Positions 1-64,000 of a stretch of 64,000 nucleotides of DNA are shown here, piece after piece. The notes under the pieces are model-generated. The model was not told where the DNA came from and did no database searches. It saw nothing but the letters and a program-made list of their open reading frames with translations. The position numbers were made by a program, and so were the translations under genes. Within the stretch, counting starts at the first letter, position 1. Each line of letters starts with the position of its first letter. Source of the stretch: Saprospiraceae bacterium (GTDB lineage Bacteria; Bacteroidota; Bacteroidia; Chitinophagales; Saprospiraceae); contig JAKVCU010000062.1 in the NCBI GenBank assembly GCA_022448955.1, forward strand, positions 10,379 to 74,378. Reading direction: 5' to 3'.

Positions 1-1001
1 AATTCTCTGCTAACGAAAGAAAGGGTTTCATCAACTACCTTTTTATACAATGGATTTTGCGTAAGCTTAAAAGCATTTGCATAAAGCGATACAAGCTGAG
101 CATTATCATAAAGCATTTTTTCAAAATGTGGGACCATCCATTCTTTATCTGTAGAATAACGAGCAAAACCACCCCCTAATTGATCGTAAATACCTCCCAT
201 TGCCATCTTATTTAAAGTGGTAGTAACCGCTTCTAATGCTTTTTTATCTCCAGTACGATAGTGATAAGATAGCAGAAAATCCCAGTTATTAGGCATAGGG
301 AATTTAGGCGCTCCATTTCTACCACCCCACTCGTAATCAATATTGCGCATAAATTGATCAGCTATGCCGCTTAAGCTTGCTTTTGAAAAGTCGAAATCTC
401 CTTGACGCAAATTTATTTCTTCTGCAGTGCGAATACCTTCTGTAATTTGCTGTGCATATTCTTCCAATTTTCCACGATCAGTTTCGTAAAGATTTTGAAA
501 GTATTCTAAGATTTCCATCCAATTTTCCTTTGGGAAATAAGTTCCTGCCCAAACTGGTCGGCCATCGGGTAGGGCAAAGGCATTTAGAGGCCATCCACAA
601 CCTCCTTTACTCGCTAATTGACAAGCTGTCATATACACATCGTCTACATCAGGGCGTTCTTCTCTATCTACTTTAATACTCACAAAATGCTCATTCATGC
701 TCTTACTTACGGTCGTATCTTCGAATGATTCATGCTCCATAACATGGCACCAATGGCAAGCAGCATATCCTACACTAATAATGATGAGCTTATCTTCTTT
801 TTGGGCTTTTGCCAAAGCCTCGTCTCCCCAAGGATACCAATTCACTGGATTATGAGCGTGCTGTAGCAAATAGGGACTACTCTCATTAACCAATTTATTG
901 GTATAAGGGTGTTTGTTGGCATCTGAAGTGACTTGCCCACTTGGGCGATTGCAAGAGGCAAGTATAGCAAAAAGTATAATTGTAAATATGGAAATACGCA
1001 T
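1..1001 (-). CDS. DUF255 / thioredoxin-domain protein (YyaL/SSP411-like), lipoprotein-like N-terminus, C-terminus truncated by window edge
   Basis: Reverse-strand translation from ATG at 999-1001: [22 protein letters not shown]...[45 protein letters not shown]...[33 protein letters not shown] and GGWPL-type motifs. Confidence 0.92.
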
Positions 1002-1011
1002 GAAATTGGAA

Positions 1012-1452
1012 TTAAACAGAATCAATAAATTCATGATGGTCATCGGTAGCACCCGATTGTAGAAATTTTAAATAATTACCAGATGGAATCTCTTTGAGCT
1101 CATTTGCTTCAAAATTATACAAATAAACCCAGCTTTCCACTTCTTGTTCTTGAAATTGTATGATACAATTTTCTCTTTTATATTCACTACTTTCTGGGGC
1201 ATTGGGCATAATACCTTCGTAGCGGTCAAGTATGGAAAAGCAAAATGAAGGATTATGGATTTCATATAGGTGACCAAATACTTCTTTTTCGCCTTTCGGC
1301 AAATAAATAAGCCCAGGGTATCGACCTAAGTCAAAAAGCTTACCTTTGATATGAGCTTCACCCAAGTATTGGCCTTCCTGTTTCAGAAAAGTGGCCATTT
1401 GGGACTGAATATCATTCAGTAAACTTCCATAAACAAATAAGTATTCCTTCAT
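1012..1452 (-). CDS. gamma-glutamylcyclotransferase (GGCT/AIG2-like) family protein
   Basis: FVYGSL motif near the N-terminus and DRYEG with the conserved Glu; 146 aa. Confidence 0.82.
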
Positions 1453-1569
1453 GACTTGAAGTTAGGTTTTAATATGTAGATGTAAAGGTTTTGGATACAA
1501 ATAGCTTGAAATACATACGGTGCAGCAAAAGAAATGTCTTCTCATGCTCATTGAAGGACGTTACCTTTA

Positions 1570-3045
1570 CTACTCATCTCTTCGTTCCCCCGGGATTACA
1601 TGTTTAGCTTTAATGCGCATCCCTTCTTTTTGGGAAGTTTTACTCTTTTTGACCTTCCATAGTTGATCATTGGCATGCCGCATCGCTTTTTTTAGATCGA
1701 CGATAGGATGCGGATAATCCTTCCCGATAAAGGTTTTATTAAACTGTTGCTCCATTGGGGGCATTGTCCAAGGTGCATGTAGGTAATGACTTGGTAAAAG
1801 ATTAAGTTCTGGTACCCATCTACGAATAAAATCACCCCCAGCATCATGCTTTTGTGAATTAAGTACAGGATTATAAACACGAATGGTGTTGATACCTGTT
1901 ACGCTAGCTTGCATTTGAAATTGAGAAAAATGGATGCCTGGCTCATAATCTAGAAACTGCTGGGCAATAAATCCAACACCTGCCTGCCATGGCTGCCAAA
2001 GCATATGTGTTAGGAATGAAATGAGCATAGCACGCATTCTAAAATTAAGGTATCCTGTCTCTTTCAAGCAACGCATACTTGCATCCACCAATGGGAATCC
2101 AGTAAGGCCATCTTTCCATGCTTGTAATAGAATTGGATTAACAGCTGTTCTTAAATGATCATAGGCTCGATTAATATTTTCAAATTCCATCCTACATTCA
2201 CTTTCAAATTTTTGGATGAAATGATCCCTCCACCGCATGCGCGACAAAAAATTTGATAAATTCCTTTTATTACCTGGAGGGTAGGTTCGACTATTGGCAC
2301 GATGAAAAACTTGTCGAATACTCAAGTTGCCCCACGCCAAATAAGGAGAGATTCTGCTACACGATCTTCTACTTACGCCCGGCTTTGAAATGTGACGCAT
2401 ATAGGTTTGTATTCGCTCACCTAAAAAACTATCAAGGTACTGCCAGGCCTTGGTTTCACCTCCTTGTTGGATATTTGGTGTCTTTTTAAATAAATAAGCA
2501 GGAAAGGCTTGGTGTTGTAAGTTTTCTCTGGCTTCCGCCGAAAGTTGTATGCTATTTAATTGATCTAAAGGAGTAGGTAGAATAGGTGCTTCTATGATCT
2601 TATACCACTCCTCTTTCCAGCCTTTCCTGTTCGTCTTCCCTCTTTTTATACCAGAATAAGGGAACTCTTTCCAATGAATTTGATGTTCTTGGAATAGAGA
2701 TTGCAAAGCAATGTCCCGATCATAAGTCAAGCGAGTGCCGATTTCTTGATAAGAAAGGACTTCACGAATAGGATATTGTTGCGATAACTCAAGAAAAACC
2801 TCCTTCGATTCGCCATGTGCAATAATGAGTTGATGCCCAAACTGGACTAAGCGTTTTTGCATATCCTTTAAGGATTGCCATACAAAACGCCAATGGCGAG
2901 GAGAACTATCATAATGATTCATCAAACTGGGTTCGAAGATGTACAACAATAGTACATCCCGACCTGCTTCAATCGCGTATTGGAGTGGAAGATGATCCTT
3001 TAGACGAAGGTCTCTTTTGAACCAAATGATAGATACTTTTTTCAT
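1570..3045 (-). CDS. cryptochrome/deoxyribodipyrimidine photolyase family protein
   Basis: [17 protein letters not shown]-terminus; FAD-binding region [10 protein letters not shown]...[38 protein letters not shown]. Confidence 0.95.
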
Positions 3046-3339
3046 CTATGCTTTTACAGCTTGGAAGCTAAATTGTTCATAGGTTTTTGACATTACTCAG
3101 TTTAGTGCCTAAGTAAAATGGCAAGTACCATAAATTCAACTATTACTGGATAAGTTTCGGGCACACATTTTGATTTGGTGGAAAAGCAAAAAAATAAATG
3201 ATAAATCTGCGACAATTGTGTTTGTAAGCTCGTTTTATTTGTCATTTCAGTGTTAAGCAAATATTAATTTTGATTTAAAATTCATAAAATCAGACCTTTT
3301 AAATGGCTAATTTTTTAAATTTAACGAAAACCATTTATC

Positions 3340-3810
3340 ATGAGTTGGCGTAGACTAAACGGTCAAAAAATCGAACTTCCGATCAAGGAAGCTGTAGAAA
3401 AAGCCATCATCAAAGAAACCGAAGAAGGCCATAGATTAAAGGTCTGTATTGGTTCTGATTCTCAGGTTCGTTCTGGTGTAGTGGAATATGCAACAGTCAT
3501 TGTTTTCCTACGTGAAAAAAAAGGAGGATTCATGTATATTCAGAATAGTAAGAGCGAAAAAAAAATGGGAATCCGTGAGCGTATGATTACCGAGGTTGCA
3601 AAATCTGTGGAAATCGCTTATGCTTTGTGTGATTTGCTTACTACTTATCATGTTGAGCTGGAGGTACACGCGGATATCAATACGGACCCGCATTTCCAAT
3701 CAAATGCTGCTTTGAAAGAAGCTATGGGATATATCCTGGGTATGGGCTTTGTGTTTAAAGCAAAGCCTAATGCATTCGCAAGCTCCTGCTGTGCGGATAA
3801 GGTAGTCTAA
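3340..3810 (+). CDS. RNase H-like YkuK/DUF458 family protein
   Basis: KVCIGSDSQVRSGVVEYATVIVFLREKKGG and VHADINTDP...SNAALKEAMGYILGMGF, matching the DUF458 pattern. Confidence 0.8.
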   Translation: MSWRRLNGQKIELPIKEAVEKAIIKETEEGHRLKVCIGSDSQVRSGVVEYATVIVFLREKKGGFMYIQNSKSEKKMGIRERMITEVAKSVEIAYALCDLLTTYHVELEVHADINTDPHFQSNAALKEAMGYILGMGFVFKAKPNAFASSCCADKVV

Positions 3811-3853
3811 GGCTAATTTGCAGTATTTCAATAAGGTTTTATTTAATTTTAGC

Positions 3854-3886
3854 TGAAGTCGACTGACTTAGTCCTTGTCGACTTCA
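3854..3886 (+). terminator. putative rho-independent terminator of the YkuK-like gene
   Basis: Perfect 10-bp inverted repeat TGAAGTCGAC/GTCGACTTCA followed by catcttttt. Confidence 0.7.
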
Positions 3887-4007
3887 CATCTTTTTGGCCT
3901 ATCGGCAAAGCTATTTATTCTACACCATATCAAGTAGATTGGTAGATATTGAATTAAAATTGCTTACTTATGTATTGTTAGGTGAAAATAGTAAGTTGCT
4001 GTTAAAT

Positions 4008-4164
4008 ACACTGTAATTTAAGTTTGTTATTGTTTTTAAACGGCTGGTTTTCACTCAGCATAATTTGCGGTGGTGCCTAATAGTCATAGTTATTAAGGCG
4101 AGTATGCAATACATGCTGAGTAAAAAGGCGTCTTCAAGATGTAAATTAATTTAGATTACAGTGT
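4008..4164 (+). repeat. palindromic MITE-like dispersed element, copy A
   Basis: Perfect 10-bp terminal inverted repeats ACACTGTAAT/ATTACAGTGT, internal ACTCAGCA/TGCTGAGT, and homology to the reverse complement of 34977-35134. Confidence 0.8.
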
Positions 4165-4324
4165 GTTGAATATAGAGTTATGTGTATTTTTTGTAGGGAC
4201 TCAAAGCCGTTATTCTTCAGTTGAGGTTTTGTCCTCATTTATGTAATTGATCAAAACAACTCAAAGAATACATTTTCAAACAAGTTCTTATATTTGGGTT
4301 TCCATAAATTAATCAATTATCACT

Positions 4325-4552
4325 ATGCTTTGGGAAGTACTAGGGTTATTTGCAGAATTACTCTTTTTAGTCGCAGGTATTTATTTATATCTTTTTTCGA
4401 TTGATCGATTGAATTTTAAATCTGTCGAAGCAAAGAAAAAGGCAGATGAGTTTCGCTCAAAAAATGGAGGGATGATCCGTCTCTTGGCATTGCTGCTGAT
4501 GGCTATTATGTTCGTAAATATAATCGTTCACATGAGTAATTTGATAAATTGA
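4325..4552 (+). CDS. small hypothetical membrane protein
   Basis: 75 aa with two hydrophobic segments; overlaps the next ORF by 4 nt. Confidence 0.6.
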   Translation: MLWEVLGLFAELLFLVAGIYLYLFSIDRLNFKSVEAKKKADEFRSKNGGMIRLLALLLMAIMFVNIIVHMSNLIN

Positions 4553-5325
4553 TTCCTATACGTCCTATTGGTTGTTTCTTTCCTCAGGATGAAAAAGGGA
4601 ACATCCTAAACCCCTGCCATTCCAAATTTATTTCAGCTTATTATCGATCCTTTTTTGATGCATTCATTTTGCTCGCAAAAGAACGATTAGGGGATAACTA
4701 TCATAGCTGTTGGCTTAGAGGAAGCTTACCCAGAGGCTTATTTCAAGAGGGAATTTCAGATATAGATCTTTTTATTTTGGTGAAAACCAAAAAGTATTTC
4801 AAATCAAGACAAGTGCATTACCATTCCAACCTACAACAACAATATCCCGAAATCAAAAACGTTGATATTATCGAATATGGCTACACTTCGAAATTAGGCG
4901 TGGCATATCCACAGTTAGCAATGGTGATCAAAACACAAGCACTATGCTTAGATGGAATAGCCATTGGGCACGAATTGCCCAATTATAAAATAGGCAAAGC
5001 TATGATGCTCCAATCGAGATGGTTAGAAGACGATCTAACCAAATTTTTGGCTTTAATGGATTACTCCTCCTCTGAATTAAAAGCTATATGCAAGATCATA
5101 TTGCGATCTGGATTTGAATTGGTAATGGAAAGAGAAATGAAATATACAAACGATTTGTATATTTGCTATGTATCTTTTAGTAAGTATTATCCTGATTTAT
5201 CCAAAGAGATGCGAAAAGCATTATTTTGGTATCTAAATCCAGTTTCGAAAAATGAAATGGCTAAAAAAACGATTGAAAAATTAGGAAATTGTTTATGTCA
5301 AGAGCTTCAGTCCTTACTTTTATAG
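4549..5325 (+). CDS. nucleotidyltransferase-domain protein
   Basis: CWLRGSLPRGLFQEGISDIDLFILVKTKK (G-S...SDIDLFI nucleotidyltransferase pattern). Confidence 0.75.
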   Translation: MIPIRPIGCFFPQDEKGNILNPCHSKFISAYYRSFFDAFILLAKERLGDNYHSCWLRGSLPRGLFQEGISDIDLFILVKTKKYFKSRQVHYHSNLQQQYPEIKNVDIIEYGYTSKLGVAYPQLAMVIKTQALCLDGIAIGHELPNYKIGKAMMLQSRWLEDDLTKFLALMDYSSSELKAICKIILRSGFELVMEREMKYTNDLYICYVSFSKYYPDLSKEMRKALFWYLNPVSKNEMAKKTIEKLGNCLCQELQSLLL

Positions 5326-5449
5326 GCTTTATCAGTCAAAAAGGAAAAGATTAGAATTGATTAGTCATTAACATAAACGAATTTTGTTATACTTGCACAA
5401 GAACGTAAACACATTCAGTTATCTAACGCATAACGCATTACAATCCAAT

Positions 5450-7063
5450 ATGAAGAACTTTTTATTCTCTTTGCTTCTTTTGGTGGGAATGACCTCCGGA
5501 ATATGGGCACAAAATGCATCAGATTTTTACGAAGTCAATTCGATCCAATCTCTAAAAATCAGTTTCGATCAGGACAATTGGAAATACGTACTCGACTCTC
5601 TACGCTTTAATGGCGATGGCTTAATGCTTGGAGATATTGAGATTAATGGACAAAAGCTCACTGATGTTGGTGTTCGTTATAGAAAATCTCGAACCTTCCG
5701 TCCAGGCATGAATCGGAATGCCTTATTTATCAAGCTGGACTATATTCGTAAAGGCCAGAATTATCAAGGTCACCGGGTTATTGAGCTTTCCAATGCACTT
5801 CGCGACCCCAGTATGATTCGTGAAGTTCTTTCTTTTGAAATTGCACGTAACTACATGCCGGCTCCTAGAGCTAATTATGCAAAGATTGATATAAATGGGG
5901 CATATTATGGACTTTTTATCAATCTTGAATCTGTCAATGACGCTTATTTAGAAAGAGCCTTTGGATCTTCTAAAGGCGCATTTTTTAAGAGTACGCCTAA
6001 TTCTAAAGAAAAAGCACCACTAGATTGTAAAAGTAATGTTTATGGAAGTTTACAATATGACAATGCCCCCAAATGTTATTTGAATAATTTCACAATGCTC
6101 TCTGATGATGGTTGGGGCGAATTGTTCGAGTTAACCAGAGTGTTGGAAGAAGAACCTCAAAATATTGAGAACATCTTAGATGTAGATGAAACATTGTGGA
6201 TGTTGGCTTTTAATAATATCCTAGTAAATTTAAGTAGCTACTCTGGTAAAGCATCGCAAAAGTATTACTTATACCAAGATAAGGCGGGGCGTTTTCATCC
6301 AGTAGTTTGGGATTTAAACTTCTCCTTTGGTAGTTACAAAAATACAGGGGTAGGTTCAGATCTTGGGTTTGTAGATTTAGTATCCCTTGATCCTATGCTT
6401 CACGCTGACAATCCAGAAAAACCATTAATCAGCCAGTTGTTGAAAATAGAAAAATATAAAAAGATTTATATCTCTCATTATCGAACTATTTTATACGATC
6501 ACTTCGTAAATGCTAATTTTGAAACTAGATCAAAAGAATTACAAAATTTAATCTTGCAAGCATTTACTGACGATCAAAATAGATTTTACAATACGGAACA
6601 ATTCTCCAAAAGCTTGACTTCTACCATTGGTAAGCGCAGTAAAATTCCGGGAATTGCTCAATTAATGAATAAGCGAGCTTCTTTCTTGAAGAAAAATGAT
6701 TTTTTTGCAGTTTTACCTCCCCTTGTCAAAAATATTTCAGTTACAAAAAGAGAGCAGTTTGCCAGTGAAAAAGTGCAAGATTTTAAAATCCAAGCAAGTT
6801 TTAAGCAGTTTCCCAAAAATGTAAAAATTTATTATCGCTTTGCAGGTGATAAAGCCTATCAGTCTACCGCAATGATGGATGATGGTGCACACAATGATGG
6901 AGATGCAAATGATTATACTTACGGTGTGATGATTAAACCTCCAAGTGGGAAAGACGTTATAGAGTATTACATTGAAGCAGAAAACCCCAAGTCAATAAGC
7001 TACAGTCCATCAAATTATATGTTCAAGCAGCATACGGCTAGTTTGAAAGCATTAAATGAATAA
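5450..7063 (+). CDS. CotH-family spore-coat-kinase-like secreted protein (copy 1)
   Basis: Signal peptide from ATG 5450 (MKNFLFSLLLLVGMTSGIWAQ); DVGVRYRKSRTFRPG, YGLFINLESV, HPVVWDLNFSFGSY; paralogous to the next gene. Confidence 0.85.
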   Translation: MKNFLFSLLLLVGMTSGIWAQNASDFYEVNSIQSLKISFDQDNWKYVLDSLRFNGDGLMLGDIEINGQKLTDVGVRYRKSRTFRPGMNRNALFIKLDYIRKGQNYQGHRVIELSNALRDPSMIREVLSFEIARNYMPAPRANYAKIDINGAYYGLFINLESVNDAYLERAFGSSKGAFFKSTPNSKEKAPLDCKSNVYGSLQYDNAPKCYLNNFTMLSDDGWGELFELTRVLEEEPQNIENILDVDETLWMLAFNNILVNLSSYSGKASQKYYLYQDKAGRFHPVVWDLNFSFGSYKNTGVGSDLGFVDLVSLDPMLHADNPEKPLISQLLKIEKYKKIYISHYRTILYDHFVNANFETRSKELQNLILQAFTDDQNRFYNTEQFSKSLTSTIGKRSKIPGIAQLMNKRASFLKKNDFFAVLPPLVKNISVTKREQFASEKVQDFKIQASFKQFPKNVKIYYRFAGDKAYQSTAMMDDGAHNDGDANDYTYGVMIKPPSGKDVIEYYIEAENPKSISYSPSNYMFKQHTASLKALNE

Positions 7064-7222
7064 AAAATCTACCTGCGCTTTCTTAGTGTACAATTATTTT
7101 TTGATAATTATCTGAAACTAATAGTCAGTACTAAGATAGTGCAGGTGTCAGCTCTTCTGTTTTCGTAAGCAGTGATGAATGAATAGCCATTCATTAGATA
7201 GTAAAGCCATAAAATTTAAACT

Positions 7223-8902
7223 TTGCTTGGTATCTTTGCTATTGGCAGAATGAAAAAAATTATCGAAAACAAAAACCTCAAGATTATGAGCAGGTATTGG
7301 TCTGCTACACTAGTACTTATTTGCATACCTTTTCTTTTCCTTTTAGGTCAAAAAAACAAGGAGGTTGAAGATATTTATCAATTGGATAATATCCTTGAAG
7401 TAAAAATCTATTTCCAAGAGGCAAACTGGGATCAAATACTCGATTCCTTGAAGCAAGAAGGAAAAGATGGACGGCTAGTAGGCAAAGTCATAGTTAATGG
7501 AAAAACATACGAACAAGCAGGGATTCGTTACAAGGGAAATAGCTCCTATTATAGTGTAAGAAAAAGTGGCCGATCAAAGCTGCCTTTCAACATTAAAGTT
7601 GATCATATTAAAAAAGATCAAGAATTTCCAGGTGGTTATGGAACTCTAAAACTTTCGAATGTTTTCCGTGATCCAAGCTTCCTTCGGGAAGTCTTATCTT
7701 ACGAAATTGCCAGAGAGTATATGTTTGCACCAAGGGCAAACTTTGCAAAGGTATATGTTAATGATACATATTTAGGTTTGTATAACAATACCGAATCTGT
7801 GGATAAAATGTTTCTGAGGAATAGCTTTGGTGAAGACAAAGGCGTATTCTTCAAGTGTGATCCCAATTGGCATGCAGATAGGCCTTCTTTCTGCAAAGAG
7901 GGGGATAAATCCTCCTTAATGTACTTGGGAGAAGATACCCTCTGTTATCAAAGCTACTATGAAATTAAATCGGCATATGGCTTTGGCGAACTAGTGGATT
8001 TGACAGCTATTTTGAATAAAAGGATTGATTTGATGGAGACCGTTTTGGATGTCGATCAAACCCTTTGGATGCTGGCCTTCAATAATGTACTGGTTAACTT
8101 AGATAGCTATAATGGAAAATTCTGCCATAATTATTATCTATACCAAGATAAAGAGGGCGTCTTTCATCCTATTCTTTGGGATATGAATCTTTCTTTCGGT
8201 GGTTTTCGATATGATGGACTGGGGTCGCCGCTCTCTAACGAGAAAATGCAACGTATGAGTCCATTCATGCATTATAAAACTAAAAACCCCAAACGCCCTC
8301 TTATAACCAAACTATTGGCTGAAGATCTTTACCGTAAGGTTTATGTAGCGCATATACGCACTATTTTAAATGACTTTTTTGTAGACTCTACCTACCTGAA
8401 AAAAGCAGAAGCTATCCAAACAATCATTTCGCCATTAGTAGAAGCAGACACTAATAAATTATATAAATTGGATGCCTTTCAACAAAATGCAACAAAAAGT
8501 GCTAAGGCAGATAAATCTTCTATCATTGGCCTCGAAGAACTCATGGGCCCTAGAACTAACTATTTGATAAATCATCCTTTGATCAAAACGCCAGCACCAA
8601 TTATTTCAGAGGTGAAAGCGATTGATTTTGGTGATCTAATTGCAGTAAATGCTACTTTTGATGGGGCACAAAGAGCTTGGTTGATGTACCGGCAAAGCAA
8701 AAAAGGAACCTTCAAAAGAGTGGAAATGTTTGATGATGGTGGTAATAGCGATGGAGTAGGTGGAGATGGTATATGGGGAGCTACTGTTGATATGGAGAAA
8801 AAGAAAAAGAATTTTCAATATTATATCATTGCAGAAGGAGCAAAGGCAGCAGCACTTTCTCCTGAAAAGGCCTCTTCCGAATTTCATACTTTAAAACGAT
8901 GA
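7223..8902 (+). CDS. CotH-family secreted protein (copy 2; start may be 7250 or 7286)
   Basis: GIRYKGNSSYY, LGLYNNTESVD, HPILWDMNLSFGGF; same architecture as the preceding gene. Confidence 0.85.
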   Translation: MLGIFAIGRMKKIIENKNLKIMSRYWSATLVLICIPFLFLLGQKNKEVEDIYQLDNILEVKIYFQEANWDQILDSLKQEGKDGRLVGKVIVNGKTYEQAGIRYKGNSSYYSVRKSGRSKLPFNIKVDHIKKDQEFPGGYGTLKLSNVFRDPSFLREVLSYEIAREYMFAPRANFAKVYVNDTYLGLYNNTESVDKMFLRNSFGEDKGVFFKCDPNWHADRPSFCKEGDKSSLMYLGEDTLCYQSYYEIKSAYGFGELVDLTAILNKRIDLMETVLDVDQTLWMLAFNNVLVNLDSYNGKFCHNYYLYQDKEGVFHPILWDMNLSFGGFRYDGLGSPLSNEKMQRMSPFMHYKTKNPKRPLITKLLAEDLYRKVYVAHIRTILNDFFVDSTYLKKAEAIQTIISPLVEADTNKLYKLDAFQQNATKSAKADKSSIIGLEELMGPRTNYLINHPLIKTPAPIISEVKAIDFGDLIAVNATFDGAQRAWLMYRQSKKGTFKRVEMFDDGGNSDGVGGDGIWGATVDMEKKKKNFQYYIIAEGAKAAALSPEKASSEFHTLKR

Positions 8903-8911
8903 TATCTATGA

Positions 8912-8943
8912 ACTCTCTGAGTAATTTTTCGTTACTCAGGGAG
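8912..8943 (+). terminator. hairpin downstream of the CotH pair
   Basis: ACTCTCTGAGTAA ... TTACTCAGGGAGT inverted repeat with one mismatch; no long T-run. Confidence 0.55.
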
Positions 8944-8952
8944 TAAATAGTC

Positions 8953-9918
8953 TTGCTTATGCCAAATATTCGTTACTCTTCCTATCCGACCCCCCCATTT
9001 TTTTTAAGAAATGGTCATTTACAGACTATTTTACCTTCTGTATTTCGTAAAATAGAGATAGCTTACGAACGAGAAAGAATTACGCTTTCGGATGGCGATT
9101 TTCTCGATTTGGATTGGTTAGATCGTCAATCAAAGAATCTAGTGATCTTATCACATGGCTTGGAAGGCAATTCCAGTCGACAGTATATTAAAGGCATGGC
9201 CGAAGTCTTCAAACAGCAAGCTTGGGATGTGCTCGCTTGGAATTGTCGCTCTTGTAGTGGTGAAATGAACCGTGCACTACGTTTGTACAACCATGGTGAT
9301 ATCAATGATATTGAAGAGGTTGTGAAACATGTGCTCAAAACTAAAAATTACGAAAAAATAGCTTTGGTTGGCTTTAGTATGGGAGGGAGTATCACTTTAA
9401 AATACATGGGGGTACATGGCAAAAATTTGCCTGATTGTATTATTGCAGGCGTCGCTTTTTCTTCCCCCTGTGATCTAAAAGACTCCATTCGAATTCTTGA
9501 AGAACCCTCTAATTGGATATATAAACGTAAGTTTATGCACAATCTAAAATCTAAAATCCTCAAAAAAGCAGAACAGTTTCCTCAAAAAATTGATACGTCT
9601 AAGTTTGATTCAATCAAAAAGTGGCGTGATTTCGACCAGTATTTCTCAGCCCCTATTAATGGCTACGATTGTCCAGAAGATTTTTATTATCGGGCTTCCG
9701 CCAAAAATTTCATCTATGGTATCCGGAGGCCTGCTCTTTTGGTTAATGCACAAAATGACCCCATCCTAACGCCTGCTTGCTCCCCAAAAGAAATTTGCAA
9801 AAATCACCCATTCCTTTATTTAGAAACACCGAAATATGGAGGTCATATAGGTTTTGGAGTAAAAGGGAAAAAATACGCTTGGTCAGAAATTAGAGCTCTT
9901 GAGTTTGTGAATAATTAG
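8953..9918 (+). CDS. YheT-family alpha/beta hydrolase
   Basis: RNGHLQTI N-terminus, LSHGLEGNSSRQYIKGMA, LVGFSMGGSITLKYMG, GGHIGF. Confidence 0.9.
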   Translation: MLMPNIRYSSYPTPPFFLRNGHLQTILPSVFRKIEIAYERERITLSDGDFLDLDWLDRQSKNLVILSHGLEGNSSRQYIKGMAEVFKQQAWDVLAWNCRSCSGEMNRALRLYNHGDINDIEEVVKHVLKTKNYEKIALVGFSMGGSITLKYMGVHGKNLPDCIIAGVAFSSPCDLKDSIRILEEPSNWIYKRKFMHNLKSKILKKAEQFPQKIDTSKFDSIKKWRDFDQYFSAPINGYDCPEDFYYRASAKNFIYGIRRPALLVNAQNDPILTPACSPKEICKNHPFLYLETPKYGGHIGFGVKGKKYAWSEIRALEFVNN

Positions 9919-9952
9919 TACCTTAGGAGCAAAACTAATATCTTATCCATCA

Positions 9953-11170
9953 TTGAAGATTCTGCACACATCAGACTGGCACTTAGGACAAAAGTTTTTA
10001 CACTTTGACCGGATTGAAGAGCATCAATTGGCGTTGAATTGGTTATTTGAATGTATTCAAAAAGAGCAGGTGGAAATGCTCATCATTGCAGGTGATGTTT
10101 TTGATATCGGCAATCCTCCAAATTATGCGCGCCAGATTTATTATCGATTTCTTACCAAATTACGGTCCACGGCTTGCCGTCATATTATCGTCATCGGCGG
10201 GAATCATGACTCTCCAGCCATGCTCAATGCACCTGCAGACTTATTAAAAACCTTGAATGTGCATGTCATCGGCGCAGCTCCAGAAAATATAGATGAAGAA
10301 ATAATTGTTCTAAGGAACGCCAAAGAAGAGATCGAAGCAGTAGTGGCAGCGGTTCCTTTCCTCCGTGATCGGGATCTGCATTACAGCCAAGCAGGAGAAG
10401 GTGGTGTTGATCGAGTAGATCGAGTAAAAACTGGTATCTGTAAACACTATCATGCGGTTGGAGCTCTTGTAGAGGCTTTTGCTAAATTTGATATTCCAAA
10501 ATTAGCCACTGGACATTTGTACGCTACTGGAGCACAAGCATCGGACAAACAGGATAATATCTATATCGGAGACAAAGAGAATATTAAAGCAGATCAGTTC
10601 CCCGCTATCTTCGATTATGTGGCGCTAGGACATATCCACCGTTCACAGAAGGTGGGGGAGGCAAATCATATTCGCTATTGTGGCTCGATCATACCTTTGA
10701 GTTTTAGCGAAACTAAAGATGAAAAAGGAGTTTTATTACTAAGCTTTGAAGGCGCTAGCTTGAAAGAAGTCAGCAATTTAAAAGTACCCGTTTTTAGAAG
10801 GCTAAAAACCATTCAAGGTGATATTGAAGAGGTCAAGGTGAAACTGCGGAAATTTGCAGAGAAAGGTGATCGTTCCTTACGACCTTGGGTAGAAGTGATC
10901 GTTGAAACAGAGGAATTGTTACCAAGGCTAGATTTGGATTTACAGGATTTTGTAGCGTCATTAGAGTTAGATTTGATTAAAATTCGCGTCAAGCGCAAAC
11001 ATCAAGCCTTGCATCAACAAGTCGAAGAACCAGATTTGGAAAACCTTGATGTATTGGAGGTTTTTCAGAAGAAATGTAGTAGCTATGGTGCTGCACCTGA
11101 AAATATCGATGAGTTAGAGCAAGTATTCTTGGAATTACAAGATTGGATGAAGAACAGTTATGAAAATTAA
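9953..11170 (+). CDS. sbcD: exonuclease SbcCD subunit D (TTG start)
   Basis: KILHTSDWHLGQKF, AGDVFDIGNPPNYA, GNHDSP, ALGHIHRSQ; overlaps sbcC. Confidence 0.95.
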   Translation: MKILHTSDWHLGQKFLHFDRIEEHQLALNWLFECIQKEQVEMLIIAGDVFDIGNPPNYARQIYYRFLTKLRSTACRHIIVIGGNHDSPAMLNAPADLLKTLNVHVIGAAPENIDEEIIVLRNAKEEIEAVVAAVPFLRDRDLHYSQAGEGGVDRVDRVKTGICKHYHAVGALVEAFAKFDIPKLATGHLYATGAQASDKQDNIYIGDKENIKADQFPAIFDYVALGHIHRSQKVGEANHIRYCGSIIPLSFSETKDEKGVLLLSFEGASLKEVSNLKVPVFRRLKTIQGDIEEVKVKLRKFAEKGDRSLRPWVEVIVETEELLPRLDLDLQDFVASLELDLIKIRVKRKHQALHQQVEEPDLENLDVLEVFQKKCSSYGAAPENIDELEQVFLELQDWMKNSYEN

Positions 11171-14100
11171 GTCATTGTATATAAAGAATCTCAATTCGAT
11201 CTATGATGATGTTCGAATTGATTTCGCTTCACCACCCTTGGCGATGACAGGCTTATTTGCAATAACTGGTGATACAGGAGCAGGAAAATCATCTATTCTT
11301 GATGCTATCACCTTGGGCCTTTATGGCCAAGTTCATCGCAATAAGGATGTTAAGGAAGTGATTTCTTATGGGGCTACAGAATGCTTGGCAGAGGTGGAAT
11401 TCGAAACGACCCAGGGGTTATTTCGTGCCAAATGGACCATTTGGAGAGCTCGAAAAAAAGTAAATGGAAATATTCTTGGGCCAGAAAGACAACTTTCCAA
11501 ATGGAATGAAAAAAATAAAGCCTTCGAAATTATTGCTGAAAAAATAAGAGAGGTTGACCAAAAAGTAGCAGAGGTGAGTGGTTTGGATTACGATCGATTC
11601 TGTCGTTCGGTACTTCTTTCTCAGGGCGATTTTGCGGCATTTTTAAAAGCTGGAGAACGAGAACGAAGTGATCTTCTAGAGCAAATTACTGGCACTCATA
11701 TTTATACCGAAATTTCTAAAGCGGCTTTCGCCAAATTCCGTTCAGAGGAAGATAAGCTAAAGCAACTACAGCAAAAACTTGGACATATCCAAGTGGAGGA
11801 TGAAGCAGTAATCATTGCAATAAAAAAGGAAGTAGAAGAGCAAGAAAAGGAAGTTAAGCAACTATCTCATGCACTGACGATTTTGCGTAAGCAGATACAA
11901 GAGAAAGAGCAATACGAACAGCTCCAGAATCAGCTTTCAGAAACACAGATAGCATTGAGTCAACAATTGGTAAAACAAAAAGCCTTTGAACCTAACAAAG
12001 TTCGTATTCAAGAACATAAAAAGGCATTACAATTTCAAAAGGAGCTACAGCATTTAGACCAACTGGAAAAAGAAAAGGAAATTCTTACGAAAGAAATAAG
12101 TGAAGAACAACAATCTATCGAGCAATTAGAGCAGCTAAATAAGGAACGATCTAGAGCTTTCGCCAAATTGCAGTCAAGTCTTCAACAAGCACAGGAGACC
12201 CTGCGAATGCTACTACCTGTTTTAGAGCAAGTACAAACATTAGACAATAACATCCATACTTTTAGCGAAAAGCTAAATAGCCAAAAAACTACGCTTCAGA
12301 AAATTACAAGGCTTGAAGAAGAGCTAAATGCACAGCAAAAAAAGTTAGAAGAAACAGCTAATAACCAAGAGGCCGAAAAAGCCACCCAAGAGCAATGGAT
12401 GAAAGAACATAAGATGTATCAAAGCTTGGGGGAAGATCTGCCAAAATTGGAAGTATTTAGAGCACAACTTACAACAGATTGGAAGCAAAGAAAGCAAATC
12501 CAAGATAAAATTGAAGAGCGCCAAACGCAACTAACAAGCTTACAACAAAGAGAGAAAAAACTGCTGGAGACCAAATCTAATGAACAATTAACGAAGCTAA
12601 ATACCGCTTTTGAGCAAGAACTGCCAGATGGATATTCGCAAGATCGTAATGCAATTATTAGTCTTTTAAGAGAGGAATTAGATGAAAAGAAAGATCAACA
12701 TCGACATCTAGGAGAACTAGTTCAATTCATCCAAAATTATCAAATATCTTTAGCAGATTTATCAAAGCAAGAGGAGGAATTGACCAATTTGCGAAAGCAA
12801 GAAACCATTCTTACTAAGCAGTTGATGAACTCATTGGAAATGGTTGATTTGACTAAGGAGCGATTAGACTTTAAGCAACAAACTTATGAGCAGCAGGTGC
12901 TTATCGCAAATTATGAAAAGGACCGTGCTGAACTTCAAGAAGGGGAGGAGTGTCCTTTGTGTTTTTCTACCCAGCATCCCTTTCGGGAAAAAAATTACCG
13001 TCCTTTCGTCAATCAAGCCAAGATTGAATTGGAGGCTGTACAGCAGCAATTTGAGATCCAAACACGAGAACAGCGTCGATTATTACGCTTGATGAGTAAT
13101 ATAGAGGTCGAGATCAATCGCTTGGAAGGAAATGAATTGAAGGAGTTAAGTGGCCAAGTGGAGAAGCAATTTCAGCAAATCTTGGATTATGAAGGTAAAA
13201 TTGCTGGAATGCTTCCTGCATTGGGAGGGGAACAGTCAGAATCTTTTCAGCAAAATTTATTACAGGAAAAATTGAAAGAATCAGATTTTGCCATTGCAGT
13301 ACAAGCTGATAAAATCCGAAAACTAGATCAACTGAACCAAAAAATTCTTCAAGAAGAACAAAAAATACAAGCACTAGAGAAAGACTATCAAACTTTATGG
13401 TCTGATATTAAATTGAAACAAGGGCAGATTAAAAGTCTAGAGGAGCAACAATCAGAGGCTTCTTCGGCTATTGATCATGTGCAATCTGACATTAATAATA
13501 TTCTTGAACATTATAATGAACAGCAAGAAAAAGGCACCTTTGAAAGGTTAAAAAAGCTTTGGAAAACATTTAATGAGTATCAAAAAAGATCAGAGCAACT
13601 AGACAAAGAAATTGCACTGAATCAACAGGCTATCTCCGAAAATACAAAGCAACTAGAAAAAGCTACCAATGACCTGAAAGTCGCTAAAGAAGAATGTGCT
13701 ATTACTGCACAAGACCTTAAAGATCAGCAAGAACAACGACTTACACTTTTCGGAGAAAAGAAACGGAAGCTTGAAAGGCAAAGTGCTGAAAATCAAGTTT
13801 TTAAATTGCAAAAGTTAGAAAGGGAGGCTAATGAGCAATTGAATGTTATTAAGCGAAAGCTAAATACCCAGCAAAGCTTACTGCAAAAAAATCAAACAGA
13901 TTTAGAAAGAAATATTACTCAGCAACAAGAGCTAGAAACACAACTTAATGATGCATTAACCACCACTTCATTTAATGCTATACAAAGTATTAAAGATGCC
14001 TTGCTAAATGAGGAAGAATGGAATTCTTTAGAAAGGCGACAAAGAGAGTTGGAACAAGGCCTAGCTAGCCTTTCAGAAAAACATAAAAGTATTGAGGAGA

Positions 14101-14804
14101 ACGTCCAAACTTTACAACCAAAATTAGCTAAAGCAGATGTAATGCAACTGAAGGAGAAGTTGCCACAAAAAGAAAGTAGCCTTCAAAATATACAGCAAAG
14201 TATTGGCGCCAAGAGTGAAAAGATAAGACGGCAAGAAGTACTCAAGAAACAAGTAGCTTCCTTGCTTCAAAATATGGAAGAGCAGAAAATAGAATTCACG
14301 CGTTGGGCAAAGTTAAATGACATTATAGGCTCATCTGATGGGAAGAAATTTAGAGTTTATGCCCAAGGCTTGACCCTGAATCGCTTGACCTTTCTTGCTA
14401 ATCAACATTTGCAGCGACTCAATGGAAGATACCACATCGAAAAAAAGAGTGATGATGATCTTTCTCTAGAAATAGTAGATACTTACCAGGCGAATAATCA
14501 TCGATCTATGAATACGCTCTCTGGGGGAGAGAGCTTTCTGGTAAGCTTAGCTTTAGCATTAGGCCTTTCTGATTTGGCAGGTCGAAAGGCACGCATCCAA
14601 TCACTTTTTATTGATGAAGGCTTTGGTACTTTAGATGAAAATAGCCTTGATATGGCCATCTCTACACTCGAAAACCTACAAGCAAGTGGTAAAACAATAG
14701 GCATTATCTCGCACGTAAAGGCTCTAAAAGAAAGAATCGCCACACAAATTCAATTGATAAAAAAAGGAAGTGGAAAAAGCCAATTAAAAGTAGTGGTGCA
14801 GTAA
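11160..14804 (+). CDS. sbcC: exonuclease SbcCD subunit C (SMC-like ATPase)
   Basis: Walker A GDTGAGKSS, long coiled coils around zinc-hook CPLC, signature LSGGESFLVSLALALGLS, FIDEGFGTLD. Confidence 0.96.
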   Translation: MKIKSLYIKNLNSIYDDVRIDFASPPLAMTGLFAITGDTGAGKSSILDAITLGLYGQVHRNKDVKEVISYGATECLAEVEFETTQGLFRAKWTIWRARKKVNGNILGPERQLSKWNEKNKAFEIIAEKIREVDQKVAEVSGLDYDRFCRSVLLSQGDFAAFLKAGERERSDLLEQITGTHIYTEISKAAFAKFRSEEDKLKQLQQKLGHIQVEDEAVIIAIKKEVEEQEKEVKQLSHALTILRKQIQEKEQYEQLQNQLSETQIALSQQLVKQKAFEPNKVRIQEHKKALQFQKELQHLDQLEKEKEILTKEISEEQQSIEQLEQLNKERSRAFAKLQSSLQQAQETLRMLLPVLEQVQTLDNNIHTFSEKLNSQKTTLQKITRLEEELNAQQKKLEETANNQEAEKATQEQWMKEHKMYQSLGEDLPKLEVFRAQLTTDWKQRKQIQDKIEERQTQLTSLQQREKKLLETKSNEQLTKLNTAFEQELPDGYSQDRNAIISLLREELDEKKDQHRHLGELVQFIQNYQISLADLSKQEEELTNLRKQETILTKQLMNSLEMVDLTKERLDFKQQTYEQQVLIANYEKDRAELQEGEECPLCFSTQHPFREKNYRPFVNQAKIELEAVQQQFEIQTREQRRLLRLMSNIEVEINRLEGNELKELSGQVEKQFQQILDYEGKIAGMLPALGGEQSESFQQNLLQEKLKESDFAIAVQADKIRKLDQLNQKILQEEQKIQALEKDYQTLWSDIKLKQGQIKSLEEQQSEASSAIDHVQSDINNILEHYNEQQEKGTFERLKKLWKTFNEYQKRSEQLDKEIALNQQAISENTKQLEKATNDLKVAKEECAITAQDLKDQQEQRLTLFGEKKRKLERQSAENQVFKLQKLEREANEQLNVIKRKLNTQQSLLQKNQTDLERNITQQQELETQLNDALTTTSFNAIQSIKDALLNEEEWNSLERRQRELEQGLASLSEKHKSIEENVQTLQPKLAKADVMQLKEKLPQKESSLQNIQQSIGAKSEKIRRQEVLKKQVASLLQNMEEQKIEFTRWAKLNDIIGSSDGKKFRVYAQGLTLNRLTFLANQHLQRLNGRYHIEKKSDDDLSLEIVDTYQANNHRSMNTLSGGESFLVSLALALGLSDLAGRKARIQSLFIDEGFGTLDENSLDMAISTLENLQASGKTIGIISHVKALKERIATQIQLIKKGSGKSQLKVVVQ

Positions 14805-15099
14805 ATTTTTGCGCCAATCGAAAAAGCATCCAGAAATATCGATTAAATCTGACGGATTAGCATCATTTTCTTTTAATTTGTGAGGTATGATCGGTAAATT
14901 CACTTTAGATTAAAGACCTAGATGAAATTACTGGTACATCAATATGAGCCTCAAGCTAGCAATTGTCCATGCGAAAATGAGAAGTAATTAATAGAAAAAA
15001 GTTACTAAGAATTTTTGAACTGATTTAAAACCTAGCAGCAGGCAAGAATTTATTGTTCCGATTTTTCTGGCTTACTACTTAAAAATTGATAATTACATT

Positions 15100-15651
15100 A
15101 TGCATAAAGACCTTAAGTTACTTTTTGGAAGTCATCATGGATTAGACGATAAAAGTATTGGATTTTTGACCAAAGCACTAGAAAAAAACAACTTACCCGG
15201 CTTTGATTATATTGAATACAAACAGTCTTTAGGAGCTTTATTAGCAATGGATATGGATGAAGGAACAGCCTTTAAATCCGCTTTTGCCACTGCTTCTACA
15301 ATGGGCCTAACTAAAGATAAGTTATTAAAAACAGCCAACCATTACAAAAAAATACTGGCAAATGAAAAGCAGCAATTTGATACAGCCTTACAAAAACAAT
15401 TGAAACAAAGAGTACAGTCTAAAGAGGAAGAAGTCATCAAATTGAAAAAACAAGTAGAAGAGTACAAGGCTAAGATCCAAAAACTCGAAGAACAAATTGC
15501 CAAATCTCAGAATACAATCGATCATGCAGATGAGCACATTCAAGCTGCTAAAGAAAAAATTGTCCAAACAAGAGATAACTTCGAATATGCTTTACAGAGC
15601 ATCGTAAACGAAATCAATAAGGATATCGAAAACATCGATACTTTCCTATAA
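15100..15651 (+). CDS. hypothetical coiled-coil protein
   Basis: 183 aa; N-terminal globular part and C-terminal coiled coil (QSKEEEVIKLKKQVEEYKAKIQKLEEQIAK); 31-nt gap to the next CDS. Confidence 0.7.
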   Translation: MHKDLKLLFGSHHGLDDKSIGFLTKALEKNNLPGFDYIEYKQSLGALLAMDMDEGTAFKSAFATASTMGLTKDKLLKTANHYKKILANEKQQFDTALQKQLKQRVQSKEEEVIKLKKQVEEYKAKIQKLEEQIAKSQNTIDHADEHIQAAKEKIVQTRDNFEYALQSIVNEINKDIENIDTFL

Positions 15652-15682
15652 AGTGAACTATTAACAAATAAAATTATCTGTT

Positions 15683-16702
15683 ATGTCAGATCAGTTTAAT
15701 GTAGACACAAAACCAAAGTCATTCTGGAGCAGACCAGAAGGGGTTACTGGCTTGATCTTTATGTCAGGTCTAATATTAGGGGGGGGATATTTAATCGCTA
15801 CTAACCTAGAATTCCTTATTGGATTGGCAGGCAATACCTTATATTTAGCAGGAATGCTTTTGGTTTTGGGGGCTGTTGTTTATATGGTATTAGATCCTAA
15901 AATGCGCAACTTAGTATGGTATATGTACAAAAGTGTTATGCGCAGTGTCACTAGTATGTTTGTTACGATTGATCCCATCGGGATTTTGAAAAATTACGTT
16001 GAGGATCTAGAAGACAACTTGGTCAAAATGCGTAAGCAAATTGGTATCATTCGTGGTCAAATGCGCAAGTTGACAGGGATCATCGAGCAAAATAATGGCG
16101 AGATCCAAAATAATATGAAATTAGCAAGTGCAGCTAAAGAAAAAGGCATGGATCAACAGATGTTGTTATCTACGCGCAAGGCAGCCCGCCTTAAAGAAAC
16201 AAATGCCAAATATGCAGCTTTGCACAATAAGATGGAAGTAATGTATCGCATTCTTACTAAGATGCACCAAAACTCTGAAATCTTATTGGAAGATACGAAA
16301 GATCAAGTCAAACTTAAAGAGCAGGAGCGTAAAGCGATTCGGGCTTCTCATGGTGCAATGAAGTCAGCTATGAGCGTTATCTCTGGTGATCCAGACAAGC
16401 GTGCTATGTTTGATGCAGCAATGGAAGCTATCAATGATGATGTAGCTAACAAGGTTGGCGAAATGGAACGTTTCATGGAAATGTCCTCTAACTTCATGAA
16501 TAGCGTTGATCTACAAAATGGTATCTTTGAAGAGGAAGGGCTAAAAATGTTAGAAAAGTGGGAAAAAGAAAGCACTCTAATGCTTATGGGGGGCGCTGAA
16601 ACCACCACAGATACTTTGGATTTAAGTGATTTCCAATCAAAAGCAGAGCCACAAAAACGTACTAATTCTTCTGGAAACTCCTACGATAATCTATTTAACT
16701 AA
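15683..16702 (+). CDS. membrane-anchored PspA/Vipp1-like coiled-coil protein
   Basis: Two N-terminal hydrophobic helices, then DPIGILKNYVEDLEDNLVKMRKQIGIIRGQMRKLTG... all-helical region resembling PspA organisation. Confidence 0.55.
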   Translation: MSDQFNVDTKPKSFWSRPEGVTGLIFMSGLILGGGYLIATNLEFLIGLAGNTLYLAGMLLVLGAVVYMVLDPKMRNLVWYMYKSVMRSVTSMFVTIDPIGILKNYVEDLEDNLVKMRKQIGIIRGQMRKLTGIIEQNNGEIQNNMKLASAAKEKGMDQQMLLSTRKAARLKETNAKYAALHNKMEVMYRILTKMHQNSEILLEDTKDQVKLKEQERKAIRASHGAMKSAMSVISGDPDKRAMFDAAMEAINDDVANKVGEMERFMEMSSNFMNSVDLQNGIFEEEGLKMLEKWEKESTLMLMGGAETTTDTLDLSDFQSKAEPQKRTNSSGNSYDNLFN

Positions 16703-16838
16703 TAAATAAAGTCTTGATTTTCAGTCTTAGGCAGACTATGTTTCGGCTTGTTTTTTGGTCAATAAAAAAAGGAAGAAGAATAATAAGGAATTGAAAAAAC
16801 AAGCATTTGAAATAAGGAGAAAAATTCCTGCATAAAGA

Positions 16839-16873
16839 AGCCCGAATGTTCGACTAAGTCGAATATTCGGGCT
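16839..16873 (+). terminator. rho-independent terminator-like hairpin
   Basis: AGCCCGAATGTTCGAC-TAA-GTCGAATATTCGGGCT, 16-bp stem with one G.T, between convergent genes. Confidence 0.8.
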
Positions 16874-17011
16874 AACTTATATCTTTTATTTGAGTGAGGT
16901 CAACCGAATTTACGAGCCTTAAAAAGAGCACGATGCCGGTGAGCCTGCAAATAGATTCATGTCAAGCTGAGTGAGTTTAGGCATTTCTCTGACTCACCCT
17001 TTCTTTAATAC

Positions 17012-18532
17012 TTACTGCACTGCCAAATTCGCATCAATTTTACCCCATCCAAATTGATTATCTCTCGCTGGATAAAACTGAGAGGCATTTTTCATGCGTT
17101 GTAAAACTTGAGAACGACTCTGATTAGGATTCGTTGACCATACTAAAGCTGCAATACCTGCAGTCATTGCTGTTGCACAAGAAGATCCTCCTACTCTTGC
17201 TGGTGTATTTCCACTCATGGCCAAGGTTAAGGAGGTGCGCGAATCATCATTATCTCTTTGCATTACAGCAACAAAATCTACTGCACTTCCAGAGTGACAA
17301 GAGTTACATTTAACTAAAGGAGTTTGTTCCCTAACACCTGTGACGGCTACGGTATTGCTCATAGAAGCAGGGAAAATAACACCTACCCAACTCGTAAACC
17401 AAGTAGAAGTCCCAGCTGCCGCTACAATCATCTTTCCTTGTCCATATGCATAATTGATAGCATCAGAAATAGATCCAAAGGAGAAAATGGTACCAATAGA
17501 CATACTTAATACTTTTACATCAGAACGACTGCCAGCCATTTCTACCGCATCAGATACACCATTTACTTCTCTTGAACCTAAGATAACTACATCGCTAGTT
17601 CCTCTAATTGCTAATAAGTCACTATTGTAAGCAACGCCTACACTAGATCCACCGTATCCTCTCGGTGCTGCCAATAAACCAGACATTTGGGTTCCATGTC
17701 CACATTTGTCATCTGGCCCATCTGGAGATGCCCACCACCACCAAGAACTCACATATGTTCCTTCACGATCAATAAAGCGTCCTTGTGATTGACCAGAGTT
17801 AAATGCACTACCTAATTTAGATTGATTTGGAGAGGTCCCCGTATCAATTAAAGCAATAGTGATACCATCACCTGATGTCGTATTCCATGCATCCGGAATA
17901 TTAGCATTATAAAAATTCCAAGGTACTTTTACGTTAGGGCTCACTGTCGTGTAATCTGCTGCTGGAATATTATTATCCGGTTGTACATCACAACCTGCAG
18001 TACTTCTATCTGCTACCTCCTCTATTACATAACCAACTGCATCAAGATATCTAACGCTTGGCATTTGGCGTAAGCCACTAAGTATAGAAGCATTATGGAC
18101 TTTAATCATCAAGAATGGGAGTCTTTCCTCTTGTCCAAAAGGCATGAGGTCTTCAGCCGTAACATTAGATCCATTTAGGCGATTGGTTTCACTTACTATG
18201 TAGTCTAAGATATTATTTTTTACTTTTTGCCATTCTTCTTTTTGGATGTCAATCAGATGTATGGTTTCATCCAAATTTGGAAGGTTTTCAAGCGTATAGC
18301 CTATGGCTATCATCGAATCACTCTGAACAACAGCACTCCAAAGCTGCTCATCACTAGCTTGAGACCAGTTAAACGGACCTGTCTTGTGCAATTGATCAAT
18401 GATGAATGCATTCAACTCTGCTTTTGGAATAGGATCTTGCTCTGGCTCTAGCGGCCCATTTATTTCGATTTTAGAACAAGCACCTAACAATAGGGCTAAA
18501 ATAAGAAGATTAAGTAGTGATTTTAGTTGCAT
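17012..18532 (-). CDS. S8 subtilisin-like serine protease lipoprotein
   Basis: Lipobox LLLGACSK; catalytic contexts IALIDTGTS (Asp), CGHGTQMSGLLAA (His), GGSSCATAMTAGIAAL (Ser). Confidence 0.93.
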   Translation of the reverse strand: MQLKSLLNLLILALLLGACSKIEINGPLEPEQDPIPKAELNAFIIDQLHKTGPFNWSQASDEQLWSAVVQSDSMIAIGYTLENLPNLDETIHLIDIQKEEWQKVKNNILDYIVSETNRLNGSNVTAEDLMPFGQEERLPFLMIKVHNASILSGLRQMPSVRYLDAVGYVIEEVADRSTAGCDVQPDNNIPAADYTTVSPNVKVPWNFYNANIPDAWNTTSGDGITIALIDTGTSPNQSKLGSAFNSGQSQGRFIDREGTYVSSWWWWASPDGPDDKCGHGTQMSGLLAAPRGYGGSSVGVAYNSDLLAIRGTSDVVILGSREVNGVSDAVEMAGSRSDVKVLSMSIGTIFSFGSISDAINYAYGQGKMIVAAAGTSTWFTSWVGVIFPASMSNTVAVTGVREQTPLVKCNSCHSGSAVDFVAVMQRDNDDSRTSLTLAMSGNTPARVGGSSCATAMTAGIAALVWSTNPNQSRSQVLQRMKNASQFYPARDNQFGWGKIDANLAVQ

Positions 18533-19228
18533 GATTAAATTATTAATTGGTTAATCGTATTAATAACAGACTAACTACAGAATAAGGCTAGATCAAAAAA
18601 GACGATTGATTTTTGAATTCTAACTAGCTTTGGCTGTAATTTTTTTGTTATCAGCTAACTTCAATTACAGCTTGATACCTACATGCTTTCAAAAGATCAA
18701 AGCAAGTGATCATACCCATTGCTTAGCAGTATCGTTTCATACTAGCTGAACAATAGCTTTATTCTTACAAAGTTTAGGCTGTAGTTTTAATTTTTATACT
18801 GAGCTTGTGAGTTTAGAAGAAAGTTGGGCCTTGTCAATTTATTCTATTAAGTCGTGAAGTGTATTTCGCACCTTACAATAGAAGCGTTGAAGATTCGAGA
18901 GATATTATTTCATTTTGTAAATATAAATGCAAAACAGTATTTATTCTAAAAAGTTACGAACTATAAAATATTCTTCGGTAAAAATAAAAAGTAAATTTAA
19001 ATTTTCAACAAAATGGAGCTTGGAAATTTTAACAGCTAATGATTTATTGTAAAAAAATAGTGATTTTATACCATAAATAAGTGAAATTCAATACTTTTAC
19101 ATTCTGTTCTGATAGGAGAAACCTACCTTTAAGACTTACTTACTTTGAAAATGAAGCAATGTGCTTTTTTTTCCTCTAAATCTATTTTTTATTTTGTCTA
19201 ATGTGAGAAAACATAAATTTGAAAAGCC

Positions 19229-20761
19229 ATGAAGAAATTTTCACTAGCTGCTGCTATTGTTTGTTGCAGCTTATTGTTTTTGGGAAATTCACTAGTTGCG
19301 CAAAAAAAGGGATATCATGCAATTGGTGCAAAAGTACTATTTGTTGATTTTGGATATTCTAATGGAGTAGATTCACTTGATGTGACGAATGCGCTAGAGT
19401 TGCAATACCTTCGTAATTTTAATAAATACCTCAGCTTTGCTGTTCCTGTAAAGATTGGTGTTGCAGATTTAGTAGATGATATTAATAATCGTACCATTTT
19501 CAGTATTGATGGTATTTTCCAATTGCAACTTCAAAGAGATTCCAGTTTTATTACGCCATATATTATGGCTGGTGGAGGTTGGATGAATGAGAATTTTGAG
19601 GAAGGTCATATTAATGTCCCAGTAGGAGTAGGTGCAAATCTAAATTTGAGCGAAAGCTTGATGATTAACATCCAAGCAGAATTCCGTCAAGCCCTTGTTA
19701 AAGATAGGAATAATGCTCATGTGGGGCTTGGTATGATGTATAAGCTTACAACACAAGATGCTGATAAAGACGGGGTCCCTGATTCTAAGGATGAATGCCC
19801 TAATCAAGCAGGGCCGGAAAATACTATGGGTTGCCCCGATTCTGATATGGATGGGATCCGTGATGCTAGAGATAAGTGTCCAACACTGCCTGGTAAAAAG
19901 GCTACTAGGGGTTGCCCCGATACAGATGGTGATGGCCTAACAGATAATGTTGATCCTTGCCCTAATGAAGCAGGTGATAATAATGGCTGCCCTGATACGG
20001 ATGGCGATGGTATTCACGATGGTATTGATAAATGCCCAGATGTAGCTGGTGTCGAGGCGCTCATGGGTTGCCCCGATGCGGATGGCGATGGTATTACTGA
20101 TGCAGATGATCAGTGCCCCAATGATAAGGGAACGGAAGCGACACAAGGCTGTCCGGATACTGATATGGATGGGATCTTGGATAAAGATGATCGTTGTCCA
20201 AATGAAGCTGGGGTCGCCTCTGCTCAAGGTTGCCCAGATGCAGATGGTGATGGTATAGCAGATGCCACGGACCGCTGCCCTAACAAAGCAGGGGAATCCA
20301 ACGGTTGTCCCGATACAGATGGTGATGGTATTGATGATGGTGATGATCGTTGCCCAAATATTGCAGGTATAGAAGAAAATAAAGGCTGTCCAGAGATTAA
20401 AAAAGAAGAAAAAGAAAAATTAAGGTTTGCCGCTCAGGCCGTTCAGTTTGAAACTGGAAAATCTACACTAAAAATAGCGTCTTATAATATCCTAAATGAT
20501 GTAGCGGATATTATGAAAAAATATGCTGGCTACCGATTAAGAATTGCTGGTCATACAGATAGTACCGGAGATAATGAACGCAATCTGGAATTATCCAAAG
20601 ATCGTGCACAAGCCTGCTACGATTACCTAATCTCGCAAGGGATCAATGCCAATCGTATGGTTTGGGAAGGGTATGGAGAAACCTTGCCAATAGCTAGCAA
20701 CAAAAGAAGCGCAGGTCGTCGTAAGAACAGAAGGGTAGAATTCGATCTATTTATCGAATAG
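19229..20761 (+). CDS. OmpA-family outer-membrane protein with thrombospondin type-3 repeats
   Basis: Signal peptide, beta-barrel-like N-terminus, eight D-x-D-x-DG-x-x-D...CP repeats, C-terminal GHTDSTGDNERNLELSKDRAQACYDYL OmpA motif. Confidence 0.94.
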   Translation: MKKFSLAAAIVCCSLLFLGNSLVAQKKGYHAIGAKVLFVDFGYSNGVDSLDVTNALELQYLRNFNKYLSFAVPVKIGVADLVDDINNRTIFSIDGIFQLQLQRDSSFITPYIMAGGGWMNENFEEGHINVPVGVGANLNLSESLMINIQAEFRQALVKDRNNAHVGLGMMYKLTTQDADKDGVPDSKDECPNQAGPENTMGCPDSDMDGIRDARDKCPTLPGKKATRGCPDTDGDGLTDNVDPCPNEAGDNNGCPDTDGDGIHDGIDKCPDVAGVEALMGCPDADGDGITDADDQCPNDKGTEATQGCPDTDMDGILDKDDRCPNEAGVASAQGCPDADGDGIADATDRCPNKAGESNGCPDTDGDGIDDGDDRCPNIAGIEENKGCPEIKKEEKEKLRFAAQAVQFETGKSTLKIASYNILNDVADIMKKYAGYRLRIAGHTDSTGDNERNLELSKDRAQACYDYLISQGINANRMVWEGYGETLPIASNKRSAGRRKNRRVEFDLFIE

Positions 20762-20780
20762 AATAAAAATAATGACCTAA

Positions 20781-20824
20781 AACAAAAAGAGGCAAAGAGC
20801 AAATGCTCCTAGCCTCTTTTTGTT
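20781..20824. terminator. bidirectional terminator between convergent OmpA-like and purE genes
   Basis: Perfect 13-bp arms AACAAAAAGAGGC/GCCTCTTTTTGTT with nested GAGC-AAAT-GCTC hairpin. Confidence 0.85.
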
Positions 20825-20876
20825 TATACAAACGAGCCCGCGAACTTCAAAAACATCCCCTCACAAAGTCCCAAAA

Positions 20877-21383
20877 TCACTCCTTTACATACCCCTCATA
20901 CCCCATCTCATCCAAACGATTATACTTCACAGCCACGGCATCCTTCAATTCTTGCATATAATCCAACATCTTTGCCCGAATGGCTTCATCACTACTTCCT
21001 AAAATCTGAGCAGCCAAAATTCCTGCATTTTTAGCTGCATTCAAAGCGACTGTTGCCACAGGAACACCATTTGGCATCTGCAAAATAGAAAGTACTGAGT
21101 CCCAACCATCAATAGAGTTAGAAGACTTGATCGGAACACCAATGACAGGTAGTGGTGACAAAGAGGCAACCATACCAGGTAAGTGAGCCGCACCGCCAGC
21201 ACCAGCAATAATTACTTTAATGCCACGAGTATGAGCATTAGTAGCAAAATCGAACATACGCTCAGGCGTACGATGTGCCGATACAATCGTAAGGTCAAAT
21301 GGAATCTCAAATTTCTTTAAAATATCTGCTGCCTGCCGCATAACTGCTAAGTCGGAGTCAGAACCCATTATGATGCTAATCAT
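20877..21383 (-). CDS. purE: 5-(carboxyamino)imidazole ribonucleotide mutase
   Basis: [44 protein letters not shown]. Confidence 0.96.
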
Positions 21384-21409
21384 ATTGTCGTGATTTGTTT
21401 CTTAAATGT

Positions 21410-22597
21410 TTAACGATATACTTGAACTTGAGCCAAGCCTTCAGAAAAGTCTCGCAAATCTAAATATTTTGGTGGAATAACCACCTCACCTCGTTTATTA
21501 ACCATCGCAATTCCTCCATAGACAGCCGCCCTTGCTAGACCATCTTGATATCCCCACACCAATCCAAACTGAGGGTCTGTAATGATTTCTCCACTTTTAT
21601 GTACCAAACCCCATAATCGACCTAATTTATAAGCAGCTATTCCCTCTTTAAAGCTGTATAGCTGCTCAAATTCTCGTGCTAAGACTAATTCACCCTCCTT
21701 ATTAATGAAGTTGTATTTCTGCCCTCTATGAACGCCCCAAAGTTCTTCTCCGGCATACCATAAGGCTTTGAATTGTGGTTGAACAACGAACTTACCTTCT
21801 TTGTCAATTAATCCGTAAGATCCTTCTGATTTGGCTGGGGCCAAATCACCATTAAAATCTTGTGCATTGTCAAATTGGATTGGAATAATCACTTCTCCTT
21901 GCATATCTAAATAGCCAAACTTCCCGTCTTCTCTTACTCTAATGAGGCCACTAGAAGGGAAGTTTATCTTAGAATAGGAAGGTTTGATAATCCAACCCCC
22001 ACTTTTATCAATCAGGCCGTACTTACCCATTGATTTGGCTTTCGCCAAACCATTTTTAAAGTCAGAAGCAGACTCAAATTGTGCTTTAATTATTTTTTCT
22101 CCTTTTTCATTCAGGAAACCAATTTGATCATTTTCTCTAAATCTAGCTCTGCCGTCTTTAAAATCCCAAGCTGTTTCGACCCTAGTCTCGAATGCGGTTT
22201 CTCCATATTTATTGATAAATCCCGTGGTATGATCAAAGGTTTCTACTCTCGCTAAACCTTCAGAGAAGGACCATGCACCCTTGTATTGAATAGGAATCAC
22301 CTCTTTTCCACTTTTATCGATATAGCCCCATTTACCTCTTTTACGCACCACGGCCATTCCTTCTTTAAAGCCTCTATTGTCATCAAATTGAGCATCAATT
22401 ACTAGCTTACCCTTGGTGTCCATATATCCCCACTTAAAATCAGATTCTTCAAAATCGTCTTGCGGTGGTGGGAGCTCAGTATATTCTTCTAGATTGGTTG
22501 ACGATGTTTTTGGAACATCATTCTGACAACTGCCAAAGAGAATAGTCAACCCAATGAATACATAGCAACAATAGAAATTTTTGGAAAAAGCTATCAT
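21410..22597 (-). CDS. WG-repeat-containing lipoprotein
   Basis: Lipobox-like LFGSCQN; repeated [14 protein letters not shown] / KYGLIDKSG / [14 protein letters not shown] units. Confidence 0.92.
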
Positions 22598-23310
22598 ATT
22601 TCAAAGTCTAATCCACGTTTGAGAAGATCGTTATGTCTTTCTTTGACAAGCTGCTCATATTTGCTTTTGTCAAAGCTATACAATTTGGCAGGACGGTGTG
22701 CCACACCAGTCTGAATACCCACCTCATTTAAAACGCCCATTTTCTGAATTCTGGTGCGGAAGTTTCGCTTATTTAATTCTTTTACGCCAAGTATAGTTTC
22801 ATAAAGTTTTTGCAATTGAGAAAGCGTAAACTGTTCTGGCAATAATTCAAAGCCTACAGGCTGGTATCGTACCTTTGCTCTCAAACGATTAAGTGCTGTT
22901 TGATAAATCAATTGATGATCAAAAGCCAAAGCAGGCATTTTTTCCTGACTGAACCAATTTACATTTCTAGCATCCGAAGAAGCTTGTACGGGATGCTCAT
23001 CCAAATTAACTAGTGCAAAGTAAGCAACACTAACTACTCTTCCCCTTGGGTCTCGCCTTGGCGCTCCAAAGGTGTATAACTGCTCGATGAAGACGTCTTT
23101 CACACCTGTTTCTTCCTCTAGTTCTCGTAGCGCCGCATTTTCCAAATCTTCTTCCATATCTACAAAACCACCTGGTAATGCCCAATGGTCTTTATAAGGG
23201 GCATGTCCTCTTTGGATCAACAAAACTTTCAAATCGTTGCTGCTATCCATTCCAAAAATTACACAATCAACGGTTAAGGCTGGTCTTGGATATTCGTAGG
23301 TATATGACAT
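22594..23310 (-). CDS. Nudix-domain + winged-helix protein, NrtR-like
   Basis: Nudix box [24 protein letters not shown]-terminal ~80 aa with [30 protein letters not shown] wHTH pattern; directly abuts pncB-like gene. Confidence 0.85.
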
Positions 23311-24765
23311 CTAATTAACTGTATTTTGTTTGATCAAGGTAGTCTTGGTTTTCAAAAGACGTTGCTCTAAGCCAATCGCATAATTTTTAATATCTACCTT
23401 GGAAAATAAGGCTTGTTGTGCCAAACTGAAAGCTCGAATTTCATTAATGGCGGGACTTTCATAGACTAGTTTCCCCCCTGAAAATATTGGCTTTAACAAA
23501 TACTGACTATCCTTTCCTTCAAAATTAAAAACTTTGTTCGTGTTTTGGTCGATTAGCACCTGCTTTTGCATGTTTTCTACCATATTCATTAGCATATCAC
23601 CCGATGGCAAGCCATTTTCATCATAAAATCGCTGCACTTGCAAAATACCAGGGTTGGAAACTTTAAGCATATCCTCTGAAAGCTTCAGTTTATACTTCCA
23701 TTGACCACGTCTATTTTTAATGGCTGACAATTTATACACTCCACCTAAGGCCGCTTGGTCGTAGGCGGTCGCCAAACGTGTCCCAATACCCCACACATCA
23801 ATTTGTGCGCCCTGTGCTTTTAGTTCTTTAATTCGGTATTCGTCCAAGTCATTACTTGCTACAATAACTGCTTTTTTAAAGCCAGTGCCATTGAGTAAGG
23901 TTCTTGTTTTTTTGCTAAGAGCTGCTAAATCGCCACTATCTAGCCGAATACCTATCATCTCATGCCCTAAAGACCGAAGCTTCGTACCTAGCTTGATCGC
24001 ATTTTTTACGCCTTGAATGGTATCATAAGTATCGACCAAGAAAATGCAGTTATTGGGCATCGCCTCTGCATATGACTCAAATGCTTCTAACTCATTTTCA
24101 AATCCCATTACCCAAGAATGAGCATGCGTACCTTTTATAGGTATCCCATATAATCGACCAGCCATTACATTACTCGTACCATGACAACCACCAATATAGG
24201 CCGACCGGCTAGCTGTAATGCTTCCATCCAAACCTTGTGCTCGACGCATTCCAAATTCAAACACATGATCACCTTCAGCAGCTTGTACAATTCTTGCAGA
24301 TTTTGTTGCAACTAAAGTAGAAAAATTGATAATATTTAATAAAGCTGTTTCAATCAATTGGGCTTGTAGCCAAGGACCTTTTATACGTACCATTGGCTGA
24401 TGAGGAAATACGATTTGACCTTCAGGAATGGCATCAACATCACATTGAAATTCCATACGCTGCAGATAATTCAGAAAACTTTCGTCAAATAATGCTTTGC
24501 CATCCGAACCCTTTAATCCACCTAAATACTGAATATCCTGAACCGTAAATGTCAAGTTCTCTAGATAATCAATGACTAAGGCTAATCCCGCCGAAATAGC
24601 ATAATACCCCTTAAATGGATTTTTGCGATAAAATAAATGGAAAACAACTTCTTTATCATGTAAATTATTTTTCCAATATCCATAGGCCATGGTCAGCTGA
24701 TACAGATCGGTCAATAAACCAAAACCCGCTTTGTGCCAAGTAGAAAGATGTGATTTGGGGGCCAT
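23311..24765 (-). CDS. pncB: nicotinate phosphoribosyltransferase
   Basis: LLTDLYQLTMAYGYWKN, FEFGMRRAQGLDG, GTHAHSWVM, IRLDSGDLAALS, GIGTRLATAYDQ. Confidence 0.95.
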   Translation of the reverse strand: MAPKSHLSTWHKAGFGLLTDLYQLTMAYGYWKNNLHDKEVVFHLFYRKNPFKGYYAISAGLALVIDYLENLTFTVQDIQYLGGLKGSDGKALFDESFLNYLQRMEFQCDVDAIPEGQIVFPHQPMVRIKGPWLQAQLIETALLNIINFSTLVATKSARIVQAAEGDHVFEFGMRRAQGLDGSITASRSAYIGGCHGTSNVMAGRLYGIPIKGTHAHSWVMGFENELEAFESYAEAMPNNCIFLVDTYDTIQGVKNAIKLGTKLRSLGHEMIGIRLDSGDLAALSKKTRTLLNGTGFKKAVIVASNDLDEYRIKELKAQGAQIDVWGIGTRLATAYDQAALGGVYKLSAIKNRRGQWKYKLKLSEDMLKVSNPGILQVQRFYDENGLPSGDMLMNMVENMQKQVLIDQNTNKVFNFEGKDSQYLLKPIFSGGKLVYESPAINEIRAFSLAQQALFSKVDIKNYAIGLEQRLLKTKTTLIKQNTVN

Positions 24766-24929
24766 AGAAATATTATTTTTTGACTTAGTTTAAAATCAAA
24801 ACTAAGTTAGTTGGAAAAAAGTTCATATTCAAGTCTTTTTAAATTTTTTTATTTTTGAACCAACGAAATAGGGGATAAGAGATGACTTTAAATTGGATCA
24901 ATTGGATTTGTGCATCATTAATCATTTAC

Positions 24930-25526
24930 ATGAGATATATTACATCATTCCTGTTCTTACTTTCTTGCTTTACAATTGGTGCACAGGAAATAGAATTGGA
25001 TAGCAGTGGGCAATTACCATTTTTAACATTAGCTAATGAGGTCAATAGTTGGAAAGAACTACGTTCTTATGAAGGACGATTTAGAATTGTAATGCCGGGA
25101 GAAGTTGAGGAAAAAAGTTATACCTTGGCTACTGATGTAGGTGACTTGACTTACCGAACTTTTTACTGCCAGTTGCCATTAAAGGGATCTGACAATTTAA
25201 TGTATATGCTAAGTTATGTTGATTATCCAGAGGGAGCTATACATTCTGATTCTATCGCGTTGATACCAGAATTTTTTGAAGCTACCATGGATGCTGCTGC
25301 TCAAAGTGTTAAAGGTGATTTAGTATACAGTGGCACAGATAACTATAAAGGCTACCCCGGAAGAAGATGGCGTATCGATTACCTCAGAGGAAGTGCTGTT
25401 ATTAAAACCAGGGCGGTCATTGTAGAGCATAGATACTATGCCATCCAAACGATTACAAAAAAGGACAAAAACCTCAACCTCTCTACCGATAAGTTTTTCG
25501 AAAGCTTTACCATTTTTGTGGATTAA
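24930..25526 (+). CDS. hypothetical secreted protein
   Basis: Signal peptide MRYITSFLFLLSCFTIGAQ in ORF 24882-25526; likely start 24930. Confidence 0.6.
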   Translation: MRYITSFLFLLSCFTIGAQEIELDSSGQLPFLTLANEVNSWKELRSYEGRFRIVMPGEVEEKSYTLATDVGDLTYRTFYCQLPLKGSDNLMYMLSYVDYPEGAIHSDSIALIPEFFEATMDAAAQSVKGDLVYSGTDNYKGYPGRRWRIDYLRGSAVIKTRAVIVEHRYYAIQTITKKDKNLNLSTDKFFESFTIFVD

Positions 25527-25564
25527 TGATCGCAATTATTTAATTTCATACGGTCACCTAAATT

Positions 25565-26914
25565 ATGATTAGTATGAAACAAGCCTATCTTCTTCTACTC
25601 TTATGTCTATTGGGCATATTTGCGAAAGCCCAGAGTAATGTGAAAGCATTAGTTGGCGGTACCTTAATTGATGGCTATGGCGCAGAGCCTATTAAAAATA
25701 GTGTGATCATCATTGAAGGAAAGCGAATAAAAGCCATTGGTAATATCAGCAATATTGAAATTCCAGCCAAGGCAGAAGTGATCTCCATGGAAGGCATGAG
25801 TGTAATGCCAGGCCTTTGGGATATGCATGTCCATCTCATGATTAATGGACATAGTAATTATGCGTATTGGGATAAAAAGTATCCTCCTTTATTCAAGGAT
25901 GTGATTATGCCTTCTTCTGCACAGCAGTTACTGTATGCTGGCGTAACAAGTGCAAGAGACTTGGGGGCTCCGCTAGAAGAGAGTATAGCGGTACGTGATG
26001 CTATAAATCGAGGCGAAATCGAGGGGCCGAGTATGTATATGTCTGGGCCTTTTATTCAGCACGAACCCTATCCCGGAACAGAAATGTTTCGATGGGGCGT
26101 AAATGGGGTAGAAGATGCTCGTGCTAAAGTCAAAAAACTGGCAGATGCAGGAGTAGATTGTATCAAGTTGATTGATCAAGATCAGATGGCAATGGAGGAA
26201 GTGTATGCTGTGGTAGATGAGGCACATAAACATAAGCTTACAGTAGTCGCACACTCCCATCGTCCGGAGGAGATTCGTCGGGCTTTGTTGGCAGGGGTAG
26301 ACTGTTTTGAGCATACAGGCCATGCCACTGCTCCAGAGTATCCGGCAGATGTCATGCAAATGATCAAGGAAAGAACTGCTTCTGGCAAAAAGCTATTTTG
26401 GACACCCACCATTGAAGGACTATGGAATTATGAATATACTCGTGATAATCCAGAGGCATTAGATAATGACTCTTGGCATAGAGGTTTGCCGGATAGTATA
26501 ATCCAAGATATCAAAGCCTCTATTGTTTATCCTCGTCGGCTAAGCTACTTTCAAATTACGCCTTATCGTAAGCCCACGCTTGCGCGAAAATTTAATCAAT
26601 TAAAAGAAGCTGGAGTGGTGTTAATGATTGGGACAGATAGTGGAATCCCAATGAAATTTCATTCACAATCTACTTGGCATGAATTAGACGTTTGGGTGAA
26701 TGAATTGGATTATGATCCTATTCTGGCCATTAAGGCTGCTACCTATTGGCCATCTGTAATGATGGGGGTAGATCAAGATTATGGTACTATTGCTGAAGGT
26801 AAATATGCTGATATTATTGCGGTTAGGGGAGATGTCCTCCGTTATATTTCCTTATTACAAGATGTTGATTTTGTAATGAAACACGGCAAGGTGATTGTTC
26901 ATGATAAAGATTAA
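25565..26914 (+). CDS. secreted amidohydrolase family protein
   Basis: ALVGGTLIDGYG, MPGLWDMHVHL, DCIKLI, VVAHSHRPEE, CFEHTGH, MIGTDSGIP, GTIAEGKYADIIAV. Confidence 0.93.
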   Translation: MISMKQAYLLLLLCLLGIFAKAQSNVKALVGGTLIDGYGAEPIKNSVIIIEGKRIKAIGNISNIEIPAKAEVISMEGMSVMPGLWDMHVHLMINGHSNYAYWDKKYPPLFKDVIMPSSAQQLLYAGVTSARDLGAPLEESIAVRDAINRGEIEGPSMYMSGPFIQHEPYPGTEMFRWGVNGVEDARAKVKKLADAGVDCIKLIDQDQMAMEEVYAVVDEAHKHKLTVVAHSHRPEEIRRALLAGVDCFEHTGHATAPEYPADVMQMIKERTASGKKLFWTPTIEGLWNYEYTRDNPEALDNDSWHRGLPDSIIQDIKASIVYPRRLSYFQITPYRKPTLARKFNQLKEAGVVLMIGTDSGIPMKFHSQSTWHELDVWVNELDYDPILAIKAATYWPSVMMGVDQDYGTIAEGKYADIIAVRGDVLRYISLLQDVDFVMKHGKVIVHDKD

Positions 26915-27083
26915 AACCTTTTTAAGAATTTATTCTTTGAGCCAAAGAGATCCCATAGTTTAAATCGTATCGATGATGGATAATTAGGCAACACTGCATC
27001 CGAAAATGAAGGACTACATGCTTATAAATATAACTTTACTTCGTCGAAAAAAATGAAAATGTAGCGTATGAAGATCTATAATA

Positions 27084-27542
27084 GTGAATGGTCAAAAAAT
27101 AAATAAAATGCTTTTTTTAATTATTATGGGGGTGGTGACGGGAGTAGTTTTAATTTATAAAAATGGTTCTTCATTAAATAGGTTAAATTTCTTAAAAAAA
27201 TACGGAGAGGAAACATATGCAGAAGTTATAGAAAATAAGAAAGTCTATGAGAATGATTTATCCGATGAATATTATCGAGATCCATTAGAAGCTAAATTTG
27301 TTCCAATACTTAAGTTTATTGATGAACTTGGCAATGAATATATAATTCGAGATACAGCAGCTATATATTCTGAGAAGCAGGAGATTGGAAAAAGGAGGAA
27401 GATAATCTATGACCCTGAAGATCCATCAATTTATCTAATTGATTCCGACGAAAAAGAGATTCCAATAATTTTTGGGATAATAATCGGTATTATATTTTTT
27501 CTACTATCCGCATATTTATTAATTGATTACAATAAATATTAA
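27084..27542 (+). CDS. hypothetical membrane protein, DUF3592-like
   Basis: Two terminal TM segments flanking KYGEETYAEVIENKK...IGKRRKIIYDPEDPSIYLIDS. Confidence 0.5.
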   Translation: MNGQKINKMLFLIIMGVVTGVVLIYKNGSSLNRLNFLKKYGEETYAEVIENKKVYENDLSDEYYRDPLEAKFVPILKFIDELGNEYIIRDTAAIYSEKQEIGKRRKIIYDPEDPSIYLIDSDEKEIPIIFGIIIGIIFFLLSAYLLIDYNKY

Positions 27543-27772
27543 AAACTAGAAAATATCTGCCGAGATTAGCAGCAAACATCAAAGGCTCTTGTTAAATCCT
27601 TTATTAGGAAGAGTATCGGATGCTAAAAAAAATAAGCTGTCGATTTAAAGAATAGATTATACCAAAGTGCCTTTACCTTAACCTCCGTAAGAATAACAAT
27701 GCTTTGTTTTCATTTCTATGAAAAGCTCTGTGCTATTATTTTACGGAGGCTCACTGTAAAGGCTGCTGTATG

Positions 27773-28156
27773 TTATTGGTCTTTTCTCTTTTCGAAATTG
27801 ATCGAAAGAGAGTTTACACAGTGACGTGTATTTTTTGCTGTAAAGCGCTCACCCCGGAAAACATGGCCTAAGTGACCACCACAATTGGCACAAACGATTT
27901 CTGTTCTTCTACCGTCTGCGTCTGGCACTTCCGCTACATTACTTGAAATAGCATCATCAAAACTTGGCCACCCACAACCAGAATCAAACTTGGTGTTAGA
28001 ATCAAACAGTGGAGTGTTACACTGGCGACAAGTATATACACCATCTCCTTTATGATTGTAAAATTCACCTGTAAAAGGACGTTCTGTTCCCTTATGTAAA
28101 AGAACATAAGCCTCCTCTGGGCTCAACCTATTGTATTCTTCCTTATTGGTCTTCAT
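27773..28156 (-). CDS. msrB: peptide-methionine (R)-S-oxide reductase
   Basis: ERPFTGEFYNHKGDGVYTCRQCNTPLF, GCGWPSFDD, CANCGGHLGHVF, RHCVNSLSINF. Confidence 0.96.
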   Translation of the reverse strand: MKTNKEEYNRLSPEEAYVLLHKGTERPFTGEFYNHKGDGVYTCRQCNTPLFDSNTKFDSGCGWPSFDDAISSNVAEVPDADGRRTEIVCANCGGHLGHVFRGERFTAKNTRHCVNSLSINFEKRKDQ

Positions 28157-28347
28157 ACGTACTTTTTGTTAAGTGCTTGCTACCAAAGTGCGTGTAGCGT
28201 AAATTATTCTACTTCAATATAACAAGAAGGAGTGAATTTGGGTTCAACCCGAAGAGGAAGCTCCCAAAAGAGCTTCTCAGCAAGAGTAAAATGTTGAAGG
28301 CTAGTTTATCTTTTAGGCGAGGCTATAGGAATGATGTTAAGCTTCAT

Positions 28348-29004
28348 TTACTTTGAAAAGTAGAGCTTTTGAGTGCCATCTTTTGAGTGCCATTCCATTT
28401 GTTTTGCTTTTGGAAAGTTGATATCCCAAAATTCATCTTCTTTTGTCCTATTATTTGGAATAAGTCGAACTTCAGCTCTATGTCCATGAATGAACCAAAT
28501 ACCATTCGACTCTTGCCCATTTTCTCTTTTGAAGAACAATCGATCCCAACGTATTTGATAGCTAATTTCGGTATCCATCTTTACTTCTTGGTTATTTTTG
28601 AAGACTTTATCTAAGCTCCAATTACCTACGATTAGGTCCCAAGGCGCTTCTGGTTTTTGGGTGACTTTCGTCAAATGGACGATGATATCCATATCCATTT
28701 CTTTACGATTTAGCGAAAGCTGCCCGTCCTTAAATTGGTAAGAAAAAGGCCCCATTTCATCTACAATGCCTTCCTTATTGGTCAATAGCAGTTGTTGGTC
28801 TTTCATGCTAAATGTTCCATGATCGTTTTGTAAGCCACCATTGCCTGTTTGGTAAGTTTGGTCTGGGTGGAGTTGGAACCATTTAGCGGTAGGAGTCATA
28901 CTTTCTTCGCCTACTTTGACCTGCGTTACTTCCCACAAGCCAAAGATTTGGCCAAAGCCGAATGAATAAAAACAAATGAATAATAAAGTGCTCAAACATT
29001 TCAT
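28348..29004 (-). CDS. hypothetical secreted protein with lipocalin-like segments
   Basis: Signal peptide; two segments beginning IFGLWEVTQV and IVGNWSLDKV. Confidence 0.55.
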   Translation of the reverse strand: MKCLSTLLFICFYSFGFGQIFGLWEVTQVKVGEESMTPTAKWFQLHPDQTYQTGNGGLQNDHGTFSMKDQQLLLTNKEGIVDEMGPFSYQFKDGQLSLNRKEMDMDIIVHLTKVTQKPEAPWDLIVGNWSLDKVFKNNQEVKMDTEISYQIRWDRLFFKRENGQESNGIWFIHGHRAEVRLIPNNRTKEDEFWDINFPKAKQMEWHSKDGTQKLYFSK

Positions 29005-29058
29005 CTTACAAGTTTTTCTAACTAAGATTCATTATTTGAGCAAAAGGGTGTTTGAGTT

Positions 29059-30489
29059 TTAACTTTTTACTAAATGATCACTTTTATCTGCAGTTTTTAG
29101 TGCTTCTGAAAGTGTTGTAGGTATAGGTAAGCGAAGGTTGATGAAGTGGTTTTTAGGTTTATTCTGATCTGTACAGTTAGAAGGAATAGCAATTCGGATT
29201 TCTACAATACTAGAGCGAAGGCGATAGAATGTGAAAGAGCTCAGCAAGTGATCAGCAAGCAATAGATTGCAATCTGGAGGAATGCTGAGCAGTAGATCTT
29301 CTAGATCAGTTATATCAGCATCTTTAGTGGCAGATCTCACGAGTTTATTTTGCCGAAAGGCGTCAAAAAGTTCGCCTTCTGAAAATAACTGAGTCAATTT
29401 GACTTTTTTCATGCTTGCTGCATTATACACTTGATAATAATTTTGAGCAACTTGCCCAGTAGGTTGTTCTTGAACTTGAATGGCTACGTAAGGTCCAACT
29501 TGGGCTGAAATTTTATGGTATAGGCTTGCCTCACTGGTACTTTTGTCGGTAGCGATAACCTTTGTTTTTCCATTGTGGGTGGCATGGATTTGTTTGTCCA
29601 GTTTATCAAATTGCCAAGCAGGTAAAACTTGCTTGTCGATCTTCAGGAAATTGGTGCCATCCCATTTGAGTTGCTCTTCATTAATGCGAATGGGGGTAGC
29701 CGCAGCTTCGTAATTATCAATTATGAGATCGGTGCCTTTAATTTTCCATTGTCCTTTAGAGGTGTAACGACCATCGAAACTTTTGAACTGACCATTATCC
29801 TGAAAAGTGTAAGTAATGCCATAACCAATTTCATCGGAATACCATTGACCAAGAAGGCGATCAGCCAGAAAATCATCCTTAAGTGGTGTTCTTTGTAAAC
29901 GCGAATAAGAGGAAGAACGCCAAATGAGCGTATTATCATTTATTGAAATGCTCCTAGCGCTTTTTCTCTGCTTATCTAGCACCAAATTATTACCATCTAT
30001 TTCCCATTTGCCGTTGTAGCTAATAGCATTAGCTTGGTTGCCGATAAGTAATTCATAAGTACCATCTTGGAAAAACTCATAGGTAGAAGATTTATTCTCA
30101 CTATCCAATTCCCATGCGCCAAGGAGGTCTTTTGCCAACTGAGTCGTATTGATACTTCCAAAAGCATTGCCTGCCTTCTTGAAGTGATAATTACCCCAAT
30201 TGAGTTGATTGTTTTCGATGATGATAATTTCTTCATTTTTAGTATCACCATCGAGAACGAGTATATCTTTTTCCAATTCCCATGTCCCTCTATCTTCTGT
30301 TTGTCCCATTCGTACAGCATAAGTACCATCATTGTGGAAGGCCCAACTTTCTTCAGCTGCTGGGATATCAACTAAGTACCATTCTCCAATAATATTGGTT
30401 CGCAGTTGTTGGTACCTTAATTGTTGTTCTTCATTAGAACAGCTAAAGAGGAACAGGAGTAGAAAAAGAGTGATAGGGATGCTTTTCAT
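29059..30489 (-). CDS. hypothetical lipoprotein with three lipocalin-like repeats
   Basis: Lipobox start MKSIPITLFLLLFLFSCSNEE at 30489 within ORF 29059-30606; three repeats headed IIGEWYLVD, LLGAWELDS, LLGQWYSDE. Confidence 0.65.
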   Translation of the reverse strand: MKSIPITLFLLLFLFSCSNEEQQLRYQQLRTNIIGEWYLVDIPAAEESWAFHNDGTYAVRMGQTEDRGTWELEKDILVLDGDTKNEEIIIIENNQLNWGNYHFKKAGNAFGSINTTQLAKDLLGAWELDSENKSSTYEFFQDGTYELLIGNQANAISYNGKWEIDGNNLVLDKQRKSARSISINDNTLIWRSSSYSRLQRTPLKDDFLADRLLGQWYSDEIGYGITYTFQDNGQFKSFDGRYTSKGQWKIKGTDLIIDNYEAAATPIRINEEQLKWDGTNFLKIDKQVLPAWQFDKLDKQIHATHNGKTKVIATDKSTSEASLYHKISAQVGPYVAIQVQEQPTGQVAQNYYQVYNAASMKKVKLTQLFSEGELFDAFRQNKLVRSATKDADITDLEDLLLSIPPDCNLLLADHLLSSFTFYRLRSSIVEIRIAIPSNCTDQNKPKNHFINLRLPIPTTLSEALKTADKSDHLVKS

Positions 30490-30643
30490 TATTTTGGGAT
30501 TTGATGTAGTGTATTCCATGCTGACACCAACGCTATATGCAGGAGTACTGCATTGTTTACTTAGCCAAATAGGGAAGACTGCTAGGCCTTGCCTAATCAT
30601 GAGCATAGAAAAAATACTGATTAAAAAGTAATAAACTTATGAA

Positions 30644-32290
30644 TTACAGTGTACTGAGTTGTTCTTTATCTTTTAAAATACTAGCGATAGTGCTTTTGAT
30701 TTGATCAATAGCTTTTGCATTTTTTATTGCTTTAGCAGCTGCTAATTGTCCTCTTAATGCTTGCAGACGTTTGGGACCACGGGCTAAAGATTTTTCAAAC
30801 TGTTCATTTGCTTCATCATATCTTTCTTGTTCTAGCAGCCAGTTAGCATATAATTCGAAAGAAGGTTGGGCTATAGCTGGTGGGCCATAAGAATAAGTTG
30901 TATTCTTTTCCAATTTTATTGCTTCTTTGAACCAGTTCTCAGCTACTGCTGGCTTTTCTTGTGTATGTGCATACAAAGCTCTCAATTCCATTTCCAGGAT
31001 ATGAGCTTGACTAATATCTAGTTTGTTTGCACCTTTAGCGTATGGACCATTTGCATTACACATCGGAACGCCTTCTTCCGCCATCAAAGTAGTGACTTCT
31101 TGACGTTCACTTTCCATTTGAAGGATAGTAGTCCTCAATGTTGTGAAGTCTTTTTTATGATATGCTTTCATGCCATCACAAAAGCGGTAAAGCGCTTTTT
31201 TTGAAATATTAATGTTGTCTAAATCGATTTCTGTGTCAGCAATAGAGGTATTCCATAATCCAGTTTCTACCAAATAAGTTGCTTTCATGGAAATGAAGTA
31301 AGCAATAGATCGGTCAGAGTTGGATTTTTCGGCAAAGAAGATCATATCATGCATTAATTGTTTGGCCTCCATTAAACGGCCCTGTTGCAAATAAGCATAC
31401 ATCAACCAATGTAAAGCATGAAAGCTTCTTGCATCATGATCCAAATCCAGTTTTTTCATACGATTGACACTGGCGGCATAAGATGCTTCATTTGAGCTAA
31501 CGACATCCTCCCACATACCCAAGGCTACATAAATATGAGAAGGCATATGCAAGGCATGGGCTGCGTCAGGGGCTACTTTAGCATAATTATTAGCTGCTTT
31601 CAATGCTTTAGGAGCGTTGACAGGATCATCATAAGCATGGATCAGGTAATGAAGGGCACCAGGATGTTGGCTATTATTATTGATTATGGATTGAACGATT
31701 TCAGCACTTTGGTGAAAAACAGCTTCATCTCTTTCAACAGCAACTGAGCCTAAAAGGGAAAGGGCATAAAAAGCAGATACTTCATGATTATCAGGATAAT
31801 CTTCATGGAATTGTTGCATAAAATCTTTGAATTCTTGATCTCTCTCTTTTTTTTCCTTGTCGGAAAATAAAACTTCGGCTGCTTCTAGGAATCTTTTTTC
31901 TATTGGATTTTTACCCTTCGCAATACGCTCTTCTTTGGTAAGGCCAAGTTTGGTAAGAATAAGCTGAGCAGAATCACGATACTGTCTGCGCCAGAGTGGA
32001 TGATTGAAGGTCATGGCTTCCCCCCATACTGCCATGGGTATCTCTGAATTTATTTCTTGTGTTTTTCTAAAAACAGTTCTAGCATCATCATATTCAAAGC
32101 TATGAAGAAGAAGCATTCCTTTTTCTAGAGATTTTTTTGCTTCTGAAATGCCAGAACTAAATGAAATATCAATATTTCCAAGTTGAGCATCTTGGGTAAG
32201 CTCATCTTGTTTTTCAGCTGATTGGCATGCAGAGAGTAGGAATATCACAAGCAGTAAACTATTGGAGAGAAATTTCATTTTTTTAGGCAT
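30644..32290 (-). CDS. TPR-containing lipoprotein
   Basis: Lipobox LLSACQS; GMLLLHSFEYDDARTVFRKTQEINSEIPMAVWGEAMTFNHPLW; LHYLIHAYDDP; ALHMPSHIYVALGMWEDVV. Confidence 0.85.
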   Translation of the reverse strand: MPKKMKFLSNSLLLVIFLLSACQSAEKQDELTQDAQLGNIDISFSSGISEAKKSLEKGMLLLHSFEYDDARTVFRKTQEINSEIPMAVWGEAMTFNHPLWRRQYRDSAQLILTKLGLTKEERIAKGKNPIEKRFLEAAEVLFSDKEKKERDQEFKDFMQQFHEDYPDNHEVSAFYALSLLGSVAVERDEAVFHQSAEIVQSIINNNSQHPGALHYLIHAYDDPVNAPKALKAANNYAKVAPDAAHALHMPSHIYVALGMWEDVVSSNEASYAASVNRMKKLDLDHDARSFHALHWLMYAYLQQGRLMEAKQLMHDMIFFAEKSNSDRSIAYFISMKATYLVETGLWNTSIADTEIDLDNINISKKALYRFCDGMKAYHKKDFTTLRTTILQMESERQEVTTLMAEEGVPMCNANGPYAKGANKLDISQAHILEMELRALYAHTQEKPAVAENWFKEAIKLEKNTTYSYGPPAIAQPSFELYANWLLEQERYDEANEQFEKSLARGPKRLQALRGQLAAAKAIKNAKAIDQIKSTIASILKDKEQLSTL

Positions 32291-32364
32291 TGATAATAGA
32301 TGAATGAAAATAACAATTTATGAAATTTTTTTATTTCTTAAAAATATATAATTTCGGTCTAGTG

Positions 32365-32610
32365 AAAGGGCTTTCGCACTTTGCCCTTTGCCGTTTTTTT
32401 GGTCAAATGTAAATTTGACGCACGAAGTAATTATGAGCCAATCGAACTTTTTGGTTGGCTCTTTATTGTATTCATAGAGCGGTTTAAAGTGATAATTTTT
32501 TTTTGGATTATTTTTGAAACCTTTCGTTATGGCCTCCGTAACAGAATATAGATAGGTTTGATCACCTATGCGCGGAAGCCGCCCCTGTAATCAGGGGGAC
32601 CAGGGGCGGC
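32365..32610 (+). other. cluster of inverted repeats in a divergent intergenic region (candidate structured RNA/regulatory region)
   Basis: Hairpins 32365-32389 (followed by T-run), 32402-32419, 32435-32461, 32552-32569 and 32578-32610 read directly. Confidence 0.4.
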
Positions 32611-32696
32611 AAATTTTATCCTCAATCGCTTACCAGTGTTTTTGGTATATTACCAATCGTCATCAGCCTGCCAATTATTTATTTAAAATTTGAAGG

Positions 32697-33425
32697 ATGA
32701 AAACTTTAATTGCATCAACTATTTATATTTTACTAGTATTTAATGCTTGGTCCCAAGATCGACAAGTCACACAGCTTAACCTTGAGCAATTAGCTAAAAC
32801 CTCACCATCAACTTCTGGTTTTATGACTTTTGATAATAATGGAACAAAGATCAAAGGTACGCCTCATTTGTTTGATGATTGGAGAACTGGCCGTGTTCGT
32901 TTGGAAGGGGAAGAATACTTTACCAAGGAAGTAGATGTTATTTTGGATTTGCGAGATAATCAAGTTTATGTGCAATTAAATGGAGGTCTGGTAGTCGAAT
33001 TTCCAGCAAGCAAAGTCATAGCGGTGGAGATTTATAATGAAAAAGATACCTTCCTTTTTGAAACGTATGACTTATATGCGTATTACGGAATTGGGCCCAA
33101 AAGATTGCGATTTTATGAGATTTTGCATAGGGGTGAATACACTGTTCTACACCTGCACAAAAAATTCTTGAGAAAAGAGGAATATATAGAAAAAGTAGGA
33201 ATAGTGGAGCGGCCCGATGAATTTAGATCTTTACATAGCTATTGGTTAAATAATGGAAAGAGCATTAAAAAAGTGAAGAAAAGCACCACTTCTGTTAAGC
33301 GTGTTGTCACTCCAATAGATGCGCGAAATGTGAATAGAATTATCAAGAACAATGATTTGAAAATCAAGAAAGATAAAGACTTTGGAACATTATTCAGGCT
33401 GCTGGAAAAAGAAAAAGCGGGCTAA
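32697..33425 (+). CDS. hypothetical secreted protein
   Basis: Signal peptide MKTLIASTIYILLVFNAWSQ; 242 aa, no motif recognised. Confidence 0.6.
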   Translation: MKTLIASTIYILLVFNAWSQDRQVTQLNLEQLAKTSPSTSGFMTFDNNGTKIKGTPHLFDDWRTGRVRLEGEEYFTKEVDVILDLRDNQVYVQLNGGLVVEFPASKVIAVEIYNEKDTFLFETYDLYAYYGIGPKRLRFYEILHRGEYTVLHLHKKFLRKEEYIEKVGIVERPDEFRSLHSYWLNNGKSIKKVKKSTTSVKRVVTPIDARNVNRIIKNNDLKIKKDKDFGTLFRLLEKEKAG

Positions 33426-33784
33426 AATATATATTGGGTTAGTATAAAAATTACCTTTACAGCAAAATGCTACCTATTACATGTCGAAAGATCATCTTTT
33501 CTTCTTAACTTAAGGTAGTAAACTACAATACTTCAGGAGAGAAAGGAAATTAATCAGCTAGTCAAAATTGAATGTACAATAAAATGATTTTTAAGCTGGC
33601 AAAAAGCTATCAGCCTTTAGTTCAAAAGTTATTGTAACAATTTTAGGCTTATTATTCTACTCAAAGCAAGGCTGCGTTTGTATGAAATCATAAACAGAAA
33701 ACAAAGAACAAACAACGCTAATACTACTATTATTTTCAATTTGTTTAAGGTTCGTCTATTTTTGAATATTAAAAGAATAAATAG

Positions 33785-33931
33785 ATGTATCAGATTAGAG
33801 TTCGTCATCCTCAATGGCGAGGAGGCTTTATGGTTATAGGTATCAATAGAAATGAATGTATAGAACTTTTAGGGCGGAAATTTCCAAACCAAGATTACAC
33901 CATTTCAGATGAGGGAACTTACCCCTATTAA
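33785..33931 (+). CDS. candidate small protein (48 aa)
   Basis: ATG..TAA: MYQIRVRHPQWRGGFMVIGINRNECIELLGRKFPNQDYTISDEGTYPY; below the size cutoff of the supplied ORF track. Confidence 0.35.
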   Translation: MYQIRVRHPQWRGGFMVIGINRNECIELLGRKFPNQDYTISDEGTYPY

Positions 33932-33992
33932 AAGAGGAAACAAACACGAAAGTCGGTTTTGTGGCCGTGTTTATTGATTTATTTCAAATTAT

Positions 33993-34487
33993 TTAGTGTA
34001 ACTTGACTTTTGCTGAGTACATTTTAATAGCTGTTTCTTTGAACTTTACATCATTTATGCGGGATCCTTTATGGTTGCCAGATGCAAAGTGTATTGTTGC
34101 TTGTGGTAAGTTATTCCTATAATAAAGAGCGCCATTAATTAAAATATGATTTCCGTTTACACTACCTCCTGTCGCTTCGAATGCACGGAAAGTGTAGCTT
34201 CCATTGTCATGCTTTTTGTAAGTTCCATCAATCAAATAGGAATTATTGGAGTCCCATGGTAAGCTAAAAGTAAACATACCATTTTCATGAAAAACTAATA
34301 AAGATCGTTCTAAACGTTTTTTTTCCATTTCAGCCCATCGATCTTCCCCCTTTTTCCATTTGAATGACTCTAGGGAAGAGATCTCATATTGGAATAGAGC
34401 ATCATAGTCGTTATCGATAATGACCGTCCAAGAACTAACAATTGCCATAATTAGTACGAGAAAGAGTGGTCGAGTAAATTTTTTCAT
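33993..34487 (-). CDS. hypothetical secreted protein
   Basis: Signal peptide MKKFTRPLFLVLIMAIVSSWTVI; 164 aa. Confidence 0.6.
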   Translation of the reverse strand: MKKFTRPLFLVLIMAIVSSWTVIIDNDYDALFQYEISSLESFKWKKGEDRWAEMEKKRLERSLLVFHENGMFTFSLPWDSNNSYLIDGTYKKHDNGSYTFRAFEATGGSVNGNHILINGALYYRNNLPQATIHFASGNHKGSRINDVKFKETAIKMYSAKVKLH

Positions 34488-34725
34488 GATAGTGTGTTTA
34501 AAAATGAACTAATGGTTGGGGTTTGTACATTAAAGGGTATAACACTCTGTACCACTGTGGTTGCTATCGTTTCTTACAATTTAAGATTTTTTCTATGAGA
34601 ACGCAACCGACATTTTAAAAATTATTTTGCCTGGGAACTAATTTTTTTTCCAAATGGTTTTGATTTTAGAAAACGGAAATGTACATTTGCACTCGCCAAA
34701 CAAAAAAGGCGCTTGTTTAAAACAC

Positions 34726-34813
34726 GGAGGAGTGGCAGAGCTGGTTTAATGCACCGGTCTTGAAAACCGGCGTACGAGAAATCGTACCGGGGGTTCGAAT
34801 CCCTCCTCCTCCG
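34726..34813 (+). tRNA. tRNA-Ser(UGA)
   Basis: Acceptor GGAGGAG/CTCCTCC, anticodon stem CCGGT/ACCGG with loop CTTGAAA (TGA anticodon), long variable arm, T-loop TTCGAAT, discriminator G, CCA not encoded. Confidence 0.97.
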
Positions 34814-34828
34814 CTTTATTTTTTATAC

Positions 34829-34873
34829 AAAAAGCCTTGTAAGTGAAATAATTATTCATTTGCAAGGCTTTTT
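34829..34873 (+). terminator. rho-independent terminator after tRNA-Ser
   Basis: AAAAAGCCTTG ... CAAGGCTTTTT perfect arms with trailing T-run. Confidence 0.85.
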
Positions 34874-34976
34874 TCATTTTTGAGAAATGACTTAAGCTCA
34901 GCCTTAAAACAAGAAACAAAAGCCTACCTGCTTGAAATATAAATTGATGAAATTTGGGATAACTTTTGATATAAGT

Positions 34977-35134
34977 ACACTGTAATCGTCATTACTTTGC
35001 ATTTTGAAGGGGGTATTTTACTCAGCTCTGCCTTGGGTACTCGCCTTAATAGCTATGGCTATTACGCTCCGCCACCCCTTAAGCTGAGCAAAAATTAGCT
35101 GGTTCAAAGTTCCAATAAACTTAAATTACAGTGC
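34977..35134 (-). repeat. palindromic MITE-like dispersed element, copy B
   Basis: ACACTGTAAT ... ATTACAGTGC termini (one mismatch); reverse complement aligns over its length with 4008-4164, sharing CTGTAATTTAAGTTT, CTCAGC, TATTAAGGCGAGTA, GCTGAGTAAAA and GATTACAGTGT. Confidence 0.8.
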
Positions 35135-35399
35135 AATAGTTTATTTTGTAGGAAATTTGCTTAGATAGCGCTTTGGTACTGAAGTTCCCTTTGAATACTT
35201 TAGCCAGAAGGGCGTTTTTCTTTTTGAATAATTAATCAAAGAACATAAGGTTTTGGTATCAATTTATCATGGGCTCATTTTTTCTTAATGTTTTCCAAGT
35301 TGATCCTTTGAACTTTCTGGAGGTCAGCTCGTTCTTTTCATATCGATAAAATAGAAGCGAGAGATTTCCATTTTTTATGTCAGATTAATCTAATGTAAG

Positions 35400-35927
35400 A
35401 TGAACTATACAGAGGGACTAAAGACCCAAAAGGTATATGCACAAGTAAAAGTTAATGCCTCCTCTGAAGAGGTTTGGAAAGTGATTTCTATGCCAGGAAA
35501 TCTTAATTATTGCCACCCATTCTGCAAATCCAATCAGGTGGAAAAATGGGGTGGAATTGGAGCGATTGATTTTATTGAATATTATAATGGCCTCCATTTA
35601 AAGCGCATATTTAAAGAATGGAATGAAGGAAAGGGATATGAACTGATTATTGGAAATGGAAAACAAGCTTCGGCAAAAGTAAAATGGGAAATAAAACCAA
35701 TAAATGAGGGAGAATCTTATTTGGTGATTCGGATCAATATTATACCATCTATTGCATTGAAGCCATATCCGAAAATCCTTAGAGGAATAATTAGTAAATT
35801 ATATCTCATGCCCAACATGAGAAGCTATTTGTCCTCTGTAGTAAATGGATTTAAATACTATATTGAAACAGGAAAAGAGGTCAAAGTGAATCAGTTCGGT
35901 TATAATAAAATGTTTTCCTTAAAATAA
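35400..35927 (+). CDS. SRPBCC (polyketide cyclase/START-like) family protein
   Basis: VYAQVKVNASSEEVWKVISMPGNLNYCHPFCKS ... GAIDFIEYYNGLHLKRIFKEWNEGKGYEL. Confidence 0.7.
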   Translation: MNYTEGLKTQKVYAQVKVNASSEEVWKVISMPGNLNYCHPFCKSNQVEKWGGIGAIDFIEYYNGLHLKRIFKEWNEGKGYELIIGNGKQASAKVKWEIKPINEGESYLVIRINIIPSIALKPYPKILRGIISKLYLMPNMRSYLSSVVNGFKYYIETGKEVKVNQFGYNKMFSLK

Positions 35928-36225
35928 TTACTGTGTTCTAGTAACTGTGTACTGCTAAAGATTTATTGATTGATCCTACCGATAATCGTAAGCAATTGAC
36001 TCTCGTTTATAATTTACCTATTGACCGTTTGCTTTCCAAAAACAAAATACGTAATACGCACTCACCTTCTGTAAAGCAATCTTAATTAGCTTTATCATAT
36101 TGGTCAAAATATCCTTTTAAAGGGATAAAAATCTAATACGATTCTATTAAAAATAAAAGAACTTACATAATGGCAATTACCTCCTATTATGCAAATACTT
36201 TAATTAGGAATCTAAAAGAAGAAAA

Positions 36226-38067
36226 ATGAATATTAATTTTACTTTCTCAGACACGATAGCTGGCTATGCATCAGATTTTAATAATGAATCTAAGTCATTT
36301 ATAAGTGAAACCTCAGACGGAAGAAAATTTAAAATAAATATTCTTCCGCAAACATATGCACGGGGTATTTGGAATCATGGAGAATCGTATATACCGATTG
36401 ACGCTGATAAAATTGATGAAATGCTCTCTGTGGATGGCCAGTTTGTTTACACCTACGGGACTTTTTACCCTGAAACTAAAGACGGAGAATCTAGGTTTGA
36501 GGCCCAGTGGATGGTTTTTCCGAGTACAGAATCTGGAAAGTATGTTCACGAAGAAAATCCAAAATGGTATATCAATCAGATAGAAGCAATTGCCACAAGC
36601 TATTTGAAATGGCAATTTAACTACCCTGAGGAACAAATTGATTATGGAAAGTATCGAACACATCTGCATTTGGCAGGAGAGAAGAGCGAAGAAGATATTC
36701 TTCAAGAAACAGATACCATATCTAGATTAGTGTATGGATTTGCTTCTGCATATATGCTAACGGGGAAAGATAAATTTTTAGAAGCTGCTGAAAAAGGTAC
36801 GGAATACTTAAGAGACCATATGCGTTTTTATGACCAAGATGAAAATCTAACTTATTGGTATCATGGGGTCAAACTTCGAGGAGATGGACAAGAAACGAAA
36901 TTACTGACATCTGAATTTGGGGATGATTATCATTCTATTCCAATGTACGAGCAAATTTATGCTTTAGCAGGGCCTACTCAAACTTATCGCCTTACCGGAG
37001 ATAAGCGTATTATGACAGATATTGAAAATACCATTGATTTGTTTGAAAAGCATTTTAAAGATGATGAACAGGGGGGGTATTTTTCCCATATAGATCCAAT
37101 CGGCCTTGACCCTAGGGATGCATCTCTAGATCAAAATAGAGCCCGGAAGAACTGGAATTCGGTAGGCGATCATGCGCCAGCTTATCTTGTGAATTTATAT
37201 TTGGCTACCCAAAAAGAAGATCACGCTAAGTTTCTTGAATATACTTTTGACACTATAACAAAGTATTTCCCAGATTATGAGAATAGTCCTTTTGTTCAAG
37301 AACGATTTTTTGAAGATTGGTCCAAAGATCAAAGTTGGGGCTGGCAAGAAAATAGAGCTGTTGTTGGACATAATCTAAAAATTGCTTGGAATTTAATGCG
37401 CATGTATTCTATTGAACCAAAAGAAGAATATAAAGAATTTGCTTTTAAAATTGCAGACCTTATGCCAGATGTTGGTTCGGATCAGCAAAGAGGAGGGTGG
37501 TATGATGTAGTGGAAAGAGAAACCCAGCCAAACAATAAAGATTACCGCTTCGTGTGGCATGATAGAAAAGCTTGGTGGCAGCAAGAGCAGGCTATATTGG
37601 CTTACATGATAATGCATGGAATATTTGGTGAAAAGGAATACTTGAAACAAGCAAGGGAGGCAGCCACCTACTACAATGCTTTTTTCCTTGACAATGATGA
37701 TGGAGGTGTTTATTTTAACACTTTAGCTAACGGAATGCCTTATTTATTAGGCAATGAACGATTTAAAGGAAGTCACTCCATGAGTGGCTATCACAGTATG
37801 GAACTTTGCTTTTTGGCGGCAATCTATACCAACTTACTTCATACCAAACAGCCTACTTACTTTTACTTTAAACCCTATCCAAATTCTTTTGAAAATAATA
37901 CGCTTTATGTCTCGCCAGACATTCTGCCTAAAGGAAGCGTAAAAATTACAGAATGTTTGATTGATGGAGAGCCTTATTCCAACTATGATGCTGAGCAGTT
38001 GTCCGTTAAGTTACCTGATACTAATAAACAGCTTAGTGTTAGGATTCTTTTAACACCCCAAAAGTAA
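36226..38067 (+). CDS. AGE-family (N-acylglucosamine 2-epimerase-like) (alpha/alpha)6 protein
   Basis: TISRLVYGFASAYMLTGKDKFLEAAEKGTEYL, ENRAVVGHNLKIAWNLMRMY, WHDRKAWWQQEQAILAYMIMHG. Confidence 0.7.
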   Translation: MNINFTFSDTIAGYASDFNNESKSFISETSDGRKFKINILPQTYARGIWNHGESYIPIDADKIDEMLSVDGQFVYTYGTFYPETKDGESRFEAQWMVFPSTESGKYVHEENPKWYINQIEAIATSYLKWQFNYPEEQIDYGKYRTHLHLAGEKSEEDILQETDTISRLVYGFASAYMLTGKDKFLEAAEKGTEYLRDHMRFYDQDENLTYWYHGVKLRGDGQETKLLTSEFGDDYHSIPMYEQIYALAGPTQTYRLTGDKRIMTDIENTIDLFEKHFKDDEQGGYFSHIDPIGLDPRDASLDQNRARKNWNSVGDHAPAYLVNLYLATQKEDHAKFLEYTFDTITKYFPDYENSPFVQERFFEDWSKDQSWGWQENRAVVGHNLKIAWNLMRMYSIEPKEEYKEFAFKIADLMPDVGSDQQRGGWYDVVERETQPNNKDYRFVWHDRKAWWQQEQAILAYMIMHGIFGEKEYLKQAREAATYYNAFFLDNDDGGVYFNTLANGMPYLLGNERFKGSHSMSGYHSMELCFLAAIYTNLLHTKQPTYFYFKPYPNSFENNTLYVSPDILPKGSVKITECLIDGEPYSNYDAEQLSVKLPDTNKQLSVRILLTPQK

Positions 38068-38169
38068 AGGGTTATCATGGTTTTTTGATTGGTGTACTGT
38101 TTAGTTTTTACCAAAGATTAAGAATCTAGTAGAGCTAAGTGGACCATCCGTAATCATAAAGAGAATAAT

Positions 38170-38514
38170 ATGAAAGTGAAAAAAACGGAAGTAGATAATA
38201 TTGCGATTTTAAGCGTAGATGGGAGTATTGATAGTTCTACGGCAGCTGCATTTCAGAAAGAAATCTTGGCTCAAATTGAAATCGATAATAACCTGATTTT
38301 AGATTTGAGTAAAAATGATTTTATTTCAAGTGCTGGCCTGAGAGTCTTATTATTAGTTTACAGGTCTAGCAAAGTAGCTGTAGGTAAACTCATAATCGTT
38401 GGTGCTTCTGATGAAATTAAAGATGTTATGTACCATACCGGTTTCTCCAAGTTTTTCACTTTTTCTGGAAATATCGAAGAAGGTATTCAAATGATTAAAT
38501 CTCCTCAACACTAA
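38170..38514 (+). CDS. STAS-domain anti-sigma factor antagonist
   Basis: VDGSIDSSTAAAFQKEI...NLILDLSKNDFISSAGLRVLLLVYR. Confidence 0.92.
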   Translation: MKVKKTEVDNIAILSVDGSIDSSTAAAFQKEILAQIEIDNNLILDLSKNDFISSAGLRVLLLVYRSSKVAVGKLIIVGASDEIKDVMYHTGFSKFFTFSGNIEEGIQMIKSPQH

Positions 38515-38896
38515 TAAGTGCTTTGATAGAGTAGTTCACACAATAAAATGGTGAGGAGAAAAATAGTCAGTTTCTGATAACGGAAGAGTGACGCATGATT
38601 TTTGGACAGAATTAAAACTGTTAGCCTATGGCAGAAATTATGCTTTACCAATTTTTCGGACCTATCACATAACGTTGGCATAATTTTTTGATACTCTATT
38701 CTATTGATGAATTAAGGAGAAGAGTTTAAATACCTGTTATAATATCAAAAATCGAACAGCTTTAAAAATATTTTAAATCTACCAATATTGAGACTTAATA
38801 TAATATTATCTAGAAACCGTATAGCAATCAACTGCTGGTTTACGAGTAATATGGAAGATCAAATGTTTGGCAATTAAAGCTTAATAATAATTATAG

Positions 38897-41017
38897 ATGA
38901 TGGATATTCGAATAGATCTTAGCCCTACTCATGAATATAAAGGTATAAAATATAGAAGAGGGCAAGTACTTCCGTTTGGTAGTTCTGTAATTGACAATGG
39001 AGCTATCAATTTTAGTGTATATTCCAGCTCTGCTACCTCATGTACTTTAGTTCTTTTTAAGAAAAAAGCCCCTGAGCCATTCGTCGAAATACCATTTACG
39101 CAAGAATTCAGAATTGGTGATGTTTATTGTATGACAATTTTTGGTTTGAACTTCGAGGATCTTGAATATGGATATAGAATGGATGGCCCTTTCTTACCTG
39201 AACAGGGACATCGTTTCGACAAAACTAAAATACTAAGTGATCCTTATTCACGTGCCTTGGGTGGTCGCGATTCTTGGATGGATGATCCGAACTGGTGTAA
39301 TATTTATCCACATCGCTCCAGGATTATTCATCAGGATTTTGATTGGGAGGGAGACAATTTATTGGAGATACCTATTGAAGACCTCATAATCTATGAAGCT
39401 CATGTTAGAGCCTTTACGAAGCATGATTCTTCAGAGGTCCATTCCCCTGGAACATTTAGTGCGCTTAGAGAAAAAATACCTTATCTAAAAGAATTGGGCA
39501 TTAATTGTATTGAGTTGATGCCAATATATGAGTTTGACGAATGGGAGCATAGCAGAGAAAACCCAGAAACCGGGGAAACTCTGGTGAATTTTTGGGGATA
39601 TAGCACAATTAACTTTTTTGCTCCCAAAGCAGCTTATGCAGCGACTGGGAAATATGGGATGCAAGTTGATGAATTAAAAACACTAGTTAAAGAGCTACAT
39701 AGAAACGGCATCGAGGTTATTTTGGACGTTGTATTCAATCATACGGCAGAAGGTAATGAGCATGGGCCCTATATATCTTTCAGAGGTTTAGACAACAAGG
39801 TGTATTACATGCTAACTCCCGAAGGTTATTACTACAACTTTTCAGGAACTGGCAACACCCTGAATTGCAATCACCCTAGAGTGCGGAATATGGTTTTGGA
39901 TTGTCTCAGATATTGGGCTTCAGAATTTCATATTGATGGTTTCCGTTTTGATTTAGCAGCTATTCTAGGACGTGATCAGTCAGGCGCACCCTTACTCAAT
40001 CCACCATTAGTTGAGTCCCTTGCATACGATCCTATTTTATCTTCTTGCAAATTAGTTGCGGAGGCTTGGGATGCAGGTGGTCTTTATCAAGTTGGATCAT
40101 TTCCAGCTTATGGAAGATGGGGAGAATGGAATGGAAAATATCGAGATGCAATTCGAAAATTATTGAAGAGTGAGTCGGGTATAATTTCTGAACTCTCTCA
40201 ACGCTTAATGGGGTCACCTGACCTTTATCCCTATAGAGGGCCAACTGCTTCCATCAATTTTATTACTTGTCACGATGGATTCACCTTGATGGATATGGTT
40301 TCTTATAATAGAAAGCATAATGAGGCAAATGGGGAAAACAATAATGATGGAGCAAACGACAACAATTCTTGGAATTGTGGCATAGAGGGGGAAACCAGTG
40401 ATAAAGCAATAAACTTTTTGCGTCGCCAACAAATCAAAAATGCACTTACAATTCTAATGGTGAGCCAAGGAATTCCGATGATTTTGATGGGGGATGAAAT
40501 GGGACGTACTAAAAATGGGAATAATAATACTTACTGCCATGATAATGAGCTAAACTGGTTGAATTGGAAGCTATTGGAGCAAAATGCAGATATATTCAAT
40601 TATGCACAAAAGATCATCCACTTTCGGAAAGCACATCCAGTATTAAGAAATAAAGAACATTTCCAACATCGAGATTATAAAGATGCTGGATTACCTGATA
40701 TTAGTTTTCATGGTACAAGAGCATGGTATGCAGACTACAGCCAAAATAGTAGGGTTTTGGCGTTCATGTTATCTGGTGAACATGCTAAGGGAGGGACGAT
40801 CACTGATCAAACAATTTATGTAGGTATCAATATGTATTGGGATGGTCTTGAATTTGAGCTTCCTCAGACGCAGCATAATAAAAAATGGTATGTTTTTGCT
40901 AATACAAGTATGCCTGACGGGCATGATATTACAGAGGTAGGAGAGGAACAAATCTTAGTTGATCAACAAAAAATAATTATTGGGGGAAGATCTGTCATTA
41001 TTCTTGTGAGTAAATAG
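38897..41017 (+). CDS. glgX: glycogen debranching enzyme (GlgX/isoamylase, GH13)
   Basis: GVILDVVFNHTAEGNE-type motif, FHIDGFRFDLAAILGRD, LVAEAWDAGGLYQVG, NFITCHDGFTLMDMVSYN, GDEMGRTKNGNNNTYCHDNELNWL. Confidence 0.95.
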   Translation: MMDIRIDLSPTHEYKGIKYRRGQVLPFGSSVIDNGAINFSVYSSSATSCTLVLFKKKAPEPFVEIPFTQEFRIGDVYCMTIFGLNFEDLEYGYRMDGPFLPEQGHRFDKTKILSDPYSRALGGRDSWMDDPNWCNIYPHRSRIIHQDFDWEGDNLLEIPIEDLIIYEAHVRAFTKHDSSEVHSPGTFSALREKIPYLKELGINCIELMPIYEFDEWEHSRENPETGETLVNFWGYSTINFFAPKAAYAATGKYGMQVDELKTLVKELHRNGIEVILDVVFNHTAEGNEHGPYISFRGLDNKVYYMLTPEGYYYNFSGTGNTLNCNHPRVRNMVLDCLRYWASEFHIDGFRFDLAAILGRDQSGAPLLNPPLVESLAYDPILSSCKLVAEAWDAGGLYQVGSFPAYGRWGEWNGKYRDAIRKLLKSESGIISELSQRLMGSPDLYPYRGPTASINFITCHDGFTLMDMVSYNRKHNEANGENNNDGANDNNSWNCGIEGETSDKAINFLRRQQIKNALTILMVSQGIPMILMGDEMGRTKNGNNNTYCHDNELNWLNWKLLEQNADIFNYAQKIIHFRKAHPVLRNKEHFQHRDYKDAGLPDISFHGTRAWYADYSQNSRVLAFMLSGEHAKGGTITDQTIYVGINMYWDGLEFELPQTQHNKKWYVFANTSMPDGHDITEVGEEQILVDQQKIIIGGRSVIILVSK

Positions 41018-41075
41018 TCTACTCTGTTTTAACTCCATTTCAGTATGATTTTTAAACTTAAATAAATAAATCAAT

Positions 41076-41417
41076 ATGGCATTGTCAATAACTACTAAAA
41101 TGAGTCAAGATGGTAAAGTTGCAACACTTGATCTCGTGGGGGAAATTGATTCTCTAACAGCTCGAGAGTTTAAAAAAGAACTGGAAGCAGCTTTTGTTGA
41201 ATCTGAAAAGTTAGGTACACTTAAATATTTAGTTTTGAATTTAGAAGGTCTTGAATTTATGTCATCCGCAGGTTTAAGAGTTTTTATTTTCGCGAATCAA
41301 ACTAAACCAGATTTAAACATTCATGTCATAAAGCCTCAAGAGGCCATTTTAGATGCTTTAGAAAAAACAGGATTGATGCATAGTGTCAAAATCGTTTCTG
41401 AAAATCCTGAATCTTGA
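41076..41417 (+). CDS. STAS-domain anti-sigma factor antagonist
   Basis: LDLVGEIDSLTAREFKKELEAAF...LVLNLEGLEFMSSAGLRVFIFANQ. Confidence 0.92.
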   Translation: MALSITTKMSQDGKVATLDLVGEIDSLTAREFKKELEAAFVESEKLGTLKYLVLNLEGLEFMSSAGLRVFIFANQTKPDLNIHVIKPQEAILDALEKTGLMHSVKIVSENPES

Positions 41418-41430
41418 AATCTACATTAAA

Positions 41431-41850
41431 ATGCAAACCAAAACATTCTCTGGAACGCTAGATTCACTTTCTCCTATTAGACAATATTTGAAAAGTATTG
41501 CTGGAAATGCTGGCGTTAGTAAAAAGGCCAGCTATAATCTACAGTTAGCAGCTGATGAATTGGTTACGAATACTATTTTGTATGGTTATGAGGAGGCAGG
41601 TCTTCAGGGTGATATCACTATTTTTTCGGAGATAATTGAGGATCAACTAGTGGTAACTATCCAGGATTCTGCCGTTCCATTTGATCCTCTTTCCAAGGAA
41701 ATGCCCTCAAAGGAGGACTTATCAAAGCCACTCAACGAAAGGCCCATTGGGGGTCTAGGTATTTTCTTGGTTCTTAATGGCTTGGATGAATTTAGATATG
41801 AATTTAAAGATGGATTCAATTTTAATACTTTGGTACTATACTTGACTTAA
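41431..41850 (+). CDS. RsbW/SpoIIAB-like HATPase anti-sigma/serine kinase
   Basis: N-box ADELVTNTILYGYEE, G-box PIGGLGIFLVLNGLDEF; likely start MQTKTFSGTLDS at 41431. Confidence 0.88.
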   Translation: MQTKTFSGTLDSLSPIRQYLKSIAGNAGVSKKASYNLQLAADELVTNTILYGYEEAGLQGDITIFSEIIEDQLVVTIQDSAVPFDPLSKEMPSKEDLSKPLNERPIGGLGIFLVLNGLDEFRYEFKDGFNFNTLVLYLT

Positions 41851-42609
41851 GACCTATTTGGAATTTGTCAATTGAGCTCTTATTGCTAATAATTAGCTTT
41901 TGTTCTATTGAGTATGTACTCCTTTGTTAAAATAGCGTTTCGGAAATGCCTGAGGTTGTACCTCTCTCCTTTGCTGAAAAGCCTAAAAGCATTGGATATC
42001 TAGTATGACTGGTCCGCTGAATTCTCGTTAAAGATATGATTAATGATACGCTAAACCATAGGCGATAGCTAGGCATATTTTCTCTACTTACCATTATATC
42101 CACTCGTTAATGATGCCTACCCTAAATTTGGTAACTGTCATTAAGTATATTATCGACTATTTCGATTTAAAGAACAAAATCCTCATCGGAAGCTAATGCT
42201 TGAAATACTATGGATAAGTGAAACAGAGAATTAATGATTTGATGCTCTTTCTATCGATTTATGAAGACCCTCAGCGAGCTAGATAAATGCTTCAACCCTA
42301 TGTCCACAGCTATCAAATTTTTAGGCAGTAGAAAATGTAAACATTCAAAATGATAGTCTGCTGGAGATAAAATCATAATAAATTGATAATGAGTCTTATG
42401 AGTAATGGGGGGCATGAAGAAGTCTAGTTAAGTCCTCTTAAGATTGTTAAATCAACTACAGAAGGAAAATAAAAAAACTTGAATATAAATATTCTACATA
42501 TGGGAATGGAGACGGGTTCATTTTACATTACATAGAAAATGAATACACAAAATTACTAATTGGTCTGCCTGTTACTATCAGTAATGCTGTAGTTTAAATT
42601 ATAATAAAT

Positions 42610-43491
42610 ATGGACAGAGGTGACAATTTAAAAATCATCAAAAATCTTGAGGAGACGAATAAGAAACTTCGGGAAGAAAGTATAAAGTTAAAAGAAGATG
42701 CAAAGAAAATGGAAAGATTGAGAACCATTGGTTTTCTTTCTGCTGGTATTCTTCACGAAATAAAAAACCCTCTCAATTTTATTAATTCATTTGCAAAATT
42801 GTCCATAGATTTGATTGCAGAAGCCAAGGATGTTATTGATCAATTACATGAAAATAATGACCGAGAATCAGTTTCTGAAATAATTGAGCTTACTAGTATG
42901 ATCGATAGTAATGTACTCAAAATATACGAAAATGGAATGCATGCTCAGCGTATCATATATGGAATGCTTGGACAAACACGTTCAGGAGCAAGTGTATTCG
43001 AGAAAACTAATATTAATCAGCTATTAGAAGATTTTGTAAAGCTCTCTTATCATGCGATCCGCGGCGAAAATAATACTTTTAATTGCCGACTTGAGTTTGA
43101 TTTTTCGCCTGACTTATCAGAACTGAATTTAGCAACTAACGAAATAATTCGGGTTGTGATTAATTTTGCAAATAATGCTTTTTATGCTTTGAATGAAAAG
43201 CAAAAAAAGAGTGACGAGGAATACCAAGCTGTTTTAAATGTTTCAACGATAAAAAAAGAAAATCATCAGCTAGAAATTCGGTTTAAAGATAATGGTATAG
43301 GAATCCCTCTTGATGTTCAAGAGAAATTATTCCTTCCTTTTTTTACCACTAAACCGATAGGCGAAGGGACTGGACTCGGTTTAGCTCTGAGTAACGAGAT
43401 TATTACAAAAGTTCATAAAGGAACGATCAGAGTGGATTCTACACCCAACGAGTATACTATATTTATTATTTCTTTACCCACAAATCTTTAA
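42610..43491 (+). CDS. soluble sensor histidine kinase
   Basis: H-box LSAGILHEIKNPLNFINSF, N-box VVINFANNAFYAL, G-boxes DNGIGIP and GEGTGLGLALS; no TM or sensor domain seen. Confidence 0.93.
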   Translation: MDRGDNLKIIKNLEETNKKLREESIKLKEDAKKMERLRTIGFLSAGILHEIKNPLNFINSFAKLSIDLIAEAKDVIDQLHENNDRESVSEIIELTSMIDSNVLKIYENGMHAQRIIYGMLGQTRSGASVFEKTNINQLLEDFVKLSYHAIRGENNTFNCRLEFDFSPDLSELNLATNEIIRVVINFANNAFYALNEKQKKSDEEYQAVLNVSTIKKENHQLEIRFKDNGIGIPLDVQEKLFLPFFTTKPIGEGTGLGLALSNEIITKVHKGTIRVDSTPNEYTIFIISLPTNL

Positions 43492-43532
43492 GCATAGTAT
43501 TATTATTCCTTTAAACATCTAATACAAACAGA

Positions 43533-44717
43533 ATGACAATAAAGATACTAAGTGTAGACGATGAAAAACATATGGAGAGTCTCATTAGACAAATGTTTAG
43601 AAAACAAATTAGACAGAAAAAATTTGAATTCTTCTTCGCACAAAACGGGATACAAGCTCTTGAATTGTTAAAAAAGCACGAGGATATTTCTTTAATCCTT
43701 TCTGATATCAATATGCCAGGAATGGATGGTTTGACTTTATTGTCAAAGTTAATCGATTTAAATAATCCCTTACTAACTGCGATCATGATCTCTGCCTATG
43801 GAGATATGGATAATATCAGAAGTGCCATGAATAAAGGAGCTTTTGATTTTATTACAAAGCCCATTAACTTTAAGGACTTGGAGTTGACACTTGACAAAAC
43901 TGTCATGCACATACAACAACTTAAGGAATCTCAAGAAAAAGAGATGAAATTATCTGCCCTAGAATATGATCTTGATATTGCAAAAGATATTCAAAGGGCT
44001 ATGTTGCCTAAGAAATTCCCACCTTTCCTTGGTAGTGAACGCTTTGATCTGCATGCTTTACTTAAACCTGCGAAAGTCGTAGGGGGCGATCTATTTGATT
44101 TTTTCTTGATGGGGAAAGATCATCTTTTTATTTTACTTGGAGATGTTTCAGATAAAGGTATTCCTGCTGCCTTATTTATGGCGGTAACTAAAACTGTTTT
44201 TAAGACCCATTTCTATAATACTTATATCTCTGGTTTAAAAGAAGAAGTGAATAGAGTCAACAAAATCTTATGTGAAGGTAATGATTCTTTCATGTTTGTG
44301 ACAGTTTTTGTAGCGATTCTCAATTTGCGCACGGGAGAGCTAGAATACGTGGATGCAGGTCATGAACCTATCCTACATTTAAAAACTAAAGGTGGTATTG
44401 ATCAGTTACCCAAACAGGGATGCATGGCAATAGGTATTGATCCTGATCATGAATATATTAGCCATAAGGTACACCTAAACCCTGGGGATGGATTATTCCT
44501 CTATTCTGATGGTGTACCCGATGCTGCCGATATTGATAATCAAAGATATACATTAGATGGAACAATTGAGTTTATTAAATCATTTTGGAAAGATGCTACT
44601 GCAAAAGAACTTAATGATAAATTAATGGAAAATTTGGACCAATTTATTGGTGAGGCAAAGCAGTTTGACGATATCACTATGCTTTCATTGAAATATAATC
44701 CAGAGGGCGATTTATAA
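43533..44717 (+). CDS. response regulator with SpoIIE/PP2C-type phosphatase output
   Basis: Receiver LILSDINMPGMDG...FITKPINF; phosphatase AKVVGGDLFDFF, LLGDVSDKGIPAALFMA, YVDAGHEP, YSDGVPDAAD, FDDITMLSLK. Confidence 0.95.
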   Translation: MTIKILSVDDEKHMESLIRQMFRKQIRQKKFEFFFAQNGIQALELLKKHEDISLILSDINMPGMDGLTLLSKLIDLNNPLLTAIMISAYGDMDNIRSAMNKGAFDFITKPINFKDLELTLDKTVMHIQQLKESQEKEMKLSALEYDLDIAKDIQRAMLPKKFPPFLGSERFDLHALLKPAKVVGGDLFDFFLMGKDHLFILLGDVSDKGIPAALFMAVTKTVFKTHFYNTYISGLKEEVNRVNKILCEGNDSFMFVTVFVAILNLRTGELEYVDAGHEPILHLKTKGGIDQLPKQGCMAIGIDPDHEYISHKVHLNPGDGLFLYSDGVPDAADIDNQRYTLDGTIEFIKSFWKDATAKELNDKLMENLDQFIGEAKQFDDITMLSLKYNPEGDL

Positions 44718-45017
44718 ATTTCCCTTTGGGAACAATTAAAATTAGCTTTTACTGATCATAGCTCTGAACTTTTTAAAAACCATGCTTTAGATAGAGAGGT
44801 TATCCTTTTGAAGAATGTTTCCTGAAAGGAGCTCAAGCTTGGGGTGGCCTTGCTAAAAATCACTTGTGATATTCGATCTTTGAAGAAATCTAGGTATCTG
44901 ATATTTATTTTGCTAATCGTTTATTTGAATACTTTTTTTGCTTATTTATTTTTCACTTCCTTACAAAAGAAAGAGAAGACTAAAAGAATGGAGCACGGGT
45001 TTGCTTAAGCTTATTTT

Positions 45018-46409
45018 TTATTGCTCAAATTCAGGATTAACTAATGTTGGTAATGGGGCATTGGTTGTATCCCACCATTTTCTTAGATAATAGAACATTT
45101 CTTTTAATTTTTCCGGTCTTTTGATTGCTAGATTATTTCTTTCTCCTATGTCTTTAGTTAAGTTGTAAAGCTCCATTTCATTTTCCTCGAAATAATAATG
45201 TAATTTCCATTCTCCAAACCTTACAGCGGATCCAGGACGCGTTCTAAATAGAGGATCTCGATTTTCATTTTCATTTTTTTTGTAAGCTTGTAAGTAAATT
45301 GGGAAATGCCAAAATAGGGGGCGCAATAATGTATCTTTTTTACCCTCTAAAATTGGAATAAGATTTAGGCCATCATACTTTGATTCATCATCAGCCATAC
45401 CTATAACATTCATGATAGTTGGAAAGATATCTAAATTAGTTATTGGGATATCGCTTCTAGTATTCTCTCTTATCCTTTTTTTCCACACAAAAAAAAATGG
45501 TTCCCGTATACCTCCCTCGTAATAACTGCCCTTACCAGCTCTTAGAGGTGCTTGCTTGGTGATTCCATAAAGTCCACCATTATCAGATGTAAAAATAATA
45601 AGTGTATTATCGAACAATTCTTTTTCCTTTAATTGTGCTATTAATAAACCTATATTCCGATCTAAGTTTTCCACCATGGTAGCGTATTTCGCATTGCTCT
45701 GTCCATTGGATACAGGTTTTTCTAAATATTTATTTAATAGATTATTTTTGGGTTGAATTGGCGTATGTACGGCATAGGGTGCATAGTATAGGAAGAATGG
45801 TTTACTAACGGTATCGATGAATTCTAAGGATTTCTGCATGATCAAATCTGTGAGATATTGATCCTCATAAATTTCTTTAATGTTGATATTTTTATAAGGT
45901 GGATAATAGCTTTGGGGATGTCCGTTATGGCCACCTCCAATGTTTAATGTAAATCCGTATTCCAAAGGGTCTTTGCTTAAATGCCACTTTCCTGCATGAC
46001 AAGTTATATATTCATGGTTGCTCAACATTTCTGGAATAATCTCATATTCATTGGATAGGGTAGTAGTATTCACTACGGGAATTAACTTCCTGTGTTTTGG
46101 GTTTCCTCTTTGGGAGTTTCCAACGGTATATATTCCGTGTCGAGTTGTCCATTTACCTGTCATTAAGCAAGCTCTGCTTGGGGCACAATTAGCAGCAGCA
46201 GCATACCCATTGGTAAAGATCATCCCCTGTCTTGATAAATCATCAATATTCGGAGTTTCATAATATTCAGAGCCCATAAAACCTACATCTTTCCATCCCA
46301 AGTCATCAACATTGATGATAAGTATATTAGGTTTATTTTCTGTATTTGTTTTCTCGCATGAATAAAGAATCAATAATAAAAAAGCTAAATGTAGAAATTG
46401 AAATTTCAT
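45018..46409 (-). CDS. sulfatase (S1 family, lipoprotein)
   Basis: NILIINVDDLGWKDVGFMGSEYYETPNIDDL, formylglycine site CAPSRACLMTGKW, CHAGKWHLS, TSDNGG. Confidence 0.95.
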   Translation of the reverse strand: MKFQFLHLAFLLLILYSCEKTNTENKPNILIINVDDLGWKDVGFMGSEYYETPNIDDLSRQGMIFTNGYAAAANCAPSRACLMTGKWTTRHGIYTVGNSQRGNPKHRKLIPVVNTTTLSNEYEIIPEMLSNHEYITCHAGKWHLSKDPLEYGFTLNIGGGHNGHPQSYYPPYKNINIKEIYEDQYLTDLIMQKSLEFIDTVSKPFFLYYAPYAVHTPIQPKNNLLNKYLEKPVSNGQSNAKYATMVENLDRNIGLLIAQLKEKELFDNTLIIFTSDNGGLYGITKQAPLRAGKGSYYEGGIREPFFFVWKKRIRENTRSDIPITNLDIFPTIMNVIGMADDESKYDGLNLIPILEGKKDTLLRPLFWHFPIYLQAYKKNENENRDPLFRTRPGSAVRFGEWKLHYYFEENEMELYNLTKDIGERNNLAIKRPEKLKEMFYYLRKWWDTTNAPLPTLVNPEFEQ

Positions 46410-46772
46410 GCTATAATTTGAATATTTTGAGAAAATAGAATAAAGAATCCAAGTAACGCAAGTTTTAAATACTGTGTGAAAAATAACTATTAATTTTTTA
46501 TGCAGTGCATTTAGATACCAGTTCTACGAATAAATTAGATCCTACTCTTTGAATTAATCTGTCAAACTAATGAGCCCCATTCCGAATCAATCCTCTAGAG
46601 GATCTTTGGAAGATTATAAAAAAACTCAAAATAATTTAGCTCTAGCATTCAAGCCATTTCTCTCGATAGGATACAAACTATTAAACAATTTTGTAAATAA
46701 AAGGAAGTTGAGATTTCAGCATAATATCTCTAAATGTTCAATTTGGCTTAAGCCTGGCCAACGACCATTGGA

Positions 46773-46982
46773 TTAATTCGAAGTACTCAAAGTGATGACC
46801 TGCATAATAAGAACAAAGGTAGATATTGTAATTAACGCTTTCATAAATTGAAGCAATTGGAGGGGTAGGGACATAGTCGTCTTAGTCAGTGAATTATTGA
46901 TAAGCGAATGATAAATGAAGTGACCTATTTCATGAATAATGAGATTTAGATGGATTGACAAATAAATGAATAATACTTCCAA
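46773..46982 (-). pseudogene. possible remnant of a small HExxH membrane peptidase-like gene
   Basis: FIYLSIHLNLIIHEIGHFIYHS at its N-terminal part; TTG start only; the +1 frame continues as VNYNIYLCSYYAGHHFEYFELIQW past the stop. Confidence 0.3.
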
Positions 46983-47158
46983 TATTCCATTGATTTAAAG
47001 TTAAAACTGTTGTTAAAAAAATTGTCAAGTTTACAGATATGGCGATATTGAATGTTGTATTTTATTTTTAATTTTACATATTTAGCAGTATACTATATTA
47101 TATTTATTTTTGAACGTAAAAAAAATATTTATAATTTTGAATAAAAGCCTTATTTTAT

Positions 47159-49927
47159 ATGTTTGAGCTGAACAAGGCTAAATTGCTGATTGCGGCACTT
47201 ATGGGTGCATTTTTGCTTTTTATTTTTTTCAATAAGTCCTTTGAAAAGAAGGTTGACTTTAATACCGAAATAAAACCAATACTCAATCAAAAATGTATTT
47301 CTTGTCATGGTGGAGTTAAGCAAAGTGCCGGATTGAGTATGATGACGAGGTCAGACTTACTAAAGGCTGGAGAGTCAGGATATACCGCTATTGTTCCTGG
47401 TAAGCCTCAGGAGAGTGAGCTTTTTAAACGCATCACACATTCTGATCCAGATGAAAGAATGCCTTTCGAAGGCGCCCCCCTCTCAAAATCAGAAATAAAA
47501 CTATTTAAAAATTGGATTAATCAAGGTGCAAAATGGGGGGAGCACTGGGCTTTTATGCCTGTGAAAAATGTAAAAATCCCCAAAGTAGAAATAGCAAAAG
47601 GAATGATTGGATTACATCAATCCTACTGGTCAGAATCTCCCATCGATGCTTTTATTCTTCAAAAGCTAAATGCAAAACATCTAACTCCTAACCCAGTAGC
47701 AGACAAGAGAAGCTTGCTGAGAAGACTGAGTTTAGACTTAATAGGAATGCCAGCATCCGAAGAGTTAAAACAACAGTTTTTAAATGACACTAGCAAGGAG
47801 GCATATTCAACATTAGTTGACCAACTGATGAAAAGCCCACATTTTGGTGAACGTTGGGCTACGATGTGGTTAGATCTTGCTAGATATGCTGACTCGAAAG
47901 GACCCGAAAGAGATGCCAAACGTGATATTTGGGAATATAGAGATTGGTTAATTCGATCTTTCAATGAAGACCTTCCTTATGATCAATTCTTAATCGAGCA
48001 AATCGCAGGTGACTTATTGCCCAACCCTTCTGATGCTCAATACATCGCCACTGGTTTCCACCGAAATACAGAGACGAATGATGAAGGAGGAACGAATAAT
48101 GACGAAGCCAGAGCCTCAGCTGTGGTAGATCGAGTAAATACAACTTGGGAAGCCATCATGGGAACAACCTTTGCCTGCACTCAATGCCACGGTCATCCCT
48201 ATGATCCAATCCGACATGAAGAGTACTATGAGTTTATGTCTTATTTCGATAACACCCTTGATCATGATACTTATGATGATTACCCTCGTCTACGAACACT
48301 TACTGCAGAGCAAAAGTCTGAACTAAAAAAAGTACTAACATGGTTGACTAAAAATGATTTCGAGAATGATGCTAAAGCGGCAGAATTATTAGTCAGAACT
48401 TGGCAACCTGTATATTACTCATTACGCTGTGATAGCCTTAAGAATGCAGATATTTACGACACCAAGTTTCTAGGTATGCGGAATAAGAGTTTTGCGAGGT
48501 TAGCACAAGTTGATTTGGACGATAAAAACAACCTTATTGTTCGTTATTCCAACCGAATGGATGGTGGATGGTGGTCTTTACACTTGGATAGTCCTGATGG
48601 ACTTGAATTAGCAAGAGTAAAAGCTAAAAATACTAAAGGTAGAATAATTGAGGAATACCCGCTGAAAGGAGAACTTAGTGGTAAACATGACTTATATTTT
48701 AAATATGAAAATCCTCATTTGGGGACTTCTACTGTAGCACCTCTCCAATTTGATTGGTTTCATTTCGGAAGTCAATTTCCTGGAAAAGATCTTCCTGATT
48801 TTGAAAAAATCAAAAATCTGTACTGGGATTTGATCTGTGCCAATACCGAACACACTTTGATAATGGTAGAGAATCCACCTGGAATGCACAGAGCAACTAA
48901 AGTCTGGGATCGCGGGAGTTGGGCTAGTCAGAAAGAAGAAGTACAGCCTGATCTACCCGAAATTTTTAAAAAAGATGGAATAAAGATTCCCAAAAGTCGA
49001 CTCGGTTTAGCTGAGTGGCTAGTGAGTCCTCAAAACCCATTAACTTCAAGAACTATTGTAAATCGTATATGGGAGCAATTGATGGGGCGCGGGATTGTAG
49101 AAACACTTGAGGACCTTGGAACCCAAGGTATTCCTCCAACTCACCCTGAACTATTAGAATATCTATCCTGGAAGATGATGTATGATTTTGAATGGAGTCT
49201 CAAAGCATTGATCAAAGCAATTGTTACATCTGCCACTTACCAGCAGTCCAGCACAGTTAGTCCACAAGCTTTAAAAAAAGATCCGCTGAACATCTTGTAT
49301 TCCAGAGCAGCGCGGTTAAGACTCTCTGCTGAACAGTTAAGAGATCAGGCTTTAAGTGTTAGTGGCCTTCTGCATGATACCATGTATGGTCCCCCTGTGA
49401 TGCCTTACCAGCCTCCTGATATTTGGGCTGCTCCTTATAATTCGAGCCGCTGGAATACTTCTGTAGGAAATCAAAAATATAGGCGTGCTATCTATACCTT
49501 TTGGAAAAGATCCGCTCCTTTTCCAGCAATGATTACCTTTGATGCAGCTCCCAGGACCGTCTGCTCAGCAAGGCGCATTCGAACGAATACTCCACTACAA
49601 GCTCTAGTTACCCTAAACGATTCCGCTTATGTGGAGGCAGCTGTAAATTTAGCACTTCTCCAACTTCATGAAAAAAAGGCCCAAATTCAGATCGCAAAGG
49701 CTTATGAAAAAGCTATCGGAAGGTCCATTAATGGAGAAAAATTGGCAGTATTAGAACAATTATTTAATGAGACATTAAAGGAATACAGAGAAGATGAAAT
49801 AGCTGTAAGAGAACTTTTGGGGTATTGGTTGAAAGATAAAAAAGTTGAGGCAAGTCCAGAATTAGCAGCACTTACTTTAGTAGCAAATGCTATTTTGAAT
49901 TTGGATGAATTTATAACGAGAAGTTAA
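47159..49927 (+). CDS. PSD1/DUF1549/DUF1553 planctomycete-type cytochrome C protein
   Basis: QKCISCHGG, DERMPFEG, RLSLDLIGMP, FGERWATMWLDLARYADSKG, CTQCHGHPYDP, NPLTSRTIVNRIWEQLMGRGIV, RTNTPLQALVTLND. Confidence 0.94.
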   Translation: MFELNKAKLLIAALMGAFLLFIFFNKSFEKKVDFNTEIKPILNQKCISCHGGVKQSAGLSMMTRSDLLKAGESGYTAIVPGKPQESELFKRITHSDPDERMPFEGAPLSKSEIKLFKNWINQGAKWGEHWAFMPVKNVKIPKVEIAKGMIGLHQSYWSESPIDAFILQKLNAKHLTPNPVADKRSLLRRLSLDLIGMPASEELKQQFLNDTSKEAYSTLVDQLMKSPHFGERWATMWLDLARYADSKGPERDAKRDIWEYRDWLIRSFNEDLPYDQFLIEQIAGDLLPNPSDAQYIATGFHRNTETNDEGGTNNDEARASAVVDRVNTTWEAIMGTTFACTQCHGHPYDPIRHEEYYEFMSYFDNTLDHDTYDDYPRLRTLTAEQKSELKKVLTWLTKNDFENDAKAAELLVRTWQPVYYSLRCDSLKNADIYDTKFLGMRNKSFARLAQVDLDDKNNLIVRYSNRMDGGWWSLHLDSPDGLELARVKAKNTKGRIIEEYPLKGELSGKHDLYFKYENPHLGTSTVAPLQFDWFHFGSQFPGKDLPDFEKIKNLYWDLICANTEHTLIMVENPPGMHRATKVWDRGSWASQKEEVQPDLPEIFKKDGIKIPKSRLGLAEWLVSPQNPLTSRTIVNRIWEQLMGRGIVETLEDLGTQGIPPTHPELLEYLSWKMMYDFEWSLKALIKAIVTSATYQQSSTVSPQALKKDPLNILYSRAARLRLSAEQLRDQALSVSGLLHDTMYGPPVMPYQPPDIWAAPYNSSRWNTSVGNQKYRRAIYTFWKRSAPFPAMITFDAAPRTVCSARRIRTNTPLQALVTLNDSAYVEAAVNLALLQLHEKKAQIQIAKAYEKAIGRSINGEKLAVLEQLFNETLKEYREDEIAVRELLGYWLKDKKVEASPELAALTLVANAILNLDEFITRS

Positions 49928-50313
49928 AATCAGGTAATGTGCAGTATTTTTTCAAAAAGACAATTTTACTCCTTAGTCTATAATGCTGGTCTTACGCCTT
50001 CTACCTATACAACCCGCTACCACACAGAGCAGAAATGCCCTTTTGTAATATTGATCAGTGATCAGTAATATTCTACTGCAATTAGCCTTATGAAAAGAAA
50101 AATTGGCCTAGCCTAAATTGTAAAAAAATTGCTACTGATTTAATAAGAGAAAGTCATAGTAAGATAATTTTAGCTTTGAAACCTCGAGAAAGCCTGTCTA
50201 CAGAAAAGAATGATGGAGTATGGCATGTGTTTCGTGGCTAATGTGATTTTAAACTTTTAAAAGCTTATCGCAAGAAGTTAAATAAAATTAGTTGAACAAG
50301 AAATACCATAAAA

Positions 50314-51813
50314 ATGAGCATAGATAAATTAGTAAAAGAAGCCCAAATGGTAAGTTTGACACATCAAACGAGGAGACTGTTTTTAAAAGATCTAACTCTA
50401 GGCCTAGGAGGTCTAGCCTTAGGTTCTTTAATGGGTACTGCTTGTGGTAGAAAGCCAAACGCTATTAACCAAGATATCTTATTTGATCCTATGAATCCAT
50501 TGTCACCTAGGATTCCACATTATGTAGCTAAGGCCAAATCGGTAATATACATACATTTAGCAGGGGCTCCCTCTCAATTGGAATTATTTGACTATAAGCC
50601 AGAATTAGCAAAACTGGATAAAAAAACTTGCCCACCTTCTCTATTAGAGGGGAAACAATTTGCCTTTATCCGAGGCGTTCCTACTATGTTGGGGCCTCAA
50701 GCTAATTTCAAACAAAGAGGTGAGTCCGGAGCTTGGGTTTCTGACCATTTACCTCATTTTGCAAACTTGGCCGATGAAGTGAGCTTTCTGAAAGCTGTAT
50801 ATACAGATCAGTTTAATCATGCTCCAGCACAATTAATGATGCATACAGGGAGTGCAAGATTTGGTAGGCCAAGCATGGGATCTTGGATTACTTATGGTTT
50901 GGGCTCTGAAAATAGCGACTTACCTGGTTTTGTCGTCCTCAACTCAGGAGGTGTTGATCCAGATGGAGGTAAGCATCTCTGGGGTAGTGGATTTTTACCC
51001 TCTGTTTACCAAGGGGTTCAATGCCGATCAAAGGGTGATCCTGTTTTATTCTTGAGTGATCCAAAGGGGATTAATCGCAACCTTCGTAAAGCATCTATTA
51101 AGGCTATTAATAATATAAACCATATTGCACATGAAGAATTTCAGGATCCAGAAATACTATCCAGAATCGCTCAATATGAAATGGCTTTTCGTATGCAAGT
51201 TTCTGTTCCTGATGTAATGTCTATCGACAAAGAGCCAGAATATATTCATCAGATGTATGGGACAAAACTTGGAGAAACGAGTCTGGCAAATAACCTTTTA
51301 CTTGCTAGAAAACTAGTAGAAAAGGGGGTTCGTTATGTTCAACTATATGATTGGGGATGGGATTCTCATGGTACAAGTCATAATGATGATCTGGAAGTAT
51401 CTTTTGTAAATAAGTGTAGATCTATGGATAAACCAGTTTCCGCTCTATTATTGGATCTCAAGCAGCGGGGGTTATTAGATGAGACTTTGGTCGTTTGGGG
51501 TGGTGAATTTGGGAGAACACCAATGCAGGAAAATAGGAATGGGGTTCCTTTAAAATTTGCTGGACGAGATCATAACCCAGATGCTTTTACAATGTGGATG
51601 GCTGGAGGTGGTATCAAAAAAGGTTATAGTCATGGGCAAACAGATGAAATTGGCTACACAGGAGTGGAAGGCCGAACTTCCATTTTTGATATTCAAGCAA
51701 CTATCTTAAATCAATTAGGTTTTGATCATGAGCAATTAACCTATCAATTCCAAGGCCGCCCATTTCGTCTGACTGATGTTCATGGAGAGGTGATTAAAGA
51801 AATTATTGCATAG
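50314..51813 (+). CDS. DUF1501-domain protein with Tat-like signal
   Basis: TRRLFLKDLTLGLGGLALGSLMGTAC; KSVIYIHLAGAPSQLELFDYKP; YDWGWDSHG; WGGEFGRTPM; GRDHNPDAFTMWMAGGG. Confidence 0.94.
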   Translation: MSIDKLVKEAQMVSLTHQTRRLFLKDLTLGLGGLALGSLMGTACGRKPNAINQDILFDPMNPLSPRIPHYVAKAKSVIYIHLAGAPSQLELFDYKPELAKLDKKTCPPSLLEGKQFAFIRGVPTMLGPQANFKQRGESGAWVSDHLPHFANLADEVSFLKAVYTDQFNHAPAQLMMHTGSARFGRPSMGSWITYGLGSENSDLPGFVVLNSGGVDPDGGKHLWGSGFLPSVYQGVQCRSKGDPVLFLSDPKGINRNLRKASIKAINNINHIAHEEFQDPEILSRIAQYEMAFRMQVSVPDVMSIDKEPEYIHQMYGTKLGETSLANNLLLARKLVEKGVRYVQLYDWGWDSHGTSHNDDLEVSFVNKCRSMDKPVSALLLDLKQRGLLDETLVVWGGEFGRTPMQENRNGVPLKFAGRDHNPDAFTMWMAGGGIKKGYSHGQTDEIGYTGVEGRTSIFDIQATILNQLGFDHEQLTYQFQGRPFRLTDVHGEVIKEIIA

Positions 51814-51830
51814 AAATAAATAAAAATTTT

Positions 51831-52736
51831 ATGCCTTTAAATAGAAGAGACTTTTTATCGACAGCGGGCTTGGCGGGAGGAAGTTTGTTGCTTCCAAATT
51901 TAAAACCTATCAGTTTTAGTGTGCCTGCTCAGTTTGAATTGCTTATCCTTGCTACCAATTGGGGCTTTCAAGGCACCCTAGAAGCTTTTTGTGCTAAAGC
52001 AAAAGCAGACGAATATGATGGTATAGAAATCTGGGCGCCCAGAAAAAAGAAGGAACAAGAAAAATTAATAAAAAGTCTTGAAAAATATAGTTTGTCTCTC
52101 GGTGTTTTGGTTGGAGTCGGGGCTTCTGATTTTAAGCAGCATTTTAAAGAGTTTAAAGCCTATCTTGAAGATGCCATAAAATTGAAGCCTTTATTTATAA
52201 ATTGCCATTCAGGTAGAGACTATTTTAGTTTCGATCAAAATAGACAAATTATAGAATTTAGTAATGAGCTAGCAACAAGCTCAGGAGTACCTATTTATCA
52301 TGAGACTCATAGGGCAAGAATTTTGTTTGCTGCTCATATTTCTAAACGGTTCTTGGAGACTATTCCAGCATTAATGATCAGCTTAGATATTTCTCATTGG
52401 ACCAATGTCGCTGCGTCCTTATTGATGGATCAAAAAAAAGCAGTCGATCTGGCACTGAGCAGAACTAGGCATATTCATTCCAGAGTTGGACATCAAAACG
52501 CACCCCAAATTACAGATCCAAGAGCTCCTGAATGGCAAAACGTTATGGATATCCATTTTGCTTGGTGGGATAAGGTCGTTCAGAGTCATATAAATTTGGG
52601 AAAGCGCTTGACCATGACTACAGAGTTTGGCCCTCCTAATTATATGACTGCATTGCCTTTTACTCAGCAGCCTATTACCAATTTATGGGAGATTAATAAT
52701 TATATGAAAGACTTGTGGAGAAAAAGATATCAATAG
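51831..52736 (+). CDS. sugar phosphate isomerase/epimerase-like TIM barrel protein
   Basis: NRRDFLSTAGLAGGSLLLP N-terminus; EYDGIEIWAP; NCHSGRDYF; HETHRARI; SLDISHW. Confidence 0.85.
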   Translation: MPLNRRDFLSTAGLAGGSLLLPNLKPISFSVPAQFELLILATNWGFQGTLEAFCAKAKADEYDGIEIWAPRKKKEQEKLIKSLEKYSLSLGVLVGVGASDFKQHFKEFKAYLEDAIKLKPLFINCHSGRDYFSFDQNRQIIEFSNELATSSGVPIYHETHRARILFAAHISKRFLETIPALMISLDISHWTNVAASLLMDQKKAVDLALSRTRHIHSRVGHQNAPQITDPRAPEWQNVMDIHFAWWDKVVQSHINLGKRLTMTTEFGPPNYMTALPFTQQPITNLWEINNYMKDLWRKRYQ

Positions 52737-52751
52737 AAAATTGATTTAAAT

Positions 52752-54128
52752 ATGGAGAATTTTATTCAATATATTGGAAAGTTTCATCCACTTTTGGTCC
52801 ATTTGCCTATCGGGATTTTAATAGCAGCGGTCTTATTTGATTTTTTATCAAAAAAGGATAAGTACAAGACCTTGGGAGCTTCTGTAAAGATGCTTTACTT
52901 TCTCGGAACACTGGGTGCTTCAGCTTCCTGTCTTACTGGTTATATCCTTTCTACTTCCGGCGAATATGCTGGCTCAAGCTTGCAATTCCATCAATGGTTC
53001 GGGATAGCGGTAGCTTTGCTTGGCTTAGCTCTTTACTATTTTAGATTTAAAGGTAATTGGTCGCTTTATTTTGGTGGACTACTTTTTATTTTGCTATCTG
53101 TTACAGGACATCTTGGTGGCACGCTCACACATGGAGAAGGATACTTGTCCCTTAAATCAAAGAATAGTATAAGACCTGTGCTCACCAATGTTCAGGAGGC
53201 AGCTGTCTATAAGGAGGTGATTGTACCCATATTAGCCGATAATTGTTATAAATGTCATAGTGATAAAAAGCAAAAAGGTCAACTTCGACTGGATACGCCC
53301 GAGTTGATTGCAAAAGGTGGAAAAAGTGGTGTTCCTATTATTAAAGCTGGGAATTCTGATGAAAGCGAATTGATTAGTAGATTACATTTGCCACTTAATG
53401 ATGACATGCATATGCCTCCAAAAAAGGGATCTGAATTGAGTGATGCCCAAATAAAAATTCTAGAATGGTGGATTAATGAGGGCGCTATATACGAAGGCAA
53501 GGTCAAAAGTTTGACTCAAGACAAAACGATTAAACATTTATTAGAAGGCTTGGAAAGTCCTCAATTAGTTAAAAAAACTTCTTCGATTTATCCAAATATT
53601 GACCCCGGCCCCTTCCAATTAGAGGCAATTCCCCCTTTGAAAGAAATAAGGGCGGTAGTTTTACCACTCGGCCAAAATAGTAATCTATTGGGTATCAATT
53701 TTGTGAATGTCGAAAAGGTCAGTCTAGAAATAATGGAACTTCTCATGCCATTGAAAGAACATATTGTCTGGTTAAAGTTAAGCGAGTCTAGTTTTAATGA
53801 TTCTTTAGTGTCATACCTTTTGGAAATGCCTTATTTGAGCAAGTTATTTCTTGATCATACAGCGATAACAGATCAAGGCTTGGAGCAACTTATCCATTTA
53901 GATCATCTTTATTTTTTAAATATTGTTGGGACTAAAACGACTCAAAAGGGCATAGAAAGACTTACGCAAGCATCTACTTTAGATCAGCTATTTATTTATC
54001 AAACTCAGACTACTGCTGCGGAGAAAAGTCAGCTAGTCTCGGTCTTATCGCCTGTAAATGTGGATACAGGAGGTTATATAGTCCCAACATTGGTTGTAGA
54101 CACAACATTAGTTCATGGCAGGGATTAG
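52752..54128 (+). CDS. DUF2231 membrane + planctomycete-type cytochrome c + leucine-rich C-terminal protein
   Basis: GKFHPLLVHLPIGILIAAVLFDF; DNCYKCHSDKKQKGQLRLDTPELI; DMHMPPKKGSELSDAQIKILEWWINEGA. Confidence 0.88.
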   Translation: MENFIQYIGKFHPLLVHLPIGILIAAVLFDFLSKKDKYKTLGASVKMLYFLGTLGASASCLTGYILSTSGEYAGSSLQFHQWFGIAVALLGLALYYFRFKGNWSLYFGGLLFILLSVTGHLGGTLTHGEGYLSLKSKNSIRPVLTNVQEAAVYKEVIVPILADNCYKCHSDKKQKGQLRLDTPELIAKGGKSGVPIIKAGNSDESELISRLHLPLNDDMHMPPKKGSELSDAQIKILEWWINEGAIYEGKVKSLTQDKTIKHLLEGLESPQLVKKTSSIYPNIDPGPFQLEAIPPLKEIRAVVLPLGQNSNLLGINFVNVEKVSLEIMELLMPLKEHIVWLKLSESSFNDSLVSYLLEMPYLSKLFLDHTAITDQGLEQLIHLDHLYFLNIVGTKTTQKGIERLTQASTLDQLFIYQTQTTAAEKSQLVSVLSPVNVDTGGYIVPTLVVDTTLVHGRD

Positions 54129-54265
54129 CCTATTGAGGAATTATTAATTGGCCTTATCAGTAAATTAAAGATTCAGTGGGAGATCGCATTTTATTTAACT
54201 ATTCAACCACCCTGCGCTTTGAGTGGACTACAGATGATAATATCATACACTGTAGCTTTTTAATA

Positions 54266-55948
54266 CTATTCATAAATATTGGTCATCTGCCATGCATCTA
54301 GAGCAATAATTTTGGATTCACTTCCTTGGGATCTCACAGATACTCCTGTACTTTCCTGAAGACCTGGATAAACCCTGACGGCTACGCATTGTCGATTATT
54401 AGCAAACACTTCCACCACACTTTTATCTATAAATATTCTAAGTTCTAGGGCTTGTCCTTCGGGTAAATGGAATGGGCCGGTTTCAGGAGGGTTTGACATG
54501 ACGTCAGGCAAAATGGATGAACGCGAATTATCAATACTGATGAGACTGTATTTGGCATCTATCCATTTTTTATATTCCCAACCTTCATAACGATCGTAGT
54601 CTCGAATACCTTTATTTTTAAAAAAGGTAATTCTTGTGTATTCTTCTTTATCAGGAGAACGCAATACGTTGATCGTAAAACTCTGGGATTCTTTCACATC
54701 TACTGACACCTTTATTTCCATGGAGTTTCCCTGAATTTTTTCCAAAATCACTTCCTGATTGGGAGGGATTTTTAAACCTCTAATTTGTTGGTGATTTGTC
54801 CTCAAGGATTCAATATCTCCTGCTGGTGCTACAGCTATTTGATTTTCTGAAATTAAGGTCAGCTTTCTAGGAAGAGTCATGATCTGGTCCCAACCTAAGG
54901 TGGGTTTGGCATAAGCCATATTAAAAATCACATTTATATTGCCATTACCATCTGGTGTGGAGGAAGGAGCGAGTACTGCTCCGGGTTCATAAATACCTCC
55001 AAAATTGAATTGACCATAATCTGTTATGCAAAATTTTTGTTGCTCAACGTCATAATTACCTAAAGAATAATTACCCCCAGTAACGTGACTAAACGACAAT
55101 AACATATGCCGATCACCGATAGGCCAGAAATTGGGGCATGATCCATCGTCACCTACCATTGCATATCGATCATTTTGTCGGAAATTATCGACAAAATTTA
55201 TTTCCCAATCTACTAGGTTTTTTGATCGATGTAGGCGCTCTGTCCGTTTCCTTTTGGTTCCTTTTCCTCTTTTTCCACCACTGAGTACATAGTAATATTC
55301 TCCTTCCTTCCAAATGCAGGCATCCCCCATCGGCCTTTTAGTAGGTTGTCCAGTAGTAGCATCTATGGGGTTCATTTTAAGCTTTTCCCAGTTAAGTAAT
55401 AATGGATCTGAAGAGATGGCTATGATTAAGCCAAAATTAATACCCGGATAAGCTGCAATTACCCGATCATGCTCAACAAGTGTTTGTCCAGAGAAGCATT
55501 TTTCTTCAGGATTTGGATAGATAGCGAGTGGCAGGTCCTCCCAATGTATAAGATCCGTGCTTACAGCATGCCCCCAATGTTGTCGAGGATCTTCAGGAGG
55601 ATAAGCCTGATAAAACAAATGCCATCGTCCTTGCCAAAAACATAATCCGTTGGGATCATTTAAGTTACCCTCCGGATTTATATAATGGTAAAGCGGTCGA
55701 TATGGATCTTGGGATTGTTCCTTTCGGGAGTTTTTAAATCGTTTTAATAATGGATTTTGATCTAGTTCTTTTTTTTGTTTTTCCAATTCATTAGAGAAGG
55801 AATAGAATGGAACCTTTGACCTGAATTCGGACTTCCCAGTAAATTTCTGATCGACTGAATTTCCCTCCTTAATTCCAGCATCAATATCACATTCAGTACA
55901 AGCAACAAAAGTCCAAATGAAAATTATAAATAGAATAAGTTTATTCAT
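54266..55948 (-). CDS. GH32-like glycoside hydrolase lipoprotein (fructan-active family)
   Basis: YHYINPEGNLNDPNGLCFWQGRWHLFYQAYPPEDPRQHWGHAVS; likely start MNKLILFIIFIWTFVAC at 55948. Confidence 0.88.
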   Translation of the reverse strand: MNKLILFIIFIWTFVACTECDIDAGIKEGNSVDQKFTGKSEFRSKVPFYSFSNELEKQKKELDQNPLLKRFKNSRKEQSQDPYRPLYHYINPEGNLNDPNGLCFWQGRWHLFYQAYPPEDPRQHWGHAVSTDLIHWEDLPLAIYPNPEEKCFSGQTLVEHDRVIAAYPGINFGLIIAISSDPLLLNWEKLKMNPIDATTGQPTKRPMGDACIWKEGEYYYVLSGGKRGKGTKRKRTERLHRSKNLVDWEINFVDNFRQNDRYAMVGDDGSCPNFWPIGDRHMLLSFSHVTGGNYSLGNYDVEQQKFCITDYGQFNFGGIYEPGAVLAPSSTPDGNGNINVIFNMAYAKPTLGWDQIMTLPRKLTLISENQIAVAPAGDIESLRTNHQQIRGLKIPPNQEVILEKIQGNSMEIKVSVDVKESQSFTINVLRSPDKEEYTRITFFKNKGIRDYDRYEGWEYKKWIDAKYSLISIDNSRSSILPDVMSNPPETGPFHLPEGQALELRIFIDKSVVEVFANNRQCVAVRVYPGLQESTGVSVRSQGSESKIIALDAWQMTNIYE

Positions 55949-56616
55949 ACATATATAAATTTCTTTATATTTAGCTACCATGGCTAGTTTATAACAATCG
56001 TAATGGCTAAATACACATTTTTCACTTTAGCGATATACTGATTAACCACAATATAAATATATGGACAATTGCTAAAAAAATAGCTTTTGGCCTATTCGGT
56101 CAAAAGAACAATTTCCTAGGTAAATAAAAAGTGGTGAAATACAAATCTCATTACAGCCTAAAAATGAGTAACTTCTTATTCTTTCTCACTAATCTTTTCC
56201 AAAAATACTTAAGCAAAGTAGCTTTTTACATTTTAAATATCCTGTTTTTAAAGAAAAGGGTAGGATGACTAAGTATTTATTTTTTAAGAAAATGTGATCC
56301 CAATATTGGGATATTTGTCGGGTCAAATGGGAGAAATATTCACTTCAATGAAAAGCAATTATGTTATATTGCTTTAGGGTTAGTTAAGGCAGCTTTCTCT
56401 AATTTCTAACAGTAGGTGCCAATCATTTTCGTGATTAATACCTCATTAAAATGTTTTACAATACTTCTCTAGCTAGACATTTTTATTAATCAATAGCATT
56501 GCAGCAAAAGCCAATATAAAAAACACTAGCTATGGTAAATTCTTATTTACGTATGGAGGTGATTCTGATTGATAAAATCTTTTTTGGCTAAAACTCCTTT
56601 CTAAAAAATAGTTCAA

Positions 56617-59600
56617 ATGCTTAACGCAAAGTACTTTCTTTCTTCATTAATCTTAATGACAGTGGTAACTGAGCTTAGTTTTTCTCAGATCAATACACCT
56701 CCCATTGCCACAGTCCCCTTTGGTTCAAATCTTGGATATTCTGGATACGTTATGCTTCCGGAAAATCTACCGACTAATGGAATTTATGGTCATGCTCAAG
56801 ATGCAGCGGATGCATACAATCAATGGAAAACTAACTATATTGAAGATTGCGGAAATGGGCAATATCGTGTGCGTTGGGATGAACCTGATAAAACAGTTTC
56901 AGAAGGAACTGCTTATGGAATGTTGCTCGCAGCTTATGCGGCTGATTTTGTCTTATTTGATGGACTTTGGTCCTATTACAAAGAAAGAAGGAATGGTAAT
57001 GGATTAATGGATTTTAAAATAGATGGATGTACCCTTAATGTACTTGGCTTTGGTTCAGCGTCTGACGGAGATATAGATGCAGCGATGGCTTTATTGGTTG
57101 CATCACACCAATGGCCAAGTTATTACGAAATCGATGCTGCAAATTTGATTAATGCTATAAAAGAATTCGAAATCGATACTGTTCAAATTGATGGCCTTGA
57201 TTATTTGCAATTAAATAATGGTGATACATGGTCTTCTTCAGAGGATTGTAGAAACCCAAGCTATCAGGGTCCTGCATATTTTAGAAAATTTGGAGCTTTT
57301 ACGAATGATATTATATTTTGGGACCAATGTGTTGAAGCAAGTTATCAACTACTAGACAACAATGCTGATATTAATACCGGCCTTGTGAGCAATTGGTCGG
57401 ATAGGAATGGAAATCCAAATAGTTGTAATGGGGCAAATGAGTACGGTTACGATGCCTGTCGTAATCCATGGCGAATGGCTACAGATGTTGCATGGTTTAA
57501 TGATACCAATGCAAAAAACATATGTAACAAAATTGCTGGGCATGTCCAAAGTATAGGATCCCATGTAGCTGGTGGGCCAGTTGCTCAAAGCGGTGGTGTA
57601 GGATTATATCATAATGCAACTTTTGTTTCGACTTTCGCTCTTGCTGTGATGGCAGGGGATACGATCTACCAATCTTTACTAGATGAAATGTATCTGGAGA
57701 CTGTAAATACTCAAGACTCATTACCGTTTTATTTTGGAAACACCTTAAGGTGTATTTCTTTATTTATGATGACAGGTAATTTTTGGAATCCTACTAGTCA
57801 AAATACGGGTCTCATTATGCCAGGCTATATTACAGATTCAAAGGTAATGGATCTAATTGGGCCTGAATTACTATTTTTAAGTGAATTTGGTTCCAATGAT
57901 ACTTCCATGTTGTCGGAATCCCTCTTGCAAGTCAATAGCGAAAACAAGGTTTTAATTGAAATTTTAGTTTTAGATGGACAATACGAAAATACTATCTCTT
58001 ATTTAAACACCATTGGAATTACAACGAATGATTTTGTAAAAGACCAAGTTTCAGGTATATCGGATAGTTTGTTGATCACTGCTTTTTTTCCTGTCGAATC
58101 ATTAGAGCTTCTAAATCAACAAAATCCATTGATAAATTTTGTAAGGCCTGTAAACACAGCGCTGACTAATTCAGGTTTAATTGATAGCCAAGGTGATATT
58201 GCACAGGGATCTTTTTTTGCAAGGTCAGGTTGGAATCTTGATGGGGAAGGCATTAAAATTGGAGTGATTTCGAATAGTTATGCTACAAATGAATCTGCTA
58301 GAGTTAACGATATAAATAACGGAGATCTGCCCGGAGATGATAATCCAGTTCAAGTGGTTGAAGAATATCCATATGGTGTGGCTTCTGATGAAGGTCGAGC
58401 GATGTTACAAATCATTCACGATATTGCCCCTGCCAGTCAGCTGTTTTTTCATACTGGATTTGTGAGTGAAGCGAATTTTGCCTACGGAGTTAGACAATTA
58501 AGAGAAGAGGGTTGTGATATTATAGTTGATGATGTCCAATATACAACTGAACCCTTTTTTAGAGATGGCCTAATTGCGCAAGCAATTGACGAGGTGACAG
58601 CAGCTGGGACCTATTATTTTAGTGCCGCAGGAAACTTCGGCTCACGATCTTTTTCTGACACTTTTACTCCTGCTCCCTCTCCTAATGAGGATAAGCATGA
58701 TTTTGGAAATGGCAATTACCTGCAAAGTGTAGAATTAGGGGTTGGAGATTATATTATTGTCCTTCAATGGGATGATGAGTTTTATTCATTAGGTGATTTG
58801 AATGGTGCCTCTGTAGATTTGGACATTTACTTAGTTGAAGACGATGGTACTATTCTTTATGGGTTTAATAGGGATAATAATGGAGATGAAACAAGCGGAA
58901 CTCCAGGAGGAGATCCAATAGAAATTTTACCCTTCTCAGTGGAAAGTGAAACGACCTCCAATATTATGATTCAAATGGATGGTTCTGGAGCGATGCCGGC
59001 ATTTAAATATGTTGTTTTCCAAGCTGGGGATGAAGGGATTTTTGAGGCGAATCCTCCTTTAACCGATGATACAGGTGGGGCGACTATCGTTGGTCATGCA
59101 AATTCAGAAGGATCCATAACAATTGGAGCTACAAGATATTCAAATACACCTAATTACGGTAACCAGCTAAGTCTTGAGTCTTTTTCCTCAATTGGTGGTA
59201 CTCCTGTAAACGGCGTGGTAAGACAAAAACCTGATTTAGTTAGTGCAAATGGAGTGAATACATCAGTTGACTTTAGTTCATTAGATTTAGAAGATGATGG
59301 TATTCCTAACTTTTTTGGAACATCTGCAGCCGCTCCTCATGCCGCTGCTGCTGCTGCTTTGCTTCTTGATGCCCAAAATAAATTTGACTTTAATCCTAGT
59401 GTTGACCCCAGAGCATTATTGACAAATAATGCTATTGATATGGGAGATCTAGGCTTTGATTACCATAGTGGATATGGCTTTATTGACGTGGAGGCAGCGC
59501 TCTCAGAGATAGCAAATCCCAGACCTGAGTTAATCCGATTAAATCTCGCGAATTTGGATACGATGATTTATGAACCAGGTGAGATTCAGTTCGATTTGAT

Positions 59601-62586
59601 CATGGAGTGCGCTTTTCTTACAGATTCTTCTACTGTCGTACTAGATGGTAACGAATTAGAAACTACAATTATCGATGATTCTACTGCAACGGTTACCATT
59701 CCTTTATTCACAGGTAACCCGGGTATTTGGGTATCTAATCCTTCAAAAGCTATCACAAATGGAACAGATGGAGGCAATTCAGATACCTTAAGGTTTTTTG
59801 ATCAAGTGTTGTACGAGGTGATCGTTACAGTTGACCCAAGTACTAAAAGATATGGTGAAGAGCTTCCAAGCTTTTCATTTTCTACTTCGATCCCCGCTTT
59901 GGATTCTACTCTAACACAGGAAGAATTGGAGCTATTAGAGCCAGCTATTAGCTTTACAACAGCAGCTACGGCAGCTAGTAATATAGGTATTTATAGTGTT
60001 GAAGCAGATACTTTAAATATACCAGAGAGTCTGCTAGCATCCTATGAATTCACCCTAGAGCCAGGGGCATTAACCATCGATACGATGCCTCTTATTATTC
60101 GACCCGTTGCTATAAATCCAATAACCTATGGAGATGAAGTTCCAGAAATTACTTTCGAATATATATTTGGGGAAGATGGAGAGGACGTTGAGATTAATTC
60201 AGAGGTGGCAAATACCATCGCATCACAACATTCAGAGGCCTTGTCTTTAGTGAATGGCCTCGCCTTGGTGAATGGCCTCGCCTTAGTGAACGGCCTCGCC
60301 TTGGTGAATGGAGAACTCTTCCTAGATGGCTCTGATAATGGGGCTACCTCAAATGGTATACCACTGATTAATAAGACTTTTTATGTCTCTGAGCGAGTGC
60401 TGGCCGATGCGCCTACTTCATTATCATTGGGTATCGCTTTGGTCAACGGAAATGGAACTGAGCAAATTGTAGAAATTGGAGCAGATTTGTTTACCCAAGA
60501 AAATATAGATAATGGCTCTTTATCTAGCTTTACCAATGGCCTTGCTCTAGTAAATGGCATACCTTTGGTCAACGGCCTTGCTTTAGTGAATGGTATCGCT
60601 TTAGTGAATGGTATCGCCTTAGTGAATGGTATCGCCTTAGTCAATGGCTTGGCACTTGTCAATGGCATAGCACTTGTTAATGGCATTCCACTTGTCAATG
60701 GAATCCCTCTTGTAAATACAGATGGAACTTATGATCCATTATTTGCGGCCTTTGAGGAAAACTATGTGGTTTTGAATACGGATGATTCCGATTCGAACGT
60801 TGATGAGCCAATAAATATTTTCCCAATTAATACAATCACAGGATTGGATCCAGGTACGCAATATATTATTCCAGGCGGGTTTTTTAATGATAATTTAAAG
60901 ATTAATTACGCACCTAGGGCTTTCGAAGTCTATCCTGGACCAGAGATTTCTTGTCCATCAAATCAAGTTGTATCCATTACCGATATGGGAAGTTGTGCTG
61001 TCGACGTTGATTTGACCAACCCAACGAATGAAAATACTGCTATTATTGCAAATACGCTTACCTTAAGTATTAATGATCTTACACCTGAGACAGTTAGTCA
61101 AGGAGATGTTATATCCAAAACATTTGACGTTGGGATAACTGTATTAACATACACTATTACGGATGATAATAGCAATACAGATAGCTGTAGTTTTACGATT
61201 ACTGTCAATGATGTGGAAGATCCAGTAATTACATGTCCAGCAGATATAATTATAAATACGGATATAGGAAATTGTGATGCTGTAGTTAATTACAACACTC
61301 CAGTAGGTACCGATAATTGTACAGAACCCATAACCATATTATCATCGGGCTTAGGTTCTGGATCTACTTTTCCGATCGGTACAACAACAGAAAGTTATAC
61401 AGTAACCGATGGTTCCAATAATACCGCGAGCTGTACTTTTACGGTAAGTGTTTCAGATAATGAACCACCAATGGCTATTTGCTTAGACACTCTAGTTGTA
61501 TTTAATGGCGAGGACTCCATATCTGTCTCTCTGTCTAATTTATATGATGAATTGTCTACTACAGATAATTGTAGTGCTGTTAGTTTGGTATCTTCGATGA
61601 TGGACCAGATAGTTACTTGCGATCAGCTTGGTGACATTATAGAAGTAAATATTGAAGTCAGTGATGAAAATGGAAATTTGGGTTCCTGTTTAGCGAATAT
61701 TTTTGTAGAAGGGTTGCCATGTGGTTTCTCAAATACTTTTGGGCTTGATGATTGTTTTGATCCCCAAGAAAATGAAGCTTATTATGATGCTGCTTCGGAT
61801 GTATTTACCTTAACGAGTGATGGCTGTAAACCAGAATTTCCGTATACAACGGATGATCAAAGCTTTATTACTTATGAGATATGTGGTAATGGAATAATTG
61901 AAGCTTTTGTAAATGATATAAATGGAAATGGTTTTGCTGGAGTTCAAATGCGTGAGAGCGTTGATATGGAGTCTGCACCAAGAGTTGCACTAGGCATAAA
62001 CAGAGTAAATAAAATACTTAAGGAGATTAGGATCTTTTCTAATTATCCAGTATTCCCACAACAATTATTAACCTTTAATACTCCGTTCTGGTTGAAGATA
62101 GAACGCTTATATGGATTTTATTTTAGAGCCTATGCTTCTTCGGATGGGGTTAATTGGACACCATATATTGCCCAATCTGTTTCCATGGATCACTGTATTC
62201 AAGTAGGGTTATTTGTTCAGAGTTCGGTAGATGGACAAGCGGTAAATGCTGAATTTACTGATGTTACAATTACCGAGACAAATAATGCTATTAATAGTAA
62301 TGGCTCAGTCTTTGAAAGCGATCTAAAATCTACATCTACTTTAAATATTGGGCTTTCGCCAAATCCAGCAACTGATGAAATATTTTTAGACTTAAGCCAA
62401 TTCATTGGTCAAGAGGTGAGTATTCAAATATGGAATATTAATAGTCAGCTCTTGGCTGACCGGAAGATTCAAGATCTTGAAAATCCGATAGAGATTCTTA
62501 CAATCAATCAACTACCGGCAGGAGCTTACTGGGTAAATATTCAAACCGCTAACCAGCAAAAGATTTTAAAATTAATCAAAAAATAA
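56617..62586 (+). CDS. giant multidomain secreted protein: GH8 + S8-like peptidase + MBG + LVNG repeats + HYR + T9SS sorting domain
   Basis: GH8 VSEGTAYGMLLAAY/SDGDIDAAMALL; S8 GIKIGVISNSY...GTSAAAPHAAAAAALL; HYR-like DVEDPVITCPADI...; C-terminal LSPNPATDEIFLDLSQF...GAYWVNIQTANQQKILKLIKK. Confidence 0.88.
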   Translation: MLNAKYFLSSLILMTVVTELSFSQINTPPIATVPFGSNLGYSGYVMLPENLPTNGIYGHAQDAADAYNQWKTNYIEDCGNGQYRVRWDEPDKTVSEGTAYGMLLAAYAADFVLFDGLWSYYKERRNGNGLMDFKIDGCTLNVLGFGSASDGDIDAAMALLVASHQWPSYYEIDAANLINAIKEFEIDTVQIDGLDYLQLNNGDTWSSSEDCRNPSYQGPAYFRKFGAFTNDIIFWDQCVEASYQLLDNNADINTGLVSNWSDRNGNPNSCNGANEYGYDACRNPWRMATDVAWFNDTNAKNICNKIAGHVQSIGSHVAGGPVAQSGGVGLYHNATFVSTFALAVMAGDTIYQSLLDEMYLETVNTQDSLPFYFGNTLRCISLFMMTGNFWNPTSQNTGLIMPGYITDSKVMDLIGPELLFLSEFGSNDTSMLSESLLQVNSENKVLIEILVLDGQYENTISYLNTIGITTNDFVKDQVSGISDSLLITAFFPVESLELLNQQNPLINFVRPVNTALTNSGLIDSQGDIAQGSFFARSGWNLDGEGIKIGVISNSYATNESARVNDINNGDLPGDDNPVQVVEEYPYGVASDEGRAMLQIIHDIAPASQLFFHTGFVSEANFAYGVRQLREEGCDIIVDDVQYTTEPFFRDGLIAQAIDEVTAAGTYYFSAAGNFGSRSFSDTFTPAPSPNEDKHDFGNGNYLQSVELGVGDYIIVLQWDDEFYSLGDLNGASVDLDIYLVEDDGTILYGFNRDNNGDETSGTPGGDPIEILPFSVESETTSNIMIQMDGSGAMPAFKYVVFQAGDEGIFEANPPLTDDTGGATIVGHANSEGSITIGATRYSNTPNYGNQLSLESFSSIGGTPVNGVVRQKPDLVSANGVNTSVDFSSLDLEDDGIPNFFGTSAAAPHAAAAAALLLDAQNKFDFNPSVDPRALLTNNAIDMGDLGFDYHSGYGFIDVEAALSEIANPRPELIRLNLANLDTMIYEPGEIQFDLIMECAFLTDSSTVVLDGNELETTIIDDSTATVTIPLFTGNPGIWVSNPSKAITNGTDGGNSDTLRFFDQVLYEVIVTVDPSTKRYGEELPSFSFSTSIPALDSTLTQEELELLEPAISFTTAATAASNIGIYSVEADTLNIPESLLASYEFTLEPGALTIDTMPLIIRPVAINPITYGDEVPEITFEYIFGEDGEDVEINSEVANTIASQHSEALSLVNGLALVNGLALVNGLALVNGELFLDGSDNGATSNGIPLINKTFYVSERVLADAPTSLSLGIALVNGNGTEQIVEIGADLFTQENIDNGSLSSFTNGLALVNGIPLVNGLALVNGIALVNGIALVNGIALVNGLALVNGIALVNGIPLVNGIPLVNTDGTYDPLFAAFEENYVVLNTDDSDSNVDEPINIFPINTITGLDPGTQYIIPGGFFNDNLKINYAPRAFEVYPGPEISCPSNQVVSITDMGSCAVDVDLTNPTNENTAIIANTLTLSINDLTPETVSQGDVISKTFDVGITVLTYTITDDNSNTDSCSFTITVNDVEDPVITCPADIIINTDIGNCDAVVNYNTPVGTDNCTEPITILSSGLGSGSTFPIGTTTESYTVTDGSNNTASCTFTVSVSDNEPPMAICLDTLVVFNGEDSISVSLSNLYDELSTTDNCSAVSLVSSMMDQIVTCDQLGDIIEVNIEVSDENGNLGSCLANIFVEGLPCGFSNTFGLDDCFDPQENEAYYDAASDVFTLTSDGCKPEFPYTTDDQSFITYEICGNGIIEAFVNDINGNGFAGVQMRESVDMESAPRVALGINRVNKILKEIRIFSNYPVFPQQLLTFNTPFWLKIERLYGFYFRAYASSDGVNWTPYIAQSVSMDHCIQVGLFVQSSVDGQAVNAEFTDVTITETNNAINSNGSVFESDLKSTSTLNIGLSPNPATDEIFLDLSQFIGQEVSIQIWNINSQLLADRKIQDLENPIEILTINQLPAGAYWVNIQTANQQKILKLIKK
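60247..60312 (+). repeat. in-frame ~18-bp tandem repeat, block 1 (LVNG x4)
   Basis: Encodes LVNGLALVNGLALVNGLALVNG. Confidence 0.9.
60529..60714 (+). repeat. in-frame ~18-bp tandem repeat, block 2 (about ten LVNG/LVNT units)
   Basis: Encodes FTNGLALVNGIPLVNGLALVNGIALVNGIALVNGIALVNGLALVNGIALVNGIPLVNGIPLVN. Confidence 0.95.
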
Positions 62587-63598
62587 AAATGAATATCCTT
62601 CAGCTTGTTGATGATGATAGATCATCTAGCTCCTTTCTTTAATAGCATGTTTAAATTCTATTCAAAGATAGAATCAACGATTTGAGCCTGCCTGCCCGCA
62701 ATGCCAGGGTTTTGGCTCTTCACCTGTGATGGGGTTTAACAAGCTAAGTGACTCGTCCAATTGGAACCAATAGTTCTTAAATATTTGGTTTAATGGTAGT
62801 AAGAAGTTTAAACATAAGTTGACTATAATGTGGTTACTATTGTAATAACTTAGCGGTTAATGTTACAAGATCGGACAGTTTGAAGAAGCAGTTTTCATAA
62901 ATTACAGCGTATTAAAAGTTTGTAGTACGATAAAGATTTACATTTTACTTCGGTAGATGTAGTGATAAATAGTACATTTTCCCATATTTAGTTAGGGCTG
63001 TCATCATATACAACTCTATAAAATATTGCTAACTATCTAATTCGTGAATTGCTAAAGTGTTGAAGATTTTTAGAGAAATTTTGCTTGCATACTAAGCTCT
63101 CATCATTCCATTTCCTCGGTTTGGAGAAAGGAAGAACCACTAGAATGGTAGCACATTATATCCGCAGTATATCATAGATCTGCACCATGATTTTTATTGG
63201 AATTATAAAAAGGGAGCAAAAAAATAAGAACGACTTATAACACTAATACTCCCACTATTTTTGAGAATTATCTCTCACATAACTTAAGACGACTTTCTAT
63301 AGACTTCTTTTGGTTCATCTGATAACTGAGTAGTAAGCCTAAAAAATTGATCCGATAAAATTTCAGCCAAATGCTGACAGCTTTGAATTCCTCCAAAGAT
63401 CAAGCACAACTTTCCTATTATCAGTTTATAACGATTTTTTAGCCTGACCGTTTCTGCACAAGCAATTTGATTTAAGCAATTAAATAAACATGTGTATTTA
63501 TATTTTGATTTTTGCTTAAAATTTAAAATAATTGATGGTTAAATTTTTATTTTTATTCTACTAAATTCTTTAATTTAAAGTTATAATGATGGAATATT

Positions 63599-64000
63599 AT
63601 GGAAAGAAGAGCGATACTTAAATATACAGCTTTAGTTACTGGTGCCGCAATAAGTGCTCCTCTAGCGAGTTCGCTGCTTGTTGCTTGTCAGGCTGATCGC
63701 GGAAATGCTAATGATCCTAAACAAAAAGAATTCTATTTCTTTGGATCTGATGATTTTGAATTAGTTAGTAAAATAGTGGATATTATTTTGCCTGAAACAG
63801 ATAGTCCATCTGCTACACAGGTAGGAGTTCATAAAATGATGGATCAGATGCTAGGATTGGTTTATACTAAAGATGATCAGGAAGACTATCAGCAGCAGTT
63901 AGATGGTTTGAAAAGCTACCTAAAAGAAATGAAGTTTAGTGCTTCTTCATCTAAGGATGGTCTAGAGATTTTAAGGAATCTTGAGAATAGTACAAATAAT
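63599..64000 (+). CDS. gluconate 2-dehydrogenase subunit 3 family protein (partial, runs off window)
   Basis: MERRAILKYTALVTGAAISAPLASSLLVACQ...FFGSDDFELVSKIVDIILPETDSPSATQVGVHKMMDQML. Confidence 0.88.
   Translation, partial: MERRAILKYTALVTGAAISAPLASSLLVACQADRGNANDPKQKEFYFFGSDDFELVSKIVDIILPETDSPSATQVGVHKMMDQMLGLVYTKDDQEDYQQQLDGLKSYLKEMKFSASSSKDGLEILRNLENSTNN

Follow-up and report, generated by a model that had tools for sequence, protein, structure and literature searches.

A probable family-wide lineage of hairpin MITEs with a conserved folded core in the Saprospiraceae

The intergenic palindrome near position 4,000 of the window, which is the whole 64,000-nucleotide stretch of Saprospiraceae DNA that was analysed, is very probably a decayed MITE, a non-autonomous DNA transposon whose roughly 160 bp form a single long, imperfect hairpin. 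The analysis goes beyond what a sequence-only reading of this DNA had offered: the element belongs to a group that extends across the bacterial family and whose core is conserved and covaries. Our best reading is a MITE lineage that spans the bacterial family and is ERIC-like in style, where the kind of element is known and the lineage is new. There are two copies in the window, and their features are as follows.

4007 to 4165, plus strand: MITE copy A, whole element of 159 bp, oriented like the consensus
4002 to 4006, no strand: left flank of copy A, TTAAA, putatively one half of a target-site duplication
4166 to 4170, no strand: right flank of copy A, TTGAA, putative other half of the duplication
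4007 to 4040, plus strand: left tip and outer arm of copy A (TACACTGTAATTTAAG...)
4041 to 4133, plus strand: inner core of copy A, conserved across Saprospiraceae genera and scoring 57.9 bits with covariance model R1; it comprises a 14-bp stem, internal loops and a hairpin tip
4078 to 4095, plus strand: hairpin tip of copy A, TAATAGTCATAGTTATTA
4134 to 4165, plus strand: right outer arm and tip of copy A (...ATTTAGATTACAGTGTG)
34976 to 35135, minus strand: MITE copy B, whole element of 160 bp, reversed

The sequence-only reading had drawn the two blocks at 4008-4164 and 34977-35134, and the family consensus extends both blocks by one base at either end. The perfect terminal inverted repeats that it described (ACACTGTAAT at 4008-4017 and ATTACAGTGT at 4155-4164), the nested pair (ACTCAGCA at 4053-4060 and TGCTGAGT at 4114-4121) and the core near-palindrome are all found where it put them. 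The reverse complement of 34977-35134 does align with copy A along the full length, with inverted arms of 101 nt (75% identity) and 50 nt (78% identity). That reading saw no ORF inside; an element of this length allows none beyond about 52 codons. The predicted fold of the copy A block has an energy of -52.5 kcal/mol (z = -6.7), which none of 200 shuffled sequences equalled. The flanks of copy A match at four of five positions, with one mismatch, where the duplication pattern in the family is YTNAR; those of copy B (ACTAT and CTTAT) match at three of five. The core of copy B, at 35008-35101, scores 66.6 bits with the covariance model. A third core match at window positions 50063-50137 is weak (E 0.08) and was judged to be due to chance. 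A tRNA-Ser (tga) gene is located at 34726-34814, some 160 bp before copy B, and no sign was seen that it served as an insertion target.

There are 48 matches to the element in its own genome, a 6.4-Mb draft assembly of 230 contigs, and they represent about 40 distinct places; four more were reached through a related query, giving about 44. The 160-bp consensus reads TACACTGTAATTTAAG...AATTTAGATTACAGTGTA, and the copies have flush tips, TAC...GTA in this tip type. Individual copies are 82-95% identical to the consensus (5-18% away from it) and on average 81% identical to one another. Most differences are private to single copies in a star-like radiation, and therefore the own-genome family is an old burst that is now decaying. 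None of 50 copies lies inside an ORF, the copies being intergenic, and their orientation relative to neighbouring genes shows no bias (16 v 15). Several copies carry internal deletions, some six of them between two AAGGCG repeats: loci L137, L138, L140, L141, L142 and L146 lack the same AAGGCG-to-AAGGCG stretch and with it the hairpin tip. They may form a subfamily, or the same slippage deletion may have recurred.

Target-site duplications, which the sequence-only reading had suggested looking for, were found, and they are 4-5 bp long. For the own genome and a congener together, the five nucleotides before TAC match the five after GTA at a frequency of 0.65, v 0.50 when shuffled (p < 1/3000). 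The duplications are clearest in two other genomes with young families, G015 (MAG DT_111), where copies are flanked on both sides by CTAAG, CTTAG, CTCAG, TTAAA or CTAG, and G510, where the flanks are TTTAA or TTAAA. In these two families combined, 16 of 28 copies have perfect 5-bp duplications, compared with 2.3 when shuffled. The target consensus is YTNAR, and the duplicated sequences (CTNAG, TTTAA, TTAAA, CTAG) in young families show that the elements transposed. As expected of a MITE, then, the element is short and non-coding (159-160 bp), is dispersed in about 44 places, and has terminal inverted repeats at common endpoints and target-site duplications supported by permutation tests. The proposal of a MITE-like non-coding palindrome is thus upheld by endpoints that the copies have in common and by flanks that pair above the shuffled level.

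Tip types II and III (in G030, part of G015, and G499) are invariably flanked by TA and show no duplication longer than this. Because these types show TA flanks alone, only tip type I has an established duplication, and a single mechanism may not serve every type. A TA-only duplication of the IS630-like kind fits types II and III and fails for type I. Another possibility is that only 3 bp, TNA, are duplicated and that the end base varies. This fits the copies with CTNAG, but the linked outer bases seen with TTTAA and TTAAA would then go unexplained. In the congener (G001), the orthologous interval is without the element, but 7.7 kb of other genes are located there and the region is rearranged. 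G510 also holds a 31-bp micro-element that consists of little beyond both tips (TGCACTATAAATTAAGTTAATCTATAGTGTA) with CTTAG on either side (locus L316, about 4000-4045, G510:C36).

Related families of 158-160 bp occur in G001, G015, G030 and other genera. Their tips differ, while the inner part resembles the own-genome element. A covariance model built on the inner 94 nt, with the tips left out, matches 84 of 149 Saprospiraceae genomes and 69 of 113 genera, with E-values down to 4e-20. In a phylum-wide sample of some 292 Bacteroidota genomes outside the family, four match weakly and none below 1e-5; the E-values of this model are rough, and the contrast between inside and outside carries more weight than any single value. 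The sequence-only reading had suggested that such a model be built and the genome searched, and had named as the outcome that would count against it the existence of only two copies with no relatives. What is found is a dispersed family with common endpoints, rather than a chance hairpin, and related families in other genera.

Other searches were narrower in their yield. An exact core pattern, which proved too strict, was found only in the own genome among 389 genomes of the class, and a similar pattern run over GTDB contigs hit three named MAGs, of which two carry the label Saprospiraceae. No match to the element was present in plasmid and phage collections. The element belongs to no known Rfam family at the gathering cut-off, and when six loci with copies were scanned permissively against Rfam, there were only five sub-threshold matches, none of which overlaps the element. 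A literature search found no description of Saprospiraceae MITEs of this kind, which is not proof that none exists.

Some copies carry extra small palindromes (CCCGATAGCTATCGGG; CCTGTCGGGCCGCCAGGCGGG) in the hairpin tip, at or beside the loop, as if REP-type hairpins tended to land there; they are L118 and L120 in G030, L049 and L056 in G001, and L085, L160, L161 and L163 in G015. In another genome, G506 (L257-L263), the core element is found within a larger GC-rich repeat (CGCTATGCT.CGGGGCTCGC...) and may be carried as part of that bigger repeated unit.

The stems covary between families. In a set of 33 elements, almost every one from a different genus, which were aligned by fitting to the model, there are 202 double-changed pair cells v 56 when shuffled (score 0.503 v 0.145), and a model-free alignment of 14 sequences from seven families agrees (57 v 17). 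Mismatches in the outer arms, which lie outside the covariance model and whose alignment treats G.T and A.C alike, comprise 61 G.T v 11 A.C on one strand (p 1.5e-9); the elements counted are not independent, and G.T exceeds A.C in nine tip types and ties in one. When the whole arms and unpaired core of seven families are taken, the count of G.T v A.C is 27 v 21, with no bias, and it is the larger set of outer arms alone that is biased. Within the own genome, pairing is at the level expected from shuffling (87.3 v 87.4%) and newly arisen mismatches are split about evenly between G.T (71) and A.C (58); the G.T/A.C ratios of outer arms between families and of own-genome copies differ (Fisher p 2e-5). 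Since covariation and G.T bias are present across genera and neither is present within the own genome, the simplest reading seems to be that the folding of a strand of fixed polarity is important as long as an element still multiplies, and no longer once a copy has landed. That strand could be RNA or single-stranded DNA, between which these data do not distinguish, or the polarity might reflect a strand-specific mutation bias in active elements. The fold, more than the sequence, is what evolution has kept.

We tentatively propose that the inner hairpin is a long-lived replicating unit that has swapped its outer tips and helper transposase many times in the history of the Saprospiraceae, its multiplication requiring throughout that a single strand, RNA or DNA, of one fixed polarity be folded. 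In our main reading, a transposase of the DDE class acting in trans, which may be of the IS5 type, would cut at the tips. Folding of one strand of defined polarity, either RNA or single-stranded DNA, would be needed or favoured during multiplication, and landed copies in the own genome would decay without a host function.

A competing explanation, which we regard as somewhat doubtful, is that DNA symmetry alone is at work: both arms would bind one transposase and drift together with its specificity, and no strand would fold. Inverted ends bound by one transposase would indeed covary. However, this explanation predicts equal numbers of G.T and A.C on each strand, which is the balance seen in decaying copies and not in the outer arms between families. 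Nor does it account for the internal-loop sequences, which are conserved yet not symmetric.

It is improbable that the element serves its host as a structured RNA or a regulatory hairpin, dispersed by happenstance and maintained by selection on resident copies. A strong single-strand fold that covaries across genera, arms that tolerate G.T on one strand, conserved internal-loop sequence, and an A.G/G.A purine-purine position shared by 25 of 33 elements are all features that such an RNA might have. Resident copies in the own genome, however, pair no better than shuffled ones and show no G.T excess, their core decays at the same rate as the arms, their orientation to genes is random, and no Rfam family is matched.

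Very unlikely is spread as REP/REPIN-like palindromes by a RAYT (Y1) transposase instead of a DDE transposase. The element is palindromic, intergenic, present in many copies and without an ORF, and REP-type hairpins occur in the tips of some copies, but it is 158-160 bp long, is bounded by terminal inverted repeats and duplicates 4-5 bp of its target. Single-strand Y1 transposition, as performed by IS200/IS605-type elements, is not known to produce such duplications. Chance palindromes or an assembly artefact, for which one might cite the draft state of the 230-contig assembly and the abundance of short palindromes in AT-rich intergenic DNA, are refuted by common endpoints at about 44 places, the z-score of the fold, related families in many independent assemblies and clean duplications.

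As for a helper, we found no autonomous element with the same tips by whole-element queries of G000, G001, G015, G030 and G510, draft assemblies that can lose repeats. Mobilisation by a transposase encoded elsewhere had been flagged as inferential from the start, and aptly so. One-ended matches in G030, G015 and G510 were considered as possible autonomous copies, and all are solo intergenic remnants with no transposase nearby. The DDE_Tnp_1 transposases of G000 and G015 were rejected as partners because the ends of their elements differ. IS5-family elements (DUF4096 with DDE_Tnp_1) are present in G015 (L215) and G000 (L216), and both examined copies are located between TAA repeats in a YTNAR-like context similar to that of the MITEs. 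Their target style is alike in its TNA core, but their tips (GAAGGTGTTTAAAA and GATCATGTTTAAA) are unlike the MITE tips, and an IS5-type helper or parent is a candidate only. The IS5-type element at L216 (G000:C198:62000-66000) adjoins or lies inside another transposase gene, which looks like an IS630 type.

Two other features of the window were observed. An 18-bp tandem unit (peptide LVNGLALVNG...) forms two blocks at 60227-60701 within an ORF at 56617-62586 that encodes a predicted protein of 1989 amino acids. Adjacent ORFs at 5384-7063 and 7223-8902 each encode a predicted protein of 559 amino acids, have 172 nt at 70% DNA identity, and look like a tandem duplication; their products may resemble CotH-type proteins.

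Bacterial MITEs are usually viewed as short-lived deletion derivatives of a single insertion sequence, and their hairpin as a by-product of inverted ends. In this lineage the ends change, and the length, core and fold stay across a bacterial family. Covariation and G.T bias that exist between families and are absent after insertion suggest that the fold is used in mobilisation, and the vague question of whether MITE hairpins do anything is thereby made testable. The lineage is a tiny mobile-element group, previously unlabelled, in over half of the sampled Saprospiraceae genomes, many of which gain a repeat annotation.

Several known systems can be compared with this element. REP and REPIN sequences are hairpin units of 20-30 bp that are spread by a RAYT and are not known to make a target duplication, whereas the present unit is 160 bp long and makes duplications of 4-5 bp. 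BrickBuilt, MITE239, MITE464 and MITE700 of Porphyromonas gingivalis are also Bacteroidota MITEs, and some of their tips match IS5-family insertion sequences (PMC4596501). They differ in having tips that begin GAGACC, internal tandem repeats (BrickBuilt) and no conserved hairpin core (PMC4596501). The Correia or NEMIS elements of Neisseria are about 107 or 155 bp long, in forms with and without an internal segment, and resemble ours in their terminal inverted repeats, target duplications and long RNA stem-loop (PMC2229807). Their 24-bp repeats have TA termini and their hosts belong to another group; no sequence relation was found or expected, and the present element is not one of them.

There is a likeness in style to ERIC (IRU, RU-1) of enterobacteria, a 127-bp intergenic imperfect palindrome with many copies that is also family-wide (PMC2229807). 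Both are short intergenic palindromes that require no ORF, and the ERIC transcript has a stable fold (PMC2229807). A role in mRNA stability has been proposed for ERIC and NEMIS transcripts. The present element is not a member of ERIC or IRU, since it is hosted by Saprospiraceae and its core occurs outside that family only as weak matches; it has another sequence and a length of 158-160 bp. ERIC has TA-type ends, in contrast to the 5-bp YTNAR duplications found here, and the Saprospiraceae tips change between genera around a core that is conserved.

Follow-up and report, generated by a model that had tools for sequence, protein, structure and literature searches.

Within the window analysed here (a 64,000-nucleotide stretch of DNA from a Saprospiraceae bacterium), positions 56617..62586 of the plus strand contain a complete mosaic gene, which runs in an unbroken frame from its ATG to its stop codon and encodes a protein of 1989 amino acids. 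We consider it likely that this gene is real, that a GH8 domain occupies in it the N-terminal slot of a subtilase-fold protein whose tail comes from a third source, and that its product is an exported beta-glucanase of which the remainder serves mainly as scaffold. The observations behind this reading are a single frame, three blocks of homology with their paralogues, intact GH8 residues and a predicted subtilase fold. Each part of the protein belongs to a known kind; the combination is new in the sampled genomes.

A first-pass annotation of the same DNA had described a single uninterrupted ORF, and the frame at 56617-62586 (+) is indeed open over all 1989 codons, a run that would be free of stops with a probability of ~10^-63 given the base composition. 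Domains were called with Pfam (the hits quoted are above cut-off unless marked otherwise) and follow one another in the order GH8, Peptidase_S8, MBG_2, two copies of HYR and Por_Secre_tail, confirming the GH8, MBG, HYR and T9SS tail that had been annotated. All features of the gene described below lie on the plus strand. The N-terminus is hydrophobic and, judged by eye, forms a putative signal peptide (MLNAKYFLSSLILMTVVTELSFS; 56617..56685). We considered and rejected an internal start that would yield the protease part as a protein of its own, because the in-frame ATGs at residues 384-431 have no signal peptide after them. GC3 is 0.25-0.26 in the GH8, S8 and C-terminal blocks and higher (0.32) in the MBG-LVNG block.

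The only full-length match of the protein within its own genome is itself. BLAST divides it into three blocks with paralogues there: residues 1-392 match C9 (63-65% identity), residues 394-1449 match C2 (68-69% over 1055 residues) and residues 1536-1989 match C187 (48-54%). The C9 paralogue is a cellulase of 1871 amino acids (G000 contig C9:16379-21991) with the order GH8-Big-GH9-PKD-CBM3-CBM2-T9SS, and a relative built similarly is present in another Saprospiraceae assembly (L012). The C2 gene has the prodomain, core, jelly-roll insert, MBG and LVNG array in common with the mosaic gene, and has another N-terminus and another C-terminus; in a tree of the S8 module the two are grouped with a support of 1.0. 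At the first joint (57799..57816; residues 395-400, from the BLAST limits to C9 and C2) GH8 homology stops and homology to the prodomain-protease part starts, a boundary that recurs among relatives (~386-407). At the second (60961; residue ~1449), within the HYR stretch, C2 homology ends.

Two separate genes might have been joined wrongly during assembly: the source is a draft of 230 contigs, and the fusion appears in no other sampled genome. The gene is, however, internal to its contig of 78.9 kb, and the junction DNA, searched against the genome, returned only itself, one GH8 paralogue at 69% and chance hits, leaving no repeat for a mis-join. The first joint is in frame and lies at a natural module border on both sides, and no orphaned C2-type N-terminal slot was found elsewhere in the genome, which is estimated to be 100% complete. 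Repeat-driven misassembly was rejected, since the genome contains neither a further close copy of the junction DNA nor an orphan slot. With a unique junction, a preserved frame and no orphaned front end, misassembly of the first joint appears unlikely from these data, and we regard an assembly chimera of two genes as a very unlikely origin of the whole. The fusion of separate genes by error, which the first-pass annotation had named as the finding that would overturn its reading, is not what the assembled data show, as far as they reach.

The GH8 catalytic domain (residues 63-394; 56803..57798) matches PF01270 at 1.9e-39 (Pfam 63-384; 136 bits against a cut-off of 24), covering positions 23-338 of the 341 in the profile, and residues 67-394 align with CelA of Clostridium thermocellum (1cem) at E=1.2e-47. 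The motifs EGTAYGMLL and DGDIDAAMALL, on which the annotation had relied, were both found in the sequence. Conservation was scored over 31 sequences: Glu96 (56902..56904), aligned with the general acid Glu95 of CelA, is invariant (31/31 relatives), and Asp279 (57451..57453), aligned with the general base Asp278, is Asp in 29/31. We take Glu95 and Asp278 to be the catalytic numbering of CelA, with which 1kwf agrees in having Gln at the alignment position of Glu96. Asp150 and Asp154 are also invariant among the 31 sequences. By these alignments, the GH8 catalytic residues are intact in the mosaic protein. In the GH8 tree its sequence forms an early, long branch beside other GH8 sequences of the same bacterial family.

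The protein resembles both the GH8 endoglucanase CelA and the GH8-GH9 cellulases of Saprospiraceae in its whole GH8 domain, in the catalytic Glu and Asp and in the N-terminal place of the domain behind a putative signal peptide. In each of the six relatives that we scanned with Pfam, GH8 comes first, and the partners behind it vary (GH9 with CBM3/CBM2; CBM2 alone; fn3; FIVAR with CBM11; none recognised). Whereas the multi-modular GH8 relatives of Saprospiraceae run on into GH9, CBM, fn3 or PKD domains, the mosaic protein runs on into a protease-fold module, and, unlike in several of those relatives, no carbohydrate-binding module scored above the Pfam cut-off beside its GH8 domain.

An AlphaFold2 model of the protease-like part, built on a 37-sequence alignment (pLDDT 86, pTM 0.88), comprises a prodomain, a subtilase core and a beta-rich insert, with the prodomain situated between GH8 and the core. 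The prodomain-like region (residues ~444-511; 57946..58149) is of the beta-alpha-beta-beta-alpha-beta type according to the secondary structure of the model; the subtilase-fold core (residues ~530-965; 58204..59511) is indicated by PF00082 (8e-14), by the model and by Foldseek, and the model places a jelly-roll-like insert within it (residues ~703-812; 58723-59052). The Peptidase_S8 match in Pfam (residues 792-954) reached 52 bits against a cut-off of 21.8, yet covers only positions 140-288 of the 288 in the profile. The top 11 Foldseek matches were all Csp structures, the best being CspA, CspC and CspB of Clostridium (E 1.7e-19 to 7e-15), ahead of the classical subtilisins. Csp proteins share with the protease-like part a prodomain and a subtilase core broken by a jelly roll; they differ from it in sequence (~15% identity, TM 0.45-0.56) and come from a different phylum, and CspB has Asp-His-Ser where the Bacteroidota family has Glu for His. 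The modelled resemblance is thus treated as a likeness and not a membership, lying in architecture alone between remote sequences.

The subtilase-fold family to which this part belongs occurs often in the genome samples of Bacteroidota drawn from the order, the class and the phylum. Its members follow a common order: an N-terminal slot, a prodomain, a Glu-type core with the jelly-roll insert, and MBG domains with an LVNG array. The slots are from 72 to >570 residues long and hold nidogen-like, LamG, LRR with MopE motif or Ig/PKD domains, or none recognised. The family (57802-59616 and its relatives) combines an invariant Glu for the catalytic His with an oxyanion Asn and a Csp-like architecture, and no description of it was found in the literature searched.

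Conservation of the active-site region was scored over 37 family members. Ser903 (59323..59325), in the motif GTSAAAPH at the nucleophile position by alignment to solved subtilases, and Asn673 (58633..58635), in the AAGN motif at the position of the oxyanion Asn, are both invariant, so that the Ser in GTSxxxP and the oxyanion Asn expected of an S8 peptidase are present. Glu592 (58390..58392; DEGRAM), likewise invariant, is the first residue of the helix that His64 opens in subtilisin, and motif and secondary structure suggest that the two positions correspond. Asn553 (58273..58275; motif I-S-N-S-Y) adjoins the position of subtilisin Asp32; this residue is Asp in 33/37 members, whereas the mosaic protein, its C2 paralogue and two more have Asn. 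Judged by motif and secondary structure, Ser552 or Asn553 occupies the position of Asp32, and Glu592 that of His64. Asp591, His601 and Asp638-Asp639 are also invariant in the 37. An attempt to place the Asp and His with hhalign against the sequence of subtilisin BPN' aligned the Ser half alone. Of the S8-like domain proposed earlier, the fold and the Pfam match hold and the canonical Asp and His positions do not; we therefore use the term 'subtilase-fold' and not S8 peptidase, since the catalytic Asp and His were not found and their positions were assigned by motif and secondary structure.

Sedolisins (S53) carry a Glu at the subtilisin-His position, an Asp four residues further on and an oxyanion Asp. 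The subtilase-fold family shares the first of these with them, in Glu592, but has an invariant Met (Met596) at Glu+4 in place of the Asp, and its oxyanion residue is Asn673, as in S8. Its conserved residues therefore set the family apart both from the S8 triad and from the S53 pairing of Glu with Glu+4. Proteolytic activity of the core of the mosaic protein is accordingly graded here as uncertain, and as more doubtful than for the family, because Asn553 replaces the usual Asp.

These residues bear on a different reading of the protein, as a dual enzyme with self-release, in which an active core would cut after the prodomain (near 512-545) and split the GH8-prodomain portion from the T9SS-anchored rest, or would degrade matrix protein together with GH8. 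The model places a prodomain-like fold exactly between GH8 and the core, for which reason self-processing by the predicted core is possible in principle; the first-pass annotation had suggested such self-processing, or a joint attack on protein-glycan matrices, as a candidate function. Among the Csp proteins that are its best fold matches, CspB, whose core is interrupted by the jelly roll, cleaves its own prodomain, which remains bound (PMC3567191), and the invariance of Ser903, Glu592, Asn673, Asp591 and Asp638-639 in all 37 members suggests that the active site works in the family at large. Against this reading, the canonical His is absent, Asn553 replaces in the mosaic protein and in its C2 paralogue the Asp of 33/37 members, and CspA and CspC are pseudoproteases of the same architecture (PMC6636752). 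We consider the dual enzyme unlikely. The narrower proposal, that the surface GH8 would be freed or activated when the Glu-type core cuts the connecting prodomain, making the predicted core a putative protease-type releaser of its own, we hold to be improbable.

Downstream of the core lie an MBG_2 domain (residues 1069-1153; 59821..60075; PF18676, 4.6e-8) and, within a second MBG-like domain, the LVNG hexapeptide array (60232..60717). The repeats had been noticed in the first reading, and we count 15 LVN units with a DNA period of 18 bases; AlphaFold confidence across the main array is mostly <40, too low to judge a solenoid. Relatives carry the same kind of array with other units (LVNA, IVNA, SVNG, VINGLS). 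Two HYR domains follow (residues ~1446-1612; 60952..61452; PF02494, the best at 1532-1612 with 1.4e-20), and then a C-terminal beta-rich region (61462..62331) that matches other secreted proteins of the genome, on contigs C187, C195, C180, C176, C206 and C227. The segment annotated as lectin-like is present as this beta-rich region, its lectin-like character being suggested solely by a weak, sub-threshold similarity to DUF1349 (E=0.03, 14.5 bits against a cut-off of 32.4). The protein ends in a T9SS type A sorting domain (residues 1915-1987; 62359..62577), detected above cut-off by both Pfam (PF18962, Por_Secre_tail, 1.3e-8) and NCBIfam (TIGR04183, 3.8e-8), as expected of T9SS type A cargo. 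The C-terminal block as a whole (61462-62586) was seen in at least 6 further proteins of the genome and is apparently a house tail of T9SS cargo; the many proteins with the same tail imply, at the level of sequence, that the T9SS machinery is present.

The mosaic protein would be exported through the Sec pathway and T9SS, and its C-terminal tail would serve to retain it on the cell surface or to release it. Its GH8 part would cleave a polysaccharide of the beta-1,4-glucan type; substrate and surface location are presumably those known for the respective families. The protease-like, MBG, LVNG and HYR parts may serve chiefly as a stiff stalk or as a scaffold for binding, with proteolytic activity as a putative extra.

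The joining of GH8 to a protease fold had been called uncommon, and we found it to be unique among the genomes sampled. The samples (298 and 398 genomes from the family, 399 from the order, 395 from the class and 396 from the phylum) overlap and together hold >1,300 distinct Bacteroidota, including one other genome of the genus, and usually at most two candidates per genome were scored. Within this scope no second fusion of GH8 with a protease-like part, and no homologue with the same domain order, was found; GH8 matches and protease matches occurred separately, and the mosaic gene alone covered both. Two candidates were rejected: a match in G824 (327-975) has LamG and not GH8 in its upstream region, and a match in G1303 that reaches residue 430 is a GH8-Ig continuation, like the GH8-GH9 cellulases. 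Literature searches on GH-subtilase fusions and on MBG/LVNG proteins returned nothing relevant. Found in one assembly, the fusion draws no support from conservation across species.

The secreted subtilase-fold MBG/LVNG proteins of Bacteroidota have other domains in their N-terminal slot, and GH8 was found in none of them. GH8, which in this lineage usually stands at the N-terminal end of large secreted cellulases, would have replaced the variable N-terminal segment of a subtilase-fold protein; in the simplest account, a C2-type gene was duplicated and one copy lost its own slot to the GH8 front end. The tail of that copy would have been swapped for the HYR-lectin-like-T9SS tail common in the genome. 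Synteny gave no view of the empty site: in the one further genome of the genus, no orthologous neighbours were found.

The fusion could also be recent and non-functional, a side effect of gene shuffling that can be translated but has no use, as might be suspected from its single occurrence, from Asn553 and from the trees, in which the branches of the GH8 and S8 modules are both longer than those of their relatives, a pattern that could reflect relaxed constraint. Against this, 1989 codons have stayed open, the GH8 catalytic residues and the T9SS tail are intact, and pN is far below pS in the GH8 and S8 modules alike (~0.20 against a saturated pS), although these figures average over time, including time before the fusion. 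This difference indicates purifying selection during the evolution of both modules, and we judge a useless fusion to be highly improbable. The preferred reading stays that of an exported GH8 enzyme on a scaffold.

The flanking genes make no operon partner of the mosaic gene evident: upstream is a GH32 gene on the opposite strand, and ~1 kb downstream a gene for gluconate 2-dehydrogenase subunit 3. Clustered by the GH32 gene, at 50314-54128, are a DUF1501 protein, a sugar-isomerase-like protein and a planctomycete-type cytochrome c (PSCyt1) protein.

A single genome that contains relatives of each block illustrates how T9SS-exported giants are built by the exchange of whole modules at fixed borders. 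The finding also points to a large Bacteroidota subtilase-fold family, undescribed in the literature searched, whose active site is unusual in composition and whose N-terminal slot can be exchanged. Should its protease core prove active, the mosaic protein would amount to a surface cellulase that releases itself.
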